The translations under genes and the position numbers were made by a program. Below are positions 1-64,000 of a stretch of 64,000 bases of DNA, piece after piece. How positions within the stretch are numbered: the first letter of the stretch is position 1; each line of letters opens with the position of its first letter. The DNA lies in NCBI GenBank assembly GCA_913776615.1, contig CAJYPK010000034.1, positions 124,001-188,000 of the forward strand, read 5' to 3'. Below the pieces are notes generated by a model. That model saw nothing but the letters and a program-made list of their open reading frames with translations, ran no database searches and was not told where the DNA came from. This stretch comes from an uncultured Hymenobacter sp. Its GTDB lineage: Bacteria > Bacteroidota > Bacteroidia > Cytophagales > Hymenobacteraceae.

Positions 1-2
1 CC

Positions 3-266
3 CAGCCCAGCATCCGGGCCAGCGCCCAGGGCTTGTTTATGATGATGACCAACGGCTTCGGGGCCGTGCTGGGCAGCTCCATCAGCGGGCTGGTGATTCA
101 GCACTACTTCACCGATGCCAGCGGCAACAAGGACTGGCACGGCATCTGGCTGGCCTTCGCGGCCTACGCGCTGGTGATTGCGGTACTGTTCGTACTCATC
201 TTCAAGCACAAGCACGAGCCGCAGGCGCTGGAGAATAAATACTCCGAACCGGCCGTGGCGGCCTAG
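3..266 (+). CDS. C-terminal fragment of MFS transporter, nucleoside:H+ symporter (NupG)-like; starts before window
   Basis: Frame open from base 3 (QPSIRASAQGLFMMMTNGFGAVLGSSISGLVIQHYF...), last TM helix and charged tail; truncated by window edge. Confidence 0.7.
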   Translation, partial: QPSIRASAQGLFMMMTNGFGAVLGSSISGLVIQHYFTDASGNKDWHGIWLAFAAYALVIAVLFVLIFKHKHEPQALENKYSEPAVAA

Positions 267-287
267 CGGAGCTTCTATTTTACATTC

Positions 288-1397
288 ATGATACTGACTA
301 CCCCGCCCCCGGCGGCTCTTCCAACTAGTCTCCTCCCCTACCTCGGCGAGAACTATTTCAATCCGCTGGCCTGGTTTTGCCTCACCTTCGGTACCTACCC
401 ACACCGCGAAGTTTATCAATTGCTCGACGCCGAAGCGCGGGATACGGTACTGCAAACCCTGGCCGCTTCCTTCGATTTAGCGGCTGCTACCGTTGCGCAT
501 TCCGTCTACCTGGAAAAGCAGGGCAAAGCGCCCGAGATTCAAACCTACGCGCTGAGCCTGGCCCCGCACTTACTGCTGTTTCTTTCTGACTACGATTACT
601 TTGGCGACAAAGGCGCGCTGCTGTACTACTCGCCGCACACCGACGCGACGGCGCTGGCCCAGGCGCGTGCCGCACTGGCGGGCCAGCTAAACTCGGGCAA
701 GGAGGAAAACCGGCGCATTCAGGTGCTGCGCCAAACCAGCCGGCGGCTCGATTTCTCTCCCCTACCCCTCAAAATTCCGGCCCTCGACCTCGCCACGCAC
801 TACAACGACGATTTGCTGCCCGTGCACGAGGCCATCGTGAAGCGCCTGCAAAAGCCCGACGACAAGGGCCTCGTCATCCTGCACGGCCCGCCCGGCACCG
901 GCAAAACCAGCTACATCCGCCACCTCTGCGGCCTCACCGACAAGCCCAAGCTGTTCATTCCGCCCAACCTGGCGTTGCGCATTGCCGACCCCGAGTTTAT
1001 CAACCTGCTGCACGATAACACCAACTCCATCCTGCTCATCGAGGACGCCGAGGAGCTGCTCACCAAGCGCGACGCCACCGGCAGCAACGCCGTGAGCAAC
1101 CTGCTCAACCTCAGCGACGGCCTGCTGAGCGACGGTTTTCACATCCAGATTATCTGCACCTTCAACGCCGACCTGGCCCGCATCGACAAGGCCCTGCTGC
1201 GCAAGGGCCGCCTCATCGCCTCCTACGCCTTCGAGGCGCTGGCCCAGCCCAAGGCCCAGGCGCTGGCCACTACCCTCGGCCAAACAACCCCCGTCACCGA
1301 GGCCATGACCCTGGCCGACCTCTATAACCGCGAAGACGCCACCTTCGTGAGCGAGCCCAAAAGTGGCAACCGCATCGGCTTCGGCCGCGCTAATTAA
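288..1397 (+). CDS. AAA family ATPase
   Basis: 369 aa; Walker A HGPPGTGKTSYIRHL, Walker B SILLIEDAEELL, AAA arginine-finger region LLRKGRL. Confidence 0.85.
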   Translation: MILTTPPPAALPTSLLPYLGENYFNPLAWFCLTFGTYPHREVYQLLDAEARDTVLQTLAASFDLAAATVAHSVYLEKQGKAPEIQTYALSLAPHLLLFLSDYDYFGDKGALLYYSPHTDATALAQARAALAGQLNSGKEENRRIQVLRQTSRRLDFSPLPLKIPALDLATHYNDDLLPVHEAIVKRLQKPDDKGLVILHGPPGTGKTSYIRHLCGLTDKPKLFIPPNLALRIADPEFINLLHDNTNSILLIEDAEELLTKRDATGSNAVSNLLNLSDGLLSDGFHIQIICTFNADLARIDKALLRKGRLIASYAFEALAQPKAQALATTLGQTTPVTEAMTLADLYNREDATFVSEPKSGNRIGFGRAN

Positions 1398-1446
1398 GCT
1401 CGTCAATACAAGATTAGCACAAAAAAAGTCCGGTTTGAGTATAAAG

Positions 1447-1482
1447 AAAAAGCCGCTCTGCACAATGCAGAGCGGCTTTTTT
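1447..1482. terminator. hairpin terminator between convergent genes
   Basis: aaaaagccgctctgca / tgcagagcggcttttt perfect stem, poly-A/T flanks. Confidence 0.85.
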
Positions 1483-1558
1483 GCTTACAAAACGAACTCA
1501 GCCAGATAGCCAGCCCGCCGGAGGCCGGCGGGCGCATCCCCGCAATCCGTTAAATCCG

Positions 1559-1972
1559 TTAAATCTGCGATCCGAAGAAGAACTCGCCTTCGATTTGAGC
1601 GTTCTCGTCCGAGTCCGAGCCGTGCACGGCGTTGGCCTCGATGCTCTTCGCGTACTTCTTGCGGATGGTGCCTTCCTCGGCGTTGGCCGGGTTGGTGGCG
1701 CCGATGAGGGTGCGGAAGTCGGCGACGGCGTTGTCTTTCTCCAGGATGGCGGCCACGATGGGGCCGCTCGACATGTATTTTACCAGGTCGTTATAGAAAG
1801 GACGCTCTTTGTGCACGGCGTAAAACTCGCCGGCGCGCTCGGGCGTCAGGTTTACTTTTTGAAGCTCCACGATGCGGAAGCCGCCCTGCTCAATCATGCT
1901 CAGGATGCCGCCAATGTGGTTTTCGGCCACGGCGTCGGGCTTAATCATGGTGAAGGTGCGATTGGTTGCCAT
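1559..1972 (-). CDS. ndk: nucleoside diphosphate kinase
   Basis: [29 protein letters not shown]...; ATG at 1972 preferred over the longer ORF start at 2032. Confidence 0.95.
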
Positions 1973-2159
1973 TCTTTGGGGGAAATGAAAAGGGTTACTT
2001 GGAGCCGCAAAGGTAGGGCCGCCGCGGGGCAAGCGCCCGAACCTTCCCCCATGGTTTGATTGTTGAAACCTAATTCATACCGACCTTTGTCGGCCCGTTT
2101 GCGTCAGCTTAGCTGGTTGGCGCTTTTTCAAGTGCATTCGTAGGCCATTCACGTCGTCG

Positions 2160-3215
2160 ATGTTCCCTTCCGTATCCGAGTTGCAAGCGCTGCTGGCCCA
2201 GCCCCGGCAGATTTTTATCACCACCCACCACAAGCCCGACGCTGATGCCCTGGGCTCGTCGCTGGCCTGGGCCGCGTACCTCAAGAAAAAAGGCCACTCC
2301 GTGACGGTCGTCACGCCCTCCGACTACCCGGCGTTCCTCAACTGGATGCAGGGCAACGACGAGGTAGTGGTGTACGAGCCGCGCCACAACGACCGGCAGG
2401 TGCGCGACCTCGTCAACCGCGCCGAGCTCATTTTCTGCCTCGATTTCAACTGCCTGGGCCGCATCAACGAGCTGGGTGAGTACGTGCGCCGGGCCCCGGG
2501 CACCAAGGTGCTCATCGACCACCACCAGCGCCCCGAGGACTTTGCCGACGTCAGTTTCTCCGACCCTAAGGCGGCGGCCACGGCCGAGCTGATTTTCGAG
2601 ATTATCCGCGCCCTCGGCGACCAGGACCTCATCGACCAGGGCATGGGCGAGGCGCTCTACGCCGGCATCATGACCGACACGGGCTCGTTTCGGCACCCCA
2701 GCACTTCGCGCAACGTGCACCTCATCATCGCCGAGCTGCTGAACGCCAACATCGACCTGGCCTCGGTGCACCGCCGCATCTACGATTCGCACTCCGAAAT
2801 CCGGCTGCGCTTCCTGGGCTACATCCTGAAGGACAAGCTCACGGTACTGCGCGAGTACAACACGGCCTACATCGCCGTGACCAAGGAGGAGCTGCGCGAG
2901 TACGAAAGCAAAACCGGCGACACCGAAGGGCTGGTCAACTACGCGCTGAGCATCGAGGGTATTGTGCTGGCGGCCGTGTTCATCGACCGCACCTCGGCGG
3001 TTAAAATCTCGTTCCGCTCGGTGGGCGACTTCTCGGTGAGCGATTTCTCGCGCAACCATTTCGACGGCGGCGGGCACCACAACGCCTCGGGCGGCGTGAG
3101 CCACGACTCGCTCGACGCTACCGTGGAGCGCTTCGTGGGCCTGCTGCCCCAGTACCAGGCCCAGTTGCTGGGTACGCCGGCCGTACCCGTAGCAGTTGCG
3201 CCGCCCGTCGCCTAA
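2160..3215 (+). CDS. DHH family phosphoesterase, NrnA-like oligoribonuclease/pAp phosphatase
   Basis: ITTHHKPDADALGSSLA, VLIDHHQRPEDF, C-terminal GGGHHNASGG DHHA1 motif. Confidence 0.9.
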   Translation: MFPSVSELQALLAQPRQIFITTHHKPDADALGSSLAWAAYLKKKGHSVTVVTPSDYPAFLNWMQGNDEVVVYEPRHNDRQVRDLVNRAELIFCLDFNCLGRINELGEYVRRAPGTKVLIDHHQRPEDFADVSFSDPKAAATAELIFEIIRALGDQDLIDQGMGEALYAGIMTDTGSFRHPSTSRNVHLIIAELLNANIDLASVHRRIYDSHSEIRLRFLGYILKDKLTVLREYNTAYIAVTKEELREYESKTGDTEGLVNYALSIEGIVLAAVFIDRTSAVKISFRSVGDFSVSDFSRNHFDGGGHHNASGGVSHDSLDATVERFVGLLPQYQAQLLGTPAVPVAVAPPVA

Positions 3216-3256
3216 CTTTGGGGCGGGTTCTGTCTTTATTCCAATTTTAGTTTTTC

Positions 3257-4255
3257 ATGCAATTTTCTTTCCGGCCCGGCGCGGCCCGGCACCTGGCCCT
3301 GGCGGCGGGCGTGCTCAGCGCAGCTTCCTTCCTGTCATCGTGCAATAAAGGCGGCGGCGACTATGCCAAGACCAAGTCGGGCATCGAGTACAAGATCTTC
3401 AAAAAAGACGGCTCCAGCTACTCGCCCCGCGAGGTAGCCGGCGGCGAAGATGCCACCTACAAGGACCGCGTGGGCAAGGTGATGTCGGCCCACATCGAGT
3501 ACCGTACGGCCGGCGACTCGGTGATGATGAAGTCGCGCGAGCGGCAATTTGGCATTCCGGTGCGCATTCCGCTCGAAGCCCTCACCGCCAAGCAGCTGGG
3601 CGCTGAGCCCGAGGCCTTCGCCCTGCTTCAGCCCGGCGACAGCGGCGTGTTCCGCTTCAACGCCGACACGCTCTACAAGCGCAATGCCCACCAGCTGGCC
3701 CCGGCCAACCTGAAGAAAAAAGGCAACTACATCATCCTCACGGTAAAGGCTGTGGCCCTGCAAACCCGCGAAGCCGCGATGGCCGAAGCCATGGCCGACC
3801 AGCAGAAGATGATGGCCGAGCAACAGCGCCAGATGCGCGCTTACGCCGAAACCCAGGACAAGGCTGACGACGCTACCCTGCAGGAGTACATCAAGAAAAA
3901 CAACCTGACCAACGCCAAGAAAGACCCCAGCGGCGTGTACATCATCACCACGCAGCCCGGCACCGGCGCCAACGCCAAAGCCGGCCAGACGGTGACCGTG
4001 CAGTACCGCGGAGCCCTGCTCGATGGCAAGGAGTTTGACTCCAGCGCCAAGCACGGCGGCCAGCCGTTCTCGTTCCCGCTGGGCCGCGGCCAGGTGATTC
4101 CGGGCTGGGATGCGGCCCTGGCGCAGCTCAACAAGGGCAGCAAGGCGACCATCCTCATCCCGTCGTCGCTGGCCTACGGCAAGCAGGGCTCGCCGCCCGC
4201 CATCCCCGCCAATTCGCCCCTGCGCTTCGACATCGAAGTGACGGACGTGAAATAA
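3257..4255 (+). CDS. FKBP-type peptidyl-prolyl isomerase, lipoprotein
   Basis: Lipobox-like FLSSCNKGG; C-terminal FKBP domain TVQYRGALLDGKEFDSS...VIPGWDAALAQLNKGSKATILIPSSLAYG. Confidence 0.9.
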   Translation: MQFSFRPGAARHLALAAGVLSAASFLSSCNKGGGDYAKTKSGIEYKIFKKDGSSYSPREVAGGEDATYKDRVGKVMSAHIEYRTAGDSVMMKSRERQFGIPVRIPLEALTAKQLGAEPEAFALLQPGDSGVFRFNADTLYKRNAHQLAPANLKKKGNYIILTVKAVALQTREAAMAEAMADQQKMMAEQQRQMRAYAETQDKADDATLQEYIKKNNLTNAKKDPSGVYIITTQPGTGANAKAGQTVTVQYRGALLDGKEFDSSAKHGGQPFSFPLGRGQVIPGWDAALAQLNKGSKATILIPSSLAYGKQGSPPAIPANSPLRFDIEVTDVK

Positions 4256-4283
4256 GCGCTCACCCCGACGTGTACGTATACTG

Positions 4284-4307
4284 CCGCCGCGCCATCTGGC
4301 GCGGCGG
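4284..4307. terminator. hairpin terminator
   Basis: ccgccgcgcca tct-centred loop tggcgcggcgg followed by ttttgttt. Confidence 0.75.
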
Positions 4308-4328
4308 TTTTGTTTAGCCCTCACCCCA

Positions 4329-5405
4329 ATGCATTTTCGTTTTCTTCTGCCGCTGGCCGCCCTGCCGGCGCTAGCCCAGGCCCAGACCACCACGCCCACT
4401 GCCGGCTTCGAGCGGCTGCCCAGCGGCACCGAGTACCGGCTGTTTCGGCGCGACGCGGCGGGGCGCTACGCGCCCCGGCCGCTGGCGGCCGCGCCCAGCC
4501 CCACCGATACCTCGCGGGCCGGCCAGTTTATGCTCGTGCACCTGAGCTACCTCACGGGCCGCGACTCGGTACTGCAAAGCTCGCGGCAGCTGGCCCACGG
4601 CCAGCCGGTACCCGTACCGGTGCCCACCGGCTTCCGTAAGGGCTCGCCCGAAGAGGCGTTGGCCATTTTGCAACCCGGCGACAGCGCCATATTCCGCCTG
4701 CCGGCCGATTCGCTGTTTCGGGGCCGGCCGGTGCCGGCCGAGCTGCGACGCGGCGGCAACGTGCTCGTACTGCAAGCCACCGCCGTGCGGCAGGTAGACC
4801 AGGCCACGGCCATGGCCGCTGCCCAGCGCATTCAGCAGGATGTGCAGGCTGAGCAGCAGCGCCGCGCCCGCGCCCACCAAGCCGAGCAAACGCTCAAGGA
4901 CAACACGGCCATCGCCGATTACATCAAGGCCAACGACTTGACGGGCAAGGCCCAGAAGACGCCCGGCGGTACGTGGTACGTCATCACCAAGCGCGGCACC
5001 GGGCCGCTGCCCCAGGCCGGGCAGACCGTGAGCGTGCGCTACCGCGGCACGGTGCTGGCCACCGGCAAGGAGTTCGACTCGTCGGACAAGCACGGCGGCA
5101 CGCCCTTCGAGTTTACACTGGGCGCGGGGCAGGTAATTCAGGGCTGGGACCAGGGCATTGCGATGCTGCCCAAGGGTAGCTCGGCCATGCTCATTATTCC
5201 TTCGACGCTGGCCTACGGCTCCCGGGGGGCCGGGGCCGACATCCCCGCCGACGCCAGCCTGCGCTTCGACGTGGAGCTGGTGGATGTGAAGGGCAAGGCG
5301 ACCGCGGCGGCGGCCACCACCGCTAAGCCGGCTGCCAAGCCGGCGGCTAAAGGCAAGGCCAAGCCCGGCGTGAAAGCTGCGCCGCGCAAAGCCGTTAAGA
5401 AATAG
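4329..5405 (+). CDS. FKBP-type peptidyl-prolyl isomerase with Lys/Ala/Pro-rich C-terminal tail
   Basis: Signal peptide, FKBP domain paralogous to 3257..4255, tail AKPAAKPAAKGKAKPGVKAAPRKAVKK. Confidence 0.9.
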   Translation: MHFRFLLPLAALPALAQAQTTTPTAGFERLPSGTEYRLFRRDAAGRYAPRPLAAAPSPTDTSRAGQFMLVHLSYLTGRDSVLQSSRQLAHGQPVPVPVPTGFRKGSPEEALAILQPGDSAIFRLPADSLFRGRPVPAELRRGGNVLVLQATAVRQVDQATAMAAAQRIQQDVQAEQQRRARAHQAEQTLKDNTAIADYIKANDLTGKAQKTPGGTWYVITKRGTGPLPQAGQTVSVRYRGTVLATGKEFDSSDKHGGTPFEFTLGAGQVIQGWDQGIAMLPKGSSAMLIIPSTLAYGSRGAGADIPADASLRFDVELVDVKGKATAAAATTAKPAAKPAAKGKAKPGVKAAPRKAVKK

Positions 5406-5553
5406 CTGTTAGATACGCACTGCGTCCTAAGGGCCGGGGTTGGGGTTTCACCCGGCTCCGGCCCTTTTGTTTGGTGTAAGCACCTGTTAATTGTGATGCG
5501 AGGCCGGGTGGGAAGCGTTCACCAAGGAACTGTCTACGCTGGGTAGCTCAGTT

Positions 5554-5631
5554 GTCATTGCGAGCGCAGCGAAGCAATCGCACCCACATACGGTTCAACA
5601 GGTGCGATTGCTTCGCTGCGCTCGCAATGAC
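5554..5631. repeat. REP-like palindrome (family A), 31-bp perfect arms
   Basis: gtcattgcgagcgcagcgaagcaatcgcacc (5554-5584) exactly complementary to 5601-5631; at a convergent junction. Confidence 0.9.
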
Positions 5632-5683
5632 GGGTTGGGGTGAGCCCGCTGAGTTAAACAGCTTTACCAACTAGAGACCAATA

Positions 5684-6412
5684 CTAACTACTCAGTACCT
5701 CGCTCAGCACTTCCAGCGACTTTACCTCGCCCAGGCCCTCGACGTGGAGCTGGTAGTAGCGAATGACGACGGCCAGCAGTTCGCGGCGCACCTGGCCGTT
5801 GGGGATGCTGGCGGCGGCCGGCGTGCGCAGCAGCTCGTCGAAATAGTGCTCGAACTCGCGCAGGCGCAGCGTGGCCGGGCCGCTGCCGAAGTAGCTGCCG
5901 GTGGGGGCTGGGCCAGCCATCGCCACCTGGTCGATCAGCTCGGCCCCGGTTTCAATGCCGAAGCCCAGGTAGCCAGCCAAGTGCAGCAAAAAGAGCAGGG
6001 CAAAATTTTCGGTACCCACCTCCTGCTGGTCGAAGGTGAGAATGGAATCGTGCAGGAAGCGAAACAGCGAGACGTTTTCCTCTTCCTCGCGCACCGACTT
6101 ACTCAGCACCTCGCTCAGAAACAGCGCCACGCTGCTTTTGCGCACGTCGTAGGGCAGCGAGCGAAACGGCTCGGCGCAGCGAAACTCGGCCAGCCGGGTA
6201 AGGGTGCCGCCGCCCTGCCGCGGCACGTAGGCCACGAGCTCCAGCAAGGTGAGCGGCTGAAACAAGGCAATGCGCCCCGGCGGCTTGGCCCGGCGCACAC
6301 CATTGACGAGGTAGCTCTGCACCCCGCGCCGCTCGGTATAGATGCGGGCGATAATGCTGGTTTCGCGGTACTTGAGATAGCTCAGGACGATGCCGCGGGT
6401 TTTGATGAGCAT
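5684..6412 (-). CDS. recO: DNA repair protein RecO
   Basis: MLIKTRGIVLSYLKYRETSIIARIYTERRGVQSYLVNGVR...; RecO OB-fold N-terminus. Confidence 0.92.
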   Translation of the reverse strand: MLIKTRGIVLSYLKYRETSIIARIYTERRGVQSYLVNGVRRAKPPGRIALFQPLTLLELVAYVPRQGGGTLTRLAEFRCAEPFRSLPYDVRKSSVALFLSEVLSKSVREEEENVSLFRFLHDSILTFDQQEVGTENFALLFLLHLAGYLGFGIETGAELIDQVAMAGPAPTGSYFGSGPATLRLREFEHYFDELLRTPAAASIPNGQVRRELLAVVIRYYQLHVEGLGEVKSLEVLSEVLSS

Positions 6413-6418
6413 TTGGTT

Positions 6419-6582
6419 GAGTTATAAGTTATGAATTAGAAGTTATGAGTTGAAGTCATGGCTAGATTAGGAGTCAAAGTCAACTCATACTACCACGCCC
6501 GGCGCATCCGCTGCCTGCACGGACCAGAGTCATGGCTACCCCAAAAGCCAACTCATAACTTCTAATTCATAACTCATAACTC
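6419..6582. repeat. Inverted repeat built of heptamers, 34-nt arms
   Basis: gagttataagttatgaattagaagttatgagttg (6419-6452) vs reverse complement of 6549-6582, 33/34 identity. Confidence 0.9.
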
Positions 6583-8961
6583 CCTTCCTAGTACGGCAAC
6601 TTTGCTGACGCAGGTATTTTTGCCCTGGGCGTCGGCGGTAAGCACCAGGTACACGCCCGAGCGAACGCGGCGGCCGTCGGCGTCGGTGAGGTTCCAGGTG
6701 ACGGTGCCGCCGGCGGCGCGGGTGCTGTATACGAGGTGGCCAGCCACGTCGGTGATGCGCACCTGGGCGTTATCGACCACGCCCCGGATGCCTACGGTCC
6801 CCGTGAAGTCGGACCGCACGGGGTTGGGCGATACCTGGGCGCAGCTGGGCGAGCCCTCGGTAACGCTGGCCGAACCCTGGTAGCTGACGAGGCCTGCATC
6901 GGTAGCCACGAAAACCTCGCCGGTTTTATCGTTCACGGCTATGTCCACGATGCTGTTGCTGGGCAAGGGCGAGTTGGCGGTGGTGAAATTGAGCAGGGCC
7001 TCAGTCGCGTCTTCGTTGAAGAGCCAGAGGCCGTTGGGGGTACCAAACCATTTGCGGTTGGCCCCGTCGACGGCAATGCAACGCACCGTTTCGCTGTAGA
7101 GCGCCTGATAGCCGGCGCCCACCCCGCGGGTCACCAGGGGGCGGTCGAAATCCACGTACTGCGTATTGTTGGCCCCCGCGCTCACCAGCTGGCCGGGGTC
7201 GTTGTACACGGCCACGCCCGTCGCCGTACCCGCCCAGATGGCCCCGCGACGGTCGCGCACCACGGTGTAGAGTAGGTTATTGGGCAAGCCAGTGCGGTCG
7301 GAGGGGCTGGTAGCATTGAAATAAAATGCCCGCCGGCTGGCCGTGTCGTAGGCTACCACGCCCTGCCCCCCCTTGCGCGACTGCGTAGCCCAGGGGTTGC
7401 CGAAGTTATCAACCGTCACGCGATCAAGGTTTTCAAACCCGGTATAGGCGGGCACCGAGAACCACGTATTGTTGGCCGGCCGAAAGCGGAACAAGCCCGG
7501 CACCCCGCTCAATTGATGCCGGTTGACTACCCACAGCCGGCCGGTACCGGGTTCGGCGGCCACGTCGGTGATGCGCACGAAATCGGGGTAGTTGGGGTCG
7601 CTGGTGGGCAGCGCGCTGCGAATGGGTGCCCCCGGCGTACCCTGGGTAAAGCGCTGAAACTGCCCCGGACCTTTCCACGCGAGCAGGCCGTTGCCGTAGC
7701 TAGCCACGTACAGCGTACCATCGGGCGTGCGGGCGCCGTGCGATACGTCGAGCAGATTGGGGTAGTCGCTCGCGCCGTAGGCCGTACTGGTGTAGTTGGT
7801 CCACTGTCGGTCTTTGTATTCGTAAAACCCGTTGCGGCTGCCAAACTGCAAGCCGTTGTCGCCCGAGTAGCCGCCACTAAATACATCCACTGTATTGGTC
7901 GCCGCATCGGCGGTCAAACCATAGTTGCTGATGCGCTCGGGGGCGTTGGGCAACACAATTTCGGGGCTGGCCGTGAGCGAGGCAAAGCGCAGTAAGCCAC
8001 GGTCGTAACTAGCCACGTAGTACGTTCCATCGGCCTCGGCCAAGGCGTCGGATACGAGACTGCCCACCGCCGACGTAGGCAGCACGTCGGCCACCGCCCC
8101 GGTTTTGGCGTCGAAGCGGCGGAGCGGGCTGCCCGCGAAGGCCACCAGCAGTACGCCCGCGCTGGGTCGCAGCTGGCGGATTTCCCCACCCTGGCTGCCC
8201 GCCGCGAAGCGCCAGGCGCGAGCCGTGCCCACGCCGGCCAGGTAGTCGAGGCCCCGATTGCTGCTCCCCGCCACCAGGTGGCCACGGTAGGCCACTAATT
8301 GGGTATAGAGCTGGGAGGAATTGGCGGGGTTAGGCCTTTCGGTAGTCCAGTTGCGGTAGTCGAGCAGATTTATGGCCGAGCTGAGGCGCCCGCGCAGCAC
8401 CCCCGCCGACGTGGCGGCGTAAATGGTGTCGTGGAGCACGGCCGTCGCGTAGGCCGTAATTACCTGGCCGCCCGGCCCGATGGCGCTGTACGTATCGCGC
8501 ACTTCGCGGCGCGCCAGGTCGAGTACTACTACGCCCAGGTTGGTGCTCACGTAGGCCAGGCCGTTGTAAGCCTGCACCCGGTACACCGTTTTAACGCCCT
8601 GGCTGGCTTTGCGCAGCAGGTCGCTCACGTTGCGCACCTGGCCCCCGTCCCCCACGATGTCGAGGTTGCCGTTGCGGTAAGCCACCACCAGCTGGGCCGA
8701 GGCTGAGTCGTAGGCCAGCGCGGCCACCCCCACGTCGTTGAGGCCATCGCGGCGCGACAAAAACTGCGTAGTATGCAGCGTTTTATCGTAGAAATAAAAA
8801 GACGACTCATCGGCCACGTACAGGCGGTTGCCAGCCGAGGCCAGGCCCTGCGGGTGCCGGGCCGGCAGGTGCAGCTGCCAGTCGCCGTAAGCGGCTTGGC
8901 CCCAGGCCCGCGCCATCGGCAACATTCCTACTACAAGAAACCAAGCGGAAAAACGGGGCAT
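6574..8961 (-). CDS. porZ: PorZ-like beta-propeller protein with T9SS type A sorting domain
   Basis: N-terminus WQLHLPARHPQGLASAGNRLYVADESSFYFYDKTLH, propeller repeats (WAGTATGVAVYN, WFGTPNGLWLF), CTD VSPNPVRSDFTGTV...GVYLVLTADAQG; adjacent to recO. Confidence 0.75.
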   Translation of the reverse strand: MPRFSAWFLVVGMLPMARAWGQAAYGDWQLHLPARHPQGLASAGNRLYVADESSFYFYDKTLHTTQFLSRRDGLNDVGVAALAYDSASAQLVVAYRNGNLDIVGDGGQVRNVSDLLRKASQGVKTVYRVQAYNGLAYVSTNLGVVVLDLARREVRDTYSAIGPGGQVITAYATAVLHDTIYAATSAGVLRGRLSSAINLLDYRNWTTERPNPANSSQLYTQLVAYRGHLVAGSSNRGLDYLAGVGTARAWRFAAGSQGGEIRQLRPSAGVLLVAFAGSPLRRFDAKTGAVADVLPTSAVGSLVSDALAEADGTYYVASYDRGLLRFASLTASPEIVLPNAPERISNYGLTADAATNTVDVFSGGYSGDNGLQFGSRNGFYEYKDRQWTNYTSTAYGASDYPNLLDVSHGARTPDGTLYVASYGNGLLAWKGPGQFQRFTQGTPGAPIRSALPTSDPNYPDFVRITDVAAEPGTGRLWVVNRHQLSGVPGLFRFRPANNTWFSVPAYTGFENLDRVTVDNFGNPWATQSRKGGQGVVAYDTASRRAFYFNATSPSDRTGLPNNLLYTVVRDRRGAIWAGTATGVAVYNDPGQLVSAGANNTQYVDFDRPLVTRGVGAGYQALYSETVRCIAVDGANRKWFGTPNGLWLFNEDATEALLNFTTANSPLPSNSIVDIAVNDKTGEVFVATDAGLVSYQGSASVTEGSPSCAQVSPNPVRSDFTGTVGIRGVVDNAQVRITDVAGHLVYSTRAAGGTVTWNLTDADGRRVRSGVYLVLTADAQGKNTCVSKVAVLGREL

Positions 8962-9010
8962 ATGCGGGAATGATGGGTACTAAAACAAGCAGTTAGCGGG
9001 GAAGCATTGG

Positions 9011-9640
9011 CTATACCTCGCGGTGACTTGCCACCGGCTCGGCCCCCGGCGACTTGATGGCCTCGCCGGCCAGGAAGCAGGGGCGGCAGCGGGCTTCGTA
9101 GCTGTCGGTTTCGCCCAGCAAGATTTGCTTTTCGCTGGCCGCGATGCGGTACGAATAAGCCGCCAGCTCGCCGCAGCATACGCACACGGCGTGCACCTTG
9201 GTCACAAATTCGGCGGTAGCCAGCAGGGCGGGCATGGGGCCAAAAGGGCGGCCCAGGTAGTCCATGTCGAGGCCTGCCACGATAACGCGGGTGCCCCGGT
9301 CGGCCAGCTGCCGGCACACTTCCACCAGGCTTTCGTCGAAAAACTGGGCCTCGTCGATGCCCACCACGTCGGTGCTGCCGCCGGCCAGCAGCAGAATTTC
9401 GGAGGGCGACTGCACGGGCGTGGAGCGGATACTGGTCTGGTTGTGGCTCACCACGTCCTGGGCGTGGTAGCGGGTATCGAGGGCAGGCTTAAAAATCTCC
9501 ACCCGCTGGCGCGCAATGCGGGCGCGGGTGAGGCGGCGAATCAGCTCCTCGGTTTTACCCGAAAACATGGAGCCGCAAATAACTTCAAGCCAGCCCCGGT
9601 GGCGCGGAAAGTCGGACTGGCGGCGGGGCTCGGTGAACAA
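9011..9640 (-). CDS. tdk: thymidine kinase (start uncertain; TTG at 9640 or upstream extension)
   Basis: [24 protein letters not shown]-loop, [14 protein letters not shown], zinc-binding CVCCGELA...CRPC. Confidence 0.92.
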
Positions 9641-9643
9641 GGG

Positions 9644-9671
9644 TGAATTATGAATTGTGAGTTGTGAATTG
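9644..9671. repeat. Short heptamer tandem array upstream of tdk
   Basis: tgaatta-tgaattg-tgagttg-tgaattg. Confidence 0.6.
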
Positions 9672-9784
9672 GCCAGCGCCGCTTCCCAACCCGGCGGGGA
9701 GTAGTATCTCACAAAGTACGTCATTCCCCGCCGATGTCGGCTTTCCCGCCTCCTTTGCAATTCTCTACCCCACTCCTATATACC

Positions 9785-10048
9785 TCACTCACTCACCCGC
9801 ACCTGACAAGCCAGACGCTCATCGGCCCCCAGGCGGCCAGCCTCGCGGTAGCGCAGCTCGGGCGCGGTGGGCGGGCTAAGGCAGTCGGCCCCGGCCGTGA
9901 TGCGCACGCGGCAGCTCGTGCAGCGGCCCTTGCCGCCGCAGGCGTGCCACCAGTCGTGGCCAGCGGCATGAATGGCGGCCAATACGGTGCGGCCGGCGGG
10001 CACGTCGAGCGGGGGGCCAGGCAGGCCCGCAATGCTTAAAAGGGGCAT
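9785..10048 (-). CDS. 2Fe-2S ferredoxin-like protein
   Basis: CGGKGRCTSCRVRI...RLACQ plant-type ferredoxin cysteine pattern. Confidence 0.85.
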   Translation of the reverse strand: MPLLSIAGLPGPPLDVPAGRTVLAAIHAAGHDWWHACGGKGRCTSCRVRITAGADCLSPPTAPELRYREAGRLGADERLACQVRVSE

Positions 10049-10097
10049 TTTATGGCTAACTTGGCGGCTGAAACCGGCCCAGCGGCCGGCCCACGCT

Positions 10098-11303
10098 ATG
10101 CAGGACAAATATAGCCTCGCTCAGTGCGAGCACTACGGCCGCCGGCTGGCTACCCGGCTCAGCCAGCAGTTTTTCGGCCCGCAGCCCGCGGCAACGCTCG
10201 ACGGCCCGGCGCTCCTCAAATTTACGCCTATCCGGCAAGTCAACCTGCTGGTGCTGCGCCAGCTGCTGAGCCGCTGGCAACAGGAGGCCAACGCCTTACG
10301 CAGCCCCTATTTCGACTTCGAGGCCGCACCGGTCCGCGCCGCGCTGGGGCAGTTTATGAACGTGCTCTCGCGCCACATCCGCCTCGACCGCGCCGCCCTG
10401 GAGCCCCTGCTGGCCCAAGCCATCGCCGACACGCTGGCGCTGGCTACCGATGCCCGCGCCGCCTTCGAGCGCCTGCTGTTGCCGCCCATCGGCCCCGATA
10501 CTACCCTCGACGCCGCCGACGAGCCCGTGCCGCTGGCTACGCTGCGCGATTACCTGCGCTATTTCGACCAGGCCAAACCGTTTTTTGAGGGCTTCGTCGG
10601 CAGCCTGCCCACCGCGGGCGAGCCCCTGGGCCGCGAGGCTTTACGCCAGCGCTTCGAGGCTTACCTGGCCGCCCACGGCGCGGAGCTGCCGGCCCTGGCC
10701 CCGCTCGTAACCGAATTCACCGCCCTGCTTCCCCTCTCCGTGGCCGACCTGCGCGAGCCCGGTCCGGTAAAGGCGGCCCCGGTGCCACCGGCGGCGCCCC
10801 GACCGGCAGCCAGCCCCGCGCCCGCGCCGCAGCCCCAGGCCCCCCCGCCGCAACCCGCGCCGGTGGCGGCCGTTGCCGAGCACCAGCCCACGCCGGCGCC
10901 CCCCGCTCCGGCCCGCGACGAGCGCCCCACCCCCCCCGCGCCCACCGAAGCCCCGCTCTACGCCAAGCTCAAGGCTACCCAGCCCCACACCCCGCACCTG
11001 GCCGATACCCTGCGCGGGGCAGCGGGCGGGGCGCACTCGCTGGCCGAGCGGGCGGCGCCCAAAGTGGTGAGCCTACGCGAAGCTATTTCCATCAATCAGC
11101 GCTTTAGCTTTATCAATGAGCTGTTCAACGGTGAGAATATGGAATACCACGCCGCCATTCAGCACCTCGATACCCTCCCCGATGCCGGCACCGCCTGCAC
11201 TTACGTGCAGCAGGAACTAGCCGCCCGCCACGACTGGAGCCTGAAGCAAGAGCACGTGGGCAAGCTGCTCAAGCTGATTGAGCGCAAATTTGCCGGGGCC
11301 TAA
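10098..11303 (+). CDS. Hypothetical protein with Pro/Ala-rich linker and conserved C-terminal domain
   Basis: ATG at 10098; MQDKYSLAQCEHYG...; VVSLREAISINQRFSFINELFNGENMEYHAAI C-terminus. Confidence 0.75.
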   Translation: MQDKYSLAQCEHYGRRLATRLSQQFFGPQPAATLDGPALLKFTPIRQVNLLVLRQLLSRWQQEANALRSPYFDFEAAPVRAALGQFMNVLSRHIRLDRAALEPLLAQAIADTLALATDARAAFERLLLPPIGPDTTLDAADEPVPLATLRDYLRYFDQAKPFFEGFVGSLPTAGEPLGREALRQRFEAYLAAHGAELPALAPLVTEFTALLPLSVADLREPGPVKAAPVPPAAPRPAASPAPAPQPQAPPPQPAPVAAVAEHQPTPAPPAPARDERPTPPAPTEAPLYAKLKATQPHTPHLADTLRGAAGGAHSLAERAAPKVVSLREAISINQRFSFINELFNGENMEYHAAIQHLDTLPDAGTACTYVQQELAARHDWSLKQEHVGKLLKLIERKFAGA

Positions 11304-12365
11304 GTGCCGGCGCTGCGCACGGCCGGGTGGGTGCGGCGCTGGCTGCTGCCCTGGGCGCTGGCCCTGGGCGGGCTGCTCAACGCGGCCTACCCCACGTACC
11401 GGCACTATGACTTTTCGCACTCGCTCGACACCCGCAGCTACCTGCGGCTGGCCAGCGGCCGCTTCGATAGCGTAAACGTAACCCGGCGTTACCGCCTACT
11501 GGTACCATTGGCGGCGGGCGCGCTCGCCCGCCCGCTGGCCGCGCTGGGTACGCCCGGCGGCCGCGCCCGGCCCGCCGGTGAGTGGCCCCTGCGCCTGGCT
11601 TTTTACCTGGTCAATAGCCTGGTGCTGGGAGCGGCCGGGGCTTGCTTTTACCGCAGCGCCCGCCTGGCCGGCGCCCCGGCGGGCGCGAGCGCGCTGGCGC
11701 TGGCGGCGGTGCTCAGCAGCCGCTGGGCGGGCTACGCGGCCGGGCTACCCCTTACCGACAGCCTGTACTTACTGGTATTTGGCTTGAGCTACTACGCCCA
11801 TCGGCGCGGACCGGGGGCGGGCTGGGCGGTAGCCCTGGCCCTGGCCCTGGGGCCGCTGGCCAAGGAATCGTTCGTGTTTTTGCTGCCCTGGCTGGCGTAT
11901 TACGGGCGGCGAGCGCTGGGCTGGCGTGGCCAAGTGATGGCCCTGGCCCTGGGCTTGGCAATGCTGCTGGCGGCGCACTACTGGGTAGACGAGGCCGCCG
12001 GAGCCGCCCCCGCCACGAGCGTAACCAACGCGCTGGCGCACGTTGAGAATCTTACCTACTCCCTCCGCCGGGCATTTTCCTTTAAAGGGATGGCCGAGCT
12101 ATTCAGCATTTTCGGCTTGTTCTGGTTGCCGGTGCTGGCGGCGCTGGGACGGCCCACCGGACGGCGGGCGCTGGCCCCCGTACTGGGCCGGGCCGAAGCC
12201 GGGCTACTGGTCCTGGTAGCCGTGCACATGTTGCTCTCCGGCGATCTGGCGCGCATGGGCTATCTGCTGGCCCCCGCCTTTACGGCGGCGCTGGCGCTGA
12301 GTATGGGCTGGGCCTGGACGCAGTTGGGGCCACCCGGTAAGCGCGAGGCGCCCGTAGTATCATAG
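11304..12365 (+). CDS. Polytopic membrane protein, hypothetical
   Basis: GTG start immediately after upstream stop; multiple hydrophobic helices. Confidence 0.7.
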   Translation: MPALRTAGWVRRWLLPWALALGGLLNAAYPTYRHYDFSHSLDTRSYLRLASGRFDSVNVTRRYRLLVPLAAGALARPLAALGTPGGRARPAGEWPLRLAFYLVNSLVLGAAGACFYRSARLAGAPAGASALALAAVLSSRWAGYAAGLPLTDSLYLLVFGLSYYAHRRGPGAGWAVALALALGPLAKESFVFLLPWLAYYGRRALGWRGQVMALALGLAMLLAAHYWVDEAAGAAPATSVTNALAHVENLTYSLRRAFSFKGMAELFSIFGLFWLPVLAALGRPTGRRALAPVLGRAEAGLLVLVAVHMLLSGDLARMGYLLAPAFTAALALSMGWAWTQLGPPGKREAPVVS

Positions 12366-12447
12366 CGAGGATGCGCCAAGCGCACCGCGGCGCGATGTCG
12401 GGCCGACGCTACGAATGAGCAGCGTTGGCTTATTTGAAAAAGTAAGC

Positions 12448-12484
12448 GGTGAGCAAACAACTAAAAACGGAGTGTTTGCTCACC
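12448..12484. terminator. hairpin at convergent junction
   Basis: ggtgagcaaac (12448-12458) / gtttgctcacc (12474-12484) perfect 11-bp arms. Confidence 0.6.
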
Positions 12485-14087
12485 TCGCAGGTACCGAATA
12501 ATCGCTCGGCGCGGAATACCGTACGGGGCGGTCCGGCTTGTCAAGCCGCCAGAGGTAGCGCGGGCCGAAAAAAGTAGAAACGGAGTCGAGGCGCCGGGCT
12601 GGCAGCCCGGCCAGCAGCCGCGCCGCCGCCGCGCCCAGCGTGAGGCGAGCGCGGTCGAAGGGCTGGGGGCTGGCCAACGCGTCGGTGTATACCGAGTCGC
12701 CAGCCACCAGCCGGGTAGTCAGCCAGGCCCGAAATGCGGCGGAATCCTGCCCGACCAAACCCACGATGCGCGGCGCGGCTGCGGGCCGGCCAGTGTAATA
12801 GTGCAGTTGATTGCGGAGCGGGTTGGGGTCGCGCAGCAGAAACCACGCGCCGGGCTGTCGGAGCACCCGCGCCCGTAGGACGTGACTCGTACCGGCGTAA
12901 TCGAGCAGGTGGGCAGGCAGCAGGCCAAAGGCTAGGTTCCAAGCCAATAAGGCTCCGCCCAGGGCCGCTATGCGGTGCCGGGGCCACGCCACCAGCGGGC
13001 CACCGGCCAGCGCCACGGCTGCCAAGGCCGGCAGCATCACCATAAACTCGGCATTACCGGCCGCCTGAGCCGCGAATCCCAGGTGCAGGCAGCCGATGAG
13101 GGTGTGCGTGCGCCGCACGGTGCGGGCCGGGCCGCGCCTGGTTGGCTCATCCTCGTTCCGCTTCCACCGCCAGCCCAATGCACCATACACGCCCAGCGTC
13201 AGGCTACCCACCGCCACGCCGCCCAGCAGCCCCGGCCAACGCCCTAGCAAGGGCAGCAGGCTCCCGTGCACCTGCCCCACCGTACGCACCAGGCTGATGG
13301 CCGTGAGCACGAGCCCGCGCCCGCCTAATTCGACCTGCGCTCCCCCCGTCAGGTAATCGTGCAGGGCAAACTGCACCGTGCCCCCTACCCCTCCGGGCGC
13401 AGCCAGCGCATAAGCCAGCGGAACCACCAGCGCAGGCAGGGCGTAGCTCAGCGCCGCCCACCGCGCCTCGTGACTACGCCAGGGGCACAGGCCCAGCAGC
13501 AGCCCCAGCCACCACCACACCATGAGCTGATGCACGAGGCAGGCCCCGGCGGCCAGCAGCCCGGCCAGCAACAAGGCGCGGCGGCGCGGCGCGGGTGCCG
13601 CCGTGGCCCGCGCCCAGGCCAGGCTGGCCAGCAGCGCCAGCAGCAACGGGAAAATGTACGTCTCGTTTTCGGTAGCGAAGCGCAGTACGCCGAAGCAACT
13701 ACCCACCAGCAGCAGCCACGCCGGCACGGCCGTTGCCGGCGTACCCGCTCGCCTCAGCAGGCGGCCCAGCGCTAATAGGCTGGCCCCCGCGGCCAGCGCA
13801 TTGAGCCGTTGCAGCCAGACCAGGGCGGCCAGCCCAGCCGGGGCGGGACCGGTGGCCCCCACCAGCCGCAGCCACAGGTGGCCGATGCCGTTGTACAGCA
13901 GATGGTGCGGCTGCCACAGCTCCTGCCCCCAGCGGGCGCAGGCGGCGTAGTACCAGGCATCGCCGGTGGCGTTGGCGGTGGGCAGGGCTAGGCACAGCGC
14001 CGTGAGCAAGCCCGCCACTGCCACGCTGGGCCACGAGCGGCGAGCCCAATGGCGCCCGGAACAGACACGGTGCAGTATCAAGCCCAT
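12480..14087 (-). CDS. Polytopic membrane protein, possible glycosyltransferase-like
   Basis: 535 aa, many TM helices; convergent with 11304..12365. Confidence 0.65.
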   Translation of the reverse strand: MGLILHRVCSGRHWARRSWPSVAVAGLLTALCLALPTANATGDAWYYAACARWGQELWQPHHLLYNGIGHLWLRLVGATGPAPAGLAALVWLQRLNALAAGASLLALGRLLRRAGTPATAVPAWLLLVGSCFGVLRFATENETYIFPLLLALLASLAWARATAAPAPRRRALLLAGLLAAGACLVHQLMVWWWLGLLLGLCPWRSHEARWAALSYALPALVVPLAYALAAPGGVGGTVQFALHDYLTGGAQVELGGRGLVLTAISLVRTVGQVHGSLLPLLGRWPGLLGGVAVGSLTLGVYGALGWRWKRNEDEPTRRGPARTVRRTHTLIGCLHLGFAAQAAGNAEFMVMLPALAAVALAGGPLVAWPRHRIAALGGALLAWNLAFGLLPAHLLDYAGTSHVLRARVLRQPGAWFLLRDPNPLRNQLHYYTGRPAAAPRIVGLVGQDSAAFRAWLTTRLVAGDSVYTDALASPQPFDRARLTLGAAAARLLAGLPARRLDSVSTFFGPRYLWRLDKPDRPVRYSAPSDYSVPAR

Positions 14088-14122
14088 GAGCTACGGTTAC
14101 TTAGCCAAAGGGGCATGGCTGG

Positions 14123-14464
14123 CTAGTGCGGCTTGGTCAAAAGTATGGTGGTGAAGCTAATACCACTGTTGTATACCGTCGCGAAAGTGCTTTGCACCGT
14201 GAACCCTTCCTGGTACAGCCGCTCGAATACTTTGTAGTAGCCTTCGTTGGCTTGGATCAGCTTTTTATCGGTGATGCCGTTGTCAATCTCGATTTTCTCG
14301 CTTTTACCTTCCCCACGCGTGATGACGATGGTCGTGTGGCCTCCCTCATAAATCCGCACCACGACAATGTTAGGCGGGGTAGCGGCGACGCCCAGCGGCG
14401 CAGCCAGCGCCCATAGGCAGGCCCCCAACAGCAATAGTTTTTTCATGCTGGCTAAGGTAGCCAA
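14123..14464 (-). CDS. Hypothetical secreted protein
   Basis: MKKLLLLGACLWALAAPLGVAATP signal peptide (ATG internal to ORF at about 14446). Confidence 0.65.
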   Translation of the reverse strand: MATLASMKKLLLLGACLWALAAPLGVAATPPNIVVVRIYEGGHTTIVITRGEGKSEKIEIDNGITDKKLIQANEGYYKVFERLYQEGFTVQSTFATVYNSGISFTTILLTKPH

Positions 14465-14474
14465 CCGCGGGCTT

Positions 14475-15770
14475 CTAGCGCACCAGATCCTGCTTGCGGT
14501 GGGCGTCGATGGCTAGCAGGGCGAAGAGCAGGATGGTAAACGACCACAGCGAGGAGCCGCCATAGCTGAAAAACGGCAGCGGAATACCCACTACCGGCAT
14601 CAGGCCCATCGTCATGCCCAGGTTGACGGTGAAGTGCACGAACAACACGCTGGCCACGCAATAGCCGTAGGTGCGGCCGAAAACGGATTTCTGCCGCTCG
14701 GCCACCAGCAGGATGCGCCAGAGCATGGCCATAAACAGCACGATGACCAGCATGCTGCCCAGCCAGCCCCATTCCTCGGCCACGGTGCAGAAAATGAAGT
14801 CGGTGCTCTGGGCGGGCACGAAGTCGAACTTGGTTTGGGTGCCGTTGAGAAAGCCCTTGCCCTGCCAGCCGCCCGAGCCGAGGGCGATTTTACTTTGCGT
14901 CACGTTCCAACCCTTGCCCAGCGGGTCTTTGCCGGGGTCGATAAGCATTTCGATGCGCTGCCGCTGGTGGGGCTGCAAGACGTTGTTAAAGAAAAAATCA
15001 ACCCCGAACACCATCCCGATCACCACGGCCCAGATGCTGAGGCTCAGCGGCAAGTGGTGGCGCCACAGGCGCGAGTTCAATAAAAAAGCCCCGGCCAGCA
15101 CCGCCGTGAAGCCGCCCACCAGCCACAGCTTGGGCACGAGCAGCGCCAGCAGCAGAATGAAGCCTCCCGCCGCCAGCAGCAGCAGGATGAGCGGCGACAT
15201 GCCCTCGCGGAAATACGCCAGCAGCAGCGCCGCGAACACCAGCGACTGCCCCGTTTCGTTGGAAGCCAGAATGAGGGCCACCGGCAGCAGCGTGAGGCCG
15301 GCCAGCACGGCTTGGTCACGCCAGTTTTGATTGCGCAGGTTGATGCCAGCCATGAAGCGCGAGGCGGCCAGCGCGGTCGTAAACTTGGCAAACTCAGCCG
15401 GTTGCAAACGCACCGGCCCAAATTCCAGCCACGAGCGCGAGCCCGCGATGGGCCGCGCAATGACGAGCGTGACGAGCAGCAGCACAATCATGCCGCCGTA
15501 AAGAGCGTAAGCCAGCGTATCGTAGGCCTTGTAATCGACCACCAGCAAAATGACGATGAGCACCACGGCCGTGCCCATCCACAGTAGCTGCTTAAACCAG
15601 TTGAACTCCATCAGCTCCGAAAAGCTGAGGGCTGAAAGCGGGTGCGGAGGGGCATCGGGTGAGTAGCTGGCGGCGTACACGGCCACCCAGCCCAGCCCTA
15701 CCAGCACGAGGTAGAGTAAGAGCAGGGGCCAGTCGATGCTGCGCGAAGAGCGGGTGGTAACGGGAGACAT
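14475..15770 (-). CDS. rodA: Rod shape-determining protein RodA (SEDS family)
   Basis: GSRSWLEFGPVRLQPAEFAKF, LGSGGWQGKGFLNGTQTKFDFVPAQSTDFIFCTVAEEWGWLGS, GIPLPFFSYGGSSL. Confidence 0.95.
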   Translation of the reverse strand: MSPVTTRSSRSIDWPLLLLYLVLVGLGWVAVYAASYSPDAPPHPLSALSFSELMEFNWFKQLLWMGTAVVLIVILLVVDYKAYDTLAYALYGGMIVLLLVTLVIARPIAGSRSWLEFGPVRLQPAEFAKFTTALAASRFMAGINLRNQNWRDQAVLAGLTLLPVALILASNETGQSLVFAALLLAYFREGMSPLILLLLAAGGFILLLALLVPKLWLVGGFTAVLAGAFLLNSRLWRHHLPLSLSIWAVVIGMVFGVDFFFNNVLQPHQRQRIEMLIDPGKDPLGKGWNVTQSKIALGSGGWQGKGFLNGTQTKFDFVPAQSTDFIFCTVAEEWGWLGSMLVIVLFMAMLWRILLVAERQKSVFGRTYGYCVASVLFVHFTVNLGMTMGLMPVVGIPLPFFSYGGSSLWSFTILLFALLAIDAHRKQDLVR

Positions 15771-15851
15771 GCAGAAAACTTTGGGCAAAGGTCGGTGCCA
15801 GCGATTCATACAGCCGGCCGATGCCCCCGGGTTCCCCCCTCCCCCGCTTGC

Positions 15852-16403
15852 CTACGCCAGCGGCAACCGCCGCCGCTTGGCCAGCGGGAAGAAGACACAC
15901 GCGGCGGTAAGAGTCGTCAGCAGGCTGGCCACGCCGGCCTGCGCGCAAAATCCCACTTCCTCGAAGTGCAGCTTCTCGGCCTGCGCCTCGTCGGCCAGAA
16001 ACAGCTCCTGCATCTCGGCTGGCACGTGCTGTTGCTCTAGGGCCTGCTGCTCCCAGGCCAGCCGGCGGGCGAAGTACCCGTCGTCGGCCTGGTAGGCATA
16101 GAGGCCGATGAGCAGCGTAGCCAGCAGCGTGCTCGCGAGGCTCATCGCCAGCCCCCGCGCCAGGTACCAGTTGAGCGTACCTTCTCCCCGGCGCACGTCG
16201 GGCTGCAACGCCCAGAAATAGCACACGACCATACCACCTACCAGCCCCAGAATGGCTTCGGCGTAGCCTAAATAATTGAGGTAAAAAGCCGGCGTGATAC
16301 TGCGCCACATAAACAGGCCCAGCAGCCCGGCGGTGAGCAGCACGTACAACAGCAATTGCTGGCGGGACGAACGCATGAGTAGGTCGGGTTTTACGGCGCT
16401 CAA
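15852..16403 (-). CDS. Small membrane protein, possibly DUF4199
   Basis: 183 aa, four predicted helices; 4-nt overlap with upstream gene. Confidence 0.6.
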   Translation of the reverse strand: MSAVKPDLLMRSSRQQLLLYVLLTAGLLGLFMWRSITPAFYLNYLGYAEAILGLVGGMVVCYFWALQPDVRRGEGTLNWYLARGLAMSLASTLLATLLIGLYAYQADDGYFARRLAWEQQALEQQHVPAEMQELFLADEAQAEKLHFEEVGFCAQAGVASLLTTLTAACVFFPLAKRRRLPLA

Positions 16404-17392
16404 TAGGTAAGCACGCTCAACTCCACGCGCACGTTGGCGCTGCCAGAGTGCTCCCAGGGCTTTTGCGCGTTATGCCGTGACCACATGGTGAAATTACCGG
16501 GCGCAAACTGGCCTTCCAGCGAGGGCAGGTCATCGCCGGATATAACGTGCGATGTGGCCGAATTGGCCGGGTCAGGACCGACTACTATCTGACGCTTGTC
16601 ACGGCCAGTGGTGGTATGGGTTACCGCAATAAACTTATCTTCCGGATTGGTGGCTAGGCATTCAATGATGACGAAAAGCCCCTCGGCAGGCAGTGGTAGC
16701 TTGTATTTGCTGAAGTCGAGCGATACCCGGCCGCGCGAGAATGCGGATAGTTGACCCGCCGTGAGGGTAATCGGCTCGGGCAATAAATCGGCAGAGCCGG
16801 GCTGCATCTGGCTACCGGGATGCAGCGGCGCGGGCTGGGCATTTACCAGCCGCACCCGCAACTGCCCCTCCTCTACCCGAGAAGCTAGAAAGAACCGCAG
16901 TTGGTCGAGGACGCTGGCTTGCCCAGCTGATGTGGTGGGCGGTGCTAAATAAGAGGCGATAGCTTGCCCAGGCACCAAGCTACGGGCCATGCTTTTACCC
17001 TTGGGCTTAACGGAGGATACCACCATCGTATGGGGCGACCGCACGGCCACCTCGCCTAATGCAAATACCTGTGGTAACAGGCGCAAGGTATCGGGCTGAT
17101 TCGCAGCTCCGGCTGGCCGCCTCACTACCAGCGGCGCGTACCCCAACCGATTTAGGTGTAGCGATACGGGCGGCTTATCAAGCTGAAATCGTCCGGCCGC
17201 GTCGGTAGTGAGTGCAGCCGCTGGAAATGGGTCACCTTCTTCGCGCACGGTCACGCCCATTAAGGGCTGCCGAGTAACGGCATCAACTACCACGGCCGTG
17301 TATACCGGCGTAGGCGTAGCGAGGAAAATAGAAAATAGGAAAAACATACGTGGCAGCAAACAAAAAGAGAAACTATTGACCGCGCCGCACAT
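16400..17392 (-). CDS. Carboxypeptidase-like regulatory domain protein
   Basis: VYTAVVVDAVTRQPLMGVTVREEGDPFPAAALTTDAAGRFQL. Confidence 0.7.
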   Translation of the reverse strand: MCGAVNSFSFCLLPRMFFLFSIFLATPTPVYTAVVVDAVTRQPLMGVTVREEGDPFPAAALTTDAAGRFQLDKPPVSLHLNRLGYAPLVVRRPAGAANQPDTLRLLPQVFALGEVAVRSPHTMVVSSVKPKGKSMARSLVPGQAIASYLAPPTTSAGQASVLDQLRFFLASRVEEGQLRVRLVNAQPAPLHPGSQMQPGSADLLPEPITLTAGQLSAFSRGRVSLDFSKYKLPLPAEGLFVIIECLATNPEDKFIAVTHTTTGRDKRQIVVGPDPANSATSHVISGDDLPSLEGQFAPGNFTMWSRHNAQKPWEHSGSANVRVELSVLTY

Positions 17393-17405
17393 CGGCTACT
17401 ATCAA

Positions 17406-17437
17406 GATAGCCGCTCCCTTTGCGGGGAGCGGCTATC
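17406..17437. terminator. hairpin terminator downstream of small ORF
   Basis: gatagccgctccc / gggagcggctatc. Confidence 0.7.
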
Positions 17438-17468
17438 AATAGCACTTCATGACGTGCGCATCATTTAC

Positions 17469-17666
17469 CTAGCAAGGCTCAATGGTTTCCGTGAGGTTGC
17501 TCCCAAACCAGCCCCAAGTGTAGGTCCACTGTGTGCCATTAATGCAAGCACCCGTCATATGGCCGGGGGCAATGCGGGCATCTGCCTTATTAGTGGTAGC
17601 ATTGCTGAAAGCCAGCCCAGCGGCCAGCCCGGCCAGTAGGGCAATTTTAGAAAAGCGCTTTTTCAT
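17469..17666 (-). CDS. Small secreted peptide (DUF6520-like)
   Basis: MKKRFSKIALLAGLAAGLAFSNATTNKADARIAPGHMTGACINGTQWTYTWGWFGSNLTETIEPC; start at 17666. Confidence 0.6.
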   Translation of the reverse strand: MKKRFSKIALLAGLAAGLAFSNATTNKADARIAPGHMTGACINGTQWTYTWGWFGSNLTETIEPC

Positions 17667-17931
17667 CGAAAAAAGTGTTGGGGGGAGTGAAGTCTGCCTA
17701 CTCTGTCTGCTTTTCGGCGATCGCATCTACCAGTATCTGGCCAGACTACTAGTAAAGAAGGAAGCTAGCTAACGCTTCGTGTACCTGGTTATAGATTAAT
17801 GACCAACGCATTAGTCAAAATACATGTATGAAGCGCTTGGCAAATATACCAACAGAGCATCATTAACAAGCTTTCCAATCCCTAATCAATCCCCGCAATA
17901 CGTCACTGGCTCACACCAGTGAACCAGCAAC

Positions 17932-19767
17932 TTAGTGATGCGATGGCGCGTGGCCGTACATCACCCAGTCTTCCCAGCGCTTGCGGCCAGGGGCCACTTT
18001 GCCGCGCAGGTAGCGCTCCATCATGAGGCCGGCGGCGGGGGCGGCGAAGGTGCCGCCGAAGCCCGCGTTTTCGATGAAGACGGCGATGGCAATTTTGGGA
18101 TCCTGGGCGGGGGCGAAGGCGGCGAAGGTGGAGTGGTCGCCGCCGTGCGAGTTTTGCACGGTACCGGTTTTGCCCGCCACCGAAATGCCGTACTGCGCCA
18201 GGCTGGCAAACGAGCCCGTACCGCCGCGCCCATCCACCACCTCCTGCATACCGGGGACGACGTACTTAAACAGCGTCGTATCGACGGCCGTGTAGTGGCG
18301 CTGCCGGAACTCGGGCAGCGGCTGGCCGCTGGCCCCGATACCGCGCACAAAATGCGGCGCGTAGTAATAGCCGCGGTTGGCGATGGTAGCCATCACGTTG
18401 GCCATTTGCAGGCCGGTGATACCGATTTCACCCTGCCCGATGCTGAGCGAGTACACCGTTTTGAAGTTCCAGCGGTGGTAGCCCAGGCGCTTGTCGTAGT
18501 ACTCGGCCGAGGGGATGAGGCCGCGCTTTTCGTGGCCCATGTCCACGCCCAGCTTTTCGCCCAGGCCGAAGGTTTTCACCATCTTCTGCCACTCGGCCAG
18601 GCCCAGGCGGGCATCCTCAAAGCGGTTGGGGGTGCGGCCGCGCATTACGGCGGCCCGCATCACCTGGTAGAAGTACGGGTTGCAACTCTGCTTGATGGCG
18701 ATGTTGACGTTGCTGGGGTACTCGTGGCGGTGGGTGCAGTGCACCAGGTGCTGGTCGCAGGGAAAGCCAGTGCTGGGCGAGACGACACCCATCTGCAGGG
18801 CTACTAATTCATTAACGAGCTTGAAAACCGAGCCGGGCGGGAAAGTAGCCATCAGCGGGCGGTCGAAGAGCGGGCGGTTGGGGTTGCGCAGCAGGTCCAT
18901 GTAGCGGTTGCCCATGCCCTTGCCGGTCAGCACCTGGGGCTCGTAGTGCGGGGCCGACACGAAGCACAGGATTTCGCCGGTTTTGGGGTCGAGGGCCACG
19001 ATCCAGCCCCGGCGGCCGGCCAGCAGCTTTTCGCCGTAGGCTTGCAGGCCCGAATCGATGCTGAGGTGCAGGTCTTGCCCCGCCTGCGAGAGCGTGTCGA
19101 ACTGCCCGCCCCGGAACGGTCCTTTATCGATGCCGCGCACGTTGACCAGCCGGTACTGCACGCCCCGGTGGCCCATGAGCGTCGACTCATAAAACGACTC
19201 AAGGCCCGAGATACCCACGTTTTCGCCCGGCGCGTAGTGCGCGTACTTGGGGCTTTCGAGCAGCTTAGGCGTGATGGAGCCCACGTAACCCAGGGCGTGG
19301 GCCAGGTTGGGGGTGCGGTAAGCCCGGGCCATGCGCGCCTGCACCCGGAAGCCGGGAAAATTAATCAGGTTGTCGTTCATGGACGCCAGCTCGGGCGTGC
19401 TCAGGTTTTGGATGAGCGGCGAGGGGCGCACCCGCGAGTAGGCCTTGGCCGCCCGCAAGCCCAGGCGTAGGTCTTCGATGGGCATCTGCATCACCTGGCA
19501 AAACCGGGCCGAGTCGAGGCGCTTCACCTCGCGGGGCACCACCATCAGGTCGTACACGGGGGTGTTGGAAACCAGCAGCGAGTCGTGGCGGTCGTAGATG
19601 AGGCCCCGGTACGGCACCTGCACCTGCCGCTGGAGGGTATTGCGGTCGGCGGCCGTTTTATACGAGTCGTCGAGGACTTGCAAGTAAAATAGCCGGCTGG
19701 CAAACAGCAGCCCCACGAGGGTAAAAATTGCCAGCACCACGTAGCGCCGGCCTTCCAGGTATTGCAT
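17932..19767 (-). CDS. mrdA: Penicillin-binding protein 2
   Basis: PBP dimerisation domain, FPPGSVFKLVNELVAL SxxK, AGKTGTVQNSHG KTG motif. Confidence 0.95.
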   Translation of the reverse strand: MQYLEGRRYVVLAIFTLVGLLFASRLFYLQVLDDSYKTAADRNTLQRQVQVPYRGLIYDRHDSLLVSNTPVYDLMVVPREVKRLDSARFCQVMQMPIEDLRLGLRAAKAYSRVRPSPLIQNLSTPELASMNDNLINFPGFRVQARMARAYRTPNLAHALGYVGSITPKLLESPKYAHYAPGENVGISGLESFYESTLMGHRGVQYRLVNVRGIDKGPFRGGQFDTLSQAGQDLHLSIDSGLQAYGEKLLAGRRGWIVALDPKTGEILCFVSAPHYEPQVLTGKGMGNRYMDLLRNPNRPLFDRPLMATFPPGSVFKLVNELVALQMGVVSPSTGFPCDQHLVHCTHRHEYPSNVNIAIKQSCNPYFYQVMRAAVMRGRTPNRFEDARLGLAEWQKMVKTFGLGEKLGVDMGHEKRGLIPSAEYYDKRLGYHRWNFKTVYSLSIGQGEIGITGLQMANVMATIANRGYYYAPHFVRGIGASGQPLPEFRQRHYTAVDTTLFKYVVPGMQEVVDGRGGTGSFASLAQYGISVAGKTGTVQNSHGGDHSTFAAFAPAQDPKIAIAVFIENAGFGGTFAAPAAGLMMERYLRGKVAPGRKRWEDWVMYGHAPSHH

Positions 19768-19857
19768 ACTTCAAAGTTACGACTGCCTTAACCGGGTATG
19801 TCTCGAAAACATTCGCCATCCTGCGCAGATCACCGCGCCCGCCCCTCCCACGCAAAA

Positions 19858-19886
19858 AAGCCCGCTGGCCGGGGGCCAGCGGGCTT
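19858..19886. terminator. hairpin terminator
   Basis: aagcccgctggcc / ggccagcgggctt with A-tract. Confidence 0.75.
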
Positions 19887-19912
19887 GCGCGGTAGCTTAG
19901 CTACCAAGGCAA

Positions 19913-20275
19913 TTAGTTCAGCGAAGCCGAGTGCGCCTTCATGATTTGGCGGGCCTGGGCCAGGTTGGTATCCTTGGAGTTAACGGCCAGGTAGATGAAC
20001 TTATCCCCGCTGGGCGACAGCTTGAGCAGGTGCAGCTGGTCGGTGAGGGTCAGCAGAATGTCCTGCAGCGTTTGATTCAGCTTCAGAGCCTTGAGGGCCT
20101 TGAGCTTCGATTTCACCACCTCCGTGTTGTAAGCGGCGGCCGTTTCGATGTCGAAGTCGGCGATATTGGTGTGCGAGGCCAGCGGCATGCCGGTTTCGGT
20201 TTCTACCACGGCCACGGCTACCAGCGTCGGTAGCTCGTCCATGATGCCCTGTACAGTTTGCTTCGGGGTTGACAT
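19913..20275 (-). CDS. Roadblock/LC7-like domain protein
   Basis: MSTPKQTVQGIMDELPTLVAVAVVETETGMPLASHTN...LNQTLQDILLTLTDQLHLLKL. Confidence 0.6.
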   Translation of the reverse strand: MSTPKQTVQGIMDELPTLVAVAVVETETGMPLASHTNIADFDIETAAAYNTEVVKSKLKALKALKLNQTLQDILLTLTDQLHLLKLSPSGDKFIYLAVNSKDTNLAQARQIMKAHSASLN

Positions 20276-20309
20276 GAATATTAAAAAAGAAGAGAGGGGG
20301 GAATATTCT

Positions 20310-20729
20310 TCAGGCGGTAGCTTGGCGCACCACTTCTTTAAGAATGCCCAAGTTAGCATCGGCGAGGCGCACGGCCACGTAGCAGTGCCACTGGCCGCCG
20401 GCCACGGGGCGTAGGTAGTGCAGTTGTTCTTCGAGCAGCACCGACATATCGAGCAGCGGGCCACCCAGCCAGGAGTTGGCCGCCAGCGTATCGTCGAGAT
20501 TGTTCAGCATCTTGGCGGTGCGCAAGTTGAGCTGATTGGGGTTGTAGGCGCCGTTGGTGGTGTAGGAAGCCAGCAGGCTGCCCGTCTGACTATCGGCGAT
20601 GTACGCCAGCAGCACTTCGGGTTGCTCGCGCAGCAGGGCCAGCAGCATTTTTTCGGCATGGCGACCGGCCTCGCTCGACGCGGCTACTACTTTTTTTACT
20701 TGTAAGCGGTTGAAAAAAGGGAGATTCAT
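20310..20729 (-). CDS. Second Roadblock/LC7-like protein, paralogue of the neighbour
   Basis: VLLAYIADSQTGSLLASYTTNG...LLDMSVLLEEQLHYLRPVAGGQWHCYVAVRLADANLGILKEVVR; shares layout with 19913..20275. Confidence 0.55.
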   Translation of the reverse strand: MNLPFFNRLQVKKVVAASSEAGRHAEKMLLALLREQPEVLLAYIADSQTGSLLASYTTNGAYNPNQLNLRTAKMLNNLDDTLAANSWLGGPLLDMSVLLEEQLHYLRPVAGGQWHCYVAVRLADANLGILKEVVRQATA

Positions 20730-20823
20730 GCGTAATAGAACGGTGGCGCCCCGCGGCTACTTACGGGTGCCCGCCGGCCAGGAGCGGAGTGGCTGCTTCC
20801 ATGCTGCCGGCAGGCTACCGCCA

Positions 20824-20886
20824 AAAGCCAAGAACCCGGCCAGCGGCTCTCTACGGCCACATCAGGCCAGCCGGGTTCTTGGCTTT
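20824..20886. terminator. Long hairpin terminator
   Basis: aaagccaagaacccggc / gccgggttcttggcttt. Confidence 0.75.
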
Positions 20887-20914
20887 CTTCGAATAACTTG
20901 CGCGGACTGGCAGC

Positions 20915-21595
20915 TTAGAACTGCCACCAATGACGCTTCTTTGGCAGGTCGGTGCGGGGCAATAAGGTTACGTTCTGCTCGCCACGGCCATTTACCTGCA
21001 CTACTTCTTCGGTATACCCACCGTAGCCGTACTGGAGCTGGGCGGCCTTGTGAGCCGGTACAACCATCGTGTATTGGCCCTTGGCATCGGTGCTCACGCC
21101 CCGGCCGCTAACCTTGTCGATGATGGTGGCCCCGATGAGCGGGCGGCCATTCTCATCCAGAATGCGGCCACGCACGGTGCTCAGACTAGCGCTTTCGAGG
21201 GCGCCCATATCTTCGGCCGCCGGTGCGCTGGCCTCTACCGCAGCCGCTTCGCCCGCAGTGGGGCGCACGGCCGAGTTGTTGGCGGCAAATACCGCACCGC
21301 TTACCAGCACACCCACGAGCAGGAGCGAGCCGGCCCGCTGCCGGAAACGAGCGGGCTCGGTGCGAATCAGGTGCAGCTGCTGTTGCAGCCAGCCTACCGG
21401 GCGCACGTCGTGCCCCTGCGTTTGTAGGCTATGGAAACGTTCGAAAGCTTCCCCGCCTTTTGCGGGATTGGCTTTCAAGTAAGCATCTACGAGCGCGGTG
21501 TTGGTCACCGACAGGTCGCCCCGCAGATACGCATCGCGGTAGCCGGGCAGAAGTTCGCCGGTAGCCGGATGAAAAGGGTTAGTAGTTATCGCCAT
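20915..21595 (-). CDS. Membrane-anchored carboxypeptidase-like regulatory domain protein
   Basis: Single TM then VRGRILDENGRPLIGATIIDKVSGRGVSTDAKGQYTMVVP. Confidence 0.7.
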   Translation of the reverse strand: MAITTNPFHPATGELLPGYRDAYLRGDLSVTNTALVDAYLKANPAKGGEAFERFHSLQTQGHDVRPVGWLQQQLHLIRTEPARFRQRAGSLLLVGVLVSGAVFAANNSAVRPTAGEAAAVEASAPAAEDMGALESASLSTVRGRILDENGRPLIGATIIDKVSGRGVSTDAKGQYTMVVPAHKAAQLQYGYGGYTEEVVQVNGRGEQNVTLLPRTDLPKKRHWWQF

Positions 21596-22010
21596 TATTG
21601 AAGGGAAGTGTAGAGAGCAGCGGGTAGGAACAGCGGGGAGATTAAGGCGGAATGAAATACGGCGACTAACTAGGCAGTACTCAGGATACTTCTCGATTTT
21701 CTGTTAGCAAAACTACAGTATCGCCCGGAAGTCCTGGCTATGCTCTTAGACGAATAAGCCAAAAATCTTGCTGAATGCACCTCATTACCGGTGTTAACAA
21801 AATAATGTTTTTCCCCCTCTCCGACATCAAGATGACAAGCTCAACCGCTTGTGGCAATAAAACTCACCTGCTTAGCAAAATCCCGCTTTAATAGTATTTT
21901 TTCTTTCATTCAAAATAGTTCCTACTCATTCTTTTAGCCTGGGCAGTTACATATTTTTTCTCCACTGCGCCAACACCCAGGCCAGTACCTTTGCGGTTTC
22001 ATTTTCTGCC

Positions 22011-23000
22011 ATGCCGCCACTCGCCACCCCCACTGCTAACACTGCTTTTTCTGGTCTTATCTCGGTAGTCGCCCCGCTTTACAACGAGGCCGACACCGTG
22101 GCCCAGCTCGTGAGCCGCGTGGCCGCCGTGATGCAGCAGCACGGCTACGACTACGAGCTTATTCTGGTCAACGACGGCAGCACCGACCGCAGCTGGCAGA
22201 TGATGCAGGAGCTGGCCGCCCACGACCGCCACCTGGTGGCCATCGACTTGGCCGGCAACTACGGCCAGACGCTGAGCCTGCGCGCTGGCTTTGCCCAGGC
22301 GCGCGGCGAGGTCATTATTGCTATGGACGGCGACCTGCAGCACGATCCGGCTTACATCCCGCAGTTTATCAGCCTCATCAACGAGGGCTACGACATGGTG
22401 GGCGGGGCCAAGGCCAAGCGCCCCGAAGGTCCCATTGCCACGGCGCTGGCCACCACGGCGCACGGCATTATCCGGCGCTTGTCGGGGGTGCAGCTGCGTT
22501 ATTTCGGGGCTACGTACAAGGCCTACCGCAGCTACCTCGTAAAGAACGTGGAGATGCTCGGCGACGCTCACCGCTTCCTGGGCGCGCTGGTGGCCCGCAA
22601 GAATCTACGCTACTGCGAGTTTCCAATTGAGATTCACGAGCGGCAGTTTGGTCAGAGTAACTACAAGATCAGCAAGCTCTTCTACGTCATTCTCGACCTG
22701 TTTATTCTGCGGTTTTTCATTGTGCACTCGCGCAAGCCGTTCCGGCTGTTTGGCTTGTCGGGGCTGCTGAGCTTACTGCTGGGCGGCGGGCTGGCGGGGC
22801 AGTTTCTGATTCGTTCCGTCTTCTTTGGGCTCAATATTTTTGGTACCTACCCGCTGGAATTCATCTTCAGCCTATTCCTGATTATGGCCGGCATTTTCCT
22901 GCTGTGCTTCGGGGTATTGGCGGAGATTGGCATGTACAACTACTACTCGCGGCGCACGCGTACGCCCTACGTGGTGCGGAAGGTGGCTTCGCTAGAGTAA
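22011..23000 (+). CDS. Glycosyltransferase family 2
   Basis: ISVVAPLYNEADTVAQLV, ELILVNDGSTDRSWQM, VIIAMDGDLQHDPAYIP, C-terminal TM pair. Confidence 0.92.
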   Translation: MPPLATPTANTAFSGLISVVAPLYNEADTVAQLVSRVAAVMQQHGYDYELILVNDGSTDRSWQMMQELAAHDRHLVAIDLAGNYGQTLSLRAGFAQARGEVIIAMDGDLQHDPAYIPQFISLINEGYDMVGGAKAKRPEGPIATALATTAHGIIRRLSGVQLRYFGATYKAYRSYLVKNVEMLGDAHRFLGALVARKNLRYCEFPIEIHERQFGQSNYKISKLFYVILDLFILRFFIVHSRKPFRLFGLSGLLSLLLGGGLAGQFLIRSVFFGLNIFGTYPLEFIFSLFLIMAGIFLLCFGVLAEIGMYNYYSRRTRTPYVVRKVASLE

Positions 23001-23472
23001 TTCGAGTAAATAGGAGTAGTTTGAGTAATCGAATCACAGGCCATGACGACTAGTGATAAAGCCGCTCGTAATGAAGCGTTTCGGCAGCGAACTCAGGTAG
23101 CGGCGTTGCGTGTAATTCGGCTTTATCAACAGTTGCCGCGATGCGGGGAGGCGGAAGTGTTGGGCAAGCAGCTTTTGCGATCGGCGACCTCAGTAGCGGC
23201 TAACTACCGGGCCTCTTGCCGGGCTCGATCGGGGGCCGAATATTTCGCCAAGCTTTCTATTTGCGTGGAGGAAGCCGATGAGACGCAGTTCTGGCTGGAT
23301 CTTCTGGGACAAGCTGACATTATAGCCCCCATTCGCTTACAACCGCTCATGCAAGAATACGCAGCCATCACGGCTATACTCACTACTGCCCGTAAATTGG
23401 CCAGTAAGTAACTATAAAAGAGGCAAATACTCCACCCATTACTCAAATTACTCCCATTACTCAAACTACTCC
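22995..23472. mobile_element. Putative cassette: four-helix-bundle (IVP-type) gene bounded by 9-mer-based inverted repeats
   Basis: 17-bp perfect core IR ggagtagtttgagtaat (23013-23029) / attactcaaactactcc (23456-23472), weaker match extending to ~35 nt (22995-23029 / 23439-23472). Confidence 0.55.
23043..23411 (+). CDS. Four helix bundle protein, 23S rRNA intervening-sequence (IVP/S23) type
   Basis: LYQQLPRCGEAEVLGKQLLRSATSVAANYRASCRARSGAEYFAKLSICVEEADETQFWLDLL is the family signature. Confidence 0.9.
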   Translation: MTTSDKAARNEAFRQRTQVAALRVIRLYQQLPRCGEAEVLGKQLLRSATSVAANYRASCRARSGAEYFAKLSICVEEADETQFWLDLLGQADIIAPIRLQPLMQEYAAITAILTTARKLASK

Positions 23473-24271
23473 CAAGCGTCTCATCATCAACTGTGACGAC
23501 TACGGCTGGGATGCGCCCGCCACCCAGGCCATTCTGGAGCTGGGCGCGGCTGGGCAGGTTAGCAGCACGACCGTCATGGCCAACTTCGCCAGCGACGCTG
23601 AACTGCGCGAGCTGGCCCGCCTGGCCTCGCCTACCTTTTCGGTAGGCCTGCACCTCACCCTGAATGCCGGCCCGCCGCTGAGCGCCGCCTCGGCCGTACC
23701 CTCGTTAATCGACACCAATGGGCAATTCTACTCCTCCAGCCAGCTGTGGCAGCGCTACTTGCGCGGTCAGGTGCGCCCGGCGGAGATGCAGGTAGAAATC
23801 GGTGCCCAGCTGCGCCGGCTGGCCGACGCGGGACTAGCCCTCACCCACGCCGATAGCCACCAGCACCTGCACCAATATCCGCTGTTGGGGCCGGCTTTGC
23901 TGCGCATCTTGCGCGCGCTCGGCGTGCGCCGGGTGCGGCGCCTGACCGCAGCGGGGCGGCTCGACGGGCGTGGCCTCGTGCTCCGGGCCTTTGCCGCCAG
24001 CAGCCGGGCGGCCCTGCGCGATTTTGCCACGCCGGGGGCATTGGTGAGCACGTTTTCGACCGAAGCGGCCAGCGCGGCGGGCTTTCGACGGGGCGTGGCC
24101 GCCGCGTTTCGGCGCACCGACACCGCCGAGTTTATGAGCCACCCGGGGCTGAGCGAGCGGCCAGGCTCGCCGCTGATGCGGGTGCCGGAGTACACCTTCT
24201 GGCGCAGCGGCGAGGCCCGGGAGCTGCTGCGGGAACTGGGCGGCGAGCTGGTGAGCTACGCGGTGGTGTAA
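23438..24271 (+). CDS. ChbG/YdjC-like carbohydrate deacetylase; no canonical start upstream of catalytic N-terminus
   Basis: In-frame RLIINCDDYGWDAPATQAILELGAAGQVSSTTVMANF... from 23477; THADSHQHLHQYP. ATG at 23576 would remove the CDDYG motif; 23438 is only an ATT codon used as a nominal boundary. Confidence 0.7.
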   Translation: MTQITPITQTTPKRLIINCDDYGWDAPATQAILELGAAGQVSSTTVMANFASDAELRELARLASPTFSVGLHLTLNAGPPLSAASAVPSLIDTNGQFYSSSQLWQRYLRGQVRPAEMQVEIGAQLRRLADAGLALTHADSHQHLHQYPLLGPALLRILRALGVRRVRRLTAAGRLDGRGLVLRAFAASSRAALRDFATPGALVSTFSTEAASAAGFRRGVAAAFRRTDTAEFMSHPGLSERPGSPLMRVPEYTFWRSGEARELLRELGGELVSYAVV

Positions 24272-24312
24272 CCTACCGGCGAGCGTTGACTATCAGAGCA
24301 GGGGCCGGATAC

Positions 24313-24603
24313 TTAATGCAACGCTACGCGCAGACAGATAAGTAGCAACAGGGCACCAATACCCAGGTTGAACAGCAGCAGCCACCGAGGCGCGGCATTC
24401 ACCCGATAGGTACCAGCCGGCGCCATCAGAAGCGCTGCTAAGAACAAGGGCGGCCCTAAAAACAAAATTCCGTACAGATAGAGTATCAGAAAATCGCACC
24501 CCTGCCGCCAGATATTGCAGATAAGAATTGCGATTAATCCCAGTACATTAAGCCCGGTATTGAGGCATAGTGCCACCCAGCTTATCTTGTTAGCTTGGCT
24601 CAT
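24313..24603 (-). CDS. Small hypothetical membrane protein
   Basis: 96 aa, three hydrophobic segments. Confidence 0.5.
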   Translation of the reverse strand: MSQANKISWVALCLNTGLNVLGLIAILICNIWRQGCDFLILYLYGILFLGPPLFLAALLMAPAGTYRVNAAPRWLLLFNLGIGALLLLICLRVALH

Positions 24604-24629
24604 AGCTTCGGCGGCAATCAGGAAAAAAG

Positions 24630-24651
24630 GCTTCGGGCGGCCGCCCGAAGC
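24630..24651. terminator. Perfect 22-nt palindrome, likely terminator
   Basis: gcttcgggcggccgcccgaagc with A-tract on the left. Confidence 0.6.
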
Positions 24652-24672
24652 TACCTGCTAAGTATTATTTTT

Positions 24673-25566
24673 TTAAGAGGATGGGATACTGCGCCGCTCT
24701 ACCTGCACCAGCGCGCCCACCAGCGACACCAGCGCCGTGATGACGTAGAACAACACGCTCACGCTCACCGCCACCGGCACGTTGAGCACGAAGAGCTTGG
24801 CCCCGTACAGAAAGGTTAGCTCCCGGGCACCCAGCCCGCCCACGGTGAGCGGCAGCACCGCCGCGATACTCGACGCCAGAAATACCAGCAGATAGGGCAG
24901 CACCGGCCCATCGGCCGCGCCCAGGGCCGCCAGCAGCGCCCAGGCGCACAACACCTGCGCCCCCTGCACGCCCAGCGCCTCCCACGAAGTGCGCCCAAAG
25001 GCCCGCCGAAACTCGCCAAACCACCAGCGGCCCAGCCCGTAGCTCAGGCCCAGGCCCAGCGGCACCAGGGCCAGCGCCCCGGCCCGGTACCAGCCGGGAT
25101 AGTCGGTCGCCGCAAACAGCAGCAGGAGCAACACCAGCAGGGCCACCATCCCGCTCAGCCGGTCGAGCAGCAACGCCCGAAAAATAACGGCCCGCCGTCC
25201 CGGAAATTCCTTGCCCAGCAAGTACACCTTGTAGCCGTCGCCGCCGATCCCGCCGGGCAGAAACAAGTTGTAAAACATGCCCAGCCAGTACAGTCGCAGG
25301 TTGTAGCGTTCGGTGAGCTGGATGTCAACGGCCCGAAAAAACGTATTGAGCCGCACCGAAGCAATGAGTTTGGAAAGCGTGAACAACGCCGTGGCCAGCA
25401 GTAGCCAGCCGGGCCGGGCCTGCCGCAGCGTGCGGCCCAGGGCCGGCAGGTCGAGGTGCCGGGCCACCAGCCACAGCGCCCCGGCCATGAAGACCAGCTT
25501 GGCCAGCAGGCCCAGGTACCGTCGCCCGGCGGGGGTAGGCTCGGGCAAGGTTTCGGCGTCGCTCAT
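24673..25566 (-). CDS. Lysylphosphatidylglycerol synthase-type TM protein (UPF0104)
   Basis: LGMFYNLFLPGGIGGDGYKVYLL...LLLDRLSGMVALL...LPLTVGGLGARELTFLYGA. Confidence 0.85.
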   Translation of the reverse strand: MSDAETLPEPTPAGRRYLGLLAKLVFMAGALWLVARHLDLPALGRTLRQARPGWLLLATALFTLSKLIASVRLNTFFRAVDIQLTERYNLRLYWLGMFYNLFLPGGIGGDGYKVYLLGKEFPGRRAVIFRALLLDRLSGMVALLVLLLLLFAATDYPGWYRAGALALVPLGLGLSYGLGRWWFGEFRRAFGRTSWEALGVQGAQVLCAWALLAALGAADGPVLPYLLVFLASSIAAVLPLTVGGLGARELTFLYGAKLFVLNVPVAVSVSVLFYVITALVSLVGALVQVERRSIPSS

Positions 25567-27215
25567 GGATTCTGAAACTCGACTACTTGAAAGGTCACGT
25601 TGCCGTCAACGGTCATCTTATCCAGCGTGCGGAAGTGCTTGTCGCGCAAGATTTCCTCGTCGACCAGGTAAAGCGCCCCGGGCCGGAGCGGTAGCGGTGC
25701 TACCGTGAGGGTTTCGCCCCGCTCGCGGGCGATGTAGAAGGCCTCCACGTTGTCGAGCGGCCGGCCGTAGGGAAACTGCCACAGCGGGCGGCCCTTGGTA
25801 GCGCGGCCAATGCGGATAGCTGCCGTGCGGTAGCCCACCTCCGACGAAGTTTGCATGCGGGCCGGAAAAATGAAAACGTCGAAAGCCAGCCGTAGTACGA
25901 GCAGGTAGTAGCCTAGCACGAGCAGGCGGTAATCGGCCAGCCGCCAGAATAAGTAGGCCCCCAGGGCCAGGGGTATAAACAGCGCCAGGCTGAGCAGCGC
26001 CGAATCGGGCACGCCGCGCAGAATCTTGGCACTGCCTGCCACCAGGCCCGCCCGCGTTGCCAGGCGCAGCAGCAGCGGCAGCAGCGGAGCCAGGGCGCTC
26101 ACGGCGAGCAGGGCCAGCAGGAGACCGTCGAGCAGGCGCGTCAGCGGTACCCCGGCCGGCTGGTAGTGCGCGTAGAGGGCAATCACCACCGTGAGGCCCA
26201 GCGGCACCAGCATAAATAAGTAGCGCGGAATGGTGGCCGGCGACAGCCAATACACCGGCAGCACGGCCAGAAACAGCAGCGCGTTGTAGCGCAGAAAGGG
26301 CTGCCCAGCTACCCGCCGCCACGCGCCCGGTACCAGCAGGCACAGCACCAGCAGCGTCCAGGGCAAAAAATGCTTGATAAAATCGAAGGGAAACAGCAGC
26401 ACGTAGCGAATGGAGTCGCCCAGCGGCTGGGCCGTCACCACCCGCTGGCTCGACTGCGACCAGAGCGTAGCCAGGGCCGTTTCGAGGGAATTTTGGCGGC
26501 TGTACACGAAAAAGTACGTGCCGAGAATGGCTAACAGCACCAGCCCGCCCAGCACGTGCTGCCAGCTGAACAGCCGCCGCCATTGCCGGGTATCGAGGCA
26601 GTAGACCAGCAAAGCGATTCCTTGGAACACCACCGAGGGCAACCCTTTCAGCAGAAAGCCCACGGCCGTGAGCGCGTAGGTGAGTACAAACAGGCGCGTC
26701 CACTGCCCGCGCTGCCCCAGGTACCAGACGGCCATAAAACCCAGCCACGTCAGGCAGGCGTGCCACAGGTCGATGAGGCCCAGAAAAGAATCGTAAAACA
26801 GCACCCGGCCGGTAGTGGCAAAGGCCAGCGCCACCGTGAAGGCCAGCCGACTGCCCAGCTGCGGACGCAGCACCCGCCACAAGGCGGCTGAGTAGAGCAA
26901 CAGCGCCGCGATGGTGGGCAGCCGCAGAATTAGCTCGTCCTGCCGCCCGGTGAGGCGAAACAATGCCACCAGCAGCCAATTGAACAGCGGTGGCTTGTTG
27001 TAGTACGGCAGGCCCTGGAGCGTGGGCGCAAAAAAATGCCCCGAGTAGTGCATTTCCAGGGCGACCAGCGCCCGAATGGGCTCATCGACCAGGAGCGGCT
27101 GCCAGCCCAGGTGCAGCAGCAGGGCCGGCAGGGCCAGCGCCAAGGTAAAGGCTGCCACCCACCACGGCCGCTGGCTAAGGGCGAAAATCAAGCGCCGGGC
27201 TAACGATTCTACCAC
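25563..27215 (-). CDS. ArnT-like glycosyltransferase family 39/83 protein (start approximate, GTG)
   Basis: LLVDEPIRALVALEMHYSGHFFAPTLQGLPYYNKPPLFNWL; ATGA overlap with 24673..25566. Confidence 0.8.
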   Translation of the reverse strand: MVESLARRLIFALSQRPWWVAAFTLALALPALLLHLGWQPLLVDEPIRALVALEMHYSGHFFAPTLQGLPYYNKPPLFNWLLVALFRLTGRQDELILRLPTIAALLLYSAALWRVLRPQLGSRLAFTVALAFATTGRVLFYDSFLGLIDLWHACLTWLGFMAVWYLGQRGQWTRLFVLTYALTAVGFLLKGLPSVVFQGIALLVYCLDTRQWRRLFSWQHVLGGLVLLAILGTYFFVYSRQNSLETALATLWSQSSQRVVTAQPLGDSIRYVLLFPFDFIKHFLPWTLLVLCLLVPGAWRRVAGQPFLRYNALLFLAVLPVYWLSPATIPRYLFMLVPLGLTVVIALYAHYQPAGVPLTRLLDGLLLALLAVSALAPLLPLLLRLATRAGLVAGSAKILRGVPDSALLSLALFIPLALGAYLFWRLADYRLLVLGYYLLVLRLAFDVFIFPARMQTSSEVGYRTAAIRIGRATKGRPLWQFPYGRPLDNVEAFYIARERGETLTVAPLPLRPGALYLVDEEILRDKHFRTLDKMTVDGNVTFQVVEFQNP

Positions 27216-27345
27216 GAGTTGTGTTGAGCTAAATGGGCGTACCCAGAAGGCCGGCCGGTAGCGGCGCGGGCTCCGCAAAGGTACGCCCGGGGCGCAGGCT
27301 GGCCCGCCACCGTCCCGGCTCCCGTTCGTTTCGTATGTTTGGCTT

Positions 27346-27795
27346 ATGTCGTCGTCTTCCACCCCTACCCCCACCGCCCCCGACCGCCTTACGCAGACGC
27401 TGCTGCGCCACGGCCTGCGTCAAACGCCCGTGCGCCGGGCCGTACTCGCCGCCCTCGCCGGCAAAGGCTACGCCCTGACCGGGGCCGAAATCGAACAGGA
27501 AATCGGGGCCGATACCGACCGCATCACCCTCTATCGCACGCTTAAGAGTTTCGAGCAGCAGGGCCTTATTCACCGCGTGATCGACGATACCGACGTGCTG
27601 CGCTACGCCGCCTGCTCCATCGAGTGCTCGGCCGATGCCCATTTCGACAACCACGTGCATTTCAAGTGCAGCGTATGCAGCCACACCTATTGCCTGAGCC
27701 AGGTGGCCATCCCGGCCGTGCAGCTGCCCGGCGGCTTCCAGGCCCAGCGGCGCGACTTTTTACTTTCCGGCACCTGCCAGCTCTGCCAGGGCTAG
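27346..27795 (+). CDS. Fur family transcriptional regulator
   Basis: LRQTPVRRAVLAAL, DRITLYRTLKSFEQQGLIHRV, HVHFKCSVCSHTYCL. Confidence 0.9.
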   Translation: MSSSSTPTPTAPDRLTQTLLRHGLRQTPVRRAVLAALAGKGYALTGAEIEQEIGADTDRITLYRTLKSFEQQGLIHRVIDDTDVLRYAACSIECSADAHFDNHVHFKCSVCSHTYCLSQVAIPAVQLPGGFQAQRRDFLLSGTCQLCQG

Positions 27796-27905
27796 GCGGG
27801 TGGGCCAGCGCCCGCACCGGCTGGTCAGCGCGGGCGAGCACGCGGGAGTTTTACTACGGCCCGCAAGCTCTCCACGCGCTCGCTTCAGCCAGGTTGTGAA
27901 ATACA

Positions 27906-27941
27906 AAAAGCCTCCACCAGTCGAAACTGATGGAGGCTTTT
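27906..27941. terminator. Terminator between Fur gene and tRNA
   Basis: aaaagcctcca / tggaggctttt. Confidence 0.85.
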
Positions 27942-27955
27942 CGTTGAAACGGGAG

Positions 27956-28029
<74 letters not shown>

Positions 28030-28148
28030 GTTTTTGGCTTTTACCGCGGCGCCTCTTGCGCTTTGGTTTGACAAAAGTACGGCGACTTTCCGCGTATGCA
28101 AGCCCTGGCCCCAACATTTTTTGCAACTCCCCCAAAATCAGCGCCAAA

Positions 28149-28180
28149 AAAAATGGCGGGGAAGATTCCCCGCCATTTTT
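28149..28180. terminator. hairpin terminator after TonB receptor
   Basis: aaaaatggcgggga / tccccgccattttt. Confidence 0.85.
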
Positions 28181-28202
28181 AGTAGCTTTTCTCGCGATTG
28201 GC

Positions 28203-31200
28203 TTAGTTGAACGAGTAGCGCAGGCCGATCTGCATGTAGTAGGTCGAGGCCGTCGTCGTCGTGTTGCGGAACGTCGAGGTGATGGGAGCACCACGGTCGG
28301 CGGCCAGCGTGAAGGTGGGGCGGGTCGTGCCGTTGGGCGTGATGGCGCTCAGGTTATTGGAAACCGTCGACAGCAAGGCACTGTTGTTGATGGTCTGGTA
28401 CAGGCCCCAGTTGCGGTTAATCAGGTTGCCCACGTTGAGGATATCGAGCGTGAATTGCAGCGTATTACGCGTTTTATCAGCCACGAAAACGTCTTGGGCA
28501 AAGCGGAAGTCGATCTGGTTGCGCCAGGGCAAGGTAGCGCCGTTGCGCTCGGCATACTGGCCCCGACGCTTGCTCAGGTAGGCATCTTGGTCGACATACT
28601 GGAAGAACAAGTCGCTCTGCTGCTGAGCCGTGTAGGTTACGCCGCTGTAGGTGGCGTTGGCAAACGTAATTTCCGAAGCATCTTTCGGGATGTAGAGCAA
28701 GTCGTTGTTGTTTACTCCGTCGCGGTTGAGGTCACCGTTGTAGGTGTACGAGAAGCGACCTTGGATAGAACCCGAGTAGAAGAACGAAACCTGGGTGGCC
28801 AAGTGCTTCAGGTATTCCTTGCGATACGAGAGTTGACCTACCACGCGGTCGGGCACTACGTAGTTGGCGTAGCTGAGGGCAGGGTCGTTGACGTTGTTGA
28901 CGATGGGCGTGCCGCTCCAGGTACCCGAGAGCTGGTCACCGGTGCCGTCATACATGTTGCGGGCGGCGCTGCGGGTGTAGGCCAGCGAAGCCACGAGGCC
29001 GCTGCTGAACTGTTTTTCCAGCTTGGCCGTACCCGACAGATAATAGCCTTTGTGACCGTTGGTGAGCACGTAGGCGTTGAACGCCTGGCCGCCGGTGGGG
29101 CTGAAGCGGTTGGTAGACGCGTCCAGCGCATTGATGAACTTGGCGTTGTTGGCCGAGGGATAAATCTGGCGGGTATCGGCGTAGCCGTTGATAGCCAGAT
29201 TAGTCGGGTTTACCAGGTTGTAGTTCTGGCCGTAGGCGATGATGTAATCGCGGTTGTAGATACCTTCCAGAGTACCTACGAAGCCGCCGGGCAGCTTGGC
29301 ATCAACAGCCAGGCTGGTTTTCAGTGACTGGGGGTTGCGGAAGCTGGGGTCGGTGGCGCTCACGGCGGTCGGGATGATCGTACCAGGCGCGGGTACCGTC
29401 GTGGGGCGGTGAGCCGCTACGTCGGGGCTAAAGGGCAGTACGCCGTTGGCATAGCCAGGGAGGCTGCTATAGGCATTAGCCGGCGAAACGCCCGTGCTGT
29501 TGTTGAACGTCGAGTAAGTCGAGGTCACCTGGAGCATACCAGCATCCCCCGATTGCGACACCAACCATACGGTCGGCACCTTGCCGGTGAAGACGCCGGC
29601 ACCACCGCGAATTTGCAGCGTGCGGTCACCTTTCACGTCCCAGTTGAAGCCTACGCGGGGCGAGAACAGAACGCGGTTGGTGGGCAGTACGCCGGTATCT
29701 ACCCGGCGGCCATCGCTAAACGAGGCAGCGGCTACCAGCGGGTTGGTTTTTACCTCCGATACGTTCAGGTAGGTGTTTAGCTCGGCGCGCAGGCCATAGG
29801 TAAGGCGGAACTGGGGCGAGATGGCAAACTCATCTTGCAGATAGGCCGAGTACTGGGCCGTCTTGTAGCGCGGGAACGCCTGCTGAAAGCCCGGCAGCAG
29901 CGAATACGTGATGGCGTAAGCTACGGGGTTAGCACCGTTTTGGAAGTCGGCCAAGCTGTTATAAGCGTAGTAGCTCGTACCGTAGCGCTGGAAGCCGTTT
30001 TTAGTGCTTTGCAAGTCGAACTGGCCGCCGAGGGTGACAGTATGCTTACCGTAGGTGCCCGATACGAAATCTACGGCCGAGTAGGTTTCAACATCACGCA
30101 GGTTGCCCTGCGTAAACAGCTCGTAGCCAAACGAGGTAAACGGAGCGCTCAGCGCATTGAAACCTTGGTTAGCCGTGCGCTGAGCCGAGCCATCGAGGAT
30201 GTCCACGAAGGGGAACTGGGCGCTATTTGAGCTACGCGGGTCGTTCTGACGAGTGTAAGTCAGGCGCAGCGTGTTGAACACGTTGCTGCCGAAGGTCGAG
30301 TTCAATTCAGCGGCACCCGAGTAGAAGTTAGCCTGCTGGATGTAGTTGGTATTCTGATACGGCAGCGAGTTGATGGATGTGCGGCTCAGCGTGCCCGAGA
30401 AGTTCGAAACCGGGTTCGACGTACCGTTCACGGCAATGGGCGTCTGGCTGGTTACCTGATTGTAGCGAAGCGTGAGGCGGTTCTTGCTGTTGATGTTCCA
30501 GTCCAGGCGGCCCAGCAGGCGGGTGTTGTCACTGTTGAAGTTGTAGCCCTGGTAAGGGCCGGTTTCGTAGCCATAGCGGGTACGCAGCAGATCACTGAGG
30601 CCCGTCAGTTCAGTGGCGGTGGGCCGGGCAATGTTGCCCGCCGAACGGTAGGGGTTATCAGCGGTAGCGGCTACGTTCAGGGTAGCGGGCGTGCTTTCCG
30701 TCAGGCGCTCGGCGTTTAGGAAGAAGAACAGCTTGTCCTTGATGATGGGGCCACCCACGCGGAAACCAAACTGCTTGGTCGAGATGTCATTCACCACGAG
30801 GCGCTCGTTGGCCACATCCTTACCGTAGTAGTTCTGGTTGCGGTAGAAGCCGTACACCGAGCCAGTAACGTTGTTGGAGCCCGAACGGGTTACCGCGTTT
30901 ACGGCGCTGCCGGTAAAGCCCGACTGACGCACGTCGAAGGGCGTTACGTTGATGGTGATTTCCTCGATAGCGTCGAGCGAGATAGGCGAGCCGCCGGCCG
31001 GCAGGTTGCCGCCAATACCGAAGTTGTTGTTGAAGTCCGAGCCGTCAACGGTGATGTTGTTCTGGCGGTAGTTACCGCCCCCGATGGCCAGAGCCCCGTT
31101 GGAGGTCGTGGCCTGGGGCGTCAGACGCAGGAAGTCATTGAGGCTGCGCTGAATGGTGGGCAGGCGCTGAATCTGCTCAGTACCCACGGTAGTTACGGGA

Positions 31201-31616
31201 CCCGAACGCTCGGCGTTCAGGACCGAGCGGGGGTTGGTGCCCGTTACGACGACGTTGGCCAGCTCGGTCGACGAGTCGTTGAGCTTGGCATCGAGCCGGT
31301 AGTCCTGGCCCAAAGTCAGCGTAATGTTGTTACGCGTGATGTCTTGGTAGCCTACAAACGAAATACGCACGGTGTAGGGCCCGCCCACGCGCATATTTTG
31401 CAGGCTGAAGCGGCCCTGGGCGTTGGTGGGCGATACATACTGCGTGTTGGTGGGCGTGTGCACGGCAATTACCGTCGCCCCCGGCAGCCCGGCCCCGGTC
31501 TGGTCGGTGATGGTACCCGACATGGAAGACGTCGTGGTGCCCTGCCCCCAGCCCCAATGGGCTGTCAGTAAGAGCAGCAGAAGCAGCGTAATGTGACGTA
31601 AATGTAAATTTCTCAT
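28203..31616 (-). CDS. TonB-dependent receptor, Oar-like with carboxypeptidase regulatory domain
   Basis: MSGTITDQTGAGLPGATVIAVHTPTNTQYVSPTNAQGRFSLQNMRVGGPYTV; plug ADNPYR/ITVDGSDFNNNFG; C-terminal YMQIGLRYSFN. Confidence 0.9.
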   Translation of the reverse strand: MRNLHLRHITLLLLLLLTAHWGWGQGTTTSSMSGTITDQTGAGLPGATVIAVHTPTNTQYVSPTNAQGRFSLQNMRVGGPYTVRISFVGYQDITRNNITLTLGQDYRLDAKLNDSSTELANVVVTGTNPRSVLNAERSGPVTTVGTEQIQRLPTIQRSLNDFLRLTPQATTSNGALAIGGGNYRQNNITVDGSDFNNNFGIGGNLPAGGSPISLDAIEEITINVTPFDVRQSGFTGSAVNAVTRSGSNNVTGSVYGFYRNQNYYGKDVANERLVVNDISTKQFGFRVGGPIIKDKLFFFLNAERLTESTPATLNVAATADNPYRSAGNIARPTATELTGLSDLLRTRYGYETGPYQGYNFNSDNTRLLGRLDWNINSKNRLTLRYNQVTSQTPIAVNGTSNPVSNFSGTLSRTSINSLPYQNTNYIQQANFYSGAAELNSTFGSNVFNTLRLTYTRQNDPRSSNSAQFPFVDILDGSAQRTANQGFNALSAPFTSFGYELFTQGNLRDVETYSAVDFVSGTYGKHTVTLGGQFDLQSTKNGFQRYGTSYYAYNSLADFQNGANPVAYAITYSLLPGFQQAFPRYKTAQYSAYLQDEFAISPQFRLTYGLRAELNTYLNVSEVKTNPLVAAASFSDGRRVDTGVLPTNRVLFSPRVGFNWDVKGDRTLQIRGGAGVFTGKVPTVWLVSQSGDAGMLQVTSTYSTFNNSTGVSPANAYSSLPGYANGVLPFSPDVAAHRPTTVPAPGTIIPTAVSATDPSFRNPQSLKTSLAVDAKLPGGFVGTLEGIYNRDYIIAYGQNYNLVNPTNLAINGYADTRQIYPSANNAKFINALDASTNRFSPTGGQAFNAYVLTNGHKGYYLSGTAKLEKQFSSGLVASLAYTRSAARNMYDGTGDQLSGTWSGTPIVNNVNDPALSYANYVVPDRVVGQLSYRKEYLKHLATQVSFFYSGSIQGRFSYTYNGDLNRDGVNNNDLLYIPKDASEITFANATYSGVTYTAQQQSDLFFQYVDQDAYLSKRRGQYAERNGATLPWRNQIDFRFAQDVFVADKTRNTLQFTLDILNVGNLINRNWGLYQTINNSALLSTVSNNLSAITPNGTTRPTFTLAADRGAPITSTFRNTTTTASTYYMQIGLRYSFN

Positions 31617-31883
31617 AAAATGAAAAAAGGGTAAAGGCTCACTGTAGCCAATAGGCTGCAAAGGTAAGCAACCGGGCCGCGCCGGGGTATTGTGCTCACT
31701 TTGGCCCCCTTAGAAAACGCAGCCATACTTTTGATGTGGCGCATTTCATTTTTATTTCATTATTCTACGACCCAGCGATTTACTAAAAAACTTTCACTTC
31801 TCATTTTATCGTTTTGTTACCTGCATTTTTCTGAGGCCGTTATGCCCCGGTAGGCTGCTTGCAGCGTATCGCCCGTCTACTGC

Positions 31884-31929
31884 ACAAAAAAACCGGGTCA
31901 GGATGGACATCCTGACCCGGTTTTTTTGT
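31884..31929. terminator. Strong hairpin terminator
   Basis: acaaaaaaaccgggtcagga / tcctgacccggtttttttgt. Confidence 0.9.
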
Positions 31930-31963
31930 GAATTGCCGAGGCTGTTCGTAGCGTCTGGGCTGG

Positions 31964-34900
31964 CTAGTTGAAGAGGTAGCGCACGCCAACCTGCAACTGC
32001 CACCGGGAGCTGATGGACGTCACATTGTCGCGGAAGGTCTGGTTGAGGGGCAGCCCGGGCGAGGTTACGCTACCCGGCGTACCGGCCGAGGCATTGCCCA
32101 CGACTGGGTTGTTCAGGTAAGGGAAGCTGAAGGCCGGGCGACCATCGAGGGTGTAGCCCTGGAAGGTCAGGAGGTTGGCGCGGTTGGTGGCACGCACCGT
32201 ACCCCAGTTGCTGTTCAGCAGGTTACCGATGTTGAACACGTCTACGCTGAACTGCAACGTGTTGCGGTTTTTACCGATGTCGGTGAAGATGTCTTGCAAC
32301 AGCTTCATGTCTACCTGGTGCAGCCAGGGCAGTTCGGCCCCGTTGCGTTCGGCATACTGCCCCCGGTGCTTGCTCAGGTAGCTGTCCTGGTTGATGTAGG
32401 CATCGAGGTCGGCGTACTGCTGGGCGGCGGTATAGGTCACTACCCGGTTGTTGGCATTGTCGTTGAACGTGACGTCGCGCAGCACAATGTCGTCCTGAGT
32501 ACGGGGAATGAACACGAGGTCATTGTTACCACCCGCGCCATCACCGTTCATATCGCCGGTGTATACATAGCTAAACCGCCCGAGGGGAGCGCCGGTGTAA
32601 AACAGCGAGAGCGTGGTACCCAGGTGGCCAATGTACTCGTGACGGTAAGAGCCCACGGCTACTACCCGGTGACGCTGCAAGAACTGTGAGTAGGCTAGCA
32701 CGTTAGCATTGGGGTCGCCCGATACGGGGCGATCGCGCCAGATGGACTGGGCAATCGAGCCCCCGTCGTTTACCGAGCGCGAGTCGGAATAGGTGTAAGC
32801 CAAGCTAGCGAAGATGCCGTTGCTGAACGTTTTCTGCAACTGGGCCGTCACGGCGTAGGAATACCCCTGGTTGGTATTCTTCATTACGATGGCATCCGTG
32901 ATGTTGGGACGGGCGGCGGTGTTGCCCCCCTGGGCCGTCGATACGGAGCCGTAAATGCGGTTGTTGGCAATGAGGGCCGGCGCCGCCCCGCTGGGTACGG
33001 TAACCGGGTAAAAATTGTTGATCGGGGTACCGAAGCTGTAGAAAATCGGGCGCTTATCGGTGCCGTCGGGGCCTTTCGCTTGGTTGAGGGGGTTACCCTC
33101 CGAGCCGGGCAGGTTCACGTTTTGGTGGTATACCGCGTTGATATCTTTCGTGTAGAAGCCTTCCAGCGTAGCTACGATGCCGCCGGGCAGTTGCTGGTCG
33201 ATGGCCAGGTTGGAACGCCACACCTGCGGAAATTTGAAGTCGCGATCGGTTACGGCCAGGTTGTAGGTCGTGTTGGCAGTAGCCGGACCGGCAATGGGGC
33301 CACCCGAGCCAGGCACGTAATACGTGGGGCTGGGGTTGAAGCGGTTGTAGATGGTCGTGAGACCCGAGGAGGCGTTGGTAGCCGCTACCGAGCCAAACAG
33401 CACCCCGTTGTTGCTGGCCTGGTTGGAAATCCACACGAAGGGGACGCGGCCGGTGAAGATGCCGGTACCACCGCGCACCTGGGTTTTCTTATCGTCTTTT
33501 ACGTCCCAGTTGAAACCGATACGGGGCGAGAACAGCACCTGCGTAGCGGGCAGCTGGCCGGTGTTGATTTTCTCCCCGTCGCGGAAGGTCAGGGCCGCCA
33601 CGGCCGTGTTCTGCGCCACGTCGGAGTAGATTTTTGGAATGTCACCGCGCAGGCCCACGGTTACTTTGAAGTTGTTGATGGGCGTGTATTCATCCTGCAC
33701 GTAGAAGCCGATCTGCGAAGCCTGGATGCGGGCATAAGGGAAGCTACCGTCGCTGTTGGCCGCGTACTGCAACTGGAACTGCGAGGGGTTGGACCGGGCA
33801 GCACTGGGGTTGCTGAAGGCCGCGTACGTAGCGGCGGCCCGGTCGTAGGTAAAGCCTTGGTTGCTGTAGAAGTCTTCCAGCGAGTTGAAGCGGTAGTAGC
33901 TGTTGTAGTTCGGGGCAAAGCCGTTGCGGAAGCGGTAGTATTCGTTGTAAGTACCCACCGTTACGTTGTGCTTACCTAAGTAGGCCGTGAAGTTGTCGCC
34001 CAGCTGGTACACGTCGGTATCGAGCAGGTTGCCCGCCGTGAAGGGCTCGTAGCCAAACGACGTGTAGGTCGCATTGGCCGCCGTGGTGCCCGTGGCCCCG
34101 GCCACCCCTACCCCGTTGCCGATTTCCACGAAGGGGAAGGCCGACGAGAAGGGCGTCCGGAAATCGCGGAAGGCCGAATAGCCAGCCGTCAGGTTATTCG
34201 AGAATTTCCCCCCGCCCAGCGTGCTGTTGAGCTCGGCAATGATCGAGTTCAGGTTGTTATTAATGGTGTAGTAGGCCGACTGCAACGGCAGACCGAAGGC
34301 CGTACCCGAGCGCGTGCCAATACCGCCGCTGTTGGAAGGCGGCACGTCGGCGTAGGACTTGAGGTAGTTATACTTGATGTTGAAGCGGTTGTTGGTCGAG
34401 ATGTTCCAGTCGAGCTTTACCGTCGCCTTGTCGCTGTTCTGCCGCTGAAAATACCCCTGGTAAGGGCCAGCCGCGAAGCCGTACTGCTGCTGCAGGAAGT
34501 TGGTGAGGGTGTTGAGCGAAGCCGCGCTGGCTTGCGACACCGAAACGCCGTTGGCCGGCTGGTCGGCCGTGCTGGCCGTGAAGTTGCCGGAAGGGGGGTC
34601 GTTGCGGCGCTCCTGCTCGTAGCTCACGAAGAAGAACAGCTTGTCTTTCACAATCGGGCCACCCAAACGCACGCCGTAGTTGCGCAGGAAGAAGTTGGTA
34701 ACCGGTACTTCTACGCTACCCACCTTGCGGCCCAGAAAGAGCTCGCGCTGATTGCGGTTGAAGAAATATACAGAACCCGTGACCTGGTTGGTGCCCGAGC
34801 GCGTCACGGCGTTGATACCCGCCCCGGTAAAGGAGCCCTGGCGCACGTCGTAGGGCGCAATGCTCACTTGAATCTGCTCCAGCGCATCTACCGAAATGGG

Positions 34901-35521
34901 TTGGGCCTGGGCCTGTCCGCCCACGGTACCCGACAAGCCGAAGGCGTTGTTAAACACGGCCCCGTCGATGGTCAGGTTATTGTAGCCGCTGTTGCGGCCG
35001 CCAAAGCTCAGGCCATTGGCCTGGGGGGTGAGGCGGACGAAGTCGGTAAACGAGCGGTTGAGCGTCGGTAGCCGCTCAATCTGTTGGCGCTGAATCGTGG
35101 TAGCCGCCCCCGTGCGGTCGGCGTTAATAACCGGGTTCTGGCGGCCGGTTACCGTTACCTCAGTCAGCTGCGTCGACGCATCGCTGAGCTTCACGTCGAG
35201 CCGGAAATTCTCGGCCAGCGTCAGATTGATGCCCGTGCGGCTGAAATCCTGGAAACCCACGAAAGTGACTTTCACCGAGTAAGGTCCGCCAATCCGCATG
35301 TTCTGGATGTTGAAGCGGCCGTCGGCGTTGGTCGGGGCAACGTACTGGGTATTGGTGGGCGTGTGCACCGCGATGACCGTGGCCCCTGGCAGGGCCTGGC
35401 CCTTGCTATCGGCAATGGTACCGCTCATGGCAGCGGTAGTAGCCCCCTGACCCCAGCTAAGCTGGGCCAGCAGCAACAGCAACGCCAGCACAAAAGCTTG
35501 TCGTAAAGATAACAACTTCAT
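31964..35521 (-). CDS. TonB-dependent receptor, Oar-like, paralogue of previous gene
   Basis: Near-identical N-terminal regulatory domain and C-terminal LQVGVRYLFN. Confidence 0.9.
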   Translation of the reverse strand: MKLLSLRQAFVLALLLLLAQLSWGQGATTAAMSGTIADSKGQALPGATVIAVHTPTNTQYVAPTNADGRFNIQNMRIGGPYSVKVTFVGFQDFSRTGINLTLAENFRLDVKLSDASTQLTEVTVTGRQNPVINADRTGAATTIQRQQIERLPTLNRSFTDFVRLTPQANGLSFGGRNSGYNNLTIDGAVFNNAFGLSGTVGGQAQAQPISVDALEQIQVSIAPYDVRQGSFTGAGINAVTRSGTNQVTGSVYFFNRNQRELFLGRKVGSVEVPVTNFFLRNYGVRLGGPIVKDKLFFFVSYEQERRNDPPSGNFTASTADQPANGVSVSQASAASLNTLTNFLQQQYGFAAGPYQGYFQRQNSDKATVKLDWNISTNNRFNIKYNYLKSYADVPPSNSGGIGTRSGTAFGLPLQSAYYTINNNLNSIIAELNSTLGGGKFSNNLTAGYSAFRDFRTPFSSAFPFVEIGNGVGVAGATGTTAANATYTSFGYEPFTAGNLLDTDVYQLGDNFTAYLGKHNVTVGTYNEYYRFRNGFAPNYNSYYRFNSLEDFYSNQGFTYDRAAATYAAFSNPSAARSNPSQFQLQYAANSDGSFPYARIQASQIGFYVQDEYTPINNFKVTVGLRGDIPKIYSDVAQNTAVAALTFRDGEKINTGQLPATQVLFSPRIGFNWDVKDDKKTQVRGGTGIFTGRVPFVWISNQASNNGVLFGSVAATNASSGLTTIYNRFNPSPTYYVPGSGGPIAGPATANTTYNLAVTDRDFKFPQVWRSNLAIDQQLPGGIVATLEGFYTKDINAVYHQNVNLPGSEGNPLNQAKGPDGTDKRPIFYSFGTPINNFYPVTVPSGAAPALIANNRIYGSVSTAQGGNTAARPNITDAIVMKNTNQGYSYAVTAQLQKTFSNGIFASLAYTYSDSRSVNDGGSIAQSIWRDRPVSGDPNANVLAYSQFLQRHRVVAVGSYRHEYIGHLGTTLSLFYTGAPLGRFSYVYTGDMNGDGAGGNNDLVFIPRTQDDIVLRDVTFNDNANNRVVTYTAAQQYADLDAYINQDSYLSKHRGQYAERNGAELPWLHQVDMKLLQDIFTDIGKNRNTLQFSVDVFNIGNLLNSNWGTVRATNRANLLTFQGYTLDGRPAFSFPYLNNPVVGNASAGTPGSVTSPGLPLNQTFRDNVTSISSRWQLQVGVRYLFN

Positions 35522-35898
35522 AAAGGGAGGAAAAAGTGAGAAAAAAAGCGCAGTGGATGGGCGTACAAAGGTACCTACATCAACCGCCTTCTCAGTGTGA
35601 AGGCAATGTTAAGACGGTGTTTCATAACTAATTACCCAGACACTTTCTTCATTGTTTTTTCACCTTTACGCCACGGGCTTCTACTTGCTCGCGGAGTGGC
35701 GCGACCAGATTACTCATTGGCTCCGTAACTGTTATGCATGACGATAAACTAGGCTACAATTCGGGTGGCTGGCTGGCTCCGGCCGCCCCGGGCCATCGTT
35801 CGGGCGGCGCAAAACGCGCGGTGAGCCCTAAAAAAATTATTACCTCGCTGCTAAGTGCGGCTAACCACCTGCGCTAAGCGAGCGTCAATGGCACTTGC

Positions 35899-35953
35899 TA
35901 AAAAAGAGGAGGAAGGCAAAAACCTGCGTTTTTACCTTCCTCCTCTTTTTTAG
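35899..35953. terminator. Long hairpin terminator
   Basis: ctaaaaaagaggaggaaggcaaaaa / tttttaccttcctcctcttttttag. Confidence 0.85.
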
Positions 35954-36016
35954 TAGACGCTGGGCTGACTAACCACCCCAGCCCGGCGAACTACCGCGAA
36001 GCTGCTCAGGCGCTTG

Positions 36017-37813
36017 CTACTGGATAACCATGCGCTTGGCCTGGTGCCAGTCTGCGGTGCGCACGTCTACAATGTAGGTACCGGGGGCTAACTTGACGGT
36101 GGTATTGTTCCACCGGTAGTGAATGTGGCCGGCTTGCATCGTCCCGCTCTTGGCCCACAGTTGCCGGCCCGTTGCATCGAGTATTTGAACGGCTACCTTG
36201 CCCGCCGTAGTGTTCACGAAGTTGAACGAAGCCACGTCACTCGATGGGTTGGGCGAAATGGTCAGCTCCTCGTTTTGGGGCTTGGGCCGACCAGGCGTGG
36301 ATGGGCTGGCAGCCAGGCGCTGGCCGGGCGTACACTCGCTCACCTGCCCGTAGCTGTTGTAGCAGGCGCCCAAGTCTTTAAACACCACGATATTGGGGTC
36401 GGAATTCCGTACCGGGTTGTTAATGTGGAACGTGAGCTTCAGAAATATTCCCCGCGGCAGATTATCGCTGTAGCTGCCACGCTGGTCGTAGAAATACGAA
36501 AACTCATACTGGTTGAAGTCGGCTAGCGGCACGAAATCAGACATTTGGTCGGTCCGCATTTCCACCTTCGTCAGCGTCATGCCCACGGCCGGGTTGAATT
36601 TGTAAGTCACGGGGTTATCCAGGCCGACGGAGTAAGAGTCCCAGCACAGCGTGCTGCTGAACCATGGGTCGTACTCGCACCCCGAGTTGTCCTGGGTTAT
36701 GTGGTAAGTGGGCCGGTTATCGAGGTTGAATACCCCCCACGGAATGGGTTGCACCGGGCGGTATACCTCCGGCGTGTTGGTTTTGCTGGGGCTCAGGGCG
36801 AAGTCTTCCTCCCAGAAGGGGCGCTCGGTTTGGGCGTCGCCGGTCATTTCCAGCGCTCCGTTGAACTGCATGGGCTCGCGGGGAGCGGCCGCATCCTGCC
36901 CCCCGATAAACAGCCCGATGATGCCTAGGGCCGGCCCCAGAAAGGGCACTACCGAGAGGGCCTTGGAATCGGCCAGTTGCTTCAGCACGTTGTTGGTATT
37001 GCTGAGCTCGGAGGCGGCCTTGCGAATAGATTCGACGTTCTCGAAAAATTTGACTCCCTTGCTCACGTCGGCCCCGCCCGGGCTATTATCCCGCAGCACT
37101 TCGTTGAGGGTAAACTTGGTGGAGGCCAGGTGCAGCTTCGTGATATCGATATTGGTGATATCGAGGTGCATAATGGCGTCCGGGCTCAGGTTGGGGTCGT
37201 AGCCAAACAGCGTAAAATCGCCGTAGAACCACCCCTGATTGGCCGTGGCCGCCCCCAGAAACCGCTCGTACTGTAGGTTATCGTTGGGATTAAGCTTGTT
37301 GTAGTTTTCAAGCGTAGTCTGGCTCTTGGAGGTAAACGTGAGCAACGCGCCCTTCGGGGAAGTTGAGCGGAAAGACAGGCTCATGCGGTACGCCGAATAC
37401 GAAGTGCCCGTACCGTTGTACACCATGACGCGCAGCTTGCCCCGGTACTTATTATAAAGCACGAAAAAGGGCAGCTTGGGCTGGATGGCCGCGCCGGGAG
37501 TACCAAAATCGCGGTACACGAGCATCCACCCATCTTCCGGGTACATGTCCTTGGTCGAGTGCGACAACGCATCGGAGAGCGGGTGGCCGCTCGAATTGAA
37601 CGGCAGCTGAACGTTGGTAGTGGTTGTGGCAGCGGCCGGGTTGAAGAACACCTGATAGCCGTTGGGCACGTTATTAACCGGCGTCGTCCAGTCCCAGGTA
37701 GGGTCGAGGTTGGGGTCGCTGGGCGGCAGATAGCGGTTAGCCGCGGGACCTTTCTGCCCAAAGCCGGTGGCTGCTGAGCACAACAGTAGTAAAAACAGTA
37801 GAATGCGCTTCAT
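36017..37813 (-). CDS. T9SS type A sorting domain-containing secreted protein
   Basis: Signal peptide; C-terminus LTISPNPSSDVASFNFVNTTAGKVAVQILDATGRQLW...LAPGTYIVDVRTADWHQAKRMVIQ. Confidence 0.85.
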   Translation of the reverse strand: MKRILLFLLLLCSAATGFGQKGPAANRYLPPSDPNLDPTWDWTTPVNNVPNGYQVFFNPAAATTTTNVQLPFNSSGHPLSDALSHSTKDMYPEDGWMLVYRDFGTPGAAIQPKLPFFVLYNKYRGKLRVMVYNGTGTSYSAYRMSLSFRSTSPKGALLTFTSKSQTTLENYNKLNPNDNLQYERFLGAATANQGWFYGDFTLFGYDPNLSPDAIMHLDITNIDITKLHLASTKFTLNEVLRDNSPGGADVSKGVKFFENVESIRKAASELSNTNNVLKQLADSKALSVVPFLGPALGIIGLFIGGQDAAAPREPMQFNGALEMTGDAQTERPFWEEDFALSPSKTNTPEVYRPVQPIPWGVFNLDNRPTYHITQDNSGCEYDPWFSSTLCWDSYSVGLDNPVTYKFNPAVGMTLTKVEMRTDQMSDFVPLADFNQYEFSYFYDQRGSYSDNLPRGIFLKLTFHINNPVRNSDPNIVVFKDLGACYNSYGQVSECTPGQRLAASPSTPGRPKPQNEELTISPNPSSDVASFNFVNTTAGKVAVQILDATGRQLWAKSGTMQAGHIHYRWNNTTVKLAPGTYIVDVRTADWHQAKRMVIQ

Positions 37814-38257
37814 GAGTGGAAAAAGGGGTGAGAATGGCGTCAGACCCCGCTAACCGCATGCCGGCCGACGAGCGCTTCTTGCGGACGCATTTCCTCAATA
37901 CCCCCTATTCAGTAGCGACTTCCCCGCCGGCTCTGCCCTAGCCGAGCCTGTTACAAAGCAAGGCCACCCAGGCATGGCAAGAAAAGGATAATAAGAAGTA
38001 AAATACTACATCACGCCTGTGTTAAGCACCATATATTAAATACAATTCTCATTCACCAAATTTCATTATTCCCCTAAGTATCCCTACCCAGCAGGTTCAC
38101 CAGCGGAGAAAAGCACGCGAACAAGTAGCCGTTTATAACATCCAACCGCGCTTACTGCCCGTGTTGTCAAATTATTTCGCAAAGCGCCCAGGCACTCCGG
38201 CCGGCGGCGGGCTTGAGCCGGTTCATCGGCTCATCCAGGAGTTACTAATTATGCAGA

Positions 38258-38301
38258 TGGCCAGCGTGCGCTACCCCGGCCGGGATAACGCACGCTGGCC
38301 A
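38258..38301. terminator. Hairpin terminator
   Basis: tggccagcgtgcg / cgcacgctggcca. Confidence 0.75.
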
Positions 38302-38342
38302 CTTAACTTATTTTACCCACTTGCCTGAGTTCGTACTCAGCG

Positions 38343-39059
38343 CTATAGCCGGGGCCGTACCGCCCGGATAAACCGGCTCAGGTAATAGTCGGCCTCGAAA
38401 CTGTTTTCAATGACTCCCAGCGAAGTAGAGGCGTGAATAAACTCCACGCCCTCGGCATCGACCACCGTCACCATGCCCACGTGGGTAATGACTTGCGAGC
38501 CGGGCGAGGCCCCAAAAAAAAGAAAGTCGCCCGGCCGCAGCTCGGTTGGCTTGATGGGGTTGCCCCAGGCCGCCTGTTCGTTGCTGGAGCGCGGGATATC
38601 GACGCCCGCATCGGCAAAAGACAATTGCAGCAGCGCCGAGCAGTCCATACCCAAGCGCGTGGTGCCCCCAAACAGGTAGGGCGTGCCTTGGTAGCTGCGG
38701 GCGTTTTCGATCACGCTGGCCAGTACGCCAGTGGCGTTGCCCATGCGGGCGGGCCGCTTGATTACGGTTTTGGTGGTCACGTCCCCGCCGCCGCTGGGGC
38801 TGGGGGCCGTGGCCTTGACCTTGGTTTTGGTGGTGCCCGGGCGGGCGGCCACGCGCTGCCCCTGCTTGAGGCGCACCATGTCGCGGGCCGAGTAGTAGCG
38901 GCCGTTGTGCTGATTGAGCTTGCGCTGGCAGCTGCTGACCAGCAGCAAGGCCACCAGCAGCAGGCCATAATAGCTTTTCCAATCTTGGCGGCGGGCCGGG
39001 CGACGCAACCCATTTTGCGCTTTCGTCAGCGGCCGTACCTTCGTTTTCTCACTCTGCAT
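38343..39059 (-). CDS. C40 family (NlpC/P60) cysteine peptidase
   Basis: GTPYLFGGTTRLGMDCSALLQLSF, LRPGDFLFFG, ITHVGMV. Confidence 0.9.
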   Translation of the reverse strand: MQSEKTKVRPLTKAQNGLRRPARRQDWKSYYGLLLVALLLVSSCQRKLNQHNGRYYSARDMVRLKQGQRVAARPGTTKTKVKATAPSPSGGGDVTTKTVIKRPARMGNATGVLASVIENARSYQGTPYLFGGTTRLGMDCSALLQLSFADAGVDIPRSSNEQAAWGNPIKPTELRPGDFLFFGASPGSQVITHVGMVTVVDAEGVEFIHASTSLGVIENSFEADYYLSRFIRAVRPRL

Positions 39060-39105
39060 TACCGGCAAATATACTTTGGTGGCTCCCGGCCACCCTCTTT
39101 AACTT

Positions 39106-40521
<1,416 letters not shown>

Positions 40522-40530
<9 letters not shown>

Positions 40531-40629
40531 GCTTGAGCTTGCGGGCGAGCGCAGCGAGCAGGCACGTAAGGGGACGTTCGCTCACGTGCCTGCTCGCTCC
40601 GCTCACCCGCCAGCTCAAGCTTACGCTAC
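40522..40629. repeat. REP-like palindrome (family B), 46-nt arms overlapping both convergent stop codons
   Basis: 40522-40567 vs reverse complement of 40584-40629, 43/46 identity; contains GTAGCGTAA at both ends. Confidence 0.9.
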
Positions 40630-42255
40630 GACTGATTTAAACGTCGGAGCTTGGCGGTGCTTGGTGGCCTGCTCGTAGGCGTAGCCCAGGGCCAGCAGCT
40701 CGGCTTCCTGGTACGGCGCGCCCACGAAGGAGAGACCGATGGGCAGGCCGTGGACGTTGCCCATCGGCACCGTGAGGTGGGGATAGCCCGCCATCGCGGC
40801 GGCGCTGGAGTAGCCGGGGCCAGTCCCGTACTCCCCGTTTACGAGGTCGATGCAGGCGGCGGGGCCAGTGGTGATGGCCACAATGGCCGCCAGCCCACCG
40901 TCGGTTTTCAGGGCCGCGTCAAGCGCTTGGCGGGCGGTATCCACTACTTTACGCAGGGCCGCTTTATATTTTTCGCTGGATAACCCATCCGTCTTTTCGG
41001 CCATCTCCAAAATTTCCTGCTGGAAGAAGGGCATGGCCTTCGTGGCGTTAGCCTTATTAAAGGCGATAACCTCGGCCAGGTTTTTTACGGGGGCTTTCGT
41101 TCCGGCCAGGTACTTGTTCACCCCATCCTTGAATTCGTAGAGCAGCACGTCGAACTCGGCGTCGCCGATGGGCTGAGTGGGCGTACGCACATCTACTTCT
41201 ACTACCGTAGCCCCCTGGGCTTTCAGGTCAGCTACGGCCCGGCGCAGCAACTCGCCGCCGGGCGTTTGGCTGGCCAGGTGGCTTTTTTCGACGCCCAGCT
41301 TCTGGCCTTTCAGGGCAGCGGGGCGCAGCAGGCGGGTATAGTCGGCGGCCTTCGCTGGATTGTTGGGGGAGACGGTGACGGCATCGGCCGGGTCGGGGCC
41401 AGCCAGCGCCCCCAGCAGCAGAGCGGCGTCGCGCACGCAGCGGGCCATCGGGCCGGCCGTGTCCTGGGTGGCCGAGATGGGAATGATGCCAGTGCGACTC
41501 ACCAGACCTACCGTGGGCTTGAGGCCCACGAGGCCGTTGACCGAGGACGGCGAGACAATGGAGCCGTTGGTTTCGGTACCCACGGCCACGGCGCACAGGC
41601 TGGCCGCCACGGCCGCGCCCGAGCCGGCGCTGCTGCCGCTGGGCGTGCGGTCGAGCACGTAGGGGTTGTGCGTTTGGCCGCCCCGGCTGCTCCAGCCGCT
41701 TACCGAGTGCGTGGAGCGGAAATTGGCCCACTCGCTCAGATTCGTTTTGCCCAGAACAATGGCCCCGGCCGCCCGCAGCTGCTTGGCCACGAAAGCATCC
41801 TGGGCGGCGCGGTGCCCGGCCAGGGCCAGCGCCCCGGCGGTAGTTTGCTGCTGGTCGCCGGTGTCGATGTTATCCTTGATGAGCACCGGAATGCCGTGCA
41901 GCGGGCCGCGCAGCTTTCCGGCTTTCCGCTCCTTGTCGAGGGCATCGGCAATACCCACGGCGGCGGGGTTAAGCTCAATCACTGAATTCAGGCGCGGGCC
42001 CGCCTTGTCGATGGCCGCAATGCGGGCCAGGTACTGCTGGCACAGGCTGCGGCTGGTAGCCTTGCCGCTTTGCAATTGCGCTTGCAGGTCGCTTATTGTC
42101 AGCTCACTGAGGGTAAAAGGCGAGCTATCGGCCAGCTGGCTGCTGGCTGGCTGGGCGGGTGGCCCAGCGCCTGGGGTAGCACTGGCGGCGAGGGGAAGTA
42201 AGGCCGCGGCCGCGGCGGCCTGCGTGCTTTGCTGGAGAAACTGACGGCGTTGCAT
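40621..42255 (-). CDS. Amidase (amidase signature family)
   Basis: [59 protein letters not shown]. Confidence 0.93.
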
Positions 42256-42426
42256 GAAAAGGAATGAGGGAACGAGGAGCAGGCGTACACCTAAAGTCGC
42301 TGCGGACGGGCGCGGGCTGCTTGGACGGCAATCCGCACTCCCGCCCCAACCGGGCAGAACACCGGTCGCGCCGGGGCGTATAGCCAGCTAATTACCCACC
42401 AATTCTCCCACCTTCAGCCGTTTGCC

Positions 42427-43947
42427 ATGCCTAGCCCCCACGACGAGCTCACCCTCAACAACCAACCCAACGAAATTGCCGGTAATCGCCCGGCGCAGCC
42501 TGCCGCCGATACGACGAAGCTGAGCGCCGACGCTCATAGCACCAACGCCAATAGCTCGCTGCAACCCGCCACTCCCGCCATGCAGTCGGGGGAAGCTACT
42601 CGCCCACCTTCCAGCACGGAGCTGGCCGACAGCGAGATGGAAGCCGGTAAAGGGGCCGTGGAAGACGGCGGCCACCAGGAAAACCGTGAAGCCAACCCCG
42701 GCAGCGTGCAGCCGACCGCCAGCCGCCCGGGCCAAAGCTTGCACGAGCTAGCCAGCAAGCCGGCCCCGACCACCTCCAGCCCAGTCAGCGGCTCCACTCC
42801 CCCACCCGCCAGCAGCGAGCTGGTCGACAGTGAGATGGCCGCTGGCCACGGCGCTGTGGAGGATGGCGGGCACCGGGAAAACCGCGAGGCCCACCCCGCC
42901 GACCTGACCGGCATTCCGGCCCAACCCCGGCAGCCCAACGTCTACGGCGGCAACTTCGGCAACGACGTGCAGGGCAGCTTGCACGACCGCAACCGGGCCA
43001 GCAACCAGCAAGCCGATCCAAATCGGGGCGAGTTTGGTACGCAGGGCACGCTGGGCGGCACCCACGGCGGCTTCGGCAACCAGTACCGGGAAATTGATAC
43101 CGCCGCCGAACATCCCGCCGCCGAGGCTACCGAGGAAAAATACTACGGTCAGGGAGCTTCCGAACCCGGTCCCCAGCACAATGCCTACCGCGCCTACGAC
43201 GGCCGCGACCAGCGCCCCGAGCAGCAGGGCCACGCCGTGCGCGACACTCCCACGCCCCCGGCCATGAGTTTCGACAATAACGTGGCCGACCGCCAGACCG
43301 ACGGCCGGGGCAACGTGCAGGACAACCGCAACCTACCCGACAAAGCGGGCGAAACGGCCGCTTTTCAAAACGACAACGGTGCCCCCACGGTAGGCCCGGC
43401 CTACGCCGCCGACTACGGCCACACCTCGGGCGCGAGCCTGCCAGCCGATGCCGTTGATAATCACCTGCCGATGGGCCCCAATGGCCACGGCGAACTGGAA
43501 GATGCGCGCTCCTCGCGGGGAGGCTACGACAACCAGGGCAGCCAGGGTGGCCGCAGCCACGACCAGCAGCCCGGCGGCCACGCGCCGGCCAGCCAAGACG
43601 CCCCCGCCCCCGTCGATGCGCCCAACGCACCCCAAACGCCCGGCTACGGCTACGGCCACGAGCGTAGCGAGGCCGCCCGCCCCGGCAACCCCGACACCGG
43701 CGACTCGCGCAACGGCTTCGGCCCCGGGGGCTCCAAGCAGGGCGATGCCAGCCAGGGCTACGGCTCTAAAGGTGGCTCCTACGACGACCAGAACCCCGGT
43801 GCCCGCGGCCCCGAGTACGACAGCTTCACCCAGCAGGATAAGGCTCAGAACTACGGCCAGCACAACCGCGACAACTTCCGCCCCGCAGACGGCGACAAGC
43901 CCGCCGAAGGCGACTACGGCCCCGAGCCCCGCCGCAACGCGCAGTAG
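42427..43947 (+). CDS. Hydrophilic, low-complexity, probably disordered protein with internal repeat
   Basis: 506 aa rich in G/N/D/Q/P; repeated SSxELxDSEMxAGxGAVEDGGHxENREAxP. Confidence 0.7.
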   Translation: MPSPHDELTLNNQPNEIAGNRPAQPAADTTKLSADAHSTNANSSLQPATPAMQSGEATRPPSSTELADSEMEAGKGAVEDGGHQENREANPGSVQPTASRPGQSLHELASKPAPTTSSPVSGSTPPPASSELVDSEMAAGHGAVEDGGHRENREAHPADLTGIPAQPRQPNVYGGNFGNDVQGSLHDRNRASNQQADPNRGEFGTQGTLGGTHGGFGNQYREIDTAAEHPAAEATEEKYYGQGASEPGPQHNAYRAYDGRDQRPEQQGHAVRDTPTPPAMSFDNNVADRQTDGRGNVQDNRNLPDKAGETAAFQNDNGAPTVGPAYAADYGHTSGASLPADAVDNHLPMGPNGHGELEDARSSRGGYDNQGSQGGRSHDQQPGGHAPASQDAPAPVDAPNAPQTPGYGYGHERSEAARPGNPDTGDSRNGFGPGGSKQGDASQGYGSKGGSYDDQNPGARGPEYDSFTQQDKAQNYGQHNRDNFRPADGDKPAEGDYGPEPRRNAQ

Positions 43948-44239
43948 AGTTATGAGTTAAAAGTTAGAAGTTATGAGTTGGCTTATTGGGCCAGTTTATA
44001 ACTTCTGACTTGGACACTCATGATGAGTCAAGAGGTATGCCTTGAAGCTGTTTATGACTAAAAACGGCTGTCATGCTGAGCTTGCCGAAGCATCTCGCTC
44101 GCACCGTTATAAGGAAGCGAGCGAAATGCTTCGGCAAGCTCAGCATGACAGCCGTTTTTGTTGACTTACCTCACAACCGATTTCCTTGCAAGTTGCTGAT
44201 TCAGCCAACTCATAATTCCTAACTTCTAACTCATAACTC
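43947..44239. repeat. Composite element: heptamer inverted repeat enclosing a REP-like palindrome
   Basis: Outer arms 43947-43983 / 44203-44239 (34/37); inner arms 44061-44101 / 44118-44158 (40/41). Confidence 0.9.
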
Positions 44240-44241
44240 AC

Positions 44242-45237
44242 CTACCGGTGCACCTTCATGTCGATGTCGTACTTGTAGCGCGGCGGGCCGCCTAGCGGTA
44301 CGGCGAAGAAGGGCAGCGCGGTATCGTACTGGTCGGTGACGTAAAAGACTACGTCGTTGAAGGTAGTGGCTTTGCTGACGAGGCGAAAATCCAGCGAGAG
44401 GCCGTATTCGGCGGGCTTGATGGGTAGCACGCTGCTCGTCCATTGCCCATCGCCGCTTACCGGGGTGGGGTGGCCGTTCTTCGCGATGCTAAAAATCGTC
44501 AGCTTGGCCTCGTTATCGACGTCAAAATTACTTTGTTTAATACTGACTACGTGCTCGTTGGCAAACGGATAGAGGTGCACCGTGACGGCCCGGCCCGGCG
44601 CGGCGGCCGGGATGCGGAAGCAGTATTCGTACGTGAAAGCGTTGCCGCCCGGGATGGGCACGTTCAGGTTAGGGCTGCTGCTGAGAAAGAAGCGGTAGAG
44701 GTTGCCGTCGTTGCCGCTCAGGCCGCGCACCACCACCTTGTATACGTAGCCCTGAAATTGCTCGACCAGCTCGCCTTCCAGGGGATTGAGCGGGCCGAAA
44801 TTGAAATAGCCCTCGTCGTACCGGGGGTCTACGCCAAATACCTGCTGCTTGATGAGCCGGCCACTGGGGGTGGCCGCCGGGTTGGCCGGGCGCGGGTCGG
44901 TAGCGCCCTTGGCCGAGTGCGTGCCCGGCCCGCCGTAGAGGCTAAACTCGGTGCGGGTGTTGAACTGGCCCACCTTGGCGTCGAGCTGCCCGCCGCAGTC
45001 GGGGTCGAATACCCGAATGTAAATGGGCCGCCGCTCGGTAGCGGGCACCAGGAAGAAGAACGTTTGGGTGAAATCATCGTCGCCGCTCGTCGCGGGAGCC
45101 TGCGGGCCGAAGGTCACCAGGCTTTCGATTTTCTCGCCGGGGTTGGGCACTGCCTGGGCCGCGACTGCGCCAGCCGCGCCGAGTACCAGCGCCACCGCGT
45201 GCGCCAAGTTGGTCAGATAGCTAACGAATTTCCGCAT
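44242..45237 (-). CDS. Hypothetical secreted protein
   Basis: Signal peptide; 331 aa; no recognised domain. Confidence 0.7.
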   Translation of the reverse strand: MRKFVSYLTNLAHAVALVLGAAGAVAAQAVPNPGEKIESLVTFGPQAPATSGDDDFTQTFFFLVPATERRPIYIRVFDPDCGGQLDAKVGQFNTRTEFSLYGGPGTHSAKGATDPRPANPAATPSGRLIKQQVFGVDPRYDEGYFNFGPLNPLEGELVEQFQGYVYKVVVRGLSGNDGNLYRFFLSSSPNLNVPIPGGNAFTYEYCFRIPAAAPGRAVTVHLYPFANEHVVSIKQSNFDVDNEAKLTIFSIAKNGHPTPVSGDGQWTSSVLPIKPAEYGLSLDFRLVSKATTFNDVVFYVTDQYDTALPFFAVPLGGPPRYKYDIDMKVHR

Positions 45238-45338
45238 ATTCTAGTAAACAGCAAGCCTGAGTTGAAATTGGAGACAATCCCCACTCAGGCCGTAATATTA
45301 CAACTCAAACCTCCCGTACTGCCGGCCACCTGCTTCCC

Positions 45339-45923
45339 ATGAGTGCTTCTACGCGCGACACAACCGAGTTCTTCGACCAGCTTACCAACCAGGTATTGGC
45401 GCTGCGCGTGCTGGCTCACCAGCGCCTGCGCCCGCTGTCGTCGGAGCAGCTCAACCGCCGTCCCGCCTACGACAAATGGAGCGCGGCCCAGTGCCTGGAG
45501 CACCTCAACATTGTGGGTGGCTACTACCTGCCCAGCGTGAAAGCCCGCCTGCGGCTGGCCCAGGCCAAGGGCTCTACGGCGGGCTCACAGGTGCGCAGCG
45601 GCTGGCTGGGGCGCTACTTCACGGCCACAGCCCAGCGCAAAAATGGCCTGGGCGACAACCTATTGCGCCTACCTAAGCAGTTTGCTCCCACCGGCACCCG
45701 CCTCACCGGCACGGTGGTCGAAGCCTTCAACCGCCAGCTCGACGAGCTGCTGCGCCTGCTGCTGCTGGCCCGCCAGGTCGATGCCGGCACGGTGCGCGTA
45801 CCTAACCCCCTCTACCCCTGGCTGCGCCTGCGCCTGACTGACGTACTAGAAGTGCTCGTGGCCCACATTCAACGCTACGTGAAGCTAGCCGAGCAGGTAG
45901 CAGTAGCCACGGCTACTAAGTAA
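45339..45923 (+). CDS. DinB family protein
   Basis: KWSAAQCLEHLNIVGGYYLP...VLEVLVAHIQRYVKLAEQV. Confidence 0.8.
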   Translation: MSASTRDTTEFFDQLTNQVLALRVLAHQRLRPLSSEQLNRRPAYDKWSAAQCLEHLNIVGGYYLPSVKARLRLAQAKGSTAGSQVRSGWLGRYFTATAQRKNGLGDNLLRLPKQFAPTGTRLTGTVVEAFNRQLDELLRLLLLARQVDAGTVRVPNPLYPWLRLRLTDVLEVLVAHIQRYVKLAEQVAVATATK

Positions 45924-45940
45924 TTCCGACGAATTATAAT

Positions 45941-45997
45941 AAAAAGGTAAGGGCCGGTGGCGTTCGAAAATGGAACGCCACCGGCCCTTACCTTTTT
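45941..45997. terminator. Strong bidirectional terminator
   Basis: aaaaaggtaagggccggtggcgttc / gaacgccaccggcccttaccttttt. Confidence 0.92.
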
Positions 45998-46014
45998 GTT
46001 ACCAAGTTTAATTT

Positions 46015-47043
46015 TTATTCCTGATACAGCACCTGCAATAAGGTCTGCCCCACAGCTTTCATCGTCTTACGGTCGATGATGCTCATGTTGTCGGCCGTAG
46101 TGTGGTGGTAAGCTGGGAAGTACTGCTCCCCAAAGGCCGGGTGATCGTAGATGTCCACCGTAGGGATACCCGCCTGGTTGATGTAAACGTGGTCATCGGT
46201 GATGGCCCCCGTATCCTTAAACAGGAAGTAGTCGGAATAGCCAATTTTGGCGGCCGTATTCCAGATTTTATCGACCACATCGCGGGCTTTTTCCAGCGAC
46301 GTGCCCTCGCGGGTGAAGTGACCGTCTTTGGCACCCACCATGTCGAGCAGCACGCCATATTCGGCCTTGTAGCCGGGAGGAACCATATTTTTAGCCCAGT
46401 ACTGCGAGCCCAGGCACCAGCCGTCGCCTTGGTTTTCGAGCAGGTTTTTCTGGCCTTCGATCAGGCCGGCGTCGTAGCCCCAGTCCTCAGCATCGACCAG
46501 GATGACATCAACGCCCACGTTGGGCGCCAGCTTTTCGGGCTGCTGGCTGAGGGTACGAATAATCTCCAGTGCGGTGGCCGTGGCGCTGGCCCCGTCGCTG
46601 GCCCCGTCCATGGGCAGCTTGCGCTTAGCCTTATCCTTTTCGCCATCGGCGAAGGGGCGGGTGTCCCAGTGCGCGAAGATGGCCACGCGCCGCGCCGCCG
46701 TGGGCTGGTACTGGGCCACGATGTTGCGGCCGTTGATGTTGGTACCGTCGAAGGTCATGGCCTTGAAGGGCTGCTCGTACACCGTCAGCCCGAAGCTCTT
46801 GAGCTTGGCCACGAGGTAATTGCCGCAGGCTACGTGGGCCGGCGTGTTGGGCACGCGCGGCCCGAAGGCCACCTGCTTGGCGGTGTAGGCGTAGGCCGAG
46901 TCGGCATTGAACGCCGGCACCTTAACGGCCGGGGTCTCAGTGGGCTGGCTGGCCGTTTCGGCCGGTTTTTCGGCCGGGCAGGCCGTGAGCAGCAGCAGGC
47001 CACTCAGCCCGAGCAGGGAGTAGCGAAAGGAGGGAAAACGCAT
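46015..47043 (-). CDS. M28 family metallopeptidase / glutaminyl cyclase-like lipoprotein
   Basis: VAIFAHWDTRPFAD, DGASDGASATATALEI, VILVDAEDWG. Confidence 0.88.
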   Translation of the reverse strand: MRFPSFRYSLLGLSGLLLLTACPAEKPAETASQPTETPAVKVPAFNADSAYAYTAKQVAFGPRVPNTPAHVACGNYLVAKLKSFGLTVYEQPFKAMTFDGTNINGRNIVAQYQPTAARRVAIFAHWDTRPFADGEKDKAKRKLPMDGASDGASATATALEIIRTLSQQPEKLAPNVGVDVILVDAEDWGYDAGLIEGQKNLLENQGDGWCLGSQYWAKNMVPPGYKAEYGVLLDMVGAKDGHFTREGTSLEKARDVVDKIWNTAAKIGYSDYFLFKDTGAITDDHVYINQAGIPTVDIYDHPAFGEQYFPAYHHTTADNMSIIDRKTMKAVGQTLLQVLYQE

Positions 47044-47180
47044 AGGGGTACGACTGTCGTCCTGAGCTTGCGAAGGACCTTAATCACGCCAACGCCGCAG
47101 ATGGGTAGCTTATTTCCGACGAGGGCAGCCGTGACAAGATGCGCCCTTCGTCAGCCGGATAAATTGCGAGCGGCCGGGCG

Positions 47181-48692
47181 CTAGTCTTCGCTGTACGCCC
47201 ACTCGACGCCCGTTTTAGTGTCTTTAATCACGATGCCCTGGCTTTTGAGGGCGGTGCGAATCTGGTCTACTTTATCGTAAGCCTTTTCCGACTTGGCTTC
47301 CTGGTAAAAGCCCAGCGCCAAAGCCAGCAGATCTTCGGCGCTGGCGCGGGGCTCGTCGCGCAGGCCCAGCACGTCGCTCACCACGGCGCGGTAGGCGGCG
47401 CTGGCCTCGGCCACGGCCTCAGGGCTCACTTCGGCCAGAGCGGCGGGACTGGCGGCCAGCGAGTTGAAGCGTTTGAGCAAGTCGAACACGGCGGCCACGG
47501 CGCGGGGCGTGTTCAGGTCGTCGCTCAAAAACTCAAAGGGCTTTTTGCTCAGGGCCAGCAATTGCTGGCTGTTGGCGGCCAGCTTGTCGGCATCGACGGC
47601 GGGCTCGCCGCTGCGCGCTTCCAGCTTGCCGCTATCGAGCAGGCGCAGGCCGTTCATAAGCTTGCGGAAACCCTTGCGGGCGGCTTGCAGGGCCTCGTCG
47701 CTGAGGTCGATGGGCGAGCGGTACTGAGCTTGCAGGAAGAAGAAGCGCAGCGTCATGGGCGAATACGCCTGCGAGAGTGCGGCGCTCTGGCCCTGGAACA
47801 TTTCGTTGAGTGTTACGAAATTGCCGAGCGACTTACTCATCTTCTGGCCATTGACGGTCAGCATGTTGTTGTGCAGCCAGAAGCGCGCGCCCGTGCTGGG
47901 CGTGCCCGAGGCTTCGTTCTGGGCGATTTCGCATTCGTGGTGCGGAAACATGAGGTCGAGCCCGCCGCCGTGGATGTCGAACTCGGCCCCGAGGTACTTG
48001 CGGCTCATGGCCGAGCATTCGAGGTGCCAGCCGGGGAAGCCCTCGCCCCAGGGCGAGGGCCAGCGCATGAGGTGCTCGGGCGCGGCCTTTTTCCAGAGCG
48101 CAAAGTCGGCGGGCGAGCGCTTTTCGTCCTGCCCGGCCAGCTCGGCGCGGGTATTGGCCAGCAACTCCTCCACCACGCGGCCCGAGAGGCGGCCGTAGTT
48201 GAGGCCCTCGGCGTTGTACTTGGGCACGTCGAAGTACACCGAGCCGTTGACCTCATAGGCCAGGCCCCGGTCGAGAATTTCGGAAATCAGCCCGATTTGC
48301 TCGGTGATGTGGCCGCTGGCCTGGGGCTCGATGTCGGGCGGGAGGCAGCCCAGCGCGCTCATGGCCTGGCGGTAGCGCACGGTGTAGTGCTGGGCTACCT
48401 GCATGGGCTCCAACTTCTGGGCGCGGGCGGTTTTGGCCATTTTATCCTCGCCCTCGTCGCTGTCGCCCACGAGGTGGCCCACGTCGGTGATGTTGCGCAC
48501 GTAGCGCACCTGGTAGCCCAGGTAGCGCAGGTAGCGGGTGAGCACGTCGAACACGATGGGACCGCGGGCGTTGCCCAGGTGAGCGTCGTTGTACACCGTG
48601 GGGCCGCAGAGGTAGAGGCCCACCAGCGGCGGGTGCACGGGCGTGAAGGTTTCCTTTTTACGGGTCAGCGTGTTGTAAAGCGTGAGCGACAT
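47181..48692 (-). CDS. cysS: Cysteinyl-tRNA synthetase
   Basis: [39 protein letters not shown]. Confidence 0.96.
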
Positions 48693-48889
48693 GGAGTAGT
48701 AGACAGTAGGCCGTGAGCGGTGATTCACCGGTGGGGCTCACGGCGGGGCATCGGAGATAACGCAACGGCGAAGGTGCGGCAAAGTTCAACAAGTAGCGTG
48801 GACTTTGCAGTCCGCATTCGCTTTGCTATCGATGCGGCTTGCAAAGTATGCGCTCGTGTGGATCCCGAATTGCTGTGCCCCTTTGAATT

Positions 48890-48974
48890 GAATTAAAAAT
48901 TAAAAATGAGAAATTAAAAATTTACAGGTCAATCGGTTGCTCATTTTTAATTGTTCATTTTTAATTTTTAATTC
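48890..48974. repeat. AT-rich heptamer inverted repeat
   Basis: gaattaaaaattaaaaatgagaaattaaaaat (48890-48921) vs reverse complement of 48943-48974, 30/32. Confidence 0.88.
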
Positions 48975-48997
48975 TGTTGAGGGAATTGAAAACCGCG

Positions 48998-50152
48998 CTA
49001 CTTGAGCTGATACAGCGCCTCCACCGGAAAATGGTCGGAATACGGAATTTCGGTGTGCACGCGGCAGGCCAGCACCCGCCACTGCGGACCGGCAAACTGC
49101 TGGTCGATGCGCAGCAGCGGGGGCAGGCGGCCGTGGTAAGTATTGCCCGGCCCGAAGCCCACCGTGGCCCAGGCATTCTGGAGCGAGCCCGCCAGGCGGT
49201 CGTAAGAGTAGGAATAAGGCAGGTCGTTGCAGTCGCCGGCCAGCAGCACCGGGTACGGCGAGCGCGCAATGTGAGCCACCAGCGTGTCGGCCTGCCAGGC
49301 GCGGGCTGCCGCGCCGCGCGCGAAGCGACTGAGCAGGCCACGCCCCTTGCGGCGCAGGCCGGCCTTAGTGGAGCCAGCGGCCACGAGGTCGTCCTCGTCC
49401 AGGCTCATGCTCTGGAGATGGGCATTGAAGATGCGCACCGTGTCGCCGGGGCCGGGGCCAGCTACATCAACCCACATCGCATGGTTCTGGCTGAGGCGAC
49501 CGAAGGCGATTTCGCCCCGCCCCACAATAGGCAAGCGCGAGAAAATCGCCAGCCCAAACTGCGCCCCCATCGGGTTGGTGAGGCTTTTCGAAACAAATAC
49601 CTGCCGCCCGCTGCCCGCCCCCAGCTTCTCCCCTACCCGAAACAAATCACCATCGGCCGAGCGCACCCCGGCCGGCTCCTGGTAAAACTCCTGGAGGCAA
49701 AGCACATCGGCGGGGCTGGCGGCCAGCCAGGCGATAGCCTTGGCGGGCGCGGCAGGGTCGGCCCGCCGCAGGTGGGCGTACACGTTGAAGATGCGTACGT
49801 TGGCCGACAGCAGCCGTAGGCTGCGGGGCTGCGAGGCCCGGGCCCCATCGGCCAGAGGACCAGGAGCGCCCAGCTGGGCTTGCAGCCCGGCCCAGTGCAG
49901 GGGCAGCCCACGCTGCACCTGCGGCCAGGCCAGCACCAGGGCCGCCAGCGGCAGCAAGGCAATGCGACGGCGGCGCACTCCCCAGCCCACCGCCAGCAGC
50001 CCCGCCAGGGCCAGCCACAACGGCACCGTGAGGGCCAGCACGGGGGCCAGCGTCAGTTGCCCGCCCGGCACCCGCTCGGCAGCCACGCTCAGCAGCAGGC
50101 CCAGGAGCGCCAGCCAGGTAAAACGATAGGAAAACAAACGGCGCACAAGCAC
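48998..50152 (-). CDS. Endonuclease/exonuclease/phosphatase family protein with N-terminal TM helices
   Basis: VLCLQEFYQE, RIFNAHLQS, VLLAGDCNDLPYS, YSDHFPVEALYQL. Confidence 0.9.
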   Translation of the reverse strand: MLVRRLFSYRFTWLALLGLLLSVAAERVPGGQLTLAPVLALTVPLWLALAGLLAVGWGVRRRRIALLPLAALVLAWPQVQRGLPLHWAGLQAQLGAPGPLADGARASQPRSLRLLSANVRIFNVYAHLRRADPAAPAKAIAWLAASPADVLCLQEFYQEPAGVRSADGDLFRVGEKLGAGSGRQVFVSKSLTNPMGAQFGLAIFSRLPIVGRGEIAFGRLSQNHAMWVDVAGPGPGDTVRIFNAHLQSMSLDEDDLVAAGSTKAGLRRKGRGLLSRFARGAAARAWQADTLVAHIARSPYPVLLAGDCNDLPYSYSYDRLAGSLQNAWATVGFGPGNTYHGRLPPLLRIDQQFAGPQWRVLACRVHTEIPYSDHFPVEALYQLK

Positions 50153-50272
50153 CCGGCGGCGCGTAAGCCGGCCGCCGGGGCCGCAAAAATACGGCGAGCC
50201 AGCCCGCTGGCCGGATTGGCGCTTGGGTATCGCGGGCTTAGCTTTACCAGCCAGTTATTTACCAGGTTTTCT

Positions 50273-53200
50273 ATGCAAAATATTTTTTACGCTATTGTCC
50301 TCTGTTTAGCTACGCTAGCCCGTACCGGCCGGGCGCAGGAACCACCGACCGGCTCTCCTCGCCTGGCCGTTGCCCCGCCCGCGGTAGAAACGAATTTAGA
50401 ATTCATAGCCAACAAGGGCCAGTGGCCGGCGGAGGTACGCTACGCGGCGGCGGTGCCCGGCGGCCACCTGTACCTGGAGCCAGGGGGGCTGCGCTACGTG
50501 CTGCTGGAAGCCGTAGAGCACCCGCACGAGCAGCCGGCCCACTCGGCGGCAGCAAGTGCGCGGCCCTCCGCTGCCGGTGCCAACTCGACCCCGGCCGCGG
50601 AAGGTGCCATCAGCGGCCACCAGCTGCGGGTGCGCTTTGCGGGAGCCGACGCAACCACGCCGCTGGCCCCGGCCCAGGCCACCGGCGAGGTGCGCAACTA
50701 CTTGCACGGCAGCGACCCCAGCCGCTGGGCCAGCGCCGTGCCCAGCTATCGGCAGGTGCGCTACCAAGCCCCGTGGCCGGGCATCGCGGCCCGGTTTTAT
50801 GAGAATGCTACCCAGCGCCTGGAATACGATTTTGAGGTTGCGGCCGGGGCCGACGCCAGCCGCGTGCAGCTCCGCTACGAAGGTGCCACCAGCCTCACGC
50901 TCAGCGCCGATGGGCAGCTGCACGTGGGTACCTCGGTGGGGAATCTTACCGAGCTGGCCCCGCACGCCTACCAAGTTGACGCCGCCACGGGCGAGCACCA
51001 GCCGGTGGCCTGCCGCTACCGCCTGCGGGTCGCCGACGCCCACGTGTCGTTTGAGCTGGGCGCTTACGACCACGCCCGGCCGCTGGTCATCGACCCCACG
51101 GTAATTTTTTCGACGTACTCGGGGTCACGGAGCAGCAACTGGGGCTTCACGGCGACCTACGATGCGGCGGGCAACCTCTATTCGGGGGGCATCGTGCTCG
51201 ACGACTCGTTTGACCTGCCCAGCTACCCGACTACGATGGGCGCGTTTCAAACGCGCTTCGGCGGCCTTATCGACATTGCGCTTATCAAATACAACACGAC
51301 CGTCAGCGGGACGGCCGCCCGGGTGTGGGCTACCTACCTGGGCGGTAGCCGCCACGATTTTCCAAGTAGCCTGGTAGTGAATGCGCAAGGCGAGCTTATT
51401 GTGCTGGGCACCTCGGCTTCGAATGACTACCCGACTACCAACGGGGCCTTGCAGCGCGATTTTAAGGGCGGGATATCGGTAGGCCCGTTTGGCGCTTCGA
51501 CCGACAACTTATACCAGGTCAGCAGCGGGACTGACCTCGTTATTACTCGCCTGCGGGCCGACGGTGGAGGACTGGCAGCGTCTACCTACCTAGGCGGGAC
51601 CGGCAACGACGGCATGGCGGCCTACGTGCCTTCGTCGAACGCCCGCCAACTGCCCCAAAACTACGGCGACGCCCTGCGCGGCGATGTGTTTACCGATGCG
51701 CAGGGCAACATCTACGTGGCCTCGGTTACGAGCTCCGCAAACTTCCCGACTACGGCGGGCAGCTTCGGCCCCGGCTACCGGGGTGGCTCCTGCGATGCCG
51801 TGGTGTGCAAGCTGCCCGCCACGCTCGACCGCCTCACCTGGAGCGGCCTGCTGGGCGGCAGCGCAGCCGACGCCGCCTATTCCATTCAGCTCGACTCCCA
51901 GGGCAATGCCTACGTGGGCGGGGGTACGCTCAGCCCCGCCTTCCCCGGCACGGGCGGCGGCTACCAGGCGCAGGCGCAGGGCAGCGTCGATGGCTTCGTG
52001 GCTCGCATCGCGGCCAATGGCAGTACCGTGCAGCGCGCCACCTACCTGGGCACCGATAAATACGACCAGGCGTTTTTTATCCAAATCGGGGCCGATGGCG
52101 GGGTGTACGTACTGGGTCAGACCCTGGGCCGGTGGCCGGTGAGCGCGGGCATCTACAGTAATCCGGGCAGCTGCCAGTTTATTCAAAAGCTCAGTCCGGA
52201 ATTGGACAGGAGCTTGCTGAGTACGGTCTTCGGCAGCGGGCGCAGCACGATTGACATTTCGCCGACGGCCTTTTTGGTAGACCAGTGCGACCGCGTCTAC
52301 GCCAGTGGCTGGGGGGGCGATGTGAACGGCAACCGCAATCAGCTCTACACCTATCCCGGCTTCGTAAACCAGAATGGCTTTACCCACGGCATGCCCACCA
52401 CGCCCAATGCCGTGCGCACTGCGCCCGACAATCCCACGGCCGGCTCTGATTTCTACCTGGCGCAATTTGCCCCGGGAATGACTGGCCTTACCTATGCTAC
52501 TTTCTACGGCGACCCCAACTCTGGCTCACGGGGCGACCACGTCGACGGCGGCACCTCGCGCTTCGACCCGCGCGGCGTCGTGTACGCCGCTGCCTGCGCC
52601 TGCGCTAGCTTCAGCGGCTTTCCTATGCCGCCCGGAGCCTTCAGCTACGCCACGACCAACGGCACCGGTAGCTCCTTGCTGTGTAATAACGCGGCTTTCA
52701 AGCTGAATTTTGAGCCAACCACCGCCGACGTGGGTAAAGACCAGGCACTGTGCGTCACGGCACCGCCCCTGGCACTGAGCGGCCGGCCCGGCGGCGGCTT
52801 CTGGACCGGACCGGGGGTAGCGGGCTCGGTAGCCACGGGCTTTACCTTCACGCCCAGCCCGACGCTGGTCGGCGCGCAAGTACTCACGTACACCGTGCCG
52901 GGCGCGGCGAATGCCTGTACGACCTCGGCCCGGCTCACCGTCACGGTAGAGGCATCGACGCCGGCTACGGCCTCGGCGCCGGCGTCGATCTGCGCGAGCG
53001 GCGGGCCGGTGGCCCTTACTACCGGCCGCCCGGCCGGGGGCATCTGGACGGGGCCAGGCGTGTCGGGGTCGGTGGCTACGGGCTTTTTCTTCACGCCCAC
53101 CCAGGCGCTGCTGGGCACCCAGCAGCTCTCTTACACCATCATCGACCCAGCTTCCTGCGGCGGGGGCCGGACCCGGGCCACGGTGGCCGTAGTAGTGCTC

Positions 53201-53938
53201 CCGGCGCCCACCGTGGTGCTCCCGCCCGACACTGTGCTGTGCCCGGGCAGCAGCCAATCCTTCCGGCTACGGGCCTCGCCGGCCGGGGGCGTGTGGACCG
53301 GGCCGGGCATATCGGCGGGCAACGTATTTTCGCCGATGCTGCCGGGCACCAGCGTACTTACCTACGCTGTCGATTCGGGTAAATCCTGCCCGGTAGTGGC
53401 TACGCGCCGCATTACGCTATTGGCTCAGCCGGTGCTGGCACCTACGCTTATTCCGGGCAGCTGCACCCCGAGCGCGGTAGCGCCGGTAGTGGTGCACTAC
53501 CAGCAGCCGGCTACCGGCCTACCCGCCGACGCGGTGCTGACCTGGAATTTTGGTGATGCCAGCCGCGATACGGTCGGGCTTGACGTAACGCACACCTACT
53601 TTACCGAAGGCACCTTTCACCCCCGGGCGACGCTCCGTTTCAATCAGGGTCGCTGTGAGCAGGTCGCCACGCTACCGGCCGTCACGGTGGAGAAAATGTT
53701 CATTCCAAACGCCTTCACGCCCAACGCCGACCGCGTCAACGATTTTTTCGAGCCCCGAATCGGTGGCTGTCCGCCGCGCCTGCAAATATTCTCGCGCTGG
53801 GGCCAGCGGGTGTACGAAAGCGCAGCCTACCACAACGACTGGAACGGCACCGGCCTGACCCCAGGCATTTATTACTACCTACTCACTCCTCCCAACGGTG
53901 CCCCATCCATCAAAGGCTGGGTGGAATTACTGCGGTGA
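50273..53938 (+). CDS. Large secreted protein, DUF7948/SBBP-type repeats, Ig-like repeats, gliding-motility-associated (T9SS type B) C-terminus
   Basis: FIANKGQWPAEVRYAA; SBBP-like STYLGGxxxD repeats; three GGxWTGPGxxG repeats; C-terminal MFIPNAFTPNADRVNDFFEP...RWGQRVYESAAYHNDWNG. Confidence 0.88.
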   Translation: MQNIFYAIVLCLATLARTGRAQEPPTGSPRLAVAPPAVETNLEFIANKGQWPAEVRYAAAVPGGHLYLEPGGLRYVLLEAVEHPHEQPAHSAAASARPSAAGANSTPAAEGAISGHQLRVRFAGADATTPLAPAQATGEVRNYLHGSDPSRWASAVPSYRQVRYQAPWPGIAARFYENATQRLEYDFEVAAGADASRVQLRYEGATSLTLSADGQLHVGTSVGNLTELAPHAYQVDAATGEHQPVACRYRLRVADAHVSFELGAYDHARPLVIDPTVIFSTYSGSRSSNWGFTATYDAAGNLYSGGIVLDDSFDLPSYPTTMGAFQTRFGGLIDIALIKYNTTVSGTAARVWATYLGGSRHDFPSSLVVNAQGELIVLGTSASNDYPTTNGALQRDFKGGISVGPFGASTDNLYQVSSGTDLVITRLRADGGGLAASTYLGGTGNDGMAAYVPSSNARQLPQNYGDALRGDVFTDAQGNIYVASVTSSANFPTTAGSFGPGYRGGSCDAVVCKLPATLDRLTWSGLLGGSAADAAYSIQLDSQGNAYVGGGTLSPAFPGTGGGYQAQAQGSVDGFVARIAANGSTVQRATYLGTDKYDQAFFIQIGADGGVYVLGQTLGRWPVSAGIYSNPGSCQFIQKLSPELDRSLLSTVFGSGRSTIDISPTAFLVDQCDRVYASGWGGDVNGNRNQLYTYPGFVNQNGFTHGMPTTPNAVRTAPDNPTAGSDFYLAQFAPGMTGLTYATFYGDPNSGSRGDHVDGGTSRFDPRGVVYAAACACASFSGFPMPPGAFSYATTNGTGSSLLCNNAAFKLNFEPTTADVGKDQALCVTAPPLALSGRPGGGFWTGPGVAGSVATGFTFTPSPTLVGAQVLTYTVPGAANACTTSARLTVTVEASTPATASAPASICASGGPVALTTGRPAGGIWTGPGVSGSVATGFFFTPTQALLGTQQLSYTIIDPASCGGGRTRATVAVVVLPAPTVVLPPDTVLCPGSSQSFRLRASPAGGVWTGPGISAGNVFSPMLPGTSVLTYAVDSGKSCPVVATRRITLLAQPVLAPTLIPGSCTPSAVAPVVVHYQQPATGLPADAVLTWNFGDASRDTVGLDVTHTYFTEGTFHPRATLRFNQGRCEQVATLPAVTVEKMFIPNAFTPNADRVNDFFEPRIGGCPPRLQIFSRWGQRVYESAAYHNDWNGTGLTPGIYYYLLTPPNGAPSIKGWVELLR

Positions 53939-54077
53939 GGTGGTGAAGTGGTGAGATGGTGAAGTGGTGAGATGGTGAAATCCCTATCAGAAACTTCCTC
54001 CTTAGCCATCCTGCCGGCGGCTTACCCTTTCACCGCTTCCTTTGTACTCACCATTTCACCACCTCACTATTTCACCA
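53934..54077. repeat. Octamer/heptamer inverted repeat flanking a codirectional junction
   Basis: Left ggtgaggtggtgaagtggtgagatggtgaagtggtgagatggtgaaat; right actcaccatttcaccacctcactatttcacca (54046-54077); ~27/31 over aligned arm. Confidence 0.85.
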
Positions 54078-54083
54078 ACAGGT

Positions 54084-54515
54084 ATGGATATTTTTATGAA
54101 AGCTGCCTTTGAGGAGGCACAGCAGGGACGGCGCGAGGGTGGGATCCCGATTGGCTCGGTGCTGGTGCGCGGCCAGGAAATAGTGGGCCGCGGTCACAAC
54201 AAGCGCGTGCAGGAGCTCGACCCCATTGCCCACGGCGAGATGGACGCCCTGCGCAACGCCGGCCGCCAGCGCACTTACCGCGATACCGTACTATACACCA
54301 CGCTCATGCCCTGCTACATGTGCGCGGGTACCATCGTGCAGTTCAAAATCCCCAAAGTAGTTGTGGGCGAAGCGCAGACCTTCGGTGAGTCGCTGGAGTT
54401 TTTACAGTCGCACGGCGTAGAGGTTGAAATTCTCAATGCCCCCGAATGCGTGGCCATGATGGAAGAATTCATCCAGGCCGAGCCCACCCTCTGGAACGAA
54501 GACATTATGGAGTAA
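54084..54515 (+). CDS. Nucleoside/cytidine deaminase family protein
   Basis: DPIAHGEMDALRNAGR, TLMPCYMCAGTIVQFKIPKVVVGE; start at 54084 (upstream codons are repeat sequence). Confidence 0.9.
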   Translation: MDIFMKAAFEEAQQGRREGGIPIGSVLVRGQEIVGRGHNKRVQELDPIAHGEMDALRNAGRQRTYRDTVLYTTLMPCYMCAGTIVQFKIPKVVVGEAQTFGESLEFLQSHGVEVEILNAPECVAMMEEFIQAEPTLWNEDIME

Positions 54516-54520
54516 ACTGT

Positions 54521-54604
54521 CTTGTAGGGTAAGCTTCAGCTTGCCCGGCGTCCGGTGAGTTACGACCACCCCGACGCCGGGCAAGCTAAAGCTTGCCCCA
54601 CAAG
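54521..54604. repeat. REP-like palindrome (family B-like), 32-nt arms
   Basis: cttgtagggtaagcttcagcttgcccggcgtc vs reverse complement of 54573-54604, 29/32. Confidence 0.88.
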
Positions 54605-54613
54605 CAGACAAGA

Positions 54614-56191
54614 TTATTTCCGGCCCAGCCATTTTTCGGGGTTGAGGTTGGCCGAATTGCGCCACACCTGAAACTGTACCTGGGCGGTGCCATCGGCGTC
54701 GGTGGCGGCGGTGCCGATGGCCTCGCGGGCGCTCACCTGCTCGCCCTCGTGCACGTTGACCGAGCGCAGCTTGGCGTACACGGTGAAGTACTCGCCGTGC
54801 TGAATCATCACGATGGTATTCATGCCCGGCACCTGGGCCACCGTGAGCACGCGCCCGCCAAATACGGCCCGCACGGCCTCCCCAGCGTTGGTTTGAATAT
54901 CCACGCCCCGGTTATCGACCGTAACGTGCCGGAGCACGGGATGCGGGTGCCGGCCGAAGTGCTGCGACACGAAGCCCCGCGCCACCGGCCAGGGCAGCCG
55001 CCCCTTGTTGCCAGCGAAGCCCGACGATACCAGCGCCGTTTCGGGAGTGAGGGCCACCCGGCGGGCCCGGCGGTCGGCAGTGGTTTCCTCGGGGGCGTCG
55101 CTCTCCGGGTTGGCGCTGGGGTCGTCGGCGCGGGGAGTGGCCTCGGGCTCGGGGTTGCGCGCCACGGGCTCCTCGGCGCGGCTCGGGGCGGGGCGGCGGC
55201 GGGTGGCCGCCGCGGCGGCCGAATTGGCGGCGCGGCGGCGGGCGGCCACGGCCGCAAGGCGGGCGGCGTGAGCGGCGCGGGCTATCTCCTCGCGCACCCG
55301 CTGGGCAATGAGGTCGTCGAGTCGGGCTACGGCCTGCTGGCGCTGGGCCAGCTCCTGCCGCAGCCCTTGCTCCTGCTGGCTCAATTGCTGCACCACCTCG
55401 TCTTGCTCGGTTTTGAGGCCCATGAGGTTGCGATTTTCAACCAATTGCGTCGAAAGCAGGCTTTTCTGCCGCTGGCGCTGGCGGGTAAGGCCGTCGAGCT
55501 CGTGGCTGAGCTGCTGCTGCGCCCCCACGATGCGTATCGCCTGCCGCTGCCGCTCCTCGGTGTACTGGTGCACGTAGCGCAGCCGCAGCACAAATTGGTT
55601 GAACGACTCCGCGGCAAACAAAAACATGAGCTGGTTGAAGCCGCTGCTCGTTTTGGCAGCGGCGTACATCATGCGGGCGTACTCGGCCTTGAGGCGGGCC
55701 AGCTGCTCCTGGGTGCTCAGCACCTGCCGCACGGTTTGGTGCACGTTGGTTTCGATGCCTTGCAACTGGGTCGAGATGTGCTGAATCTGCCCTTGCTTCT
55801 GACTTAGCTTTTCCTTGATGGCGTTGAGCTGACCCAGCGTCGCTTCTTTGCGCTGGGTGGTCTCGGTTAACACCTTACCGGCTTCCTCGATGCGGCTGAG
55901 GTTGGCCTGGCGCTCGCGCTCCAGTTGCTCCTTGCTCTTGGTGCGCGGGCGGCGGGAGCGCGCCGGCTGCCGGGTTCGGGTCTTCTTCGAATGTTGCTCG
56001 GCGTGGCGGCGCTGGGCTCCGACCGGGCCAGCCAGCAGCAGGAGCAGCACCGCCAGCACGGCGTGGCCAGCGCACTTACGCAGCTTATTCAGGGGTAAAA
56101 GACGGGTCACAATCAATGGAAGGAACGACGAGTTCGCGGCCGCCGCACAAAATAACGCACGAACGCCGGGCCTGTTGCCCCGCGCGATCAA
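54614..56191 (-). CDS. Murein hydrolase activator EnvC-like, M23 peptidase domain (start uncertain)
   Basis: Coiled-coil N-terminus; GRLPWPVARGFVSQHFGRHPHPVLRHVTVDNRGVDIQT...VMIQHGEYFTVYAKL. Confidence 0.88.
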   Translation of the reverse strand: MIARGNRPGVRALFCAAAANSSFLPLIVTRLLPLNKLRKCAGHAVLAVLLLLLAGPVGAQRRHAEQHSKKTRTRQPARSRRPRTKSKEQLERERQANLSRIEEAGKVLTETTQRKEATLGQLNAIKEKLSQKQGQIQHISTQLQGIETNVHQTVRQVLSTQEQLARLKAEYARMMYAAAKTSSGFNQLMFLFAAESFNQFVLRLRYVHQYTEERQRQAIRIVGAQQQLSHELDGLTRQRQRQKSLLSTQLVENRNLMGLKTEQDEVVQQLSQQEQGLRQELAQRQQAVARLDDLIAQRVREEIARAAHAARLAAVAARRRAANSAAAAATRRRPAPSRAEEPVARNPEPEATPRADDPSANPESDAPEETTADRRARRVALTPETALVSSGFAGNKGRLPWPVARGFVSQHFGRHPHPVLRHVTVDNRGVDIQTNAGEAVRAVFGGRVLTVAQVPGMNTIVMIQHGEYFTVYAKLRSVNVHEGEQVSAREAIGTAATDADGTAQVQFQVWRNSANLNPEKWLGRK

Positions 56192-56559
56192 CCCGGGGCG
56201 GCCGGCGACTGCGCGTCCTTACGAGGGCAGCGCCCTTAACGATGAGCTAGCACCCACCCGGTGCGCCAGCCTCGCCTGCGGCACCCGCCGCCTCCCACCT
56301 CACCCTAGCCCCGCCAGGCCGCTTAAAACCCTGGCAATTCTCGACCCACTCCACCCGCTCAAAAAAATTGTAAAGTCCTTTTTTTCGCGCCCGTTTATTG
56401 CCCTACCAGCTCTGAAACGCGGTTTTCTGCCTTCAGAAACAAGCTTTACCGGCATTTCTAAAGTCAGATTATCTCAACTATTCAGTTGCGCCGCCCAGTA
56501 CGGCTTCCTGACCTTCGGGACATGCAAGCTCTTGCACCACCAGATTTTGCTATTCTTCC

Positions 56560-57094
56560 ATGAAACACCACCTGCCACTTCTCGCCCTGGCCGCCCTGCT
56601 GGGCCTGAGCCAGTGCAAAAAACATGACCCCGACCCGCTGGAACAGTTGCCTCCGGCCACCCAAACCGGGGCCAACACTTTCGGCTGCCTTGTCAATGGA
56701 AAGCCTTGGACTCCGCAAGGATATAATGGAACTTCTAATTATAGTGTAACATTTGATAAACTATATCATGGAGGAAATCTTGATATAAGATCTTATATAT
56801 ATAGAAAATAAATCACAATCAATTATAATTGGCGGTGACAGTATTGCGAGCATAGGTAGATACTCTCTAGACAAGGCACCTCGATCTATATTCTTTATAG
56901 ATAATCGACTACCTACTGCTTGTCAAGAATTTGATGGCAATACAGGTACAGGCCAATACCGCCGGGGCACGCTGACGATCACGCGCCTGGACCTGCAAGC
57001 CGGCATCATCTCGGGCACCTTCGACTTCACCCTCTACAAGCCCGGCTGCGATACCATCCGCGTCACCCAGGGCCGCTTCGACAAACAACTCTAA
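56560..57094 (+). pseudogene. Frameshifted DUF6252-like lipoprotein, paralogue of 57965..58525
   Basis: ORF stops at 56811 but homology resumes in another frame (SQSIIIGGDSIASIG...RRGTLTITRLDLQAGIISGTFDFTLYKPGCDTIRVTQGRFDKQL to 57094); frame change near AAAA at 56805-56808. Confidence 0.7.
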
Positions 57095-57122
57095 TCTCCT
57101 CTTCCTCGCCTCGTTCTTTCGC

Positions 57123-57734
57123 ATGAGACACCTCTTGCTTGCCCTGCTCAGCGCCCTGCTGCTGGCCGGCCCCGCCCGCGCCCAGCACCCCGCCCCCAAG
57201 TCCCCCTACCCCAGCGACCAGCCCACCGACCCCGTCCGCCAGAAGCTCGACTCCCTCTTCGCCAACCTCGACAAGAGCCGCATCCCCTCCGGCCGCCTGC
57301 TCGAAGCCGCCCTGCCCCTAGCCCCCGTCCAACTCTTCGACGGCTCCCTCCACGACTCGGCCCGCGCCGACATGGACGTCTTCCGCCATCTCTACGCCAC
57401 CGCCCTCAGCGCCCGCCTCGCTGGCTCCGACACGCTGCCTACCATCCAAGACTACAACTGGCGCGTGCAAGCCGCCGCCCCCACTGCCCCCACCGACCCC
57501 ATCCCCGTGGCCGTGCAGTATCTCAGCTACCACACCCTCCGGCCCGACGCGGAAAGAGCCCGCCTGCTGCGCCTGCAAAACCAGCAGCTCTACGATGTGC
57601 CCAACCGCCGCGACAGCCCCTACCTGCCTGCCGTTCTCTTCGCCGCCGCCCCCGAGCGCAGCTACTCGGCCAGTTCCACGGTAGCCCTGGTATTGCGCCG
57701 CAGCCTCTGCCTGGCCAGCGGCACCCACTCGTAA
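57123..57734 (+). CDS. Truncated paralogue of the N-terminal part of 58548.. secreted protein
   Basis: QKLDSLFANLDKSRIPSGRLLEAALPLAP...LRLQNQQLYDVPNRR matches QLDQVFAHLDKSQVPTRLLDAYAHPLAP...LRLQDQQLYDVPGRR; ends after LFAAAPERSY. Confidence 0.65.
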   Translation: MRHLLLALLSALLLAGPARAQHPAPKSPYPSDQPTDPVRQKLDSLFANLDKSRIPSGRLLEAALPLAPVQLFDGSLHDSARADMDVFRHLYATALSARLAGSDTLPTIQDYNWRVQAAAPTAPTDPIPVAVQYLSYHTLRPDAERARLLRLQNQQLYDVPNRRDSPYLPAVLFAAAPERSYSASSTVALVLRRSLCLASGTHS

Positions 57735-57964
57735 AACAGGAAACCAGCAGCATAAATACGCCGCTTTTGGGCTAGTCAAAAATTAGTTGTAAAGTCAGAC
57801 AAAAACCCTGCTACCCCTTCTCTTGCAGCTACTTGCCAGCCAAACAGGCCAAAACTAGCGTCAGATAATATCACATTATAACTTGACTTCGCCTCTGCCA
57901 CACTTCTACTTTCACCCCCGGGTCCTGCCCGCCACATTTTCCCTCCTCTTTTTCCTCTTTTCCC

Positions 57965-58525
57965 ATGACGCACCACCGCCTTGTGCCATTGCTGCTGGCT
58001 GCCCTGCTGGGCCTGAGCCAGTGCAAAGACCACGATCCCGACCCCTCCCCCGCCGACCAACTGCCCCCCGCCACCCAGACCGGGGCCAACACCTTCGGCT
58101 GCCTCGTCAATGGCCAGCCCTGGCTGCCTAGTGGTTTCATTGGGACTAGCAGCAACTACCGCGTGACTTATGACCCTTCTTACTCGGGAGGAAGTCTGCA
58201 AATCAGAGCATTCCGTCTTATTGATAACTTACCAGAAGCGAATTATATATTCCTCGATGGTTCACAAATAGATAAGGTAGGCAATTACCCGATAGGTAGT
58301 ACAGGGTCAGCCGGCGTGTCTTACGTCACCGGATTACGAAGTGGTCCCTGTCAATCATATAAGCCTTCTAATAATATCAGCGGTTTTTACATGACAGGAC
58401 GGTTAACCATCACGCGCCTAGACATGAGCAAAGGCATCATCTCGGGCACGTTCGCCTTCACCCTGGCCCAGCCCGGCTGCGACACGCTCAAGGTCACCCA
58501 GGGCCGCTTCGACAAACAACTCTAA
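57965..58525 (+). CDS. DUF6252-like lipoprotein
   Basis: MTHHRLVPLLLAALLGLSQCKDHDPD lipobox; GANTFGCLVNGQPWLPSG; LTITRLDMSKGIISGTFAFTL. Confidence 0.75.
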   Translation: MTHHRLVPLLLAALLGLSQCKDHDPDPSPADQLPPATQTGANTFGCLVNGQPWLPSGFIGTSSNYRVTYDPSYSGGSLQIRAFRLIDNLPEANYIFLDGSQIDKVGNYPIGSTGSAGVSYVTGLRSGPCQSYKPSNNISGFYMTGRLTITRLDMSKGIISGTFAFTLAQPGCDTLKVTQGRFDKQL

Positions 58526-58547
58526 CCCCCTGCGCCACACGCCCCCG

Positions 58548-61500
58548 ATGAGAAAACTCTATCCCCTGCTGCTGGCCGCCCTGCTCTACGCCGGCACCCT
58601 GCGCGCCCAAGCCACCGACTCGCTGCGCTACCAGCTCGACCAGGTCTTTGCCCACCTCGACAAAAGCCAGGTGCCCACCCGCCTGCTCGACGCCTACGCC
58701 CATCCCCTGGCCCCGCTGGCCCCCTTCAACGGCACCCTCCAGGATAGCCTGCTGCTCAACCCCGACCTGTTTCGCGCCCTCTACGCCACGGCCTACACCG
58801 CCTGTATCTACGGCCCCAACCCCCTGCCCGCCCTGCCAGCACTCAACGCCCAAGTGACCGCCGCCGAGGCCGCCGCCGGCCCGGCTACCCGACCCGTCCT
58901 GCTACAGCTCATCGACTACGCTTCCATCCGCGCCGATGCCCGCTCCCAAAACCTGCTGCGCCTGCAAGACCAGCAGCTCTACGATGTGCCCGGTCGCCGC
59001 CTGAGCCCCTACGCCATCCGTACGCTGTTTGCGGCAGCTCCGGCGCACACGTACTTTCCTTCCGTCAACGTTACCTTGGTATTTCCAGATGCCCTGTTTA
59101 CCCGGTACCAGCTGGAGCAGCCCGGGCAGGAGCTCATTCAAAGCCTGGAAGTTGACTTTGGCGATGGCCAGGGCTACGTTCCGGCCGGGTTCGACCAGCC
59201 CATCGGCACCACCTATGCCTCGGCGGGGGCCAAGCAGGTCAAGGTGCGCTACACCTACCAGTATGTTCCCGCTTACACGTAGGGCAAAGGCCGCAGCGCA
59301 CAGCGCGGCACTGGCAACCGCGACACCCCGGTTCGCGTGCTCGAAACCCGGTTTGGGCTGGTTGTAGGGCCTCTAGCAACTTCTCCCGTCTCAGATCAAG
59401 CCCGGAACGGAGCAACTACCAATACCACGGCCAGCACTACTACTGTCGACGAGTCCGTATTTTTTAGCGCTCAGTCTGGCCGGGCTTCCGGCTGGGCATA
59501 CATACATTACGCCACCGGTCATACGCAGCTCACCAAACCGTTAATAGTCGCGAAGGGCTTTGATGGACATTTCATAGCGCCTGATGTATTTCCAAAAAAT
59601 TACTCTATTAGCGATTTTTTAGAAGAAATTAACACTTCAAACAGATCACCTAATTTCGATTTCCTAAACGCTCTAGAAAACGTCGGCTCCTACGACATCG
59701 TCTTCATCGACTACACCAACGGCACTGACGACATCCTAATGAATGCCGGGCTTTTCGAAGCGGTTCTCACCTACGTCAACCAGCACAAGGATCCGGCCGC
59801 GCACGAGCAAAATGTGGTGATGGGCCTGAGCATGGGCGGCAACATTGCCCGCTACAAGCTGGCCGAGATGACCCGGGCCGGCCGCCCCACCGACGTGCGG
59901 CTGCTCATTCTGCACGACAGTCCGCAGCGCGGGGCCAACATCCCGCTGGGTCTCTCGGCACTGGTGCGCCAGCTTCAGTTTGACGTTGGACCATTCAACA
60001 TTGCCGACATAGTGGGTGCCATCAAGCAAGCCAATGACCTGCTCGACTCGCCGGCCGCCCGGCAGCTGCTGCTCTACCAAACGTACTTGCGCAACACCAC
60101 GCAGCCCGGAGGTGGCAGCGTACTCAGCACCACGGTCGAGTACACGGCCAACTCGTTTATCGAAGGCCCCTACCGGCAGATGATTAACTACGCGGCTCCG
60201 TACCGGATTATCGCCGTCAGCCAGGGCTCGCAGTGCGGCCAGGGACTATTTGAGCCCTACACCGAGCTGATACGGGCCGGCGGGCGCCTCAACCTTTATA
60301 ATATGCCTTACTTCTTTCTAGGAGGTAGTGAAGGCATCAATGGCGAGGTAATCGTGAATGCCATCCCGGCCGGTGGGCAGGCCCAGCGGGTAGCCGGGCT
60401 GCACGTATTCGAGGAGGCCCAGATATTCTTCGGCCTCATCCGAAAGAGGTCGGACCTGACCCGCCAAAATTTCACCTGCCCCACTGGCTTGCTACCCTTA
60501 GATGGTGCTGCTGGCGGCACCGAGGGTATCGGCTCGACGATAGGTTCCACGAACGGAATACTTATCGGTACCGCTACTATCGTTCCTTATCTGTTCCGGC
60601 GGCCCTACGCGGCAGTTTTTTCCTTGGTTAATGATTTTGGCTTTGTCCCCACGCCCAGCGCGCTGGATATTCAAGACTTTACCTTGCCCAGCCTGTCGGC
60701 CTCGTATAGCAACGGGATACCGTCGGTAAGCAGTGCGCGAGTCAATGCCTTTTTGGCCCAGGAACGCTTTACCCCCACCAACAGCGGCCGTACGCCATTC
60801 AACCAGGCGCACGTTTCATTTACCCCACGCAACACGGAGTGGGTATTCGACCAGATGGAAAACCGGCTAACCGATGCCGCCGCCGTATCCTGCTCTGCTG
60901 AGTGCGACCAATTAGCCGGTCGCACTTTCAGCGGCCCCGCTAATCTCTGCGGCACGGCTACGTACTCCGCGCCCATCACCAACCCCAGCTTTACCTACTC
61001 TTGGCAAGCTTCACCGGCCAATCTATTTTCTTCCGCCAGCGGCACCGGGCCGACCTTCCAAACGAGCAGTCAGAACATGGCCGGCTACACGGCCAGCATC
61101 ACGCTTACCATCCGGGGTGGCTGCTCGCCCATCGTGCTTACTCGCTACGTGACTTCGGGCTCCCCCGCCAGCCCGGCTTCCAGGGGTCCCAACTGGGGCA
61201 ACGACTGCGGTAGCGTACCCGTGCGCTGCACCATCGACAACTACGATCCTTCTCTGGCCTACACCGTGACGGTTAGTGGTGATCTGAGACTCATCGGCGG
61301 GGGGTGCAGGAAGATGGCACTTACACAGTGCGTAGCAGCCGCGCCGGCGGCACTGGCACCATCACCTTGACCGCCAGAAACTCCTGCGGCACCAGCACCT
61401 CAACAATGAACGCCACCTCTCCTACCTGCAATGGCCAGCGCTTCACTATGTCGCCCAATCCGGCGGCCGATGAGTTGGTAGTGCAGGAAACCAACGGCGA

Positions 61501-61714
61501 TTCTACCGCATCGGCCGCCGCCCGCTCCACCAACGACGGCATCGAATCGCTGCGCCTCTACGACAGCTACGGCCAGCTACGCCTGGAGCAGGCCGGGCAC
61601 CAGGCGCAGGCGGTGCGCCTGGCAGTAGGCCAGCTACCGGCTGGCATCTACGTGCTGCACATCGTACAGGCCGGGGCCATCGTAAGCCAGCAGCGCGTGG
61701 AAATCGCCCACTAA
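58548..61714 (+). pseudogene. Secreted alpha/beta-hydrolase-like protein with T9SS C-terminal domain; interrupted by in-frame TAG (59280) and a frameshift (~61299)
   Basis: 58548..59282 and 59337..61370 share one frame across a single TAG; VVMGLSMGGNIARYKLAE nucleophile elbow; tail MSPNPAADELVVQE...GIYVLHIVQAG in another frame after G6. Confidence 0.65.
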
Positions 61715-61740
61715 AACCTCCGCAGTACACTGCACACTAA

Positions 61741-61783
61741 AACGGCCTTCCGGCTACCCTACACAGGTAGCCGGAAGGCCGTT
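61741..61783. terminator. Hairpin terminator
   Basis: aacggccttccggctacc / ggtagccggaaggccgtt. Confidence 0.88.
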
Positions 61784-61900
61784 CCTATTGCAGCATGGCA
61801 CTACCAGGACTTTGCTAAGAGGCTGTTTAAAGCAATTTCAAGTCAGTGTACGGGTTGTTGCTCTCCAGGTGCGGTCGCCTCACGAGACCCCTCTGGGGCT

Positions 61901-62000
61901 GGCCCCCTCTCCAAAAAGGAGAGGGGGAGCCGGACGACTTCTACCGAGTAATAGCGTTTGCTTGCGTTCGGCTCCCCCTCTCCTTTTCGGAGAGGGGGCC
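61901..62000. repeat. Nested palindromes: two self-hairpins forming a larger inverted repeat
   Basis: ccccctctcc-ggagaggggg hairpins at 61903-61927 and 61974-61998; 61901-61932 vs reverse complement of 61969-62000, 31/32. Confidence 0.9.
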
Positions 62001-62077
62001 GGGGGGTGAGGCGCGCACGATAGAACTGCGACTGACCGTACACGAACCTGAAATTTGCTCTAAGTCAGCTAAACCAG

Positions 62078-62162
62078 CTGTCCTTGCGAGCGCAGCGAAG
62101 CAATCACACCCGAATGGCTAGGCTGAACAGGTGCGATTGCTTCGCTGCGCCCGCAAGGACAG
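62078..62162. repeat. REP-like palindrome (family A), second copy
   Basis: 62078-62110 vs reverse complement of 62130-62162, 31/33; arms share ttgcgagcgcagcgaagcaatc with 5554-5631. Confidence 0.9.
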
Positions 62163-62214
62163 GCAACTTTCAGGCTATCAGCAATAGCTTAAACAGCTAC
62201 GAAGGGTGAGCCGA

Positions 62215-63006
62215 CTAATTTTTCATCTTCGTCTGCCGGGCGTAGCCCTTAGGGATGCTAAAGGGAAAATCGAGGTGGCCCGAGCCTACTTCTACTTTTT
62301 GGTAATTGAGCGTGGCCGAGGTGCTGGCCGTCCCGCCCTGCTGGCCTATTACCTGGCTGGTGAAGGCGAAGGGAATGTCGGCCCCGGTGGGCTTCTGAAA
62401 CTCGGAATACGCCACGGTGAGGCTGCGCTGGGCGGCACTCTCGCTCACCTTCAGCTGCTGGAGGCGACCGGTGGCGCTGCTCACGAGCTGCTCCAGCACG
62501 AGTGGGGCCACGGGGTAGGTCACGGCCTGGTTATCGCCCTCGGTTTTCACCACGGGCACGGCTCCTTTCGGGGCGGCCTGGTAGTCGCCGAGCAGAATGT
62601 CCTGCATCTGCTTGTAGGTCACGGGCACGTTGAGCAGCTGGCTCAGGTAGGCATAATCACCGGCAAAATACGTCTTTTGCAGGCGGTTGACTACCCGCAC
62701 CGAATCGGCCGTGAGCAGGGCGCGCACGCCCTCGATCCCCAGCAGCGAGCCCGACAGCCAGATGGCCGAGTCGCGCTTGATGCGCAGGTTGAAGTTGGCC
62801 GACTGCTCGCTGTCTTTTGCCCTGAAGTGCACCTTACCCCGGCCGCTGAGGTATTGAAAGCTGGTATTGGTGGCTTTTACCCCGGCGGGCGTGACCACTT
62901 TCACGGGCTCGGCCGTGGCGGCGGTGAGGGAGCCCGACTTGGTGGAAACGGCGCGGTGGCAGCCCGCCAGGGCAAGCCCGGCGAGGAGGAGTGCGGCTTT
63001 ATTCAT
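62215..63006 (-). CDS. DUF4292 domain lipoprotein
   Basis: MNKAALLLAGLALAGCHRAVSTKSG lipobox; FQYLSGRGKVHFRAKDSEQSANFNLRIKRDSAIWLSGS; start at 63006. Confidence 0.8.
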   Translation of the reverse strand: MNKAALLLAGLALAGCHRAVSTKSGSLTAATAEPVKVVTPAGVKATNTSFQYLSGRGKVHFRAKDSEQSANFNLRIKRDSAIWLSGSLLGIEGVRALLTADSVRVVNRLQKTYFAGDYAYLSQLLNVPVTYKQMQDILLGDYQAAPKGAVPVVKTEGDNQAVTYPVAPLVLEQLVSSATGRLQQLKVSESAAQRSLTVAYSEFQKPTGADIPFAFTSQVIGQQGGTASTSATLNYQKVEVGSGHLDFPFSIPKGYARQTKMKN

Positions 63007-64000
63007 ACAGTTTCTGGTCTTTGAGTTTACGGTCGAGCAGCGGCGAGGTGCCGGGGCCGGCTTTGCGGGCGCGCTGCCAGGCCGCCACGGCCCCAGTGTG
63101 GTCGCCGAGCTGCCACAGTACGTCGCCGTAGTGCTCCAGGATGCTCGCATCCTTCGTTGTTTTGAGGGCTTTTTCCAGATTCTGCTTGGCCCCGGCGTAG
63201 TCCTTCTGCTTGTACAGCACCCAGGCATAGGTGTCGAGGTAGGTATCGTTGTCGGGGAATTTCTGCACCGTGCGGCCCGACATTTCCTTAGCCTTGTCGA
63301 GGTTTTCGCCCCGCAGGCTGAGGTAATAGCTGTAATTGTTGAGCACGCCGTAGTTGTTGGGATCCACGGCCAGGGCGGCATCGTAGGCCGCCGCCGACTT
63401 GGCGTACTCTTTCAATTCCTGGTAGGCGTCGCCGAGCTGCGAGTCAAATTGGCTTTGCTGTTCGGGGTTGCCCGCAGTGAGGCGGCGGCCGTGTTCGAGG
63501 GCCTGCACGGCCCGCTGGGGCTGCTTCTTGAGCAGGTGCCCCACCCCATTGTAAAACCACAGCGGGGCTTGGTTGGGAAATAGCTCCAGGGCCGCGTCGC
63601 TGTGCACGAGCAGCGAGTCGGTCTGGTTGAGCTCGGCATCGAGCAGCACCACCTGCTGCCACAGCTGGTACTTCGACTTGTCGTAGCGCAGGGCTTGCAG
63701 ATAGGTATTGCGCGCCTCCTTTTTACGGCCGCTCTGCATCTGCACATCGCCGGCCACGCTGTAGGCCTTGGCCTCGCGGGGATGGTTGCGCACGGCGGCG
63801 GCCGACAGGTCGAGGGCCAGCGGGGCTATTTTGGGATCGGGCAGCTGCTTGAGGTAGTTGACGAGGATACGCACCGCCTGGTCGATATCGAGCGCCGGCG
63901 TATCGAAGGCCAGCCGCAGGTGCTTTTCCACTTCGGCGGGCTGGTTTTGCTGGCGGGCCACGTCGGCCAGAATCAGGTGGGCCTGGGGGTTGGTGGGGTC
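62999..64000 (-). CDS. TPR repeat protein, 5' end beyond window
   Basis: Tandem TPRs (AYDAALAVDPNNYGVLNNYSYYLSLRGENLDKA...); frame stays open to window edge. Confidence 0.88.
   Translation of the reverse strand, partial: DPTNPQAHLILADVARQQNQPAEVEKHLRLAFDTPALDIDQAVRILVNYLKQLPDPKIAPLALDLSAAAVRNHPREAKAYSVAGDVQMQSGRKKEARNTYLQALRYDKSKYQLWQQVVLLDAELNQTDSLLVHSDAALELFPNQAPLWFYNGVGHLLKKQPQRAVQALEHGRRLTAGNPEQQSQFDSQLGDAYQELKEYAKSAAAYDAALAVDPNNYGVLNNYSYYLSLRGENLDKAKEMSGRTVQKFPDNDTYLDTYAWVLYKQKDYAGAKQNLEKALKTTKDASILEHYGDVLWQLGDHTGAVAAWQRARKAGPGTSPLLDRKLKDQKLYE

Follow-up and report, generated by a model that had tools for sequence, protein, structure and literature searches.

The intervening sequences (IVS) of bacterial 23S rRNA carry an S23/IVP open reading frame bordered by a stem and are excised by RNase III without ligation (PMC4990558). 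In Leptospira and Coxiella, these elements share with the cassette described here a PF05635 homologue, an ORF placed in the loop of a stem and a length of ~0.4-0.5 kb (PMC4990558). Structures of S23/IVP proteins have been solved and their function is not known; the heptameric repeats scattered among bacteria are likewise without explanation. Cyanobacterial STRR, for instance, are heptameric tandem repeats. GGGAATC heptamers have been described in Xanthomonas and Nostoc, with 70 convergent pairs in Xanthomonas (Rehm 2015, PMC4692102), and TAACTGA heptamers in Beggiatoaceae (MacGregor 2015, PMC4679880). REPIN/RAYT and MITE/transposon pairs offer a further comparison, since there, as among the IVP hairpins reported below, few gene-bearing copies accompany many gene-less ones with the same kind of ends; unlike those systems, however, IVP is a four-helix bundle without a known catalytic site, and its hairpins have no fixed end sequence and enclose dissimilar loops.

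The window analyzed here, a stretch of 64,000 nucleotides from the 6.08-Mb genome of an uncultured Hymenobacter sp., contains a PF05635 gene whose ORF is bordered by a stem, as in an IVS element; unlike the 23S rRNA IVS, this cassette sits between two protein-coding genes, GT2 and YdjC (Table 1). IVP cassettes resemble rRNA IVS in protein and anatomy but differ from them in having arms of 7-9-nt units and abundant ORF-less satellites, and because they do not lie within a 23S or 16S rRNA gene they fall outside the rRNA IVS class. The perfect 17-bp inverted repeat and its weaker extension out to ~35 nt, noted in a preliminary description of this DNA, are present where they had been placed, and the proposed composition of the arms from ~9-nt units was borne out by right-arm spacings of 9 and 9 nt. 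GT2 does end inside the hairpin: its final codon and stop, GAG TAA (22995-23000), open the left arm. The right arm adjoins the YdjC reading frame. The transcript is also predicted to fold as a long stem around the ORF, as had been suggested, with the two arms pairing to enclose everything between them (MFE -169 kcal/mol, z -2.05). We obtained a stem score of 19 for this locus; the chance level was set by 1500 segments of 370 nt drawn at random from this genome, of which 10 (0.67%) reached a score of 14 and two reached 17. When ORFs of 90-160 aa were taken mechanically, 4 of 282 reached a score of 14, two of those four being PF05635 genes. An Rfam scan of the region gave no match near the gathering score. 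We also noted that the YdjC frame offers no ATG, GTG or TTG upstream of its conserved KRLIINCDDYG start (window 23411-23476), where the 9-nt units supply only ATT codons; an ATG is missing before YdjC in the other IVP carrier (G010) and in an IVP-free relative (L088, G081) as well.

Table 1. Coordinates of the cassette, its host genes and further hairpins in the window
Feature	Position	Strand	Remark
Glycosyltransferase family 2 (GT2)	22011..23000	+	upstream host gene
Left arm	22995..23029	+	GAGTAATTC GAGTAAATAG GAGTAGTTT GAGTAAT; overlaps GT2 stop codon
17-bp perfect stem, left side	23013..23029	+	
IVP / S23 four-helix-bundle gene	23043..23411	+	122 aa, PF05635
Right arm	23429..23472	+	9-nt units x4, inverted copy of left arm
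17-bp perfect stem, right side	23456..23472	+	
YdjC-like deacetylase	23474..24271	+	downstream host gene
ORF-less hairpin	6419..6582	.	7-nt units (GAGTTAT..)
Hairpin	43947..44239	.	7-nt units, REP-like palindrome in loop
ORF-less hairpin	48890..48974	.	7-nt units (AATTAAA)
ORF-less hairpin	53935..54067	.	8-nt units (GGTGAAAT)

The protein encoded in the loop matches PF05635 (23S_rRNA_IVP/S23) with an E-value of 4e-16 and 59.4 bits against a curated cut-off of 33.8, so that its earlier assignment to the four-helix-bundle IVP family holds, although its length is 122 rather than 123 aa. Its predicted structure consists of four helices (pLDDT 95.9) and is best matched among solved structures by 2rld (TM 0.78-0.89), with 2gsc also matching. 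Weaker matches were to Avd of diversity-generating retroelements (DGR; 4dwl) and to a DGR ribonucleoprotein (8ub7); Avd and the window IVP have the same fold, with ~14% identity in the fold match. XCC0516 (2gsc), a solved S23-family relative of the window IVP, is a pentamer.

All five PF05635 genes of the window's own genome are flanked by short tandem units arrayed in inverted, matching arms, and these units differ in every copy (CATTTAA-, AGTTATG-, TTAATTG-, GAGTAATTT- and GGTGAAAT-type); five copies with five units lack the fixed terminal inverted repeats expected of a MITE or transposon. Across the genus, 67 of 74 loci had a stem score of at least 14 compared to 9.5% for cross-paired flanks, and a further 20 of 20 loci of the classic 'WQKAM' type scored at least 12. 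Matched arms were present at 9 of 10 plasmid loci from cyanobacteria, Bacteroidota, Spirochaetota, Chloroflexota and Bacillota. Among 78 named genome loci from many phyla (including Planctomycetota, Gemmatimonadota, Ignavibacteria, Lentisphaeria, Chloroflexota, Clostridia, Leptospiraceae, Acidobacteria and Cyanobacteria), 60 scored at least 14, compared to 16% for cross-paired flanks, and 70 lay above all of their own shuffles. Gammaproteobacterial XCC0516 homologues exceeded their shuffles in 23 of 31 cases, as did 13 of 19 loci in the family of one such homologue. Most members of every set tested carry flanking stems, and we found neither a gene that is always present at orthologous loci nor family members generally without inverted repeats, the two outcomes named beforehand as speaking against the cassette. 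The window cassette is one case of a general architecture around PF05635 genes. Short tandem repeats are frequent in these spacers, and low-complexity intergenic repeats might have come to flank a small gene by chance or as a mutational artefact; this explanation is refuted by the cross-paired, shuffled and random-segment controls and by the recurrence of the same architecture in many phyla, and its probability is negligible.

Unit length follows the protein. Within the 78 cross-phylum loci, the period was exactly 7 nt in all 59 with a clear one; over all loci, 113 of the 114 whose protein falls outside the clade of the window IVP had a period of 7 nt, and 53 of the 56 with a protein of that clade had 8-9 nt, the corresponding counts for the genus alone being 35 of 36 and 53 of 54. 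The Fisher p-value for this association (1e-41) is overstated, as it reflects a single evolutionary change. Because the other IVPs of genomes that carry a window-clade IVP retain 7-nt units, unit length goes with the protein lineage rather than with the host. The window copy has 9-nt units compared to 7-nt units in its sister copy from G010, indicating that unit length is still able to shift.

The two arms of a cassette are also coupled to one another. Arm identity was 85% in register compared to 73% after a shift of one unit (p 5e-12), and at an emrAB-like site, where a cassette occurs in 40 species, own arms reached a median score of 19 compared to 9 for arms paired across species (p 3e-8); the units have diverged among species, yet the arms fit each other within each. 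G:U pairs in the arms showed no strand bias (138:124 sense versus antisense). Selection at the RNA level through G:U pairs was rejected on this count, and the coupling is therefore more in keeping with copying or conversion of DNA, or with selection blind to the strand, than with selection on RNA only. The same result bears on an RNA-processing cassette, in which RNase III would cut the transcript stem and part the upstream from the downstream message, with IVP as by-product or helper. That arms close the predicted RNA fold and that RNase III excises IVS elements (PMC4990558) agree with such a role, but the transcribed strand has no excess of G:U pairs and some plasmid IVPs oppose their neighbors, as between cas2 and cas1, so that IVP genes need not share a transcript with the host operon; we consider this explanation quite improbable.

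Hairpins with the same kind of arms are common outside IVP loci. Across 464 kb of the window's genome, we identified 34 tandem-arm inverted repeats (~7 per 100 kb), mostly without an ORF, compared to none in shuffled sequence and a single doubtful GC-rich match in 300 kb of three IVP-free genomes; neighboring unit arrays were convergent in 21 cases and divergent in none. An 8-nt unit pattern had 119 matches genome-wide in the own genome compared to 0-4 in IVP-free genomes, and the number of 8-nt arrays per genome had a median of 9 with the window clade and 0 without it (p 1e-8), rising to 115 where the IVP carries that very unit compared to 7.5 in other clade genomes. AATTATG-type IVP arms were found only in genomes holding 25-315 such arrays; G001 holds 114 AATTATG matches, and none of its IVP copies has that unit. 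Shared unit types link the IVP cassettes of a genome to its ORF-less hairpins, which are scarce in most IVP-free relatives. Some IVP-free genomes nonetheless hold 20-40 seven-nt arrays (30 in G029, 20 in G046 and 40 in G091, which is incomplete), and we rejected IVP as a strict prerequisite for hairpins. The loops of ORF-less hairpins are unlike one another, apart from one pair of longer repeats, and copy-and-paste of entire hairpins was rejected on this ground.

The main rival explanation takes IVP genes to be passengers in hairpins that arise and spread by an unrelated route, either slippage combined with template switching or another enzyme, the genes lodging in the loops because operon junctions tolerate a stem. 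The ORF-less hairpins of some IVP-free genomes and the dissimilarity of the loops fit such a history, as do the REP-like palindromes that also occupy such loops and a different hairpin type that carries a different ORF. What speaks against passengers is that unit length tracks the protein clade even within one genome, that the unit types of IVP arms agree with the genome-wide arrays, and that, in the 464 kb of the own genome, an IVP gene sits in every tandem-unit hairpin (3 of 3) whose loop measures 350-500 nt. We regard the passenger explanation as unlikely.

It is instead reasonably probable that IVP cassettes and ORF-less hairpins form one family of intergenic tandem-unit hairpins, spread through many bacteria, in which the cassettes are the minority that bears a gene, with putative recognition of the units by IVP. 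In a cassette of this kind, inverted arrays of 7-9-nt units form a hairpin that encloses an Avd/S23-like IVP gene, and the pentameric IVP probably recognizes these units through putative binding, either to the RNA fold or to DNA that is extruded or single-stranded. Such recognition would keep both arms matched and let hairpins, with or without the gene, settle at new operon junctions, while units would be rewritten by arm-to-arm copying (conversion or template switching). The most economical mechanism, we infer, has IVP recognizing the units and treats ORF-less hairpins as its satellites; IVP would then be the driver of the ORF-less copies. Against this explanation stand the 7-nt arrays of some IVP-free genomes, the AATTATG-rich G001, the unlike loops, the lack of G:U strand bias and a second hairpin type with another ORF or with terminators, so that loops may simply tolerate cargo.

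For the window copy, the cassette would have taken the place of the GT2-YdjC spacer. Comparison of this junction among close relatives revealed the empty sites anticipated in the preliminary description: IVP is present in 2 of 17 junctions, those of the own genome and G010, which have different units, and absent from 15. In G107, the sister of the own genome, the junction (L077) holds a hairpin that has no ORF and a third type of unit (CATTTAA), and the other 14 hold other spacers. Both neighboring genes extend into the arms of the L077 hairpin, the upstream one with its stop codon and the downstream one with its start codon. The two IVP carriers stand apart in the tree, each beside an IVP-free genome, a pattern that may reflect independent gain or repeated loss. 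No clean target-site duplication was visible by eye at GT2-YdjC, where the spacers are too diverged to define ends. The preliminary description had protein and stem travelling together as in rRNA IVS; this stands insofar as the IVP gene is packaged in an IVS-like stem outside rRNA, but not as a fixed unit, since there is no fixed stem sequence, the unit differs from copy to copy and ORF-less hairpins outnumber gene-bearing ones. IVP cassettes are putatively mobile; at the emrAB-like site, all 40 species have the cassette in one orientation, a uniformity that does not point to current mobility.

Published heptamers resemble IVP arms in their 7-nt units, their intergenic location and their many copies per genome, and the GGGAATC repeats of Xanthomonas share convergent pairing with the unit arrays of IVP genomes. 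The GGGAATC repeats were described in the species whose XCC0516 was crystallized (Rehm 2015, PMC4692102); by word search, that paper makes no mention of XCC0516, and word searches of it and of PMC4679880 for S23, XCC0516 or four-helix terms gave no link between heptamers and an IVP gene. We found no earlier report of an IVP-heptamer link in the open literature, most subscription papers lying outside that scope. At L295 (G488 C14, about 67960-68420), an XCC0516-like IVP, frameshifted, lies within GGGAATC arms between neighbors read by eye from their reading frames as accB and accC, in a genome with 62 GGGAATC-pattern matches. The plasmid IVPs of Nostoc and Dolichospermum likewise lie within heptamer arms. 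We tentatively suggest, as a possibility somewhat short of probable, a two-part system across phyla, in which Avd/S23-type proteins recognize and maintain or spread hairpins and set their unit length; if so, heptamers described decades ago, the cyanobacterial STRR and Xanthomonas GGGAATC, would be gene-less satellites of IVP cassettes. The co-occurrence of IVP and tandem units, with length tracking the protein, gives both a shared testable hypothesis and a sequence-defined substrate for binding assays.

Several minor observations concern the hairpins and their surroundings. REP-like palindromes (TGTCATGCTGAGCTTGCCGAAGCATC) lie inside tandem-unit hairpin loops at window 43947-44239 and at L123:3204-3532. 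A second hairpin family of the own genome has a fixed terminal repeat (CCGCAGATTTAACGGATTTAACGG...; L107:13954-14363, L108:2555-3088, L109:11847-12070 and L114:2300-2532), and its loops are occupied by terminators or, in the case of L108, by a 117-aa ORF (MVGSTFLYRPVNQAELDLIAASGWRAFPP...) that matches no Pfam family. Plasmid IVP genes from other phyla (L182, L183, L185, L187 and L190) sit within defense gene clusters, flanked by cas2 and cas1, by hsdS and hsdR or by drmD and an MmeI-type enzyme, or adjacent to a DNA methyltransferase.
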